Assembly (NCBI RefSeq): GCF_026151205.1
Contig: NC_087072.1
Location: 16,757,669 to 16,817,668 of the forward strand
Length of the DNA stretch: 60,000 nucleotides
Source of the DNA: Bolinopsis microptera
Taxonomy: Eukaryota; Ctenophora; Tentaculata; Lobata; Bolinopsidae
Direction of reading: 5' to 3'
Shown here piece after piece: positions 1 to 60,000 of this stretch. Made by a program: the position numbers and the translations under genes. The notes under the pieces are model-generated. The model did not search any database. It saw only the letters and a program-made list of their open reading frames with translations, and was not told the origin of the DNA. Numbering within the stretch: position 1 is the first letter of the stretch; every line of letters starts with the position of its first letter.

Positions 1-2068
1 ACTTACAAGTGCTCTGTGACGTCATCTCAGTATTCAGACTCCCCTTCATCTGCCTACCAAGATGTTGTGGCTAACGTCGTCGTTGAAAAAGAAATAGGTG
101 CCTTCTTTTAAACTTAAACTATCACAACATGGGCTTTGGGGGGCGTTACCAAAGATTGGTGTATCATGTAAAGTTTATAACTATTGAAATGGTGCTAATT
201 CACAATTACTACCACAGATAACTCTCCTCATTTCAGCGGTACAACCCGTACACAAAGAACAGCTCAAAGGCACTCAGGCGATGGTATCTTGTGTGATTAC
301 TGGCTTGACAGAGGCACTGGATAAGGTGGAGTGGAGGAAGAAAGTTGATGATTCGATTATACAAGCTGACAACGGAGATGGCTTTAGCATTGACACTGGT
401 ACTTACGACACTGGTACCCAGACTACCACTTTGACTGTCCCTGATAGTCAGACCAACGAAGATAAGATTTACAAGTGTATAATCACGCCCAAAGGTGCAG
501 ATGGTGCTACTGAGATGATTACAGAAGTCAATCTAAACGTTTTCAGTAAGTAATTCAGCTATTATACGATGATATTTCATGTAAGAGCTGCTTATAAAAT
601 TTATATTTATGATTCGATTTTATTATTGGATGTACTTCTTTTGTAATCGTTTCTTGTTTCCTAACATCATTTCATAACAAGAACTAAATATTTCAGCTCT
701 CAGTTCAACAACAAAGTCTGTCACCACTGATGCCGACCAGACCTTAACTTGTACTATCGAAGATCTAGACGCCAATCAAGCTGCTGTTGCAGTGACTTGG
801 AAGGATCCTAATGAAGCAGAAGTTGCAGACTCAGATACTACCAACTACGTATTGATTCCAGGAACAGTTGATGGCGAGGGTATTCAGAACGCACAACTAA
901 CCATCAAACAAGCCAAAATGGCAGCTTATGCCGAGGAAACATCCTTCACTTACAAGTGCTCTGTGACGTCATCTCAGTATTCAGACTCCCCTTCATCTGC
1001 CTACCAAGATGTTGTGGCTAACGTCGTCGTTGAAAAAGAAATAGGTGCCTTCTTTTAAACTTAAACTATCACAACATGGGCTTTGGGGGGCGTTACCAAA
1101 GATTGGTGTATCATGTAAAGTTTATAACTATTGAAATGGTGCTAATTCACAATTACTACCACAGATAACTCTCCTCATTTCAGCGGTACAACCCGTACAC
1201 AAAGAACAGCTCAAAGGCACTCAGGCGATGGTATCTTGTGTGATTACTGGCTTGACAGAGGCACTGGATAAGGTGGAGTGGAGGAAGAAAGTTGATGATT
1301 CGATTATACAAGCTGACAACGGAGATGGCTTTAGCATTGACACTGGTACTTACGACACTGGTACCCAGACTACCACTTTGACTGTCCCTGATAGTCAGAC
1401 CAACGAAGATAAGATTTACAAGTGTATAATCACGCCCAAAGGTGCAGATGGTGCTACTGAGATGATTACAGAAGTCAATCTAAACGTTTTCAGTAAGTAA
1501 TTCAGCTATTATACGATGATATTTCATGTAAGAGCTGCTTATAAAATTTATATTTATGATTCGATTTTATTATTGGATGTACTTCTTTTGTAATCGTTTC
1601 TTGTTTCCTAACATCATTTCATAACAAGAACTAAATATTTCAGCTCTCAGTTCAACAACAAAGTCTGTCACCACTGATGCCGACCAGACCTTAACTTGTA
1701 CTATCGAAGATCTAGACGCCAATCAAGCTGCTGTTGCAGTGACTTGGAAGGATCCTAATGAAGCAGAAGTTGCAGACTCAGATACTACCAACTACGTATT
1801 GATTCCAGGAACAGTTGATGGCGAGGGTATTCAGAACGCACAACTAACCATCAAACAAGCCAAAATGGCAGCTTATGCCGAGGAAACATCCTTCACTTAC
1901 AAGTGCTCTGTGACGTCATCTCAGTATTCAGACTCCCCTTCATCTGCCTACCAAGATGTTGTGGCTAACGTCGTCGTTGAAAAAGAAATAGGTGCCTTCT
2001 TTTAAACTTAAACTATCACAACATGGGCTTTGGGGGGCGTTACCAAAGATTGGTGTATCATGTAAAGT
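1..2068 (+). repeat. exact 947-bp tandem duplication of an Ig exon pair
   Basis: Bases 1 to about 1121 read the same as 948 to about 2068, offset 947, with no difference found by eye in exons or introns. A third copy starting near 1895 follows the same sequence to about 2068, then diverges. Each unit carries one type A and one type B Ig exon plus both introns, so the reading frame is kept. Either a very recent duplication or gene conversion, or an assembly artefact. Confidence 0.9.
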
Positions 2069-3221
2069 CTATAACTATTGTAATGGCGTTAATTCACAAT
2101 TACTATCACAGATAACTCTCCTCATTACAGCGGTACAAGCTGTACACAAAGAACAGCTCAAAGACACTCAGGCGATGGTATCTTGTGTTGTTACTGGCTT
2201 GACAGAGGCACTGGAGACAGATCAGGTGAAGTGGACGACATTTGAAGATGCGCCCATAACTACCGGATCAGATGGTTTTACAATTGAAACTAGTAGCTTG
2301 ACTGGTAATACCCAGACTACCACTTTGACTGTCCCTGGTAGTCAGACCGACACAGATAAGGTTTACAAGTGTGTTATCACGCCCACTGGAGATGATGTCA
2401 CGGCAAAGACTACAGAAGTCAATTTAAAAGTTTTCAGTAAGTAATTCAGCTATTATACGATGATATTTCATGTAAGAGCTGTTTGTAGAATTTAGATTCG
2501 TGATTCGATTTTATGATTGGATATAATTCGTTTGGATCTTTTCTTCTTTCTCAACATCATTTCATAACAAGAACTAAATATTTCAGCTGTCAGTTCAACA
2601 CCCGAGTCTGTCACCACTGATACCGACCAGACCTTAACTTGTACTATCGGAGATCTAGACGCCAATCAAGCTGTTACAGTGACTTGGAAGGAACCTGGTG
2701 ATGGAGCATTAATTATAAACTCAGATAATACCAACTACGTATTGATTCCAGGAACAGTTGATGGCGAGGGTATTCAGAACGCACAACTAACCATCAAACA
2801 AGCCAAAATGGCAGGTTATGCCGACCAAACATCCTTCACTTACAAGTGCTCTGTGACGTCATCACAGTATTCAGACTCCCCCTCATCTGTCGAACAAGTT
2901 GTTGTGGCTAACGTCGTTGAAAAGGAAATAGGTACTTCCTTCTGAACGTATACTATCATAGTGTGGGTATTATAATAGTATAATAGGCCTTACCTAATGC
3001 TCTAATAAGGTTACCTAATGAGCTCACATTACAACTCACCTATTGGACAATCGATGAATCATTTTATTAATAAATTAGACTAGCCCCTAACAAACTGAAA
3101 CCATTCAGATGAGGGTGGCGATAACGCGGCAGTGATAGCGGCTTCGGTGGTGGGAGGAGTGGTTTTTGTGGCTGGGGCTGGAGCAGTTGCAGTCCTTGTC
3201 TACAAGAAGTTTTGTTTGTGA
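1..3221 (+). CDS. Ig-like type I membrane receptor, 5' end missing
   Basis: Exons read: 1-97 (partial), 237-545, 697-1044, 1184-1492, 1644-1991, 2131-2436, 2587-2931, then a TM exon from 3109. All Ig exons are phase 1-1 and alternate between two types. Type A (about 102 aa) shows VSCVITGL, VEW and YKCII; type B (about 115 aa) shows LTCTI, VTWK and YKCSVTS. These are the Cys-Trp-Cys landmarks of Ig domains. The last exon encodes DEGGD, then a Gly/Ala/Val-rich helix and YKKFC. It either stops at TGA 3219-3221 or splices at 3217 (GTGAGT) to an unseen or very short tail exon. The signal peptide and first domains lie left of the window. Likely a surface recognition or adhesion protein, paralogous to the gene at 8782-12584. 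The Ig call is confident; the function is inference. Exons 237-545/697-1044 and 1184-1492/1644-1991 are identical. Confidence 0.8.
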
Positions 3222-3376
3222 GTACAAATATAAACCATTTATCGAACAAAGTTTTATTTGTGAGTACGAATATATACTATTTATCAAACAAATAACATCT
3301 TTTGAAACACATAATTATTTGAATTTACAAAAACACACTTCAGTCCCCCTAATTTTATTGACTGTCAAGTTTTTTG

Positions 3377-3382
3377 AATAAA
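3377..3382 (+). promoter_or_regulatory. candidate polyadenylation signal
   Basis: AATAAA lies about 155 bases past the TGA of the first Ig gene. On the opposite strand an AATAAA (TTTATT on +, near 3354) lies past the GPR155 stop. The two convergent genes probably overlap at their 3' UTRs. The stretch 3222-3515 also holds a two-copy ~43-bp direct repeat (near 3210-3300) that duplicates the GTGAGTAC donor-like site. Confidence 0.4.
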
Positions 3383-3515
3383 ATCGGATTTCGTGACAAT
3401 TTAATTTGTGATGGTTTAAAAGATAATATCACACGGCAATGACATTTAAACCCTAGCGGACCTATAAGGGTCTACGCAGACTTTACTGTTCAAAATCAAA
3501 TTCTCAGTATTGAAA

Positions 3516-5978
3516 TCAGAACCAGTCAGGCATAGATCGAGCGTTTCTATTGACGCGAAACTCTTCTGTGAGTTCACCGGAGCTATCATTCACACTTCTA
3601 CTTCTTGCTGCACTAGCTGGAATATCTCTAGCAAAACGGTAAAGATAGCTCCTATCGTAGAATGATCTCCTCTTGTCAATATGTTCCATGACTCTACCTA
3701 GAACCAGTTTAGAACCATATTCCACCGCAACCGTCCTATCCTCCGCAAGACCAACGTTAATCAGCCAGGAAACTAGATCTTCGCCCGTAAAAACGTCCTC
3801 GTAAGACCGCCCGAACGTGCCCTGGACTGATTGACTGATAGCACTGATACAGGCGGCCATGTGGTACTGGATAAACCTCTGACAGGTGAGCACCGTTTCT
3901 GGGGCCAGGGCTTCAAGTTTAGGCAGACTTAACTCTTCTTCTTTCAGCACACAGCGCACCATCGCCTCTTTTATCATGATCATTTTCTCTCGAATTTCCG
4001 CTATAGGTGTACCAAATACAGCGGCCATAAATATAGCAGCGAATAGCCAAATATTTTGGTAGAGAAGTACCAGACCCACGAAGGTCTTGCTGCCTTTGGC
4101 CTTCTCAAAGATGCCCCAAACTTCTACAAGTATGGTGACCATTGCCATGATAACAGAGATGAAGCCGATGACTTGGAACTTGCTAACCTCTCTTTCTGAT
4201 ACTTCCCATGGATTGCTCTCGCTAGCGTGACTGATACTTCTCCCCATCTTGTTGTTGTGGAAATCCCTCATTCCGGTAGAAAAATCGCTAGTTTCCTCCA
4301 TAGGCTCATACATGACCCGGTTGTGTTCTCTTCTCACAGCTCGAGATCTACAGTATCCAACAAACTTTGGGACCAGAGTCATACCAATGGCGATGATGAG
4401 GATCACTACTTTTGTGAGGACAAACTCAGTGCTAATGTTGTTGCTGTAATCCCAGATGTAGTTATGTGGCTCTATGGGGTGTTTCAACTCAAAAGGTAAG
4501 GACGTGAGAGCAAGCAAGGCTACAGGCAGGATTACGCACAAGCAGATGAACCAAACAGCAACTCGTTTTGTGAAAAATGCTCCGAACATGTTCCCTCGAT
4601 CGGCTAGTCCTAAGATGAACGGATAAGCTGAGCCTAAGAGGCAAAATAAACAAGATGCAACAGCTTTTCCAAATGCAATCATCTTAGCCTCTGCTTTTCC
4701 GACTTGATTAACCATGACACTTCCAATCAGTGCATTGTAGGTCAGCAGACAAAGGACTTGCCCGATCAGAAAATGATACATGAACCTCCTATAGCGGCCC
4801 AGGAACACCAGGACGAGGAGCAGCCAGATAGCCAGACCGACTCCCGAGTACCCTATACCTTCAGTCAGATTCTTAACCAAGGTGGTGGTTTCATCGCTGA
4901 ACAACTGGCACCATGAAACATAGTACAGGGACATGAACAGGGTGCTGACAGGAGCAAAGCTGAGAGTGGTAGCTAGCACTATCATAGCGAATGTGGGTGT
5001 CAGTAAGTCGTACTGACTGGCGAATATGACGACAATGGGGGAGGATGGCAAGGTTCCGTAGAGGTAGAACATGATGGAGAGACTTTCAGAGGCTCCTTTG
5101 TCTGCTGGGATGATTAGTTGAGTCAATTTCATCATGAGAGGAGATATTCCTAGTTTAATGATGGTGATAACCACAATAGCCATGATCTGCCTAGGACTGG
5201 TAAAGTGCTTGACACTCCCGACCAGCACCAGCCCTGTGTACAGTAAATATATGGGAGGTATTGTTGTAGCCAGGCTTTTGAGAACCCCGTCCCCAAACCA
5301 CTTGAAGAATGCTGTAGAATGTCCCACTCCCATGAGCCGCAGAATAAGTCCCAAAACTGCAGCTAAGACTGGAGGTCGAAGAAGAGATCGCATGAGAGCG
5401 CAGAGAATACTTTTACCCCAAGTAAGGGACAGCTCTCTGTTTCTCCGCAGCTCCAAGAAGAAGATTGTTATAGGAGCGTAGGTTGCGTAGGTCAGTACCA
5501 TGGAGTCTTCCATGTAAGATGGGTAATCTTTGGAACCCGGGTATGTAGAATTATCAAACAGTGCATGAAGCAGCTGTTGACCAATAGCATAGTCATTGGA
5601 ATGAACAGTGGCTAGAGCAAACAGGAACACAGCTGCCCAGCTAACAGACGACTTCCTGACCAGGATAAGTCCGACAGAGATTACAGCGGTGTAGAGGATA
5701 GACTTCACTATGATGATCCCGTAGAGGAAGTTGGGGAGGGTTTCGTGACGATCAGTGCTGGTAACCTGGACAGTGAGCACATTGTATAGGATACCAGCTG
5801 GCAGGGCTATGTTGAAGATGTAGGACGCTAGAACGGGCCTCCCTCTCCCTGTTGGGAGCACGTTGAATCTTCCCGCTAGGTATCCCAAAGAGATGAAGGT
5901 GAAGATGGTCACGAAGATAGGAAAAAATTTGCCAGCAAGTTCAGCCAGTAGGTGTGAATAGTCTTCGTTCCCTTCCAT
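3516..5978 (-). CDS. GPR155: GPR155/LYCHOS-like lysosomal cholesterol sensor
   Basis: One uninterrupted 820-aa frame. The start is ATG 5978; the open frame upstream begins only with TTG after an in-frame stop. Order: N-terminal PIN-like transporter half with about ten membrane segments, including SNDYAIG in the place of the conserved SNDFALG; a second multi-TM GPCR-like block; then a C-terminal DEP domain (about residues 690-790; FTGEDLVSWLINVGLAEDR, YLYRFA). Human GPR155 (LYCHOS) senses lysosomal cholesterol and feeds mTORC1 through GATOR1; that role is transferred by homology. Length is close to the human protein (870 aa). It is oddly intronless among intron-rich neighbours, and convergent with the Ig gene at its 3' side. 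Symbol given by family resemblance. Confidence 0.88.
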   Translation of the reverse strand: MEGNEDYSHLLAELAGKFFPIFVTIFTFISLGYLAGRFNVLPTGRGRPVLASYIFNIALPAGILYNVLTVQVTSTDRHETLPNFLYGIIIVKSILYTAVISVGLILVRKSSVSWAAVFLFALATVHSNDYAIGQQLLHALFDNSTYPGSKDYPSYMEDSMVLTYATYAPITIFFLELRRNRELSLTWGKSILCALMRSLLRPPVLAAVLGLILRLMGVGHSTAFFKWFGDGVLKSLATTIPPIYLLYTGLVLVGSVKHFTSPRQIMAIVVITIIKLGISPLMMKLTQLIIPADKGASESLSIMFYLYGTLPSSPIVVIFASQYDLLTPTFAMIVLATTLSFAPVSTLFMSLYYVSWCQLFSDETTTLVKNLTEGIGYSGVGLAIWLLLVLVFLGRYRRFMYHFLIGQVLCLLTYNALIGSVMVNQVGKAEAKMIAFGKAVASCLFCLLGSAYPFILGLADRGNMFGAFFTKRVAVWFICLCVILPVALLALTSLPFELKHPIEPHNYIWDYSNNISTEFVLTKVVILIIAIGMTLVPKFVGYCRSRAVRREHNRVMYEPMEETSDFSTGMRDFHNNKMGRSISHASESNPWEVSEREVSKFQVIGFISVIMAMVTILVEVWGIFEKAKGSKTFVGLVLLYQNIWLFAAIFMAAVFGTPIAEIREKMIMIKEAMVRCVLKEEELSLPKLEALAPETVLTCQRFIQYHMAACISAISQSVQGTFGRSYEDVFTGEDLVSWLINVGLAEDRTVAVEYGSKLVLGRVMEHIDKRRSFYDRSYLYRFARDIPASAARSRSVNDSSGELTEEFRVNRNARSMPDWF

Positions 5979-8781
5979 TTCTTTAAGATACAAACGAAGT
6001 TAGTTATAGCACTGTTAATTATTGGAGTTTGTCACAGTCTTGTTGGAACACTAAATTGTCCTGACACTGCACATGCAACTCAAACTTGGGTAAATTGTAG
6101 TTTTACAAAATGTACTTAAAGATTTAAAGAGTTAAAGTGTTGATGAAATATTTTGCTCTCGGAAGAAACGTTCGAAAGTAAACCGGCTAAAGAATCTGAT
6201 TAAACACGAACTTAAATGCAGTGCAATTTGAGTAGGTCTCTAGGCTACTGAATTTTAAGACTCGTGCGGGTTCTAACTTTAGAATGGCGTGTACATCATT
6301 GATTTGGTGTTGAATTTCCGATAAGACATATCTGCCCGAAATAGAGATAGTTTAACCATGATGACCTTATATTTAATACTATATTGATAAGACTGTGGTA
6401 CTATTACGAATTGTACATGATTAAGTCCTCTATTATTACAAATTGTGTACTCATCAGCATAATTGAACTTTTTGTAAAGCGTAGGGTTCCAGTTCAAAAC
6501 CGCCCGTTTCTCTTTCAATATTGATTAATGCTGAGCAGAAAATTGAATATGAAGTTATTCTGAAAATAATATGAAATGACCACGTCTTGATGATCATGTT
6601 ACTGTAAGAAAACACCGAATATCATCTCAGCGGTATATCTCGTGACATATTTTCTTTAATAAAATATTTCAAGATTGTAAAACAAATAACGAAAACCCGG
6701 TCATTTATTCTACCAAAAGGTTAAAAGAGCTCTGCATTCTAAACTTATTAACACCTCTACTCAGGTCGGCAGCAGTAGCAGCAGCAGCGGCACCACCAGT
6801 GTAGAACACAGCTTTAGGAGAGGGAGCAAAAAACAATACAGGCATACAGCGCAGACATTCATCAGGACTTCAAAAGTAACATTAATAACAATAAAGCTTT
6901 GGTGCAACTGGCATACATTGCAGACGACTAGGAACATTCTAACATTGCAAAAATTGTAAAAGCAGTTTAACTGTCAATCTGCAATCTGCATTAGATGTAC
7001 TATACACTCATGCGCAGTAGTAGCTGGAAAATCTAGCAAAATGTTTCCAAGTAGCCACCCTCCCCACCCACACCCCCAAGTAGTTTAGATAGGCTTACCT
7101 ACGCGTGTCTCCAAGTATATCTACTCAATCAGAAAAATAGAGACATCTTGTTTTTGAACATTTCAGAAGCTAAGATAATGCGGTTTTTTAGGTAGTCTAT
7201 TATATAATATATTCCAGTAGAAGAGATGTGTAGCGTATTCTTGTAGTTGTTGGTTTTAATGTATCGTTCAGAATTTTGTACATCAATAGATCTGTATATT
7301 TGAAAACCTTTAAAATGAACAATGAAGACATCACAAGTATTATTTTTCAAATTAAATTTGTTTTTGAAACGCTGAAGCTTCAATATTGACGTTAAATAGT
7401 TTTACTTGCAGTCAGTTTTATCATTTTATTAAAACTGTATTGAATTTGGTGATCATAAAGTTATGTTTCCGAGAACGGTTCAAAGTGACGACGGTTAGAA
7501 TGGGTTTTATTGGGGCTTTTGAGAAGTTACCGCAACAAAATGGACAGAATGGGAGAAAACTGCTTGAATTATATGTTCTTTCACATTTAAAATTATTTCT
7601 GATCAAATCTCATGAGCTATGATACTTATCTTATAAAATATCTAAATTTAATCACGACGTCACGACGTGGTGTTTTCAAATTTTCTCTATAAGAACAACA
7701 CCAAACGAGGCTGATTTAAGATGGTAGAGGTTATTTTAATATCGTTAAGTTTTATAAAATCAGCACTTGATTACCTAGAGTCTATTCTCTTTTACCCTAC
7801 CCTAGGACAAGCAGCTAGGCACTACTAGGCCAAGTGTTACATTTTGATAAACCACCAGATTTTCGGCGTAAAAAAGTGTGCCAATATTATGGTCAGAACT
7901 GGGTGCTTATAAAGTTATAAGTACGGGTCAATATCTAATGTTTCAGTACCAGATAGCAGTTCCTCATATTACTGGCATTTGTTCTGGGTTTGGGTTTCCT
8001 CGGCAACCAACCGTTTTAGATTAAAGTCGCCATACCTGCTATATATAATGCACTTGTTATCTCATGGGAAAAACGAGAGTTTGGCTATAATTAAATCATA
8101 GTTTAATCACCTTTTATTGGAAAACCGGTCGCTGCAGCCCAGAGTATTTTCTGCCAAATATTTAACGATATAACCTTGAATATAACCGTAACCTACGAGC
8201 GGTCCCCCTTTTAAGATTTGTCTCCTAGCCACCTTGTAGCGTTAAACTTGTTGGATCCCTTGATTCACACAGTGATTATCCACCCTCCTCACTTCCGCAG
8301 ATTATGTTGTCAAATGGTTTCCCTTTTTCTAAATGCACTCTTTATATCAATTTACAAAAATCGTAACCACTTGAAAAATGCACTCCAAAATCTACAAATG
8401 AGCTAACTATCAAATTAGCTAACTTTGTTAAAATTTAAATCAAGATAATTTTACTTTATTAATTATTTGTTTCGTAACTTTTTGTTCTCTTGATCTGTTA
8501 GATTTTTCTTTTTTCTTTCTGGCGCATGATCTTCACCTAGAAGTCAGCATTCGAGCTTCAGATATGATAATATTGCGCCTTTTTGACTTTTGCAAATTTT
8601 TGACTTTTAACCTTTTTTTTAAATTGACTGACCACGTAACTGTTATTTCAAAGTCAAACCAAATCGATGGAATAGTATTAGGAATTTGTGACAAGTAATT
8701 TGTTAATATAAATCTTTATAGGCACCTCTGAACATCTAACTTCCGGATTCTAAGTCTTGACAGACTTTTCTGACAGAAAAG
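5979..8781. other. intergenic spacer, no supported gene
   Basis: Between the divergent starts of the GPR155 homologue and the second Ig gene. Both promoters should lie here, but no clear core element was recognised. Short open frames are AT-rich and show no family resemblance. A GCA/GCT-rich stretch at about 6705-6812 could be a terminal exon on the minus strand: acceptor-like CTAAAG, Ala-rich reading, TAA at 6705-6707, ATTAAA downstream. No partner exon was found. Confidence 0.5.
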
Positions 8782-11700
8782 ATGTCCAATATTAGTTATG
8801 TGAATGTTTGGATATTCACATTCACAATCATCTCATGTCCAAACTTAAGTAAGTTTACTTTAACTTTCAGAATGTTAATTATTATAGTATTATCAATATA
8901 ATTACAACACTACAGATACATTACATCTATTGAGTATTATGTAATTGAACGGAAGTGCTTTAACCAGGTACTTTAACCACACCCAGGCTCCTTAATACGA
9001 AGGACTTTTTTAATACAAATGAAAAGCTCGAATATATTTGAACATTTCAATGATCCGAGTGCAGATTCAAACAACCCTTTATAACCGGCATTCAATACCT
9101 TTGTTCAAAATATTTCCGAAATAGAACACAACTCCTGAGTCCTGCACCATTACGCTTAGTCAGCCGCGGTAAAATTGTCAAGACTATTCAACATTAATTT
9201 GCATTAGGACCAGGACCAATGTAAAGAACCCTACAATTAACATTTTAATGGTTATTTTAAATGTCGGTTAAATATTCCAGGTTCAGCAGAGATAACAGTG
9301 TCACCTGGAAGTAGGGAAGTGGTAGACAGTGCATCTGCAACCTTCACTGTATCTTGTCAAATTGGTAGCTTGTCCTTGACTAGTGGACAAGTGACCAACG
9401 TCGAGTGGAAATTGGGAGATACGATCTTGTCAGATGATGACACCTACACACCAGATGTGGGAACAGCTTCGTATGAGGTTACAAATGCAACGCAAACGAC
9501 CACCTTGGAGGTGGCAGGTTCTGGTACTACAGGGAGTATCATGCAGTTTACTTGTGTGGTAACTGATCCTAGTGATTTTCACGGAGCTACAACCAAGTCG
9601 GCCAATCCTGAGCTGAGATTTTACAGTTAGTTTTGAAATCTCAAACTTTTATTTGGTATCTTGAAATCAGTCCTTTTATTTTTGATCAAGTTTTCGCGAC
9701 AGAACTCTGAAACGTGAATACTGGCTCAGTACTTATACACACCACTGCGACAAATCTGCAGCAGCATTTCATGGGATTTAAAAAGACTGTTATTGATGAT
9801 CAGATTCGTGCTGCCATCGATTTCACGTCTTAATCGAAATTTCATATTTTAAATTTTGATCAATAAATTATTTGAGCAATCGAGCAATCGGTTGTTCTTT
9901 TATCCTAAACTCATACCAAATATTTCAGCTGTCACCTCAGTAGCTAAGAATGTTACAACCGCTGTAGAACAGACGTTGACTTGTACTATGAGTAACTTAG
10001 ACACAAATCATGCTGCTTTAGTTGCCTGGAAGGATCCTACTGACGCAGAAGTTCTATTATCAGATACCACCAACTACGCTATGATTCCTGGAACAGTTAA
10101 TGGTGATGGTACTCAAAACACCGAACTTACCATCAAACAAGCCAAAATGGCGACTTTCCCTGGAAAATCATCATTCACTTACAAGTGCTCTGTGACGTCA
10201 TCACAGTATCCAGAATCACCCCCTTCACCTGATGTAGAGGTTGTTGCAGCCATCCTCAAATTAGGTATCCTCAAAGGGCGTTCCGGATTTATTTTCCAAG
10301 TGCCTGTTGTATTCTAGATGAAGTTCTCACATTTTGAGGTTACATTTTTATTTCAACTCAAAATGATGACATTTTTTATAGATCTATTGTTGCCTTTACT
10401 GATATCCGTCCATTATTGCAGCGGTAACTGCTGTGAACAAAGAACAGCTCACCGGCACAGTAGCGACTATATCTTGTATCGTATCTGGTCTGACCCAAGT
10501 ACTAGACGATGTGAAATGGGCGTTATCTGATGGTACGGCCATTATATCTGGTCAGGATGGTTATACCATCGTCACTGGTAAAGATAGTTTCAGTGGTGAT
10601 ACCCAAATTACCACTATAGCAGTCACTGCCGCTCAAAACAATGTAGATAACATATACGACTGTCTTATCTCGTCTACTGAACATGCTGAAACGGACAAAA
10701 GTACGACCGTCAACTTAAAAGTGTTTAGTAAGTTCTCTCTCTCTCTCTCTCTCTCTAGTACTTACTGTAGTAAGTAATGTGCAGTTAGTTATTAAAATTT
10801 AGATATGTTCTGGAAAATCACTGATTGTGAAAAGTTAGGATTCTTTATCCAGTGATCGAATATTTCCAGAATATAATGACTAAAAAATAAGAGACAACTA
10901 TTAAAACGGTCACAATGGAAGGTAAATTGGATGAAAAATCTTGAATAATCCGTAAGTTCTAATTGTAGTCTGTAGATTATTTTTGTAAGATGACGTGAAT
11001 ATTTCAGCTGTCATTTCAACAACAAAGTCTGTCACCACTGATACCGCACAGACGTTAACTTGTACTATCGGAGGACTGGACGACAGTAAGGGTGTTTCAG
11101 TGACGTGGAAGGATCCTGACGATGTGCAAATTAAAAATACGGATACCGACAACTACGTTTTGGATCTAGGACCAGTCACTGATGACGGAAATCAGAAAGC
11201 AGAACTTTATATCACACAAGGCAAAATGGCAACTTTCGCTGGAAAATCATCATTGAATTACAAGTGCATTGTGACGTCGAAACAGCATTTAGAATCCCCT
11301 TCATCTGCTGACCAAGATGTTGTTCTACTCATTCAAGCGGTACAAGCTGTGAACAAAGAACTGCTCGAAGGTACTGAGGCGAAGATATCTTGTGTTGTGA
11401 CTGGCTTGACAAAGGTACTGGATAAGGTGGAGTGGAAGAAATCTGATAATACAAGCATTACTCCTGACAACGGAGATGGCTTTATCATCGACACTGGTAG
11501 CTTCGGCACTGGTTCCCAGACTACCACTTTGACTGTCCCTGATAGTCAGACCGACGAAGATAAGGTTTACAACTGTGTTATCACGCCCAATGGTGATGAT
11601 GCCACGGCAAAGACTACAGAAGTCAATTTAAAAGTTTTCAGTAAGTTATTCAGCTTTTATAGCAAATACGATGAAAAGTGTTCATCAAAATGTAGATTTA

Positions 11701-12584
11701 TATTCGATTTTGTAACTGGATATGGTTCGTTAGTCACACTTTATTGTCTCTTAAAATGATTTCATAACGATGACCCAATATTATTTCAGCTGTCAGTTCA
11801 ACACCCAAAAATGTCACTACTGATACCGACCAGACCTTAACTTGTACTATCGGAGGACTAGACGCCAATCATGCTGTTACAGTGACTTGGAACGATCCTA
11901 ATGGAGCAGAAGTACTAAGCTCAGATACTACCAACTACAAATTAGATCTAGGAACAGTTGAAGAGAGAAGTATTCAAAACGCACAACTAACCATCAAAAA
12001 AGCCAAAATGGCAGCTTATGCCGAGGAAACATCCTTCACTTACAAGTGCTCTGTGACGTCAACACAGTATTCGGACTCCCCTTCATCTGACCAAGATGTT
12101 GTGGCTAACGTAGAACCACGTAAGGTTCCATACTCGATTTAGCTTTCATATGTCCATGCTCTATGACGCGCCAACCTTGACTGATCGAGTCGCTGTTTAA
12201 CTTTATTTTTGCAGATGAGGAGAGACGAGGCATACAAACGAGTGCAATAATTGGAGCAGCTATAGGAGGAGTTATATTAGTATTCGGTGCAGCTGGCTTT
12301 GCGTTTGCTATATTTAAGAAAACAGCAGTGTAAGTGTTGAAACTTATTCGATGTTTTTCTAGCCATTACCAGTTCGAAAGATTTTACGCTTCATATTTTA
12401 AACCTGATATTTGAGAGCATAGCGTTCATTCATATCGTCATATAATTCTCTTATCTAACACAATTGTAAATTATTCTAAATTAACTAAATTTTCAGGAAA
12501 GTGGGTGCAGCAGCCATAGAAGTAACTTATGAGGGAAGTGCCGGGACAGTTCATACAAACCCTCACAATTTTGCTGGAAATTAA
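8782..12584 (+). CDS. Ig-like type I membrane receptor, complete
   Basis: Exons 8782-8848, 9281-9625, 9929-10264, 10422-10727, 11008-11640, 11790-12119, 12215-12329, 12497-12584; phases agree throughout and give 739 aa. Exon 1 is a signal peptide (MSNISYVN then a hydrophobic run). Exon 2 is an N-terminal Ig-like domain (VSCQI, VEWKL, FTCVV). Exons 3 to 6 give B, A, B+A fused, and B domains like those at 1-3221. Exon 7 has HEERRG, then a Gly/Ala/Val/Ile TM helix and FKK. Exon 8 is a short tail with one ITYE/VTYE-like tyrosine and a TAA at 12582-12584. Likely a surface adhesion or recognition receptor. The B+A fusion in exon 5 lost an intron that the paralogous gene keeps. Candidate polyA signal ATTAAA near 12649. 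I do not recognise a named orthologue. Confidence 0.85.
10734..10756 (+). repeat. (TC)n microsatellite at a splice donor
   Basis: TC dinucleotide run beginning six bases into the intron after exon 4 of the complete Ig receptor gene (donor at 10728). Confidence 0.9.
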
Positions 12585-12998
12585 TCCTCTTGGAAGGTTG
12601 AAATGTTGGTATTGGTAAAATTAATATGGTATATTTCGTGACCTTATGATTAAATATGACCCGATTTTGTGAACAAGCTCTTTTTAACTCTCCACTGCCA
12701 ATTTCTAAATTTCTAATTGCAGCTTGGGCCAGTGTAGTGGGTACGTTTCGTATTTCAATATTTGTTGATTTTTATAAATTGTATTAATTTATAGTAATTG
12801 AAAATATTTAGACCTCTTTCATTGGCAGTTATAGGAGTTAAAGTTTAAACTCTAGTTTTATAAGTATTCAGAAAATATTGTATATAACAAGATATGATGC
12901 ACACATCACTCATCGGCTGACCTTCAAGGCTCATATTATTTACTTTAATCGAAAGTTTATATAATGAAAATGATGAAGATTTAGAGAAATAACAATAC
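12585..12998. other. gap between Ig gene 3' end and last visible ferlin exon
   Basis: Holds the 3' UTR of the Ig gene (+) and sequence just past the last ferlin exon (-), which ends in a good donor (AAG|GTATTG). No further ferlin exon was found here or anywhere to the left. Confidence 0.5.
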
Positions 12999-15900
12999 CT
13001 TGTACATTCCGGTGTAAGGATCCTTTTCATCGTCCTCATCCTCGTCAGGATCCCCACCCAGCTTCTCCGTTCTCAACATGTTGAACTGAGGAAGTTAAAT
13101 TATTTATCACGCATAACTTAATTACTTGTTAATCAATCCTTCTGTGCCTTTTTAGCTTATTCGTAGTTTCAATGACTAACTAATGGTTAATGTGTCCCTT
13201 CATTAGTTAGCAATAGTAACCGCTAGGTGCAGATTTTACCATAGAGTTAGGCCCAGCGGTGGCTTTTACAATCCGCACAACTAATTTTCGAGCGCTGTTG
13301 GATAGACGTCCGCGACCCTCTTTCCAAACGATTTGTAAAACTGATGAATGCGATCGGGCGTGGTCAGTGATTGTAGATATAGAGTATATGACGATATACG
13401 GTGTACTGTTTTCTGGGTCACACATGCACATGCGATATAACGTGCATGGCGATATAAATTGTCTGACGGTATACAGTGCGCAAATCTTATCCTAAACTTA
13501 ACCACAGCAAGGACGCCAACACATTGCCAAACAGAAACTGACGGACTAGTGCGATGATAAAGTGAGCACAGAGACTCACAGTCTGACGATCCAACTTAAC
13601 CTTTGTCAGGGACAACTCTAGTTAGTAGCTGCAGTGCAGACTTTCCAAATCAGTGATGGCGGCAATGCTCGATGCTCACTAATGATCAGCGGATAATAAC
13701 GATTATAATAACTTAATAACGAAGCTGCGTCAAGGACATATGTTAATATGGGACGGTTTTGCTTTATAAGAATTAGGAAGCTCACAACAACAACAACGTG
13801 CAGGCATAGTTGGTTCGTGCGTCAATTTTTCGGGATAAGTGTATTATGATTTTTTTCGTGCGTTAAAGTGCTTTAAATTGCGTCTGCCTTAAATCTTGCA
13901 GGCGATCCTATAGGTTTGGATAAACGATTAAAATGACCTTCATTAGCTCGATTTAACCAACTTAGTGAACTTAGCAAGGGATAGACTAGGATGAAGGAGT
14001 TTATTTACTATGAGACATATTGAACGGAGGAGTCTTAGAAAGCGTAAATAGGCCAGCACATTATTGAGCCTCTTTATGTGCTCTTTCGTTTATAGATGTT
14101 ATTATTAATTATATATTATAAGCTTCTGAAGACTTAACGTGTCATTTAATACTTTATAACATACATTTTAAACTTATTACAACACTACAAATTTATTACA
14201 TTTATTGAGAATTATGTAATGAAACGCGATGGAAGTATTTTAAGCGGGCATATCCTGTCCAAACCCAGGATGCACGACATAAAGAATTCGTTTTAACTTG
14301 TTTGCATGAAAAGCATTAAATTTAATATTATATATTTAGTGGACAGTAAATAAATATTGAAGATTCCCGATTGCAATTGGGCACGATCGAAAGTCGAAAC
14401 CATCTAAAATAGCTACTGTATGGCCGAGCAATATGTGGATTCTTGACTATGGCCGATGGTATGTGCATTGTATAAGTTTGTTTGGTAAAAAGTGGGTATC
14501 TAAAAGTACGTGAATTTAAGTCGTTTCGTGCGTAAATCACTAAATTGCGTTGTGTTTTAAAAGTTCGCAGTGCGCACGAACAAACAATGGGTGCAGGGTC
14601 TGTTGTACAGTGCAATTAAGGACCCAATGTTGGCCATTATGACCCAGGTTATTAACTTAATCTGTTTGACTTGCTATTTACTGACCTTATTTGAACGGTC
14701 ACCATCAACCTAGGGGATTTGTTTAATTGTACTAATTAAGTTTACTTTTACATTAAATAGAACATTTGCACGTTAGAAATACTAGCAGGAACCCGTCTAA
14801 CCCTAAAGTGGTGTCAAATCTTAAAAGACTAAAATAATTATTATCTATTTAATTCGCGTTTTTGACACCACTTGGGGAGCCAAATTTTGAACACTAAAAT
14901 TCTTATTTCTTGGCCAATTTTTTATTTTTTCATGCTGATTTGAAGGCCAAAAAGTTTAAGTTGTATATCTTTTAAGGTTTTCGGCGGAAAGTCGTGCTAA
15001 AGTTGATGCCGTGGTGTCAGTAAAATAGTACGGAAAACATATACCTTATCGGACCTTATTTGGACGGACATTACTTGAACGCTGGAGGCCCTAGCGTTCA
15101 TCTTAATGTCCGTCCAAGTTAAAGTCCGTTGAAATGTTTTCAAAAACTTTTCCATTTCGAACTTTTTACCCAGAATATGACAACTATGAGAACTTTATTG
15201 TGCCGTAAGTTAACGACGGAAAGGTTCTCCTTGGTCTGCCGGAGGCACAGAAAACTCTACTAGTATATGATGTTTTCAAGGGTCACTTGGAGGAAAAAGT
15301 CGACGAGTTCATATTACTGAGGGGATTAATGAAACAGTGCTAGGAAAGCTCCACGTGATGTTAAGGTTAACCTAAAGTTGTCTAAGATAAAAACCACTTC
15401 ACGCCGAATGGCTTGTAAAAGTTAACACTGAAATGCAGGACCGGGGTAGTTTGATAAAAAAGGTTTCCACAAAGCTAGAAATCACTGATGCTTGTTTAAG
15501 CATGGACTATTTCATGCACGAAAACCTATTTAATGAAGATGATATGTGATATTAGACACTAGCGCTGATCATGTACACATATTTTAACATATTTACTGCT
15601 TAATGACTGCTATTCTTACTTACTGTATAAAAAATGGATTAAAAATCATTTGCTGAAATTTAAAAAAGTCAAAAATTGAAAAAAATTCGGATTTTTGATG
15701 GTTTTGAATGCCTTCGAGCGTTCATATTAATGTCCGTTCACAATTATGTCCGTTCATGTAATGTCCGTCCAAATAAGGTCCGATAAGGTATCGTCTCGCT
15801 TTATATATAGTAATATTGTTTTAGTCAGCTTCTTTTACCAAATTGGTGGGAAAAAGTCAATAACGACACCCGAAAGATGACTTTATGAAATTAATTACAA

Positions 15901-18900
15901 ATGACAGGAGAAGAAATCATTTATGCTTGCATTTGAATCCCTGCTCCATTAAATCATATCCAGGTACAGGATATAGGATAGCCTCGAACAACTCCATTTC
16001 AAATTTGTGGAACCTCTTAATTACTTAAATACTAAATTAATTACTCGATTGTCAAGTATTTTTAGGATGACTCGAAGCAAAGATTCAGCAGATGAAGATG
16101 AACCTCAACATGAACCAATTCTTAAGGAAATGGCGTTTCGGATTTTCATGGTGAGCTGGTTGAATTTATTAAAATATTTGAACGTCTTTTAGAAATGTTT
16201 TACTTTGTAGTTATACCAAAATATGAATTTTTGATCAACAATAAACTCACAAATAAATATTTTTCAGTTGGAGAGAAAACTAGGGGTTTACATGCGATCA
16301 GTGGACAGATACAGGGTTATAGTGGAGGAGATGACGAACTGTAACTCAGTTCCAATTAGAATTAAACTCGGGGAGGCTCTGAAATCAGTGGAAAGATATC
16401 GACTTATAGTCGGGGAAATAAAGGACACGGCCGGCTTACCAAAACAACTATTTAAAAAACCCCAAGAAAACCTGGACAATGCAAGTTTGCAGCGAGAGTA
16501 GCACCGCGAAAGTTCGACAGAGAGAAGAGTTGATATTTAATTAATTAATTAATAAGTTAATTAATCTAAGTTGAATGAACATTGTATGATGCCGAAAATA
16601 ATAATATGAAGCTCTTGATTAACTTTGTATAGTTGCTGATTAATTACAAATGAGTTCATTAACCGAATTGTTCTGTATGCAAAATCTACTTGGGCTCACA
16701 ATATATTATATTATTATAGTATTAGTAGGGCTCACAATAGCCTTTTACTAGCCTGTTATCACACAATTTATAAAATGTTGAAGTGTAGAGCTATAATGGA
16801 GGTCGCGCTTGCCAGCACTGCAATTCGACTAAAATTAAAAATCTGAAGTTGTTCACGGTATTGCCTCAAGCACGAAACTTAAGAGATGTAAACAATATGG
16901 AAAATGAATGACAGGCGATGCGGAAGTATGATGAGGAAGTATGATGGCAGTACCTGCTGAATAGAATCACTGAAGTTGTTGAAGTAAAGTTCGATCTCCT
17001 TCTCGTAAACCACCAATAGAGGCAGCTCGTGTTTCTTGAAAGTTTTGTAGATGAGCTTGTTGCCCTGCATGGCGTAGTACCGGGACCACCAGTACATGGA
17101 CAGAAACTCCCAATCATCTGATTCGTCTATTATAGGGATAGGGCCCGGCTGAGGAAACTACTTTAGAATTTGTGTAATTTGAATACATTATTGCAGGAGT
17201 GTTATATTAAGGGTGAACAAATTCACAACACACACACGCACATTCACACGCGCACATTCAGTAAAATTGATATAGATCTGAGAAAATTCCTCATTTGCAA
17301 TACTGACTGGAGCTAGAGGTTTCTTGGTAGCGAAGCAGCAGCAGTTGCAGCAGCCCTCTTCTTCCTCCTCCTCTATCACTATCACTGTCTCTGTTTCCGT
17401 TACTGATATCGACTCTGCGTTCTCGGGGGTTCCTGAAAATACATATGTTTAGTCATTCGTGAGCTTTTGAAACATCAAGTAAATCCGATTGAAACTGCAC
17501 ATTTAAATAATACAGATTTAACTTGATACATACCTTCTGATTCCTCAGTAGTGGAACTTCCCTCCAGTTCAGCGGCTGCTAACTTCTTCTTCAGATACTC
17601 CGGGTCGTACTGAGAGAACGACTTAAGTACATACTTTCCCACAAGTGGTGAGAAACCGTTAGCTCTCTGATCCAGTAGTCTGATGTTTATTGGTGGCTTG
17701 TATGTGAATCCTTGGGGGAGCAGCTGAAACGTTCAGAGGTCAGAAACGGTTAGTCTACCGGAAAAGATGACCGAACATGGGGAATATTTGTTTGGCGAGG
17801 GGCCAGGCATCAACTGGCAAGAGATCGAAAATTCACCAAGAAGTATGTTGTAGCAGAAAATTGAAGACTCACCACGTCAAAATAGTGTGAAGTTTGAGGG
17901 AAGTTAGGCAGATTAACAAGATCAGGAATCTTAGGTAATGTTAGCATAGCCCCTCCGCACTCAATCTCCAGCAAGGGGTTGTCTATAGGTTTCTTGGCCC
18001 AGAACTTGAGATGTCTCAATCCCCAACTTAGCACCTCTACCCTAGTGTTTTTAAGAATGGGTCTGATGCCTGGCGGCACTTGATATCCGTTACCACTCGG
18101 GTGTCTGGGTGGATCGAAGGGTATATCTTCAGGCTCTTCTGATATATCAGTATCCGTCTGGCCTTTCTTTTTGGTCTTCTTTTGTTCCTCCGCTACTGGC
18201 TCAGGTTTGCTAGTCTGAAAGGATATTTTTAGACATTTTGCTTAATACATAACATTAGATTTAACAAGATGCGGAAACCAAACTCATATAATAAATAAAT
18301 AGTGTTATCAGCCTTTTACCCAGAATATTTCGAAAGCAGCTAGAACATCACCAGCATTTTCACCATTCTTGACAATAGGTATCCACTTCAACTTGACAGG
18401 ATCGTAAGGCTTTCCGAAAGACTCATGTGGCATTCCCGTTACTGTTCCTAGATGCTCATCACCCTGTAACAATTGTTGTTCTGCAATCGTTGTCTCAAGA
18501 AGTAGTGATAAGATTGAAGGAATCATGACCAATGATAAAATCATATGATCGATCTTCTCAATATTCGATATCAATCAAATCGAGAGAAATCATAAAAGTG
18601 TAAATGAATTAGATTGGCGATGAAACGAGAGACTAACCAGGGGACCACGATGGTAGACGTTGATAGTGACCTGTGGTAGAGCTTGCTTGATTTCCCTGAT
18701 TTTTCCAACAATAGAGATGTCCTTGAAGACCATGGTTTGGTCCCAGCACGGGGAGAGTTGCTGCCAGATCGTCACCGTATTCTGGGTCTGTCTAGCTACA
18801 CTTACACAGCAAAACGTGTCTGCAGATTAAGAAGGAGTCGGTTCATTTCTATATTAAACACAGCTCATCCTTTTGTATCAGAAAATAATCTTTCAAAAAG

Positions 18901-21900
18901 AGACCCTTGTAAGCTATAATATTTGCATTATGCACAGATAACGAGTTATTTTGTTTTTGTCCAGTGTCCACGAAAGGAAAGTGCTTGAATTGCTAACTTA
19001 CTGCAATAGCCGCTGACATCAGGACTACTGAGGGCTCTACCGGAATAAACATGAGTCCTCACTTCAAAGAAGTGTTTATCCGGGAAATTTATCAGAATTT
19101 GCGCTGGAACCTTGACCTTCTGGTTATTCAACACCATTGTGAAAGTGATCGGTCCTGAGTAGTTCAACATTTTAACAAGTAAGATATCGAGGGCATGAAA
19201 CCATAAAAACAGATGTGTTCCGGTATTTAGTTGGAGGTAATACAATTAGGTTGTAACAAGAAGATAACCATTTGTCAGAACAAAAGAAAGAAGATCTAAC
19301 CAAACTTGAAAGAGTCGAGCTGGCGGCGGTATCGTCTTCTCCTGACGATATCTGAGCCCATCTCTCCGCTGTGGAACTTAGTTGTGAACATTTTAGCGTA
19401 CTCCCAGCCACCTGTCTTCTCAACACTCTCCTAAGGGACGTTTTTTATCAATTTGGCAAAAAGGAGCCTAGAATAACTACAATATCATTGTTCTTACGTT
19501 GTAATTGCATATTCGAAGATATGATTAAAAACCTCTCATGTTAAATCTTACTTGTATAGTCAGAACTCTACTAGCACCAACTTTCACTCTGCTCCGTAGC
19601 CATAGTCTTCTCCGACACAGGTGATATGACTTGGCACTTGAACAGTAATCGCTAGAGTCGGGGTCCAATGCGTATTGGTATCCTGTGATTGAGCACAACT
19701 TTATTTACTTTCAATTAATTTCAACGATGATCGAATGTGAACCAACGTTGATTGATTAAGTCATTCCCGAAAGCTACAAATATCACTATCAAGGAACCCC
19801 AGCGGGGAGAAGAGGAACCCCAGCGGGAAGAAGAGGAACCCCAGCGGGAAGAAGAGGAACCCCAGCGGGGAGAAGACGAACCCCAGCGGGGAGAAGAGGA
19901 CCCCAGCGGGGAGGAGAGGACCCCCAGCGGGGAGAAGAGGAACCCCAGCGGGGAGAAGAGGACCCCAGCGGGGAGAAGAGGACCCCAGCGGGGAGAAAAG
20001 GAACCCCAGCGGGGAGAAGAGGAACCCCAGCGGGGAGAAGAGCAACCCCAGCGGGGAAAAGAGGAACCCCAGCGGGGAGAAGAGGAACCCCAGCGGGGAG
20101 AAGAGGAATCCCAGCGGGGAGAAGAGGAATCCCAGCGGGGAGGAGAGGAACCCCAGCGGGGAGAAGAAAAACCCCAGTGGGGAGAAGAGGAACCCCAGCG
20201 GGGAGAAGAGGAACCACAGCGGGGAGAAAAGGAACCCCAGCGGGAGAAGATGAACCCCAGCGGGGAGGATGTTTTTAACGTACCTTCCACGTCCCCAGGT
20301 GACATGGTGTCCACATGCCAGTCTACTGTTACCTCCCATCCCTCAGGGTTCTCAACTTCATCTCGCGGTATTGTCAGCTCCATTCTCTGGAAAGTTCGGA
20401 TGATGAAATGGTTTTATTGATGGACAATAAATAATTATTTCCTTACCTTGAGCTACCACGCGAATGAAATTTGTCACGTTTTCCGACCCTATGAACAAAC
20501 TCCTACTAAAGGCACTTATATATATATTACACTGAGAGGTATTTTGGATTTAGATTTATGAATACTCAATGATGTCAAAGACTAACCGAATTCATCCAGA
20601 AGAGTAAAGGATTAGACCAGTCGTCCCCGATCTCAATAGTCTGTACCTCGAACACTTCGTCTGTGTAAGAGTTCAGACCAAAATCTTCACCCACGATGGA
20701 ACTGAAGAGTGTAAACAACAAATTGTTAATGTTTAGGTAATGTTTTAATAATGAAATTATAAGATCTCATCACTTAAAGTGGATGTAAATTTCAAACGAG
20801 CAACTGAAGCCTCTAGCCTCTTCTCACCTGAAGTCTGGAGTGACAGCCCATTCACTGACCCAGAACCAGCCATTGGGAGGTTCGAAGTTTATCTTGGGGA
20901 GAGCTAGCAGACCATTTACATCAGAGAATCCAGGTCTCTGGAGGCCCTTACTCGTCCAGTTACCTGCACCCATAACTGCTTGATTCTCATACTGAGGAAG
21001 GTACCATCAGAACCAGTTCGACACTTGAAGTGAGTAACAACCGCAAGTAACTTAATATTGGCTTCTGAAAGCCCTGATAAATTATCAAAATGCAAATACT
21101 CTAAAGTTAGACTGACGGTTTCTGCAAAGGCAGTGTAGGTGCCACCGTAAGGTACCCGCCACTTGTAGTACTGGTCTAGGGAACCAAACCAAATGTAACA
21201 CTTCATGAGAGTAGCAATGGAGGAACCGTCCCCTCCGACGTACTGATGGAACAACATTGATTTATGGCTTACTTGAAGACGAGATATCGTTATTTTGATA
21301 AATGTCGAGGGGAAATAACACCAACTCCAGTCAAGGGTTTCACAGATACTTACAGGGCTGACGAACATTAAAAATTATATATTGATCAACCAACATAACA
21401 CATAACAACAAGGTAACATTATGCATACACTCTAACACTCTAACACTCTAACAGTACCTGGAAGGGGATGTGTCTGGTTGAGCCGCTGAATTTCCCTTTA
21501 GCCACATTAGACTCAAGGAACCAATGTATGGGAGCCTTGTAGTATCCGATCTTAATATTTTTCATTATCATCCATATAACGACGTCAGGAATGTCAGTTT
21601 GGGGCTCCTCGCAAATAACACCAACTGTATAATGTTCAGGTTAAATCAAACATACGTGATACAGTGAAACCGTGAGCTATCTAATGTAAAAGATTGATTG
21701 GTCTTCATTTTCACCCTGACGTAAACCAAAACCTAAATCATATCTCTTAGACGACGACAAGACTCACTAGAGTCTAGACTGGCAACAGCCGGGAAACGAC
21801 AAAATGGGGCAAAAGATCGACCGGGCTGTTATATTGTCCCAAAAGAGGTTATAAAATGTAAACACCTTTCTCCAAAGCAAGAAGCATTTCATTGTAAAAG

Positions 21901-24900
21901 TCTCTAGAAGGGTTCACATCTTTGATCATCCTCCCTAACTTAACAATTAACTCATCCATCCTAAATCTCCTGAGAGCCTTGAGTCTCTTATCCAGCTCGT
22001 TACAATGATCTGGTAGCTCGGGCAGATCTAACTTGAGGTTGTCTATCAGGGTTTTTAAAGAGTTCTTCATCTTGCTCTTGATGGTCCTGTCTGTTAGCTC
22101 CAGCTGAATCGCGTCGTCCACATCTGCAATGTCAGCTTCCTGAATATTGTGCACGATTAATCGTTATTAACGATAGAAAAGAACGCGTTGGTTATCAATC
22201 GACGGGCGTAATATCTGGTAATTGAGCTGATAATTTGCAAAATAATATTCTAAATTAATATCAAAACCCCGGGGTCAACTTACAAACTTGTCATATATTC
22301 TCTGAAGCAGATTAAGAGTCTCGAGCCTGAAGATGACATCCTCCCACTCACAGACGACCAGAGCAGCTGGGGCTCCTGCATCCCAGTTTAGATAGTAGTA
22401 CCGGGTACTGTCGAACAGGGGTTGGGTGGGCTGTGTGTTGGAGTTGGTTCTGTCTACCGACATGCTATTTGCATTACCAAACTCCCCGCAAGACACCTGA
22501 TGTATTGTTACTTTCTTCATCATGTTCAGTTACCTCAGCTACAAATGTTTTATCAAATGCTTCTTGATTCTGACACCTTTACTAGGATAACCACTTCCCC
22601 TAACGCCCATTTCATCTTTTTATAAATTATCATTTCTCAAAATGTTGAAATATAGGGCGCACCTCAAACGTTACCACACTGTCCGCCTTCTCGATCATAG
22701 TGGCCTCCAAACAACACGCAGCAATGACAAACTTGGTCCTGTTCAAGTATCTCTCACTCTTGGCTTTGGCATCAGGGGCACTGGGCTGCACTCTACACGT
22801 CACTCCCACTGAGTAACTGGGTTTCGTGAATATCTCCATAAACATCCTGCCTCGGAAACCTATGCCTGAGGGGGAATTGCTGGTTTTAATCGATAAATAT
22901 TGTAGACTGGACACACAATAAAGCAAAAAACGAGTAAAAATGAACGTTTGAGAAATAGGCAATGCTGAATTAAGGGTTTTTGGAATATTGATGAACTTAC
23001 CAGGCACCCATCCATCGTTGAGGTACTGGAGTTGCTCGTTATACTCTGTTATTTCTCTGGGAGCTCCACTGAAGTTGATGAAGCAAGGACCGAATGTGGG
23101 GTCGAACCCAATGTCGTCTTGAGAGGAGTAGGAGATGGAGGATAACTTGAGGAAGTAGGTGGCGATTATGTCGTCGTCTCCATCCAAGTCTCGGTCCACT
23201 AGACGGATTATCAGGGTATCGGTCACAGTAGGGACCTGATGATGTCAGATTGTGAAGAGTTTGTGGCAACTCGGTAATGAACGCGAGAAGATCGCTTGAA
23301 CCATACATTGATACATTACCGAAAATGATTTGATAGTTTATAGTAAGCTTCTTTATTGCGCCCTTCGAATAACTGAGCTATTAAGACCCCCTTGACAATT
23401 AAGCCAATGTCTGTCTAACCTCTATATTGTAGATGATGTCCTGGAAGAAAACAGGGTTGTACTCCGCGTACATGAGGTCAGTCAGTCCTTCCACACCGCT
23501 ATAGCTCACAGCAACGTAAGGGTCCGACAAAGCTAGCCGCTGTAGAGTCTCGTTTTCTGAGACAGCATCATCTGCAGACACTGAAACACAAGGTTATATT
23601 TACAACTACTTTGGGTAGTGAAAACAAGACATTGACAGAGTTCTGGACAACAAATAAGTAAACTTTCTGTTGAAGACATTATGTACTCACTGGGAGCGAC
23701 ATCCTCGCAGTGTAGTATTCTAACTACTAGTCTCTGGTATTGAGCGTTCACCTCACTGGGCCTCATCACGTTCCTTATAGTAGGTTAAATAAAACAGGTT
23801 ATCCAGTCGAATTCAACAACACGATGATACTTGTACCTTAACCTATAATTTCACTCAGCTCCAAGGCTGTAGAAATTTGTTTATGGGATATAGCGCGATT
23901 GAAACCGAACTGAAAAGGTTATGCCATCAGGAGACATACAATACTATCGACTTGTTATTTGTATCATGTCGTCAAGTACTTACGAGAATACGTTGAGCAG
24001 GAGAGGTTCAACTTGGGGAGGTGCCAACAGTTTTTGTCCCGATGCCATTATGCTCATGGACAGGTTCACAAACCCCTGGGAGAAGTTTAAGTGACTGTGT
24101 ATGATTTAGAAGAACAACAATTGTTTGTTCGAGAAAAGACCTAGATCATGTCGACCATTTTCGATATTGACAAGTTTGATAGGAAAATAAGACTTTCTGG
24201 ACGTAAGTTAAAGTATTAAAAACTACGTATAAACCTTGATATTTTTAGGTGATTCAGTAGGGTGTGTGATGATTAGCCACTTGCGGAACATGGTTCTACA
24301 AGCGTCATTTGAGAGGTACCCTGGTTCGTCCCATCCAATAGGGTCACTTTGGAACGCCGTCATCATCACAAACTGCATACATGATGTTTGGTCAATCCAA
24401 TCAAATATAAATTGAATGCTTGTGTGATAGAGTACTCCCCCTCTATACGTATAAGAGTTATACCAATTACTGCTAGAATAGGTTTCATAGGCAGAACTGA
24501 GCAAATAATTTCGAAACAAGGAATTAAGCAGATAAGCTATATCGTGCTATAATATATATAGTCTATATATATACTCACCTTAAATTCCCCCACTAAAGAA
24601 GCGTCATCTAGCCTCAAAGTGTTCAGTACTCTTAAATGCACTACATCTTTTGCTATCTCAAAGGGTGAGCTGTATGTTACGAATGATATCGCCTGGAAAG
24701 GATATATTTGTTTACCTTCCTCGTTAATATCATGGCGGCTCAATTTATGACCGTTATTGATATAAATATTGACCATTAAGAATACAGCGGGATGCCCGAA
24801 AAACAGCCGCATTTAAATGGTGACTACCCCTTCCTTCGATATATCTGATTGCCGCAAGAAAATGTATGATTTTTCTCAAATATTCTAGATTTTTGGCGCA

Positions 24901-27900
24901 TCATTCTTGGTTCAATTTCATTTATTACCTCAATTCTTGCCGATAACATTGATAGAGAGCTGCATAAATCATGAACTATTGTCGTGAGGCAAAATAAGTT
25001 GCACTTGTAGGAGGAAAATACGTTATCTTTTATCTAGGACTAGCATGTATTATTAGCCGAATAACTACTTGTATATTGTATAATGTATAAGTTTGCCTTT
25101 ACGTTAGGGAGCAACTATGGCTAGCCACCCTCTTTATCCTTCAAACTAATAACCTACCTCGTTATAGACAGGGTCTATGCTATCCTCGCAGATCTGCGTG
25201 CTCTTAGTATCTTTACCGATGGTGAGCACAACCACAGGATCACAGGGAGTGTGGGTAAGCTGTCTAGCTTCGTGGATTAGGAACCGGATCTGATACACGT
25301 CCTTTACCACTGAGAGATCCGCGTGGTTCATCGGCTGGGCTCTGGTGCAAATTTACAGGTTATAGTTAAGTTTTTAATAAGTTGTACAACGCTTCTAAAA
25401 TAGAGCAAATAAAGTGGTGAACATTCAATAAACCAAAATAAAATCATATGCTGGTCGATGTAACATTTAACACGTGCTTAAATTTGATGTTTAAGGTATA
25501 GTAACAGTATAAATAGAGTCGCTGCAGTAAAATGTTCCGATTGATAGAAGGTTGCTCAAATTTGTGCTTATTGACACTCAAACTTACAATCTGTCCCCTT
25601 TAGTTTCCATTATGGAATCGACAGGTTTAGCGTGAAATACAAGTATTGCACTTCCCTGACAAGTAATTAAAATGGCTATTTATTTTCATTTCAAAAACGA
25701 TAAATGTTATGAATGAAGACTGTTGTAGTATTATATACTTTGAATAATGTCAGCATAGTTCAACAGTATCATTTATGAGAAATGAGTATGAAAGGGAAGA
25801 ATTATAAAGGAATCCTTTTCAGAAAGAAATTTAGAGTGATATTTCTTTTAATGCAACATTCTTCAGGGTAAGATAAGTTGATATCAAGAATGAAATCTGG
25901 AGGCTTCTCCATTCAAATCATCAATTAATGAAAGTGATCTAAAGCGCAATTGAATGACTTCCATGCTTCTATAGTTTTAATGGTAAAAATCATCGAGTTT
26001 GAAAATTCTCCACAGCTACTATTTGCTATTGAACTGCTAGTTTCCATTTCCATTTCCAAGAACTAGCAGGTTCTTTTCACTCACGTTCGAGAGGATGATT
26101 CTTCAGTGTATGGATCGTGGTGATCTTTAAACATGCACTCAAGCATTATCTTAGCCTATTTGTCGGCATGAGGAAAAAATAGTAAGAATTTCTAACTATA
26201 GAAAGTAAATTATATGAATACATTATACAATGTAACTGTATGGTAGCTAGTAAAATTATTTTTATATTTATAATAGAGAGCTTATCATATGATTAAATTT
26301 ACGATGATGAACTCGACTAACTTTAGTCCGAAAATGTTTGAAAATGGAAAATCGATCGTTTCGTTTTTACCGCGAAAACATTTTGTGCGATGAAAATTTT
26401 CGTCCGAATTCCTAGTAGTAGTACATTAATATAGTAGGTTTAGTAGCAGTAGATTTTAGTAGTAGTAGGTTGGGTTAAATAGAACAGGGCGATGGAACAA
26501 TAGCATAAATTAATGGAGAAAATTACTGTGGAGGAAATGGACAATCCTTTCGGTAAATTGCCATTTATGCCATGATGTTTGGTCATGTGACACCTAAATG
26601 GGTCATCATTATTCCTAACATGTTTATTTATACAGACCAGGCTACTCAAAACTCTGTGATGTGCTCAACTACACTATATAATAATAATAAGAGTAAGAGA
26701 TAACAAATGAAACTAACAGCCCCTAAGGGTAACAATTAAAACTTCTCCGAGTTTCATAAGTTGGGACCCTCAGGGGATTGGAACTAGAGGCATGATCCGG
26801 TACACTTTGGCACGATGCTAAATCGAAGTAAAATTATTAGTAATTACTAATTCTAGTCTGGTCATATTATAGCTTCAAACGTATCCGTTATTTTGAAATC
26901 TTTTTGCAGGATCGTAATCAGCTTGGCGGGACGAAACGTTTGGTAGCGAGTTTATGAGATTGGAAGATGAAGAAAATTTCAATGACAAATGAATCAGCAT
27001 GAAAAAAGTTGAAATCATAAAATTTAAGACTAATTTATTGATGAAGAATAAGACATGTACTGAATGATTATAAATTTGAACGTCAATATTAAATATTTCT
27101 TTAACATTTGATACTGGTTCAGACCTGATAGTAATATTTCAAACTCACCCCGTTCTCTACACCCGACGTGTCCTTCAGTTTTATTTGCTTAGCTTGCTCG
27201 GGATGGTTCAGAAGAGAAATAGCAGGGAATTTGCCGTGTCCAATAACCCTGGGTAACGAATCCTTTTAGGTTCACTGCAGCTCTTAGGGGTCGTTCACAT
27301 ATTACGTAATCAGCCGAGGGGGTTCCCAAATGATTGCGGTTGATTACGGTGGGGGGGGGGGGCGGGGGATTTGGTTGTTGATTACGTCAAAATCAAAATT
27401 TAATTTCACTCTGATAGTGATAAAATTTAGGAATGGATCGGGTATCCGGCTGCCGAAGTAAGTAGTTGAGAAGGTGCTTGGCCGGATATCATAACAATGA
27501 TTTCGGCTCATAATGATCAGGGTAGCATGAAACGTAGAGAAAAGTGCTTTCCAGGGAAAAAAGTCGAAAAAAGGGGGGGGGGGGGGGGGGGGGGGGGGGT
27601 CAGGCCATGATTACGTAATTTTGCTGTCAGGAGGAGGGGGTTGATTACGGAGGGGGAGCTGGTAAAAATTGCTAAAATATTGATTACGTAATATTTAAAC
27701 GACCCCTTATGACGTCACACGTCATGGTCATGGTCGATATTGCGAAATCCTTATTTAGAGGCCATTCTATTTCTACTACATGGGGTTGACTATTAAGTTT
27801 CTATAAAGGAGGTGGTTGGCAGAACCAACTGTATTCAATTGCTATTGTTAGAATAGTATTCTCCCTATTCACAAACTTTATAATGTCATTTTATTTAAAT

Positions 27901-29176
27901 ATCACTATCATTTTAGCTAATGATAATCTACAAGCACTATAATGTGCATAAACATATAATAAAGATAACTCCGCCGAATCTTTACTCGGCGGAATGACAG
28001 GCTGTGAGGCTTAGCGCGGCCCAGTAAACAATCACCTGCTCAAATTACGTTTTAAATTCGATCATTAAATCGATTCAATGATTTCTCTCCTAACAGGAGA
28101 ATATGCATTAGTGCCAATGCCATAATATTAGTATATTTGATTTTGTTGCCATCACAAATATACATACACTAATACAGTAACAAGTAGTATATTTCGTGAA
28201 CTCAAATTATTTGCAGCTGACAAACCTGGTAATGATCACACACCTAGCTTAGATTTGTAATCTTTGTAGAATAATAACAATTTGACAATATTTTAAATTT
28301 AATTCAAATTCCACTCTATTTCACCCTGATAGTAATACAATTTAGGAATGGATCAGGTCGGGGTGTCGAGCTGCTAAAGTAGGCAGTTGGGAAGGTGCTT
28401 GGCCAGATATCATAACAATGATTTCGGCTCATAATGATCAGGGTAGCATGAAACTTAGAGAAAAGTGTTTTCCAGGGAAAAAGTAAAAAAGAGGGGCATG
28501 ATTACGTAATTTTGTTGCCAGGAGGGGGGTGGGGTCTTGATTACGGTTGATTACGGAGAGGTGAGGGTGGTAAAAATTGCTAAATTATTGATGTTTTATT
28601 ACGTAATATGTGAACGACCCCTTACTCCAATATAGCTCAGTATACGACAACGGAAAGGTGCTTTTTGACTTTGTAAGTAACTTAAAACAATTAAGTTCCA
28701 TGTTATAATAAAACAAAAATGACCGAAAAGTTTCAGAAATAAAATAAAGTTAAATCATGGAACTAATTTCTTCGTAGCTAAATAGTAACTAACTTGCCAC
28801 GAGCATCTGTACGGAAGGTGTAGACAACTATTTCAACACAGTCGTCTTGGGTTATGCCACGTTTACCCAAAGGAAATGTGAATAACTGCAAATAAACTAG
28901 TTAGACAATAGACATTTAATTAATTTAAAAGCCTGCATATTACATAAAAAGAATTTACGTCTCTGGTTCTAGAATTCAAATAGATTTGTCCGGATATTGG
29001 ATATGAAACTCCCACACCGGGCATACCTCATTCCATTTAGGATTAAGATCGTTGTCAAAGACTTTACTCTTGATGCTGTAACCCTGGAAGCTGCACACCA
29101 CCATAGTCGACTGGATCCCCGACTTCTCAACCAGGGGGAGGGATATTCCCTCCTTCACCAGGACGTCCAGAGACAT
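12999..29176 (-). CDS. type I ferlin (dysferlin/myoferlin-like), C-terminus not in window
   Basis: Exons, 5' to 3' on minus: 29176-29027, 28885-28794, 27248-27149, 25334-25158, 24692-24579, 24372-24235, 24075-23984, 23773-23691, 23580-23420, 23235-23001, 22865-22663, 22496-22284, 22139-21866, 21624-21458, 21242-21117, 20991-20828, 20701-20587, 20386-20284, 19682-19552, 19430-19301, 19154-19002, 18819-18638, 18463-18320, 18214-17873, 17723-17534, 17432-17308, 17148-16954, 13085-12999. Phases agree; 1462 codons. Order: C2A (1-112), C2B (118-211), FerI (212-280), C2C (290-430, with FGPCFIN after it), FerA (517-680), FerB (680-775), nested DysF repeats (790-990, GGWEYA and RRRR motifs), C2D, C2E with PPGIRPILKNTRVEVLSWGL, then a YWWSRYY stretch. 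Ferlins are Ca2+-linked membrane repair and fusion proteins. About 600 residues (last C2 domains and TM anchor) are missing. The boundaries of the 17308 and 17148 exons are least certain. Confidence 0.88.
14165..14285. repeat. dispersed AT-rich repeat, second copy near 8895-9000
   Basis: A block with TTACAACACTACA, then TTATTGAGAATTATGTAAT, and a CCCAGG further on, resembles one in intron 1 of the complete Ig gene (about 8895-9000). Diverged copies of one repeat family; no coding potential seen. Confidence 0.5.
14803..14876. repeat. short inverted repeat (AAGTGGTGTCAAA arms)
   Basis: Arms AAGTGGTGTCAAA and TTTGACACCACTT enclose about 45 AT-rich bases. Likely a tiny foldback element. A partial match to the arm occurs near 15009. 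Confidence 0.6.
15041..15791. mobile_element. non-autonomous TIR element, ~750 bp
   Basis: Ends ATACCTTATCGGACCTTATT and its complement at 15772-15791; the match runs about 34 bases, to GGACGGACATTAC. Inside, further copies of the GGACGGACATTA / TAATGTCCGTCC motif sit near both ends, at least two per side. No transposase frame is present. It sits in the ferlin intron between the 16954 and 13085 exons. Superfamily not assigned, because target-site duplications are unclear. Confidence 0.75.
16067..16501 (+). CDS. small two-exon gene nested in ferlin intron
   Basis: Exon 1, ATG 16067 to 16150, ends in GTGAGC. Exon 2, 16268-16501, follows TTTTTCAG and ends in TAG. They join in phase 0 to a 105-residue product. 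The N-terminus is acidic (SADEDEPQHEP). The body carries two similar segments, MRSVDRYRVIVEEM and LKSVERYRLIVGEI, about 30 residues apart, so an internal duplication of a charged helical motif. The tail is basic then acidic. The sequence before ATG (TTTTTAGG) looks like another acceptor, so a 5' exon is possible. No family recognised. It lies antisense within the last visible ferlin intron. It could be a real small gene or one end of a larger one. Confidence 0.5.
16502..16953. other. AT-rich intron sequence, nothing recognised
   Basis: Between the nested gene's stop and a ferlin exon. Contains TTAATTAA runs; no exon or repeat recognised. Confidence 0.4.
19794..20269. repeat. 21-bp minisatellite in ferlin intron
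   Basis: About 23 units of GGAACCCCAGCGGGGAGAAGA with small variants (GAATCC, AAAGG, one-base deletions). The unit holds the near-palindrome CCCCAGCGGGG and is far more GC-rich than its surroundings. Because the unit is a multiple of three, long frames stay open on both strands. It ends about 15 bases from the donor of the 20284 ferlin exon, inside the intron. Confidence 0.95.
25335..27148. other. ferlin intron, no other feature recognised
   Basis: AT-rich intron sequence between ferlin exons 3 and 4. Includes a TAGTAG-rich patch near 26415-26470. No gene or clear transposon end seen. Confidence 0.4.
27285..27709. mobile_element. MITE with GGGGTCGTTCACATATTACG termini
   Basis: Left end TAGGGGTCGTTCACATATTA; right end is its near complement TTTAAACGACCCCTTA. 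TTA/TA at both outer edges suggests a short TSD. The interior carries repeated TTGATTACG motifs and two poly-G runs. It starts 36 bases upstream of a ferlin exon. Related copies at 28290-28623, 31121-31320 and 31632-31700. Confidence 0.85.
27573..27599 (+). repeat. poly-G run of 27
   Basis: 27 consecutive G inside the MITE; a shorter run is at 27350-27362. Could form G-quadruplexes. Its length is likely variable or poorly sequenced. Confidence 0.95.
28290..28623. mobile_element. 5'-truncated MITE copy
   Basis: Shares the interior (TTTAGGAATGGATC, CTTGGCC, GGGTAGCATGAAAC) and the right terminus GAACGACCCCTTA with the element at 27285-27709; the left terminus is absent. Confidence 0.8.
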
Positions 29177-29790
29177 TGTTCTCTAGAGAACTGGAATCGC
29201 TCAGACGCGATTTCTAGACCAGCTTTAGGACAAGAAGTTTTTAAATTGCTAGATATCAAATAATCTTCTACTATACGCTAGTCAGTCAATTAATTTAATC
29301 ATTTGATTAATAATGAATGACGTCACGAGTACCATGCGAGAAACCAGGAAAAAGCAAAATAACAAGACGTAAACAAAAAGTTAGACCTGCAGCAGATCCC
29401 ATTGAATCAGTGTAATGTTGGCTGTAAGCTGTAAACCAATAGGATTGTCGGAAATGTGCAGGTCCGAATAGGAGGGTCGGATGAGAATAAGCCAAGTGTG
29501 TAGATGATTGGCTTACTCGTAAGTTGTTGGAGTGTTTATTGTATACCCACGCAAGGTGAAACACGACCCTAATAGACCAACGGACTGTTCTAGTCAGAAT
29601 ACACAGACTTAATACCCTGCATGCATGGTAAGACATGACGAAATAATTATCAGCATCTCCAGTATCGTAGCCAGTTTCATTACCATGAATATAATATACT
29701 AGTGTAACCCGTGCCTACGGCCGGGACTTCACTATAGCAGTTAAAAAGCAAAAGTATAAACCTGTCTATTACCCAGAAACCCTTACTATT

Positions 29791-30146
29791 ACCCAGAAAC
29801 CCTTATGGTAGGGGCCTAACTTCGAAAATAAAAAAGATAGAAACGTCTGGTTTTCAACAAAATGTTCGCCTTGTAAAAGTAACGTTTCCCCCCCAGGGGG
29901 AAAATTCAAAACAATGTAGATTTTGAATTATCGCGAAAAGTCTTATTTTGGGCCTTATAAAAGTACACAGCTTTAACTTTGCGGATTCCTGTACTCTGAT
30001 TGGCTGAATTGTGTCACGTGCTAGCTGTTTGCACAGTGGAATGCGCCACGCGTGCAAATCATGCTTGATGTCGCGCGCGAGGTCGAGCCGTCTGTTTAAA
30101 TTAAACCAACTCTAGTACCACCACCAGTCAGTAACTTTTCCTGGGT
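29791..30146. repeat. ~356-bp direct repeat, copy 1, promoter-like
   Basis: Nearly identical to 30476-30832. Contains TATAAAA within CCTTATAAAAGTAC, a CCAAT-type site (GATTGGCTG) and an E-box (TCACGTGC) close together. Lies about 600-950 bp upstream of the ferlin ATG. Confidence 0.85.
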
Positions 30147-30475
30147 ACGAATAGTAACCAATTAGGGCTACCAAATGCTGAACACAAGGATATTTCGTAT
30201 TCTGCAGGCTGTCCGGTCGCTTAAGACTATGGTCGCTCTTAACTGAGCTCTTAAGTGAAGTTAAGTGAGACCGTGAGCACCACTTATTGTCAAATTGGCT
30301 TTTGGATAACGGCCCAATCATGAATTAAAACAGTACAAGTTGTGTTTTAACGGCAAAATACAGCTAATTCTAGCCCTTGAAAGTTGTAGGTTTGGAAGAT
30401 CAATACGGCTGCTTTAATTCTTAAAAGTCTTAAGTTAGAACGGCCAAAACACCCTATTCGGCGTCAGTCAGCTGC

Positions 30476-30832
30476 ACCCAGAAACCCTTACTGGTAGGGG
30501 CCTAACTTCGAAAATAAAAAAGATAGAAACGTCTGGTTTTCAACAAAATGTTCGCCTTGTAAAAGTAACGTTTCCCCCCAGGGGGAAAATTCAAAACAAT
30601 GTAGATTTTGAATTATCGCGAAAAGTCTTATTTTGGGCCTTATAAAAGTACACAGCTTTAACTTTGCGGATTCATGTACTCTGATTGGCTGAATTGTGTC
30701 ACGTGCTAGCTGTTTGAACAGTGGAATGCGCCACGCGTGCAAATCATGCTTGATGTCGCGCGCGAGGTCGAGCCGTCTGTTTAAATTAAACCAACTCTAG
30801 TACCACCACCAGCCAGTAACTTTTCCTGGGTA
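30476..30832. repeat. ~356-bp direct repeat, copy 2
   Basis: Second copy, offset about 685 bases from copy 1. A few single-base differences were seen (for example TTTGCACAG against TTTGAACAG). Confidence 0.85.
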
Positions 30833-31120
30833 TAATATTCTAGAACACGCATTAAATTTTCGTAGTTAAAAAGGTGCGAAAGTATGAACTCACTCAGTCC
30901 GAACTTCACATAGCCATGTGCCTACGCGTACTGCGTGACGCGCTTGTTTCACAACTCGGTCGCGCGCTACTGCAAGCGAGAGGGCTCTGGTTAGAGCAAA
31001 GTCCGAACAGACCGCAATTTAATTCTGAGTGCCCCTCATGTATCTAATATAATAGTAATACTTGATACTTGATAGACAATCTTGGGGTACACTGCCAAAT
31101 TTTAATTACCTAATTTAAAT

Positions 31121-31320
31121 TAGGGGTCGTTCACATAATACGTAATCAATATTTTAGCAATTTTTACCCCCCTCCCCCCCCCTCCGTAATCAACCGTAAT
31201 CAAGATCCAACCCCCCCTCCTGACAGCAATATTACGTATTCGTAATCATGGCGAAAATTGTCCAATTGGTATTTCGAAAATCGGTAAAAAATTAAAATTT
31301 TGATTACGTAATCAACGACC
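31121..31320. mobile_element. short MITE copy
   Basis: Begins TAGGGGTCGTTCACATAATA, continues ACGTAATCAA and ends TGATTACGTAATCAACGACC. Same family as 27285-27709 with a shorter interior. Confidence 0.75.
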
Positions 31321-31631
31321 AAACAGGTGTGGTTTTATAATCACGGAAATTTCGAAGTCCCTACCTCACGTCCTCACCCTCGATATACGATTTTGGAGTC
31401 AAGGCTTCCCCAATGCATTGCAAGTTCGGAAGTATTTTATCAGTAAAAAATTTTGAAGGTTTTTAAAAAGAGTTTTTCCATTTTCTCCATAGAAAGTCTT
31501 CATATTATTGTTTCGCGTACCGGCAGATAAGGGTATGGGTTACTGGGCCGCGCTCAGCCTGTCATTCCGCCTAATCTCATATTTATGTTTATGAACATGA
31601 TAGCCTGAGGTCCCCAGGTAAGACAACAAAT

Positions 31632-31700
31632 AAGGGGTCGTTCACATATTACGTAATCATTTTTTGGAACATTTTTACCCCTCCCCGGTCCCTCCGTTAA
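31632..31700. mobile_element. MITE terminal fragment
   Basis: AAGGGGTCGTTCACATATTA followed by CGTAATCA and a TTTTTACCCCTCCCC stretch; only one end is present. Confidence 0.65.
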
Positions 31701-33563
31701 ATCAGTTTTACACATAGCTATTGTGTCAAAATTACACTAGCGTGTTAGGACGTCCAGGGCATAGTTTATCTCCTTTTTTAGCATTTAGGGATCAGAAAGA
31801 ACAAGCTTTCTTATTTAATTATAATTACCCCCTTTTATTAATTAATTAATCACTCTACAGTCGATCTTCGAGATTGTTCTAAAAGGCCCCCCGACAGTTC
31901 ATGAAACCAACTCCCCAACTAACTTCAATATATGTATTTTTGGACGCTGAATTTGACCATTGTTAACATGACATGGTTTTATTATTTGGCCCGGCACGCG
32001 TTTGGCGTTATTTCGTAGCACATGCCATCTTACTGGGCCGCGCTCAGCCTGTCATTCCGCCAAATCTATATGTTAATGAACATAATAGCCTGGGGTCCTC
32101 AGGTTAATGCCATCGAGAAGAAAGCGGCGCGCGCTACTTCGAAGAAATTTAGACGAGTACAGAGTAACATCCGTCAAACGCTGAATCACTCCCCTGGCGA
32201 GGTATTGGCAAAAAACTGTCTCGATCACGTGATATGACCGTATAAGGAAGTTAGTATAATTTCTCGTTTGGGTTAGAGTTTCAGCATATCACAGCATATG
32301 CTTTTGTGAGAGATTGGGTTAGGGTTAGGATTGGGATCAGATTAGATGGTTAAGGTTTCGAATTGTCATTCAGGGCCACCTAGAGAACGGGTTAAAAAAG
32401 TCACGTTACAGTCGAGTGTACAGTGATTAATCATCATCCCTTTTATTTCAGCTGTAAGGATGGAGCAGCATATAAAGTATGACTCGTGTCCACCTGGTCA
32501 CTACAGGTTTCCAGCCTGTTAAACACCCCTCATATCATGGGCCACACTCATGTTAGTAGATTGTCCATCATGCAGTCATCAATAAGGCTTACGATTTATT
32601 CACTTAGAAATTCATTGGAAATCTAGTTTTACTTTCAACGAGCTGTCGAAACTGAATAGGCACATTTTAATATGAGTTGTTGTCCATTATTGGACTGAAT
32701 CAAGCAGTCAAGAGAAGTACTTCTATTCTTGCTGAAAATGAGGCAGCTGTCTTTAAATAATTTAGACAATGAAGATAAGTTCAAAAATCTAAGCACTCAT
32801 TTTCCGGAATCTAACCATCAACAAATGAAAGGACATATATTGTCATAGTTAAGATCTTTATTTTAAACACAGTATATACACATATAAATCGTTATAATCA
32901 TTACCAACAATGTGCAAGGAGCTGACCAGAAATACATTTTTACAGCTGAGTCAATCTACAAAAAAGTAGATAATATTTTTAAAGAGATATTGTTTCCGAT
33001 CAAACCCCTTGCCCCTTTACAAACACTGCTATCATCAACAACCCGAGAACGAACCCTTTTTTAACTAAGTCTACAATCTAGCTGAAATTTTGTTATTGTG
33101 GCAGCGAAATCCTTGAATTACCATGGCAACTGTCAACTTTTAGCGGTCCTCTGCAAGTCTCCTTTAGTATAGATTAGTTTGTTGAAATCTAAAATTGCGC
33201 AAAATAGTCATCGCGTGAAAACATAATTAGTCATAGCTTTCCAATTTTATCATGAAAATGTCGCCGCGCCTTACATAAAACGTAAATTCAAACACTTTTC
33301 CCCGGACAAACTATCTCTCCGTTCTTTGTCCACTCATAACACAGTTCGCTACAAATTCGTTAATGTGTATAATAGACTGCAGTAATGAAGCCATGGTTCT
33401 CCTCTGTTACTCACAATAAGATAAATATGAACAAGGTTAAAAGATTAAGGCGGTGGTTGAAGATGAAAAATGGAGGTTTCAATGAAAATCCATAAAAATT
33501 TAGAATAAAATTTAATAAATACTTTCCCATTAAGATAATAAATAAACGAGATTTAATTAAAAG

Positions 33564-36500
33564 TCATTTTATAATTTGATAATTGACAAGGAATTCTGGA
33601 TACGCCTGTTCGCCTCTGTAGACCACGTACTCAGGGTAGTGTAATCCTCCCGTGGACGGTTTTCCAATAACAGAATGATGTCCAGGAGGAGCGTGAGCCA
33701 TCTTCACGGCGCTAAACTGCATGAAGGGCTTACCCAATGCAACACGGCACACTAGCATTTGTCTGTGACACACGTAGCAGCTGCGATCTCTGTGTAAAGT
33801 ACAACCGGACCCACCCCCAATGCCATACACGTACTGGTTACTTTTGCTAGAATGCTCTGCAAAATAAAGTCCTGCACCAAACATACCACCAATATAGGCG
33901 TGCCTTTCGTCAAATCCTTTCCACACTATAGCATTGATAAACGGAGAGCCGTGAAACAGCATGCGCTCGTTGGGACACCCATTAGCGGCCGCTATCTCGC
34001 TACGTCTATAAGAGTAACGGGACCAAATTCTGCTGTTGATGATACGCTGTATTGATATGATCTTGTAAGATCTGTAAATCCCACCAGCAGCCCCCCTATC
34101 AGAGTGGTCCTTAATAGAGCCCTGCATTTCAAGGCACACTGATATGTAATCCTTATCTGTCATGGGAAGATCCACCAGATCAGGATAATCTGAACTAAGA
34201 GATGAGCCCTGGAAAGGGTTGTCTCCGGGGACAGGTCCCTTAGCGGTCGCTACTTGGTAGTCCTTTATACCCTTCAATATCCTGTGTCTCTGGCCGTATG
34301 TTGATATTCCTATGTTCTTCAGATCATCGTGTGACATTTCTAATAATAAATCTAGAGTAACATCCTCCTTGCTGAACATTTCCAGGACGTGAGGCATACT
34401 GATCTTCTCTAAAAACACGTCAATGGTGATGTTTTCCATGGTGTTAACGGGTTCAATGAACGCCTCTCCCAGTCCAGGGTGCAGAGGTAACATGCCGCCG
34501 ATATGGGGAGGAGGAGTAATGGGGCTGAGCCCTGATACAGGTAACATAGCGGGGGGCATTGCGTCCATTAGTAACGACCTCACATCAGCTGCTCCAGCCA
34601 GTTCTAGTGGGGTCTCATTGTTCTGGTTTTGTAGCACGGGGTCTGCGCCGTGCAGGATCAGCAGAGAACAGAGTTGTGTGCGACCTTTCTGTGCTGCTTC
34701 GTGGAGTGGCGTGAAGCCCCATCTGTCCATAGCGTTAACATTAGCGCTGTACTTTATCATGAGCGCCGCTATCTCGACATGACCATAGCTAGCCGCGTTG
34801 TGTAGCGGTATCAAGCCTCCCTTGTCTTGAGAATTAACGTCAGCACCATGCTCCAGCAATATCTCCGCTATTTCTAACTGATTGTAACCTGCAGCTAAAT
34901 GGAGTGGACTTGAGTTTCTACCATTGTTATCACGACAGTTCACGTTTGTTGTGTTGATTACTTTCAGGATTCTGGGAACCTCTCCCTTACGTGAAGCCTC
35001 AAGCAGGGCCTCGTCGCCGCGCAACAAATCAGATATGTCCTCATCCTCTTCCTTTACCAAATCTAATGGAGTTTTACCGTCTCTATTCTTCTTATTTGGG
35101 TCTGCTCGGTGCTTCAAAAGGAGCTTACAGATATCGTACTTGCCTTTAGCTGCTGCTTCATGTAGTGGGGTAAACTTCCATAGATCACTGACATTGACAC
35201 TGGCTCCGTGCTTGATGAGTAACTCCACAACCTCCAAGTGCCCATACGAACACGCGTTGTGCAGCGGCACTAATCCGCCCTTATCTTTAGCGTGGACATT
35301 AGCGCCCAAACTGAGGAGCAGCTCGACCACATCTACCCTGTTGTAGCCAGCAGCAAAGTGTATGGGAGTGGAGTGTCTCCCTTGCAGGTCCTGACAGTTA
35401 CAGTTCACTCTGTTGCCCACACTTTTCAGTGTTTCAATGTCCCCGGTTTTTGCTGCTTCCAACATTCTCAGTTCCTCCTCCGTGTTCTCGGATATGACAG
35501 CTGGTTTCTCCATTTCTCTGATCACTGCTAGAACCGACTCTGTAGCTAGATCTGTGGAAGGTGAGCCGTTGTTGCAGAGTAGCGTTACATCGGAACCATG
35601 TGAGAGTAGCAGGCGCGCTGCTTCCACGAATCCTTGTGCTGCGGCACGATGCATTGGGGTCAGTCCACTTTCGTCTTGACAGTTCACCTGAATAAGGAGA
35701 GGTTAATTATCAAATATCAACTGAGTATAATCACTAATCAGCCAATAAGCAAGTAGCCACATCATGACGCGAAAACAATATCGAATGACGCATCACAACA
35801 TTATCTAACTCAATCTCATTATTCTAAAAGGTTATTGAAACACCACAATGGACACTGACCTTGGCCCCGTGTCGGAGCAATATGTTCATAACGTCCAAGT
35901 TATTGGTTTCAGTGGCCTTGTGGAGCGCAGTGGCACCCTCCTTGTTCGTCATGTTCACGTCAGCTCCCTTCTTTATCAGTAGTTCCACCACACTTTTACT
36001 CTTGGTAGTGGCTGTAATGAGATGATATGTTAGTATTGTAGATAAACTATGTTGTAAAGTAGAATCGTTAGAATTCTAAAACGGCTGAGTGGTGAGTTAA
36101 TAGCCTGGTGCTATCAGACCAGACACAGTTGTGCAGCTGCAGTGTCGTGTGATAAATTAAAACGATACATTTTTTGTCCGCAGTTCCTCGTCTAGTCCAA
36201 GAGCATTGAGTTAACGATACGAATATTTCTCATCACGACGAAGGATATTAATATTTCCACTCATCACATGACAGAGCATCCGGAGATCGCTAACTAAAAC
36301 TTATTAAAAGGTCTATCGTTATATTGAAATTGTGATAAAATCACTGCTTTACAATTTGTTAGAATGATATCATATTTCTAGACATGAGTCTCAAAACAAA
36401 ATTTAGAACTATGCGAGGTATTTAGGAATCCGGATTTGTACGCTACAATACGTACTATCAGCACTTCTTCTCGTCCATCATTAATCTAAGGATAAACATA

Positions 36501-39500
36501 CTCCTCACATCACGTGCCCATTCTCACGCACGCATTAGGAAAGAGCTACCGAAATCTCTGCCTGAGTATCTCCACAAGAAGAAGCATGCTCCCTGCTCCA
36601 GTGCTCGTGACCAATAGTGTGCTCGGATTCTAGTTCCCTAAAGTTAACAACCAATCAGAGACCCCGCTCACAATCACACCCTGGTTAGTTTCTGACGCAG
36701 CTACTGTTACAACTGCTTCCACTTGTGTACCACAGTGAGTAACTTGTACTGTAAAGTGAATTGTTTTACGGAAAGTTGTTGTACAGTTAGCCTGCTCCGT
36801 GCTACATACGTTAGTTCTGTGTTGTTTAATTAGTGACCGTACTAGCACAGTAGGAGTGTATATTTTACATTGCTCTGTCAGTGGTTGTAAATGTGAGCTC
36901 TTAACAACACTGCTACAATAACACCTTCACTGTTTGTGTTCAGTTCCAGTTGCAGTATTTTATCCGTAAGGATTTAGTCGTTAGATTTTAATATTTCTGC
37001 GGATGATACTATAACATCTCAGCTCCTAGCGGAAATAATAATTTTGTTCAACTCTACTCTGGGTTTGAACTTGTCTCAATTACTCAACAGCAATGCTTGA
37101 CATTCCCTTAAAAGGCTCTAAACATTCAGTAGAACCGACTGGTGTCCGCCAGAATTGTTAAATACTCAATCATCTCCGCACTTCCTAAACGATGTCATCA
37201 AGTGAGTTGGAATAAACCTGCACTATGTTGCAACTTTACACCTAGAACTACAATACTATGTTGGCTTACTTGCACTATGTTGCAACTTTACACCTATAAC
37301 TACAACACTATGTTTGCTTACTTGCACTATGTTGCAACTTTACACCTACAACTACAATACTATGTTTGCCTACTTGCACTATGTTGCAACTTTACACCTA
37401 GAACTACAATACTATGTTGGCTTACTTGCACTATGTTGCAACTTTACACCTACAACTACAATACTATGTTTGCTTACTTGCACTATGTTGCAACTTTACA
37501 CCTATAACTACAATACTATGTTTGCTTACTTGCACTGTGTTGCAACTTTACACCTATAACTACAATACTATGTTTGCTTACTTGCACTATGTTGCAACTT
37601 TACACCTAGAACTACAATACTATGTTTTCTTACTTGCACTGTGTTGCAACTTTACACCTATAACTACAATACTATGTTTGCTTACTTGCACTGTGTTGCA
37701 ACTTTACACCTAGAACTACAATACTATGTTTTCTTACTTGCACTGTGTTGCAACTTTACACCTACAACTACAATACTATATTTGCTTACTTGCACTATGT
37801 TGCAACTTTACACCTTGAACTACAATACTATGTTTGCTTACTGCACGTACGGTAGAACTTATGTTTCTGTTCCATAACTGCTAGTGATCTCATTCATTTG
37901 ACTTTGTCATAAGTTATATGTGTTACGCCCATTTTCATCGAACAGTTAGAGGACTACAAAATCATACAGTCTAGTAGTATTTACTATTAAATAAAGTCCT
38001 GATGAAAAATATATATATTCGTATCCAGATTGGCCGCGAGATGACTGCTGTGTCACACTGGAAGGTGGTTCATGAAACATGTATAATAAGTAGTAGGAGC
38101 TTTTAAAGAACATGTATTGTGTTAATCGTCTTCAGTTGAACAATATATTGTACCATTTTACCAGGATTAAAGGAAAGGGGATTATATCATTTTATTTTAT
38201 TTATCATAATATATTATTAGAGAACAGAGCAATAACTTTAAAATAAAGCAATAAACATCTCTCAATGAATAGCTTTCAGAATTCTTATTTCCTGATTTTA
38301 TTTATTTAATCTTCATGGGCCTGTGATTTATGCGGAATGAGCGATTGTGTTCATGAAAAACATAATTTTCGTCATCGAACATCATAGATTACACAGAATA
38401 ATGGTCTGAATTTCACTTTATTGATGTCCTCTAATATTAGCAATGTTTCATAATTATGCTAAACTTCCATCTGAATGGTATCAGGTTACTTACTCAAGAG
38501 AGGTATTGAAGGACATGGTTGGTTCCTTTTCGTACGTGTCTTTATCATATTATATGATTTGTGGACTATGTAACCATCTAGATCGGTTGGCGTTATAACT
38601 AGTTTAATTCATAAAACGTGGCTCAGGATGATATTGTTTCTTTGTTATCTTAAACCTTGTTATCTTAAACCTTGTTATCTTAAACCTTGTTATCTGCAAC
38701 CGCAGATCTTATCATTATGATATTTAAACCATTGAATTCTGTTTTTGATGAAGCTTCCTACAGTTAATATTAATTTTTGTTTGTCACTAACAAAAGAGTT
38801 CAACTTATACTTTAAACCTTACAGTATCCTCTACATGTACCTATCCAAGCTCTAGAATGAGAATCCAGGATACTTGTACCATCAACAATGAATTATAAGC
38901 CAGATATATAATACTAGTGTAACCCGGCCTACGGCCGGGATTTCACTGCCGCAGTTAAAAAGGGTAGGAGTAATTACCCGCTGAGTCAAAACCCGGATTA
39001 GGCGAGCAATTCTATTCGGAGTGCCTTCACGTATCCAATAGTATGCTTAAAAGATAGTAATTCTTAATCAATAATCAATAGAAATTAACCCTTAACACCA
39101 TGCACCACACCAGCCTATCATATTTGTGAACATGCATTACATTGTCGTATGAAAGTATGAACTCTCTCTACAGTCCAAACAGACCGTCTGAGCACTCCCT
39201 CCCCTAATAAGTTTATAGTATTATATGACCATGTAATATATACGCCATGTAATATATACGCTACATATGCAGAGAGAGAGAGCTAGCCCCGTAACTCTTG
39301 CCGTTCTTCTCAAGCCATTTTATGTAACATATTTTGTGGTACAAAACCATCAATTAAACCACTTACCACCGGCCGATTTTTATAAAATTTGCTTATTGGC
39401 TTCGTCAGAGTTTTTTCGGCACTATACCGAAAAAACCAGTCCCGTAACTATTACCGTTTTTTTTGTATAACCGTTCGGAAATTACACACAGACACACACA

Positions 39501-42500
39501 CAGACACACACACAGACACACACACATTCTGGTGTTATTAAGTTGATACTATATGCAGAATGACAGTGAAAGGGTTGGTACCGGTTATGGATATAATACC
39601 TCGCCATTATCTTAGCATAAATGGACCGCATCTCAGTTAGATGTTGATCCTAAATACTACTATTATCTTCTTTTGGTAAAACTTTCAAATCAAATCAAAT
39701 CATGTAGTTCACAAGGATATGTGATATATCATATTATGGCAGTATCGAGATAGCCCGACCACTGGTCCGCGGACCACTGTCCGCGGACCACTGTCTGCTG
39801 ACCACTGTCTGCGGACCACTGTCCGCGGACCACTGTCTACCAGATCATATTACTGTATAATAACAGTATCCCCTGAATCAAGCAGGGTTCACATCATCCC
39901 CTGAATCAAGCAGGGTTCACATCATAGCACGCGAATTCCAATCAGCGGTGGTGTCAAGGCTTATTAAACGATTAAGCAACCTTACGAGATCAGTTCGCAT
40001 CATGCAATATATAAAGAATAACTATTATCAGACTGCATCAATCATTTCTATCATCAACTCCAGGAATTGGAATAGTTGTTGTTGTTGATGATGGCAACTG
40101 ATAATACTTCACCAAAAACGAACGACTTATATACCACATTTTAATCGTAATCATTTATTTCATTGAGCAATCAATATTATTCGTAACTAATTATATCCGA
40201 GAGACCACATTTGAACCGTAATCAATAGTTTGATCCAGTAATTTACTACGCTACAATTAATTATGCTAGTCGTAACTAATTGCATCCAAGATACCATACA
40301 TACCATTCATATGATCTGGTAACCAATCAACTATTCACAAACACCTGTTGCTTGATTCAGGGGATACTGTTATTATACAGTAATATGATCTGGTAGACAG
40401 TGGTCCGCAGACAGTGGTCCGCAGACAGTGGTCCGCGGACAGTGGTCCGCGGACCAGTGGTCGGGCTATCTCGATACTGCCCATATTATACCCAATATAT
40501 AAGCTTATATTTCACACGGCAGCCTCTTACAAAACATATGCTTGTTAGTAAAGAGCCCCGTTTAAGTTTTAATATTAAGGTTTAGTGCTTGAAATATTGT
40601 ATTATTAGCCGGATAAGAAATATTTTCTAGTTTGTAAGATCTTCAGAATTTTACAAATGATGGAGTTGTTCACTGCTCGATCGGAGGCTACATTCTTGAA
40701 CTGGGTAGTCTTTTATTCAGCTGCCGATTATTTTAATTGTAACATTAAAAACAGGTTATATAATCGGGGTCGGGGCTACTTTCAGCCATTCGGGGCTACT
40801 TTCAGGTGCTAAGTACGATTTTCTTCCATTAGCACTGCTAATGGAAGAAAAAATACTGGACCATAATAGATGGCCAACAGTTAGGCCCCACAATTATTGT
40901 ATTAATTTCTTGGAAACCTGTTTTTACCTGTTAGTGTTGTGACAGTGAAACCAATTAACGAATGGGGAGAACCTAGGTCCTAGCAAGCTGAGGGTCGAGG
41001 TTCTCCTAATGAGGCACGAGTATAAATACAGACTCCACGGCAGCGACTGCACAGTCCACTGCTCAGTGCTACACAATGAGAGCCGCATAGTTTGGAGGCT
41101 GACAGCTTCCTTTAGCCCAGCCGGGATTTGGACCAACTACGTCAGAGCCAGTAGGCAGACGGAATAGCGTACTAACCGACTGAGCCACTGCCATTCAATT
41201 TCGCTAATGCAGTTTAATTATATTGCTATAGGTGGGCAAGGTTCGACCGGGATCCCGGCTTAATCCCGCCCCGGGATATATACTCCATTCTACTTCATTC
41301 TAGTATATTATATACTAGAATGAAGTATAATGGAACCCGAGAAAGATAATAAGAATGATATGGGAGGTCGCTGATCTCTGTCTCATCTCAGTCCAGTTTT
41401 ACTTCCACTCTATTTAATGGTGTATAGTAAGCCTCAAAGAAATAGTTCACTGAGTAAAGTTACTCACCTTGTACATCGAATAATGGATTCTAATAGTGGA
41501 ATTCTGCTGTTTTTACTTCTGACTAAGTTTTCCGGTCGGCGGCCCCATATTTTCATTTTGTGGTACGAACGAATGATTTTTGTTGGCTTTGGTAGTCGTA
41601 CCACTAAACACCAGCGTGCAAACTGTCGACTAATCTATTTATAGATTCTGTAGAAAATAGAAAACGAACTGAAATAAAACTCTAACATGTACTTGATACA
41701 TTTATAAACATATCAAGTACATATTGTTAGAGTTTTATTTCAGCTAATTTTCGATTTTCTATACCATTACCAGGTGCCTGGTTCAGTCATTAATCAGCCT
41801 TGGGTGCTACAAACCAAATCAGACATGATCCTTGAAATTTAAATCAAATTTAGTAGCGTGTTACCTCAGGTATCTGTTTTACAAAACAACCTAATTCATC
41901 AACTTACTTTATTTTTGTTACTGTTTATAGAAAGTTGTCGCACAATTCACGGCCCCTCGTTTTAAATGTTTCTCTAGGCTGTTCTTATAGGCTATCGTGA
42001 TGTACAATGTGGAGATTTGCTTGTACAATGTGGAGATTTGCTTGTACAATGTGGAGATTTGCTTGTACAATGTGGAGATTTGCTTGTACAATGTAGAGAT
42101 TTGCTTGTACAATGTGGAGATTTGCTTGTACAATGTGGAGATTTGCTTGTACAATGTAGAGATTTGCTTGTACAATGTAGAGATTTGCTTGTACAATGTA
42201 GAGATTTGCTTGTACTTCTGCAGGCTGCAGCACAGGTGTAAGCGAATTTCCGGTGCAGATTTGTTTGATGAATTTAATGAATAATTCAATAGATAAATAA
42301 CAGAACAATGAGCAAAATGGTGAACAATTAAAATGGACACAGTATCCAAAATAAAACCGAGTGTTGCCATGTAATTCGGTTGAGTACACCTAAAGATCTA
42401 AAGAGTAAAGATGCAATCCATTGAAAAACTTAAAATTAATATTAACAATGAAGTAATACAAGTAATAACTTAAAAGCAATGTATTAACCTGAAGCTGCAA

Positions 42501-45500
42501 TGTGAAGGGGCGTGTCGAGGGTGAAGGGTTGTTGGAACATCACCGTTTCAGGTGACAGATGTTTCTTGATCAGGGCAATGTCCGTCATGTTACATACTTG
42601 TAACAAAGTGTAACCTTTGTGTTCTCCTGTGGAGTTACATCATGTTAAGAATTCCAACCAATTCAAATCTATTTGTTCTATTGATTAACGGAGATATCAT
42701 ATTTTAAGATAATCAACTAGTATAAGTATTAGACCTTTTTGATAGTGAATGTTTTCATTCCAAATTAAGATTCTAGATCCTTGCAATAGACACATATTTG
42801 ATAGGTGTTTATAAGTTCATTTATATCTATCTATTCAATAAAAAGTCTTGATTCCATAACACAATCGGATGGATGCAAAGCGCATAATATAATAGCCAAT
42901 AGGCGCAATATTCTACCTATACTGTTAGATAGAAATATAATTCATGGTAGGTAAGTTACAATACCATATGCACTATTTCGCTTCACACTTATTTCTTAGG
43001 TTATTGTTTTGGTGGGTAGTTCAAATGATAACTTGATCATAGAAACAATATGTTGAGGGAGCTTTACAGTTTACGTGATTATAATATAATTAACGTATTA
43101 GTCATTTAAATATACATAATATATATACGACCCATTCTGATTTACAATACTAATGTATGTTAAATTTGCACTTATTATGATATTATCGTCTATTACGATA
43201 TCAAGGGGTCCTTATTGACCAGTCATGCTGTTCCAATTTAAGGTTGCCTTATAGCTAATGCTATATCGAGATATTTTCGATAACTTTGCTATACTTATAT
43301 GCTGTACCAGAATAACGCAATTTTTCGGAGTTGATCAACAAAAATATCAAACTTAGCTTGTGTACTTGACTAACTTGAAACGTTGATAAAATATATATTT
43401 ATACTCGCGGCTTGCATGCTACAACACAATTTAACTTCAAAATAGGGGGTCAGTAGATAAAGCTTACTGGCAATGCGATCTCTAAGTTCAGGAGTTTGGC
43501 ACACATCCAGAGGACACTTGTTGTGACAGTTTGTCTTGTAGGGGTCAGCTCCATAGCTGAGCAGCAGTGAGCACACTTCCCGCCTGAAATTAGAGAGGTT
43601 AGATTTGTACCAGTAAACACACCTTTAGGAGCCTGCACTGTCAAGGGGCGGTGTAATAAAGGGGTACATGTGTTATGAAGGTGCAGTTATACTTAAATAT
43701 GGTGCAAACCAAAGGACTGATTGATTTCCATTCATTAGATCTCCTCAGTTTGAAAAAATCCAGATGGGCATCGAATTTCAAAATGATTCTTAAATTTTAT
43801 TCCCCCTCAGATATTTGTAAAACTTTTCGAGGCCTGGAAGGAAATCTGAAGGCTCAAAAGGCCGCGTAAAAGATTTTTAATAGGGGTGTTGCGTAAAGGG
43901 CGCGATATCAGCTGATCGTATTTATTCTATATATGAGGTGCGAAGATTCGACGCATTTAAGTAAGTCAATATATGCGACAAATTCATTTATCCGACATAC
44001 TCATGAAATTATGTCACAATTTTCGTTGATTAGTCGAAGAATCTAGAAATCGTAATTCCGCATCGATTTAAAGCTTTAAAGGTCACTGTGGCGCAATACT
44101 CTCAGATTGATTGAGAATCCGTTTATTAGTGTAAGCTTCTCTTACTGATAGGTTCAGATTTCACCTTTTTTTTAAAAGCCAAATTGTTCTGAAACTTAAA
44201 TGGCAATTTATTGTCTTTTCATCCATTTTCCTTTTGTATAATAATATATTTGTCAAATAATAAATTACGAGATGCGATTGTCGTTCTTCTAATTAGACTG
44301 CACATGTAGCGGACAGACTGCAGTAGGTTAACCGGCCTTTCGTCCTAGCAGTAGCTGGAAGACACATGGTCGGCGGGTTAGCGACAAGCAGTTATTAAAC
44401 ATGTCAAATAAAGACTGGCTAGTTTTAAGAGCCATGACGCGTTATAAATAAATTGTTATTTGATTTCAAGCGTTTTAAAGACAACGCTCGACCGATCCTA
44501 GGAATACAATCATTGTGTAATTTGGTGTTTTGCTGGGCGCTGTTTAAATCAAGCTATATTTAATCGGAAATTGCTGCACGTGCACACAGGCCTTTGATTG
44601 TCGACTATAAATACTTTATGGGATACGGGATCAAGGGAAATAGTGTCGGTGCCCATTTCCCGTCCAGTAAGTTGATAATAAGGTTTGACGACCATCTGTC
44701 AAAAACTGATTCCTTGTTGATTCTTGCAATCTTGCACAGATTCCTGTTTGATTTAGCGGTTCATTGGGCGACGAAGTTTATAGAAGACTGTATTTTCCCA
44801 GCCGCCTCTACTACCAAACAGTTTAACTTCCAACCAGAAAACTAATCAGGAATATTATCTTCTACTTCAGGACATTTCGTACTAAGCTTCTACCTTGAAC
44901 CATTAATATAATAGTTCATCTAACTCTCTCTCCTTTACTCAATCAAGGCTGACATTTTACTGTCATTTCTATTTCACGTACAGTCTACACAGCTGCAGTA
45001 ATTGGTGCATGTTTAACCTGACAATTGCCCGCTTCCAAGAGAAACCTGATACAACGTTACTATGTCTGACGCCAAGTAACTTAAAGCGATAAAGTTCACT
45101 TTTGTAGAGTGGTTTTCCTTTAACTTTTCATTGAAGCGTTGCCAAGAAATTTCATTTTTAGAATTTTCCTTTTTTGAATTCCGAGATTCTGCTGATTAAT
45201 TTTACAGTCTCCGACAGCCAACACTGTTGTATTCTACCTTTTTATTTAACTTTATATTAGCTACATATCCGTCAAGCTGCACGCTTTCTGTGTGCGTCTC
45301 TGTATCAGTTGTGATAGAGAAGATTCAGAAATTAGAAAAGCAGGATGATAATTTGTGACCTGATGCTTACATAGTAATAATATACTGTATAGCTAATTGT
45401 TGGTCACCTTGTATACAATGTTCCTGGTCAGTACATAAAAATAAAATATTATAAATCTCAGTACAATATTAATGCTAGGTTTACATTTTATGCGTCAATC

Positions 45501-48500
45501 TAACATCCACATTTCATTGCATTAGTAAATAGCTATTGATTCCAGCTGCCTAGCAGAACAACTCTAGTCGATTCTAATTTTAGCCGAAAACCTAATCCTG
45601 AAGGATTTACAATATTCAGGGGTTTCTCGGTCATTATTAGAACGTTTTAATACTTTGTCAGCAGCACTAGTAGTGGTCTACAATCTAAGAATGGTCCGAC
45701 TAAACAATCGTAGAAAATAAGAACAAAGGAGTTTTATGAGATGGGTCACATTTTCTCATAGGAGCCGCATATAATCGGAATGTCATTGATTTATAAATTG
45801 AAGGTTAGAATGCACAAGGAAGTTTAGAAAATATAAATATTCATTTCTAAACTTACATGTGCTAACTGTGCACTCTTTTAGTCTTTTATCGTGTTAAACT
45901 CTAATTTATTTGAAGTTAAGACAGCTGTATCGGGACATTGACAATACTAATAATTAAATAACTTAACCAAGTTCCACAATAACCTCACCAAGTAGCCCCC
46001 TAGGTAAAATGGCGATTATAAACGAGGACGGGTTGGCGAGTGGGTGTGTGATGATTCTGATAAACGGAGTGGCTCTGGTCCTGAATATCTCGGTCCTGAC
46101 AAACCTGGTGATCAACAGGAGATCACTGCCACCCTACATGTGGCTAGTGTTTAATCTCACTGCTGCTGATACTATCTTCGCTTTTCTAGGTAAGTGAGAT
46201 GAGTGAAGTAAGTACTTCCTGTATTTGAGACGGTGGAAACAATACTGATAAAATGACAACACTGAGCTGCTTACAATATCAAGTTGAATCCTCTAAAAAA
46301 CCAGCAACAAACCCCACTGCACACCACCAGGTCTAACAATACGCGGTCCTGGAATGATATACTCTGACTACTACACGTCCAGTGAAGCTGGTAAAGTGTG
46401 CTGTATCTTCTTCTTCTACGCTGTCTACCCCACCATCTCTGTTAACTTTAACACTTACATCTTACTGGTGCTCAACCAGTTCCTCGTCATCAGACGACCC
46501 TTACAGTACGGTACACAGGTACTAATCTCTATTATAATGCTGTCATTAGTTGGTTTTGTAATCATGTTCAGTGTTCACCTGCTATTATGAATATGGTTTG
46601 CACAAATTCAAATTGATCATCAATGCCATTCCTGCCTTAGAATTATAACCCTAAAGCCCCTGTAAAATATATCAAATGCTGGTCTCAAACCGTTCTCGAG
46701 TTATTATCACTGATCACATGTGGGCCTTGGGGAACACCCTGTACTTAACATTGTGTTCAGTAGACAATGAACTCGTTATAACACACAGAGTACAAGTGAG
46801 AGGAGGAAGAGGAAGATACTGCTAGCAATAGCGGGAACCTGGGGTGTAGCAGTTGGCTACCTCATCATCTACCTTCTTCTAGTGCACACTGGTGTTGGTA
46901 CGTCTCTTTTTATCTTGATTTCAGGGATTGGCATGTGAGGGAATTGAGGTTTAACTAGAAAATCCTCGCGTACCACATTTGTAATTCCTGTTTGATTGTT
47001 TTAAATGTTTATGTTTAGAGTAAACTCTAAAATACCCCTCAGAAACGGTCTCCAGTCTCCAGTCTGACACCCTATCCTCCAGGTACCTCTGAGTACGATG
47101 TAAAGATGAGTCGGTGTTCCCTGACCAACACACAACAAGGTAAGGTAGCTCACATGATCCTATCAACAATCTTCGTTATCATCCCCTCCTTCACTTGTCT
47201 CGGTCTCTACATTGGTATTGTAGTCATCCTCTTCAAGAACAAGAAGAGGGACACAGGAGGTGTAACTAACCACGCCTTCATCACCATCACCATCCTCCTG
47301 GCTCTCTTCTACCTCTCCCACTGGCCTTCAGTCCTGCTCCGAGACATCCCCCGGCTGTTCCAGACCAAGATAAAACTCCCCACCTCTCTGAACATAGCCA
47401 CCTCTGTGTTCTACTACCTAAACGGTCTCACTGACCCTGTCATATACGGGTACCGGAGCAAATACCTCTTCACCCGAGCTAAGAGACAGATCGGGCTGAC
47501 CTTCTCACGAGACAGCACAGGAGTAAGCAACAAGCTGAGGAGTCAGAGTCCGTCAGGGAGCCACCGTGATGTTAGTAATGTGGAGAGGAGCAGGGTGGAG
47601 AGCAGCAAGGGAATCTCTCTTGCTAACATTAACACTAGTGCCGGTGAGGTTTAGAAGAGCGGAGCTGGAGGTTACTCTTATTTCGAACTTTAGATTGTCA
47701 ATTTGAGTCGAGTATTATTAAGGAAACTGTGTGCTATGTAACCTATTGTAGTGGATAGTACGTGGCGGCCTTGTGGTCAGTCTGCTCGGATTATTAACGT
47801 AACCCTGCTATAAGGCTAGACATACCGTATAAGGAATAATTGCCATGTGACTCCAGAAACCTATTATCTATATTATGCGAACACTATTTAATATCTTATA
47901 AACGTTAGGACATCATTTTAATATAATAAAGGCCAAGGGAAGCTAGGGTAGCTGTAAATTTTAATTGTTTATTGTAACCAATATGATATAGAAATATTCA
48001 CTTAAACATAATAACTGAATTAATGTTAATTGTACAGCTTTAAATGTAAATTTCCTTGTATTGGTACTTTTTGCTCACTAGTATCCTTAAATCGATCTCT
48101 AACTGACTTTGGGTTTTTTTACATGGCACAGCCAATAATTTATTTGTCGTGTATGTATGTTGTATGTATGACGTGCAAATTTGTTGATAAATTGTTGTTT
48201 TATTTTAACTTTTGTATATGATAGTATAACTGTGCGAGACAGTGCAGTTATAACTTGATTAAGATTATTTGAGAAATTGAATTGTTTACTGCATCAGCGA
48301 TTACGCTGTTTTTAATCTCGAGTGCATCCTGAATTATAATCTACTCAATAATTGTGATAGCAATGTGCGTGTTTTTGTTTGTTTGTAACTTGCAATTTAC
48401 TAACCACTTAAGGGGGCAGGGGGTCTTTATATTAAATTTCTCTCGAAATTGATTTTATAGTTGTTTCTGATAGAGGGGAGTGATATCTATCTGCTGCTTT

Positions 48501-51500
48501 TAATCCCATGGAAAAATATTGTTCCTAGCCGAAATTATTGCCCGTCAAAGGTCAGCGCTCATGTGTAATTGTATTGCGCGAGCGATTTTCAATCGTGCGC
48601 CCTGAAAATCGAGTCTAAAAATCTATCTGGGCACTTTCAAAAACATCTGTCACCGAAAAAATGTTAAAATTTGCCAAAAATCAGTTTTTGTGGCATAATT
48701 TGGTGGATAATTTTTGGAACGAGATGAAACTCCAGGATATGGTGTGCTATACCCTAACCTTTACTATCTGCCACTTTTTGTTTCGATTTAGGGCTAAATC
48801 TGGTGGATAAAAGTGAAACAGACCAATCCACTTCAGGTGGCCTTTAAAAATATTTAATTCCATCTAAACTCCTAAAATATGATTGAGACTTAACAATAAT
48901 CGTTATAACTTCATAATTTCATAAGTAGGGCCGGGATTTTTCTTAAGGGCCAAATTTGGTGGATATATTTTTTTACCTCTTTTTTAAGACTGTTATTTGT
49001 TAGCTAACATCAATTTACTGGTCTTAAAATGATGCAAAGGCAATGTTTAATCTATGGCATCAACTATGAAGTACCAGATTTAAGTTAAAAGGCTATTTTT
49101 GGTGGATATAAGTCAATATTAATTAGTTAAACACGTAAATGTTACCAAAATATCAATAAATAAGACATCATCATGATTAGAAACAGTTGAAAAAGATGAA
49201 ATATAAGATGTTGAACATTTATGCAAAAGGTACACTATGGCATTTTAAGCATTCAGGGCCAATTTGGTGGATAATTAACTCAAAAATACTTAAAATATCG
49301 ACCTGGATATTTTGATATCCATCAATTTTGGCCTTAAAAATCGGCTTGAGCTTATCACATTTTGTGCTGAACAAGAAAAAGGTCTAAACAAACCAATATC
49401 AGTGTATGATTTCATAATCGAGCAAATCTAAGGCCAGAAATAGTGGATAAAAAAGCAAATTTAACCGGTTTTAAGCTAATTTCTTAGGCATTTATCCACC
49501 AAAAACGGCCCTAAATGGAGAATGTTTGGAACGTTTACTTGAAACTATAGCCCTTCTTTTCGACCTCAGAGCAATGATTTTCAGCTCTTTCGACCTTAAG
49601 ATATAATTATTGGGCGTTGAAAGTGGATCACATACGTTATCAGTCAAGAAATCATTATTTCAATCACTGAGGTAGGTTATTCACATTTAATATCCACCAA
49701 TTTTAACCTTAAAAGTCGTCTTGGACTGAAAATTCTTTTGAACTGACTCAGCTAAGGGGATTTTCTATCTAGAAACAGTTGTAGTTTCATGATAGAACAC
49801 ATCTAGGGCCAAAAATAGTGGATACAAAAGCAAATTTTCCCGTTTTAGTACTTTTATCCACCAAAAACAGCTCTAATATAAAGGCTGAAAGGAAACAGTT
49901 TGTTAAGTTCGTATGAAACTATATCCATTCATTATGGCCCTAGAGCAATAATTGTATACATTTTCACCTTCTAGACGAGATAATTGGGGTCTAACAATGG
50001 ATAACCTGCATTATTGACTCAGAAATTGACTTAAAATTAAATCAATCTTGAAGCTCCAATATATCCACCAAAAATGGCCTAAAAATTAAATCTTCTATGC
50101 TATCATAAACTTGAAACGATTTCCAACCTGATCCGTTCACTGAGTAAAGCTGGTGAACTTGTTGACCAATATAATTTTTTCAGTTGAAAATTTTCGGTAT
50201 TGAATTTTATTTCATCGTTTTATTATCCACCATATCTAGCCTTAAAATTGAAATCTTTCTTTATTTTCGCCTTTTATCATAGAGGCATATCGATTTGCTA
50301 CAATTCTATCTTTAAATAATCACCATAAATTAACCACACGTAAAGTTACAGGCCAACAAATGATATATCCACCAAACCCCTCTGAAAAGTATATCCACCA
50401 TTATTAGCCCTGATTTAAATGCGTGTATCTCTGCTCATAGACATAGTAGACATTTTATTCTTTTTGTAAAAGTTAAACTATCGCAAATCCTATGCTGAAA
50501 AAAAGTTTAATCAAAATATTGAGTTTATCCACCAAATGAGAGCTTCCAGAAGTTGAAATTTTTCCCGTGACAGATTCGTTAACATAGTTTTTGAAAGTGC
50601 CCATCTTCTCCTACATTTTTTGAGCAATCACCTTGAAACTTTCAGGGTATCATGTTCTAAGGACCATTTGAAAGATTTCACTCGATCAGAATTTTAAGAT
50701 AGGCCTTAGAAAACTTTTTATTCCATTTTGAAAATCTTGGACCTCGTTTTTTGACGATTTTTCCAGGTCCAAGATTTTCAAAATGAAATAAAAAATTTTC
50801 TAAGGCCTATCTTAAAATTCTTATATAGTGAAATCTTCTAAATGGTCCTTAGAACATATCCTGAAAGTTTCAAGGTGATTGCTCAAAAAATATAGGAGAA
50901 GATAGATTTTTAGACTAGATTTTCAGGGCGCGCGATTAAAAATCGCTTGCGCAATACAATTACACATGAGTGCTGACCTTTGACCGGCAATCATTTCGGC
51001 TAGGAACAATATTTTTCCATGGGACCAAAAGCAGTGCAGATAGATATCATTCCCCTCTATCAGAAACAACTATAAAATCAATTTCGAGAGAAATTTCATA
51101 AAGACCTTCACTGCCCCCTTAATAAATATAACGGTAAGATTTATGATCAGCAGATAGTTGTTATCTGATCTTCTCAGCATAAAAACAAAGATCGATCACA
51201 AAAATAGCTCACCGTCCCTTGCAGCAAGCTTCGTGTATGGGAGTAAACTGCCAGAGGTCACACGCGTTCACATTAGCGCCGTGTTGTATCAGTAGTTCAG
51301 TCATCTCAAAGTGACCATAGGAGCAAGCGTTATGTAGCGGAACTAATCCTCTGTGGCACGAGGAAACTGTTGTTAGTATTCCACAATTTTACAGTATACA
51401 CCCCTTGCTGTAGGGGGTTTCCTAAAAAAGCGCGTCCTTAGTTTTTCTGAGGAGCAATTTTGGAGGGGGCGCCTAGGAAGAAAATTGTAACTTTCTTGAT

Positions 51501-54500
51501 GTGGGAATGCAGGCAATATGTAGCAGAACAAAATAACATCCCCCAGGATCTGAAGATCTACTTACCCCTTATCCTTAGCCTGAACATCAGCCCCGTATTT
51601 AAGTAGAAGCTGAACGATCCTAGTGCGGTTATACCCTGCAGCTAGGTGTAGAGGGGTACTCTTCCTCCCGTCCTCCGCATGACAGTTCACATTGAGGGGG
51701 GTAAGCAGAGCTGCTAGCTTCTCCTCGTTACCGTTCCTTGCTGCTTCCAACATCTCGTCCTTCTTGTACTCACCTGGATAAGGGCCAGTTATTATTACGG
51801 GAGTAATATTAATAATCGCATATTATGTATTATGTAATAGTCGCATATTATGTGTAATAGTCGCATATTATGTATAATAGTCGCATATTATGTAATAGTC
51901 TCATATTATGCTCTTAATTAATTAGGTTCATATTATTATTGTCATCTTCACACTAATAAGCAATAATCAGAACACAGTTGAACTTGGTAAATTAGTGACC
52001 TTTTAGCACGGATTTGCAGATAGGTTCAGCAAGATCCAGCGCAGTACTCCCTTCTGTATTCTTTATTGTCGGGTCGGCTTTGTTTTGGAGTAACACTGTA
52101 ATATGAGGCAATGTTTATCATATCATGTGCATGGTGATAAATGTGGATTGTGGGAATTTTAAATTGAAAGGTTAACAATTTCTCATAATTTCCTGGCTAA
52201 AATTAACAATTTCCTGGCTAAAATGAACAACTTTCTTTAACTTCCTGTCTAAAATGAACCATGTCCCATAACTTCCTGGCAAAGTGGGAATCCCAATTCA
52301 GTAAACTATTCGTCCGTGTTAAAAGCTGTCCGAACACATTCCTGCAGTTGCAACAATGAACAACATGTGAGTGACGAGAGTTGCCGACTAATAATGTTAA
52401 AATCCCCCCACAAAATAGCGGCTTGTCACGGGACACACAGACACGGAATCACGACAAGTACGATATGCCAGGAAAAAACACGATCGTACCAGCCCGGGAC
52501 ACTTTCGCGCCGGGATTTAAACTCAACTATGGCTTTTGGGGGCCAAGCAGATAGTTTAATATAACCGGGTATCCTAATTATAGGTCATCTTTAACTAGTT
52601 GAGCGTTTCTATTTTCAATCGGAATATTTTATATCAGGAATAACTGGGATATATTAAGATATGTTTTCTGATATATTAGGATACATATTATCAACTATCA
52701 AGGGATATATTATTAGGATATGTCATATGTCATAATATATCTAATGAAATATTGGAATGTTTTTGTCATCATTATCAATAGAGCTGGAGGTCGATAATTG
52801 GTGTTATTTTCACATAAGAACGGAATGGAATGACAGGATGACATACCAATCAATAATAAGCTTATCATAACACATTCAGACATACCAGCAGTTTTCCTGT
52901 TCATGACGTCATAAGCTTTGTTTTACGAATGGAAAAACTTTCTCAAAGTTCAGTCGACATTTTAACTAAATAATCATTTTATACTCTCAACACTATACTG
53001 CAGAACTGAAATACATGTGAATTTAGTGGACCTGAAATATATCCAAGAAAATGTGAGACGGTCTCTTGTTCATTGTTACACATAGTACAATAGGACAGGT
53101 ACTGGTGCTAGATTTGCAGGTGGTACAACTAGCTTCATCGCTAGATATCACAATATCATATTGTTTAGCACTGACAGCTTAATTTGATGACGTCATTTCT
53201 GTCAAAATAAACGGTGATAGTTAAACAGGAGCCCCACTAAGTCGTTTGATTCAGGTCACGTGATAGTGGTGTCACGTGACGTGGGAACTAAAACCACTTA
53301 CCCCTATTTAGCTTTAAAACTTAGTTAATACATAGAATATTGATAAAATTAGTTAACATCTCATACACGATGAACGTCCAATCATGTTCCTATACTATTC
53401 CTCCAATTAAATTTAGATTACTACGTTCATGGCTGCACCGGGGCAGGTTTTCCGGAGAGATGTCATAATACAGCTTTATAAAATGTTGCCCTAGCTGCAA
53501 TATTGTGAGACAAGTTAAACCATTATAATAGCAGGACTTGTAAGTGTTTAGCAGCAACCAGGGGCAAAGTTGCAACCTTGTGACAGCAATGAACCACGTA
53601 ATTTGTGTGAAGGTTAAATTGTTCCTGAGGTCGTGAACCGACAACTTATAGGTCACGTGACATCACTATCACGTGACGTATCCATGTAACCACAAAGCTC
53701 ATTACCATGGTTACGTTATATAATATGAGAGAATAATATCCTTGTGCTCACAGCGGGCTATACACCGAGATTAGATGACTTGCTTGATAATAGTGTTGTA
53801 GCTGACAGTCACATTCACCTGCCAGCAGCGTTACTTGTGTGGACACAGTATTTATATTAGTTGAGCTATGAGTGTGTGCGTGTGTTTGTAACTGAATGTT
53901 TGTGGTTGTTGTCTTTAAGTGTGTCATGTGTGTATGTGTAGAGTGTATGTGTTGCATGAGTGTAGATCTGGTGATGACTCAATACTTGCCAATACAAACA
54001 AATAAAATGTTAATTACATCAATCAACGTGGGAAATTACTATGAACATTTTAATAGTAAAAAGCTTTTATAATCTTTCCAGAAAAATGTTGGTGAGAGAA
54101 AATATAAGGCCAAATTTTGTTTGTTCCCATTTTATCAATGAACGATGGATGTTACTGGACTCCAATTTTACTCAAAATCAAGGTATAGTTTAGACGGTCT
54201 TCCAGTTGCTATGCATATATTATACATGTTATATCCTGACAACGTGGGAGTTTTGCAGCAGGTGATCTCGCAGGATGGCACTTAGAGACGTGCTTCGTGG
54301 ACAATAATAAATCATGGAGAGAACCATAGTTGCAGCTAAAGGCTCATAATTAGAGTTCACTAGCGTACTACTAGCGGTTAAACTTCATGGCTGATTTTGT
54401 CGGTAATGTTGTTATTTATAGTAACTACAAATTGATAGCAGACGTAATACCGGGGGGAGTCGTTTAATACCAGTCGTAAATCATAATTGGATACCATTAT

Positions 54501-56380
54501 ACGTCAAACGTAAAAGAGCAATATATAAGATTATGAAAGAAATTTATGTGTCCTCAAACGAGCTGTATTCTGACTGGCAGCTACCAGGACCGCCACAGAT
54601 ATTGCTTAATTAAACTCACCAAATCTCTCAAATCTACAGCCTAATAACTGGTTAAAGCAATAAAAAGGTCACGTGTGATGAACTAAAATGTCACGTGTGA
54701 TGAACTAACATGTCACGTGTGATGAACTAACATGTCACGTGTGATGAACTAACCGATGCAGACGTCCACTTTTCCCTTGATGGCAGCCTCGTGAAGGGGC
54801 GTGTAGCTCCAGTTGTCGCGTGCGTTAGGGTCCGCACCGTGTGTCAGCAGTAGTAATACCACGTCACTGTGTCCAAAGGAGCAGGCGTTGTGGAGCGGCA
54901 CCAATCCACCTGCAATATGATTTGGTTAAAATATTATCATAGAAATGAAAGTTTGATAAAAAACAATCAGCCAATAACTATTTTTGTAACAGTCCCTTCT
55001 ATTCATGTTCAACCTTCATGATAAACTGCACAACAGTTTCTCAAAGAAATTTGCTCGCCTTTTAAGATTTCTCTCCTTAACGACGAAACCGAAAAACACT
55101 TCTCTGGACAGATAAATGACAATAATTCACGGCACTTGTTTTTATGTTACATAGTGTTATCTATATCACAGAGTGCTATTTATATTACAGCTAGATGAAT
55201 GACTACACTAAAACCACCAGAGTGTAGACCTCACAGTGGTATCACAGAAGCACAGAGCATTGTAACACTGTTACAACAGTGCTGTGCAGTGTGCATGGTG
55301 TTCCTCTAATAATATAATCTAGCTTCTATTGTGGAACTGGCGAGTGTATAGCTGTACAGCAAGAGAACCAGACAAATCATGGCAATGAGAGCTCTATTAT
55401 CGAGCTCGTTAATTGGTTACAACCCTACTGGTGATATTTAATACATAGTGTGGTCGGTATTGTACTTATCCTTTGTAATGAGGATACCGCCTTCCTTTCA
55501 TGAGCCTGGAAGTGATATAGTACTCTTCGGATTGATGATTGAACTTGAAGCCGGACAAGAGAGACACGGTTTTAAAAATAGGAATGATATTATCATATCA
55601 TGAGCTGCCATTCAAACCAGCCCATCTTAGAGAGTTAAATATAGAGCAGGATATGTTACAAACAAGTCACGTTGTGAGTGGCATGTGGTGTCTTACCGTC
55701 ATCTGTAGCCTGGACATCAGCATGACATTGAATCAGATACTCAACAACATTCTTCCTGCCAAAACCTGGGGTACAATTATGTTAGATTTAACATTATACC
55801 TCAGTATAAGATCTGAGAGGTAAGGAAGCATTCACGACGGTATGTTTTAATTTGCTGTAAAATAGGAGTAATCAAGCTACTGTGAACTATGCATTATATT
55901 ATGGACTAGTATGTAGTCATAAAACATTCCCAACACGTGCACCAAAGTCCAAAATATTCTCATTTTTCAATTCATTGAACGAATTCTACTATTTAAAATC
56001 GATAGCTCAACTTGAAAGCTTTTGTCTTATAGAATATGTAGACTGTGGAGTAATGAAAACGTTGAACTATGCAATAGGTCATAGCATGCTTTAAAGAAGA
56101 AGAACAAACAAAACGCAGTCAATAATACGAGTCATGCTTCTCAAGATTACACAAAGGTTTTTAAGTGTAATCTGAAAACTTGTTCTGTAATATGATACGA
56201 ACCGGCAGCAAAGTGTAGAGGACTCGACTTTCTACCACTCTTATCTTTTAGATTAGCATTGGTAGTGTTGATGAGTTTCTTGATGAGAGCAAGGTTGCCG
56301 TTACGACACGCGTCAAATGCTTCGTTACCGGCTGAACTTACACCTCCCCGGGGCACTGTCCGGTTACTTCTGCCAGCCAT
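33564..56380 (-). CDS. TNKS: tankyrase, complete
   Basis: Exons, 5' to 3' on minus: 56380-56203, 55765-55697, 54909-54754, 52095-52000, 51773-51566, 51350-51213, 43583-43468, 42626-42489, 36011-35860, 35687-33564; phases agree and give 1124 aa, close to human TNKS2 (1166). Ankyrin repeats of five clusters fill about 20-800 ([24 protein letters not shown]). SAM domain about 836-895; PARP catalytic domain about 925-1124. The H-Y-E triad reads as H996, Y1036 and E1103, spaced as in human tankyrase. The zinc ligands C1046, H1049, C1054 and C1057 are present. So it should be an active poly-ADP-ribosyltransferase acting on axin, TRF1-type and other partners bound through ankyrin clusters. The last exon (2.1 kb) carries clusters IV-V, SAM and PARP unsplit. 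Three introns are very large and hold other elements and a GPCR gene. The human N-terminal HPS extension of TNKS1 is absent. Start: ATG 56380, preceded by an out-of-frame upstream ATG. Confidence 0.95.
37219..37845 (+). repeat. 52-bp minisatellite, ~12 units
   Basis: Unit TGCACTATGTTGCAACTTTA, then CACC, a variable dinucleotide (TAGAA/TATAA/TACAA), and CTACAATACTATGTTTGCTTACT. Period 52, so the frame shifts each unit; all three + frames stay open for long stretches, which explains the overlapping frames. Intronic, no sign of expression. Confidence 0.95.
38644..38690 (+). repeat. 15-bp tandem triplicate
   Basis: GTTATCTTAAACCTT repeated three times, with a degenerate fourth start. Confidence 0.85.
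38911..39540. mobile_element. dispersed repeat beginning ACTAGTGTAACCC
   Basis: Begins ACTAGTGTAACCCGGCCTAC, related to 29699 onward (ACTAGTGTAACCCGTGCC), with further shared words (AAGTATGAACTC, AACAGACCG) near 30880-31010. Ends near an (AC)n/AGACACAC tract at about 39485-39525. Type unknown. Confidence 0.5.
39733..40488. mobile_element. 756-bp foldback element with ~150-bp inverted arms
   Basis: Left arm 39733 to about 39886, right arm about 40345-40488. Arms contain GCAGTATCGAGATAGCCCGA, four or five tandem GTCCGCGGACCACT-type units, CAGATCATATTACTGTATAA and CCCTGAATCAAGCAGG, each mirrored on the other side. A 28-bp direct repeat (CCCCTGAATCAAGCAGGGTT) occurs twice in the left part. No coding frame. 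GC-rich palindromic GTCCGCGGAC sits within otherwise AT-rich DNA. Confidence 0.9.
40819..40851. repeat. perfect 33-bp palindrome
   Basis: Arms TTTTCTTCCATTAGCA and its exact complement with one base between. Just upstream a 16-bp TCGGGGCTACTTTCAG occurs twice. Confidence 0.9.
40925..41195 (-). mobile_element. tRNA-derived SINE candidate
   Basis: On minus, GGCAGTGGCTCAGTCGGTTA starts at about 41192. Box A TGGCTCAGTCGG is at 41187-41176 and box B GGTCCAAATCC at 41134-41124, spaced as in a tRNA promoter. The anticodon region does not fold as a clean tRNA, and about 200 bases of unrelated body follow. Hence a SINE rather than a functional tRNA. Confidence 0.65.
41285..41333. repeat. 49-bp near-perfect palindrome
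   Basis: CCATTCTACTTCATTCTAGT against ACTAGAATGAAGTATAATGG around a TATATTATAT centre. Confidence 0.9.
41648..41763. repeat. ~115-bp hairpin
   Basis: Arms share GAAATAAAACTCTAACATGT and TACTTGATA on the left with their complements on the right (TATCAAGTACAT, GTTAGAGTTTTATTTC, CGATTTTCTA), separated by about 11 bases. No coding content. Confidence 0.85.
42001..42215 (+). repeat. 21-bp minisatellite, ~10 units
   Basis: Unit TGTACAATGTGGAGATTTGC plus T; some units have GTAGAG. Divisible by three, so LYNVEIC-type frames stay open. Lies in the tankyrase intron, about 275 bases from the 42489 exon. Confidence 0.95.
43584..46008. other. tankyrase intron upstream of nested GPCR
   Basis: No exon of known family. 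An open frame at 44594-44845 (83 codons, +) has no recognisable features. The GPCR promoter should be within the last few hundred bases; none was recognised. Confidence 0.4.
46009..47654 (+). CDS. rhodopsin-class GPCR nested in tankyrase intron
   Basis: Exons 46009-46189, 46331-46518, 46789-46897, 47083-47654; phases 1, 0 and 1 join to 349 aa. TM1-2 come from exon 1 ([14 protein letters not shown], Asp 2.50 present), TM3 from exon 2 with a Cys pair (KVCCIF), TM4 from exon 3 (GTWGVAVGY) and TM5-7 from exon 4. TM6 has FYLSHWPS in the CWxP region, and TM7 ends DPVIY (277-281) in place of NPxxY. The TM3 end reads N109-Q110-F111 where DRY is expected, so the conserved Arg 3.50 is missing. The N-terminus is about ten residues, and the tail is Ser/Arg-rich. 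Ligand unknown; class A membership is clear, subfamily not assigned. It is antisense to tankyrase in its largest intron. Confidence 0.88.
47655..48407. other. GPCR 3' flank in tankyrase intron
   Basis: AT-rich; an AATAAA-type signal near 47923 (ATAATAAAGG) may end the GPCR transcript. Nothing else recognised. Confidence 0.4.
48408..51122. mobile_element. 2.7-kb non-autonomous TIR element, TTAA ends
   Basis: Left end TTAAGGGGGCAG and right end CTGCCCCCTTAA. The inverted arms match for roughly 230 bases, to about 48640 and 50900 (for example TCTCGAAATTGATTTTATAG, TTGTATTGCGCGAGCGATTT). TTAA at both edges fits piggyBac- or Kolobok-like target sites. No transposase frame. The interior carries about 15 copies of a motif near AGGGCCAAATTTGGTGGATA. 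Copies point right at 48711, 48801, 48957, 49101, 49264 and 49441, and left at 49492, 49691, 49853, 50061, 50223, 50365, 50391 and 50525. The right end lies 91 bases from tankyrase exon 51213. Confidence 0.85.
50603..50903. repeat. 300-bp internal hairpin
   Basis: Arms about 140 bases, starting ATCTTCTCCTA and including GAGCAATCACCTTGAAACTT, TAAGATAGGCCTTAGAAAAC and GATTTTCAAAATG on the matching side. The loop is about 25 bases, centred near 50752. Part of the right side of the TTAA element, continuing into its right TIR. Confidence 0.9.
51812..51912 (+). repeat. ~25-bp AT-rich tandem repeat
   Basis: TAATAGTCGCATATTATGTA repeated about four times with length variation, in a tankyrase intron next to exon 51566-51773. 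Confidence 0.85.
53254..53679. repeat. inverted pair of double CACGTG sites
   Basis: 53254-53282 (GGTCACGTGATAGTGGTGTC, then ACGTGACGT) and 53651-53679 are inverted copies with about one mismatch in 25. Each holds two TCACGTGA-type sites, the GTCACGTGAC form being the CLEAR/M-box consensus of TFEB/MITF factors. May be the ends of a small element or a regulatory cluster. Confidence 0.6.
54669..54753. repeat. 22-bp tandem repeat abutting a tankyrase splice donor
   Basis: Four units of TCACGTGTGATGAACTAACATG starting at 54669, 54691, 54713 and 54735. On minus the unit reads GTTAGTTCATCACACGTGA. The last unit supplies the real donor of exon 54754-54909 (GTTAGT). Confidence 0.9.
54910..55696. other. 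tankyrase intron, nothing recognised
   Basis: AT-rich intron between exons 2 and 3, no repeat or exon recognised. Confidence 0.4.
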
Positions 56381-58063
56381 TCATTCATAATTCTAGTGAG
56401 GGAGAGTTTATTAGAATGTGAATCGGGAATCATTGAGGGCTGATCTCATGCAAATGGTATAGTTTATAGTTTTATATTTGAGACGAAACGTCCAGAGGTA
56501 TTCTACAGTAGTATTTCAGCCAGTAAGATATCCAAGAGCTCGCGTGTTTACAAAATTTAATAAACCTGTCAATGTCAGAAACAACTTAATGACATTCAGG
56601 CATGTCTCAAGGTTATTTCTAATACGGATCACAACACGGTTTGGCACTTAAATCTTTTGAGAGATAACTTGTGCGTGACTAGATTAAGTGACGCAAGAGC
56701 ACAATTCTTTGAAACAACGTGATCCGCACATTCAATACAGCAATTTGTTGGTTGGTATTTAAAATTCATGAGCTTAAATCTTAATGTTTTTTATAAAGAC
56801 CAATTTTATGAGCTTTCATAAAATTCAGTTTATCGGGACACGAGGAGTAAAAGTTGAAACAGCAAACTATAAAAACGCCGCATAGAGATTCACATAGAGG
56901 CTGAATGGCTGGATAAATGAGGGAGTATTAGATAATGCTGTCCGTGTAATTATACTCTATTTGGTCAACGTTGCATTCTGAAATTGCGTTGCAGTGGGGG
57001 CCCTCAATAAACGGGAGCTCACGGCACGCCCTCCAACATACGCTGCTTAATCAGCGGACCAGATAACGTGGGGAACGTTATCTCACGTTTTGGTACCGTG
57101 AAAAAGGTGGGGCGAGACGTGGCATGATCTGGTATTATGAAATATGAAAACTACAACGCGGATTTGAAATATGGTCATTTTGGCAACTCAGTGAAAATTA
57201 CCAACAATCGGACGCAAGATCTTGATAGAGACAGCTGGTGTAGATAATAAATATCATACAGGTTTCGGATGGCAATATGTAAGTAATAAAAACAAAGGAG
57301 CTAGATTAACTTTTTGTTGATGTCAAAGTGAACAAATTATCCGTGAACTGAAACGTGAATAACAGGTAACTTGAGTTACATATGTAAACAGTTTGATAAG
57401 CAAAGCTTGGCACTAGTCCTGACTTTATATATTAAGGTCGAAGCTTCATAGTTCTGACTTCCAACTACTTCGAGAGTTCGAGTGACAGATGAATTTACAT
57501 GACTGGCGTTATCATACCTGAATCCACAGTCTTTAAGTATCTAAAATGTTCATATTGTCACCATGCTATCAGAGTCATTTGTTGAGCATAAATCGTTTAG
57601 TAGGAACGATGACTAGCAAAAATTATTGACGTCATACACTTGCTCTTAAACCTAATTCTAATACCAAGATGATAGTTCAAGGATCGAGCACCTTGCAGAA
57701 TTCTTAGAACCTCTAAAGTTGCTCCCAAGAAACACACGGAGAGTAAACTATGACAGGAACATAAGGAGGATTATCCTCAAAGGTTTACCGACTCACTGGA
57801 CATATTATGTCCTATAAACAGCGAAAATGGAACTTAATCTCACACTATTTGACATTAGTTTAGAAAATTTAGAAGCAATGAAGAACATTATAATACTTCT
57901 ATAAAGAATCTTACAATACAATGCAAATCAAATTATCATATAATTGCAGTAATTTCAGGGTCCTGAAAATGTACAAAACAGAGCTTGTAAATAATATTCG
58001 TTTAGCCAGTAAACGTCAAGAAGAGTGTCCACTAATTGGCTCGCCACTCTCCAGTCTCATAAA
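56381..58063. other. spacer between PSMD11 3' end and tankyrase start
   Basis: Both genes run leftward, 1.7 kb apart. The tankyrase promoter should lie here; no TATA or other core element could be assigned. An AG immediately before the first exon (CTCACTAG, about 56392) could be the acceptor of a 5' UTR intron. No open frame of note. Confidence 0.45.
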
Positions 58064-59808
58064 CTATGACAATTTCTGTGCCTTCTTGAAGAGCACATCC
58101 ACGACTTTTCCCATATGAGTTATCGTGTCAAGGGCGTAGGTGTAAGTCTGATCTGACTCGGAGCCGTCGTATACTATGAGTACGCCTGATCCCTGATCCA
58201 AGATACCTGGGATAGTGTAACTTTGGTGGTGATCGGAAAAGGATACAGCTACAGTAGCGTAATAATTTGGAAAATTCATTTCAAATTTTACATGAGCAGA
58301 AATCACGCCAATGAAAAAATGTTAAAGATAAAGATGTTTACCCAAAACCCTCTTTCAGATAACGAACCTGAGAACTTCTTGTCAAGGATGATCTGAGAGA
58401 GCTTCTTCTCTACAACTTCGTAAGGTAGGCTGATTGTTTCAGCAACATGGGCGATCTGAACTCGAGAGTAAGGCTCTATTATTCTAACCAAATTTTTCTC
58501 CAACAGGTTGTCGTACAGGGACTTCAGGTGGTTCTGCACGACGGGGTCCTTCTTCAGTTCATCATCATATTCTGCTATTGTCTTGTTGAAGATGGATATG
58601 TCTCTTTTTTTACCGGCATCAGCGATGGCTTTCATGGCATCTATACCTCGACCACGATATTTCAGTCCTGAAGATTTAAGTCATAAACTAGAGATCATTA
58701 AGCAAACAAATTTTCAAGCCCATCACCAGGCGTCCAATGACCCAATATTATAAATCAGATTGAAGATATTGTTTATTATATAATAATGATGTAAAAATTA
58801 TGATCAGAATATCTCATAATATATTAAAAATGTAAATCTCCGTGCAAGCGACAGTTTCGAAAACTCTGAACTAACCCATCTTTCCAGTCAGAAGAGCCTG
58901 TACATCATCGGGAACACCCAACATAATCTTAGAGAGCAACATATACTTCAGACCGTCCATGGCAAAGGGGTGATCCACTGAATCGTAACCCTCGAAAGCT
59001 TCATAAAAGTAGGAGAAACCAGTCTTGAAGTCCTTCTCCTCACCGTGCAGGATACCAGACTGCATGTCCAGAGCAGCTTGCAGTTTAGGGGGTACGTATA
59101 TTGAGTTAGCGGTTGTCCTGGCTGAAGTTAGAGCTGCTCGAGCTTTGGGGACATTTCCGAGAGTGTGGTAAACCTAGAATTGAAGTTTTATAGAAATTGA
59201 TAATTATATTAGGGTTGATTAACAGACTCATAGAAGTTCACTATGTGACCATTAAAAGTTAAACTACGTTCAACTCTCATGAGCTCTCACCTGAAGTATA
59301 AACAAGATTCTAGCTAATACTGTACGTAAAGAATGTGATCTAACCTTACTCTCCGAAAGTTGAACTTCCATCAGAAGTTGCTTGTCGTCCATTTTCTTCA
59401 ACTCTTTCATGACACGGTTAACAGTATTCAAGGCTTCAGAATAATCACCGTTAGAATGGTACAACAATATCAAACGTGCTTCCAGTGCTTGAGTTAGGAA
59501 CGTTCGCTTCTCGCTGAAATAATTTGGTTTAAGATCTTGCTCACCAAGGCTACCATTCAAGAATACCAGATACATAATTTATGATGTGCAAGACAAAAAT
59601 AGGTCTGCTTACCTTTTAGCCCATCCAATACACTCCAGACAAAGAGGAATCTCCAGTCCAGTCTTGCTTCCCATGTCAAGGAAAGTGTCCACCAGTTCCC
59701 TGACGATTTTGCTGGCTTTTGCCTTGCTCACAACTCCCAAGAAAGGACGGATAGATTTTATCAGGCTAGCTAGCTCTTTGGCCTGGTTCTGTTTGGCTAG
59801 GAGCTTCC
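58064..59808 (-). CDS. PSMD11: 26S proteasome lid subunit Rpn6/PSMD11, N-terminus missing
   Basis: Exons on minus: 59808-59613, 59513-59345, 59173-58876, 58667-58368, 58206-58064 (TAG). Phases agree; about 368 codons, matching human PSMD11 from about residue 54 to its end at 422. The helical-repeat part shows [29 protein letters not shown] and [15 protein letters not shown]. Then comes [20 protein letters not shown], and the PCI domain has [20 protein letters not shown] and [12 protein letters not shown]. It clamps the lid to the base of the 19S regulator. The first exon or exons lie beyond base 60000; exon 59613-59808 starts in phase 1. Confidence 0.95.
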
Positions 59809-59855
59809 CTGAATTGTAAAAAACTTAGATTTTCTATAAAGTGAATTCAGCATTG

Positions 59856-59927
59856 GCAAAAAATACTGAATTGTAGGGAAAAATATCATAATATGATATT
59901 TTTTCCCTACAATTCAGTATTTTTTGC
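59856..59927. repeat. 72-bp near-perfect hairpin in PSMD11 intron
   Basis: Arms GCAAAAAATACTGAATTGTA then GGGAAAAATATCAT and its complement, one base indel, almost no loop. Followed by a short ATTATGCAT triplicate. Confidence 0.9.
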
Positions 59928-60000
59928 ATATTATGCATATTATGCATATTATACATATTAATTTGCGATTGGGGAGGCGGATTATCGTTGTGAAGTACTG

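Follow-up and report, generated by a model that had tools for sequence, protein, structure and literature searches.

The 2.7-kb unit in the window (the whole stretch of 60,000 nucleotides analysed here) consists of two elements, an inner one nested within an outer one. All copies of the repeated motif lie in the inner element, a non-coding DNA transposon of 1974 bp (48629–50602, plus strand). The outer element is an inverted-repeat MITE that spans 48412–51118, owns the 230-bp inverted ends and is flanked by a TTAA target duplication read in the sequence (48408–48411 on the left, 51119–51122 on the right; TTAA also flanks the copies L047–L050). Its left part, the start of the left arm (48412–48628, plus strand), is supported by the inverted repeats I1 and I3 and by genome copies, which match the window at 48408–48628 (query 1–221), mostly at 93–95%. 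The remainder (50603–51118, plus strand; inverted repeats I1–I4) comprises the rest of the left arm (50603–50744), a centre of 20 nt and the right arm (50765–51118). Four intact outer copies (L047–L050) measure about 725 bp, and in all four the site of the inner insertion, which is marked in the window by an ATCT target duplication (48625–48628 and 50603–50606), is uninterrupted. The outer TTAA MITE is the older of the two, the 1974-bp transposon having inserted into it. An earlier note on this DNA had proposed a single symmetric element of 2.7 kb with the motif arrays bounded by the 230-bp inverted ends, and the adjacency of motifs and inverted ends in the window speaks for it. We give this proposal practically no chance: other copies of the motif element lack the 230-bp ends and have termini and target duplications of their own, and the outer copies L047–L050 lack the motif element. 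For genome annotation, one apparent large symmetric element thus resolves into two nested families.

The inner element is delimited by a terminal inverted repeat of 16 bp, GGGCACTTTCAAAAAC, present at 48629–48644 (plus strand) and 50587–50602 (minus strand). A second block, ATCTGTCAC, follows directly at the left end and lies 11 bp further in at the right end. Homologues found by BLAST end at 48629 and 50602 within a few bases; the exact ends and their target duplications were read copy by copy. Termini begin with GGGCAC wherever the ends were read, and duplications of 4 bp flank 17 of the 21 elements read, the exceptions being L012, L014, L019 and L029. These 17 duplications vary in sequence (TTAA occurs once, at L009) and are AT-rich, 57 of 68 bases being A or T in a hand count. 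The longest open stretch in six frames is 59 amino acids. At least 20 continuous near-full-length copies, the window's included, were found among 40 scored candidates in the genome of 264.65 Mb. The exact 15-nt terminus occurs 69 times and forms 24 convergent pairs, all of which enclose sequence of this family, some interrupted by other insertions; the family is homogeneous in size, 17 of the 24 pairs being 1957–1978 bp long. Inverted repeats, a duplication of fixed length, lack of coding capacity and dispersed copies are the features of a non-autonomous DNA transposon of the TIR order. Typical MITEs are far shorter than these roughly 2 kb. The interior contains one old tandem duplication (49311–50060, plus strand; repeat families D3 and D4, spacing 375) with a period of about 375 bp, whose units begin at 49311 and 49686, carry three motif copies each and can be aligned over about 160–340 bp at 66–72% identity in the copies L001–L017.

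The motif is bipartite, approximately TTTnRGGCY-n6-TGGTGGATA, and 18–20 bp long, its conserved halves GGC and GGTGG being about 10 bp, or one helical turn, apart. The exact word GGTGGATA occurs 13 times in the region, always within 48702–50533, and once in the rest of the 60-kb window, which bears out the motif arrays noted earlier; 300 dinucleotide shuffles of the inner element gave a mean of 0.06 and a maximum of 2. Five exact copies lie on the plus strand, at 48690–48709 (the first from the left end), 48790–48809, 48946–48965, 49089–49108 and 49254–49273, with GGTGGATA starting at 48702, 48802, 48958, 49101 and 49266. They are followed by eight on the minus strand, at 49493–49512, 49691–49710, 49855–49874, 50062–50081, 50224–50243, 50366–50385, 50392–50411 and 50526–50545 (the first from the right end). 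Such a perfect split has a probability of 0.0016 under random order of five plus and eight minus copies, which are partly dependent owing to the 375-bp duplication. Three degenerate copies with one mismatch interleave and blur the switch: GATGGATA at 49316–49335 (minus, word at 49316) and AGTGGATA at 49430–49449 and 49805–49824 (both plus, words at 49442 and 49817). A fourth one-mismatch word, GGTCGATA at 49296 (minus), was excluded as it lacks the GGC half. Of the six right-pointing and eight left-pointing copies counted previously, the eight thus stand as exact copies and the six become five exact and one degenerate; the switch placed near 49470 is not sharp. The distance from the end of the element to the first motif is 61 bp on one side and 57 bp on the other, and the positions in the two halves are not mirrored. 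With the motifs masked, the left half and the reverse-complemented right half give a best E value of 0.085; the rest of the interior is unrelated, as had been stated, and a decayed palindrome was rejected. The idea of a nucleosome-scale array was given up since the exact copies are irregularly spaced (26–227 bp, mean 152, sd 50). Elsewhere in the genome, C10 has a 99-bp tandem array that contains TTTGGTGGATAG.

The motif is conserved while its surroundings are not, as the earlier note had claimed, and this applies inside the single element, from copy to copy and in a relative whose interior differs. None of 13 young copies lacks the array, and their motif 8-mers are substituted in 2 of 1351 cells, compared with 467 of 22156 outside the motifs. 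The test was repeated without L014, where 89 insertions against 19 deletions in the left part, relative to the inner element, look like assembly error; in the 28 divergent rows that remain, 27 of 1012 motif cells and 1210 of 16263 spacer cells are substituted, and one of 10000 GC-matched random placements was as low as the motifs. Substitution in the 8-mers runs at 0.36–0.40 of the spacer rate in divergent copies and at about one fourteenth of it in young ones, and conservation drops sharply at the motif edges. Changes on terminal branches are depleted in motifs as well (11 seen, 31.6 expected). In the divergent rows, motifs do not have proportionally fewer deleted bases than the remainder (28 next to 1116 aligned cells, compared with 302 next to 17941). 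The diverged relative L023 contains a stretch of 860 bp with three motif copies in DNA otherwise unmatched to the inner element: 31 of 35 BLAST matches (E up to 1) are centred on motifs, the other four having E values of at least 0.21, and its duplicate L024 has counterparts to two of the three. Genome-wide the motif has 248 places, against 10 for a reversed control, and 96 of the 100 listed are in or beside family copies, so the motif is all but exclusive to this family. Three short elements (L026, L029 and L041) have three, two and one exact motifs, so that the full array may not be needed.

Protein binding, proposed in the earlier note, is the best reading of this conservation. We tentatively favour, at slightly better than even chance, the version in which the arrays are recognised by a transposase that moves the family in trans. 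The inner element would move by cut and paste, and the motif would be recognised by the DNA-binding domain of the transposase. As GGC and GGTGG lie about one helical turn apart, one bound unit could read both halves from one face of the helix. The copies point inward from each end, so the transposase could load with a defined polarity relative to each end. Many sites would raise its local density and help to capture and synapse both ends, with cleavage then occurring at GGGCAC. Because the transposase would be supplied in trans, mobility would filter the ends and motifs alone, leaving conserved motifs amid freely drifting spacers. If the motif is indeed a transposase site, the family represents a natural experiment on site number, spacing and polarity in transposition, offering a large set of near-identical copies besides diverged subfamilies and shortened derivatives whose losses are known. 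The family also suggests that a mobile element without coding capacity may experience visible selection on nothing but its binding sites.

In favour of the transposase reading we count the target duplications (17 of 21), the uninterrupted sites (four of four), the conservation with its sharp motif edges, the motifs of L023, the near-private motif, the distances of 61 and 57 bp between the first motifs and the ends, and the published precedents for repeated subterminal sites (PMC10368747, PMC11707139). Against it stands that the sites span the whole element rather than clustering at its ends, and this coverage speaks for a host factor, for instance a regulator of the zinc-finger type or a protein involved in silencing or chromatin, recruited for expression, targeting or escape from silencing. 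Changes on terminal branches should be mostly neutral once a copy has inserted, yet they too are depleted in motifs, which likewise counts against transposase sites and for a host factor; for mobility selection to explain this depletion, copies must have moved repeatedly before being sampled. A host factor would have few other sites in the genome, the motif being almost confined to the family (96 of 100 listed places of 248), and the polarity relative to the ends would need an extra explanation, and we regard this version of protein binding as unlikely, though with an appreciable chance. Also counted against the transposase are that deletions are not rarer in motifs, that short elements with one to three motifs exist and that no transposase-bearing partner was found.

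The remaining explanations appear less probable still. That the arrays are functionless remnants of an old inverted or tandem amplification with diverged spacers would agree with the visible 375-bp duplication and with descent as the source of the array common to full-length copies. It is rather improbable given that the motif-masked halves lack similarity (best E 0.085), that motif positions are not mirrored, that the motifs are conserved between copies and that L023 has them in otherwise unmatched DNA. By analogy with the inner site of piggyBat, a subterminal transposase site that restricts activity (PMC11707139), the motifs might instead hold back or regulate transposition, the array acting as a brake on copy number and not as an aid to synapsis. 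In favour of this, 17 of 24 exact terminus pairs still have a length of 1957–1978 bp. Mobility selection is expected to remove such a brake, and we consider it equally doubtful.

No autonomous element with the same ends, which the earlier note had suggested searching for, was found among the 69 exact 15-nt termini, the 24 convergent pairs and 85 looser places; 20 loci around unusual termini were also examined. No transposase partner having turned up, motif binding is a proposal here and the inner element is placed in no superfamily. The partner was initially suspected in reverse-transcriptase genes that lie next to or within family copies. RVT_1 (Pfam) is present in L022, L028 and L036, the enzyme of L013 was judged by eye from open reading frames, and that of L037 was assigned by a 93% DNA match to L036, the L037 fragment itself being without Pfam hit. 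They are read as separate retroelements because the L036 protein is so repeated (149 genome matches from 148 scored of 2162 candidates) and because a comparison of the lists by eye places L036 and L037 alone at less than 1 kb from an exact terminus. L030 and L032 were rejected since they have only 42 bp in common with the inner element and adjoin another repeat family, as was an insert in L021, which is another element with inverted ends of its own. L014 holds an insert of 2.4 kb. Near their right end, L023 and L024, a duplicate pair on C11, contain a gene-like stretch. Of its exon-like pieces, the two longer ones have no match in Pfam (E up to 10) and the longest none among PDB sequences (E up to 10); the three genome matches of the longest piece are all itself or its duplicate. 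At the DNA level, the stretch has one match beyond the duplicate (88 bp, 80%, on C12), which lies outside the exons. The stretch may be a decayed transposase or else a captured fragment.

Foldback elements have inverted terminal repeats built of tandem short repeats. The inner element resembles them in its short repeats of opposite polarity in two halves, and differs in having single motifs in unrelated spacers instead of tandem blocks. Among the open-access papers that our searches returned, we recognised none describing the inner family. Its duplications of 4 bp are not the 8-bp ones of hAT elements, and no autonomous relative that could encode a hAT transposase was found among the termini examined. 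TTAA is the target of the outer MITE and not of the inner element, which sets the latter apart from piggyBac and other TTAA elements. CACTA/Chapaev (CMC) termini begin with CAC according to the available part of the source (PMC4079192); those read here start with GGGCAC, although 4-bp duplications fall within the 3–4 bp of that group. CACTA (En/Spm) transposons have CACTA termini, 3-bp duplications and subterminal repeats closely spaced over several hundred bases (PMC8978399), against GGGCAC termini and 4-bp duplications in the inner element. Sola2 shares AT-rich 4-bp target duplications and short terminal repeats (12–21 bp), yet its AWWT target pattern fits only two of the 17 duplications, and subterminal arrays are not mentioned in the accessible portion of its description (PMC3627910).

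A close likeness lies with the hAT transposon Hermes, for which the accessible part of the report (PMC10368747) describes subterminal repeats of opposite polarity at the two ends (STR2–STR7 antisense on the left, STR1–STR5 sense on the right). The earlier statement that no described family has this layout was therefore too strong with regard to polarity. Both systems carry a short motif many times at either end, arranged asymmetrically between the ends (17 and 14 copies in Hermes; PMC10368747). Hermes differs in its 8-bp target, in a motif core of AAGT/AAGC and in the concentration of its copies at the tips, where the first 55 bp of each end contain five (PMC10368747). In the inner element the duplications are 4 bp, the motif is bipartite with 18–20 bp, and its copies extend over about 1.8 kb at a spacing of about 150 bp. 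The usual role ascribed to repeated subterminal sites is to promote synapsis through avidity (PMC11707139). The Hermes precedent cuts both ways: its left-end repeats are bound by BED domains of the transposase, while no binding of the right-end repeats was observed in the right-end complex, and auxiliary transposase bound further inside the ends is, in the judgement of the authors, unlikely to support transposition in cells (PMC10368747). In a reading that we think quite unlikely, the inner element stands for a DNA transposon lineage, perhaps of an undescribed superfamily, whose transposase reads polarity throughout: the long rows of 18–20-bp bipartite sites that point inward from each end through about 2 kb would let it form a chain across most of the element instead of assembling at the tips. 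Facing polarity thus has a precedent in Hermes; sites of 18–20 bp throughout a whole element look unusual.

The region between 48408 and 51122, which the earlier note had read as one symmetric 2.7-kb element with 230-bp inverted ends, is instead a nested pair of elements from two families with separate ends. A search of the genome (264.65 Mb) with the end sequence returned 46 matches of which, the window itself excepted, none extended beyond query base 221, and the interior used as query retrieved a different family. Four copies of the outer inverted-repeat MITE (48412-51118 in the window, flanked by TTAA) were retrieved in full, each about 725 bp long and TTAA-flanked, and in all four the insertion site of the inner element is uninterrupted; the inner element therefore inserted into the outer inverted repeat, in its left arm. 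Each of these copies contains the surroundings of the insertion point in both orientations, at mirrored positions, as is expected because the outer arms reach nearly to the centre. The hairpin at 50603-50903 is the remainder of the outer inverted repeat. Copies of the inner (core) family terminate, according to BLAST, within a few bases of 48629 and 50602, and where the ends were read both termini carry GGGCACTTTC or close variants. A second block, ATCTGTCAC, is common to the left and right ends with an offset of 11 bp, approximately one helical turn. Target duplications of 4 bp, different in sequence from site to site, flank 17 of the 21 elements read, including the window copy with its ATCT, and are absent at the loci L012, L014, L019 and L029.

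The inner element is 1974 bp long in the window, and its longest open stretch is 59 aa. At least 20 near-full-length continuous copies, the window copy included, were found (40 scored of 76 candidates). Exact 15-nt termini occur 69 times; 48 of them form 24 convergent pairs, of which 17 span 1957-1978 bp and the other seven 1408, 1413, 2023, 3384, 4007, 4192 and 4433 bp. Since seven loci (L001-L005, L013 and L022) differ from the window copy by only 0.86-1.27% substitutions, amplification of the family was probably recent. An autonomous partner with the same ends, a search for which the earlier note had suggested, was not seen among the exact-terminus pairs of the core family, within the limits of the search and the gaps of the assembly: the four pairs that exceed 3 kb all prove to be core copies with insertions. 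The core is interrupted by a reverse-transcriptase gene in L022 (Pfam) and L013 (by eye), by an insert in L014 and by another inverted-repeat element in L021. The 2-kb insert of L021 (2001-4036) has inverted ends of its own, GGACCAGTTAACTG, with a TTTAAA-like duplication, and is probably another DNA transposon. A reverse-transcriptase-coding family with a weak PHD-finger match adjoins a motif-family fragment in L036 (1033-3999, minus strand); it is abundant, with at least 149 matches (148 scored of 2162 candidates).

The nested elements sit between two minus-strand ankyrin ORFs, perhaps in an intron: a 707-aa ankyrin-rich ORF at 33564-35687, which we take to resemble tankyrase, and an ORF with ankyrin repeats (Pfam) at 51562-51753, 16 kb upstream of the former. 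The window also contains an 825-aa multi-pass membrane protein ORF (3516-5993, minus strand), presumably similar to GPR155, and ORFs of short tandem repeats at 19721-20420 (PQRGEEE-like) and 41918-42370 (KQISTLY) that are probably minisatellites.

The motif arrays described from the sequence are real. Thirteen exact GGTGGATA words lie within 48408-51122 and one in the remaining window, and shuffled versions of the core contained 0.06 on average and 2 at most. The proposed polarity switch stands in its orientation, five exact copies on the left lying on the plus strand and eight on the right on the minus strand; it is not a point but a zone from about 49270 to about 49830, because three one-mismatch copies that retain the GGC half interleave centrally (a fourth such word, at 49296, lacks the GGC half and was excluded). 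An alignment of 15 sites, all except the right-most of the 16, whose flank overruns the end by one base, revealed two conserved halves, GGC spanning -10 to -8 and TGGTGGATA spanning -1 to +7, and a T-rich edge that covers -15 to -13; beyond these, information is mostly background, with single columns reaching at most 0.67 bits. Masking the motifs leaves no relationship between the left and right halves of the core (best E 0.085); the sole internal similarity at E ≤0.01 lies inside an old duplication with a period of about 375 bp. Intervals between the motifs are irregular.

Conservation of the motif relative to its surroundings, also claimed in the earlier note, is borne out between copies. 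Thirteen young copies differ from the window copy in 2 of 1351 motif 8-mer cells and in 467 of 22156 cells outside the motifs, the 12-base motif flanks being intermediate (15/2022). Shared variants in this set fall on 0 of 104 motif sites versus 52 of 1714 others (Fisher 0.045), and singletons on 2 of 104 versus 117 of 1714 (Fisher 0.027). Among 29 divergent rows the figures are 34/1116 in motifs versus 1378/17941 outside, with 5000 GC-matched random placements yielding no value as low; with L014 left out, the remaining 28 rows gave 27/1012 versus 1210/16263, and 1 of 10000 placements was as low. Measured against the window copy, the part of the L014 core copy at 425-1887 has 89 insertions and 19 deletions, and the adjoining part has 98% identity, which suggests a poorly polished assembly patch. 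On a parsimony tree of 25 rows (those of 790 or more aligned bases, L014 excluded), 8 internal motif changes were observed versus 15.1 expected and 11 terminal changes versus 31.6; without CpG positions the values were 6 versus 13.2 and 11 versus 27.8. The terminal depletion complicates the reading, as neutrality would be expected if terminal changes were purely post-insertion; it may reflect either repeated movement of copies, sparse sampling that shifts older changes onto terminal branches, or maintenance of the motif after insertion. Deleted bases count against strong constraint, since divergent rows show no shortage of them in motifs (28 beside 1116 aligned cells) compared with outside (302 beside 17941); young rows have 1 in motifs and 116 outside.

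The strongest single case for retention of the motif, and not of the spacer, is the relative L023, which is alignable to the core over 133-656 and the final 59 bases (its duplicate L024 over 133-599). The 860-bp stretch between these parts holds three further plus-strand motifs. At E ≤1 this stretch gives 35 BLAST matches to the core, of which 31, the best 17 among them, are motif-centred and four have an E of at least 0.21. Two of the three motifs have counterparts in L024; the one at 1738 has none and resembles a local copy. Near the right terminus, L023 (1930-3190, minus strand) and L024 carry gene-like exons found solely in this pair, either a captured fragment or a decayed transposase.

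The motif could alternatively be a general host-factor site, but such a site should be more widespread. The genome contains 248 instances of the pattern GGC-N6-TGGTGGATA (reversed control: 10), and among the 100 matches listed, all on contigs C1-C5, 96 lie by coordinate in or beside family copies, counting C1:3594194, which is just beyond the fetched sequence and adjoins L036. The four stand-alone places among them are C1:975692, C2:12193824, C3:16478854 and C5:14888325. A tandem array (G000, C10:14316659-14321525) with a period of about 99 bp and a unit containing TTTGGTGGATAG shows 22 reverse-strand pattern matches.

The inner element is equipped as a mobilised passenger needs to be: it has terminal repeats and the signature of target duplication, and it lacks a gene. 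Its inward-pointing conserved sites are best read, from their sequence and arrangement, as putative transposase sites, which would raise occupancy and orient the transposase toward each end. In Hermes (PMC10368747), the left-end repeats STR2-STR7 run antisense and the right-end repeats STR1-STR5 sense, so that the polarity layout has a precedent. According to the same study, BED domains bind the left-end repeat copies, the right-end complex shows no binding of right-end repeats, and a contribution to transposition in cells from auxiliary transposase deeper inside the ends is considered unlikely (PMC10368747); to that extent Hermes establishes no role for inner sites. Nor does the likeness to Hermes make the inner element a hAT transposon, as its target duplications are not 8 bp long, and its termini speak against CACTA/Chapaev. 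Sola2 agrees with it in duplication length and AT content, although not clearly in the AWWT pattern. The inner element is therefore not placed in any superfamily. The arrays represent an extended form of a type of feature already known.
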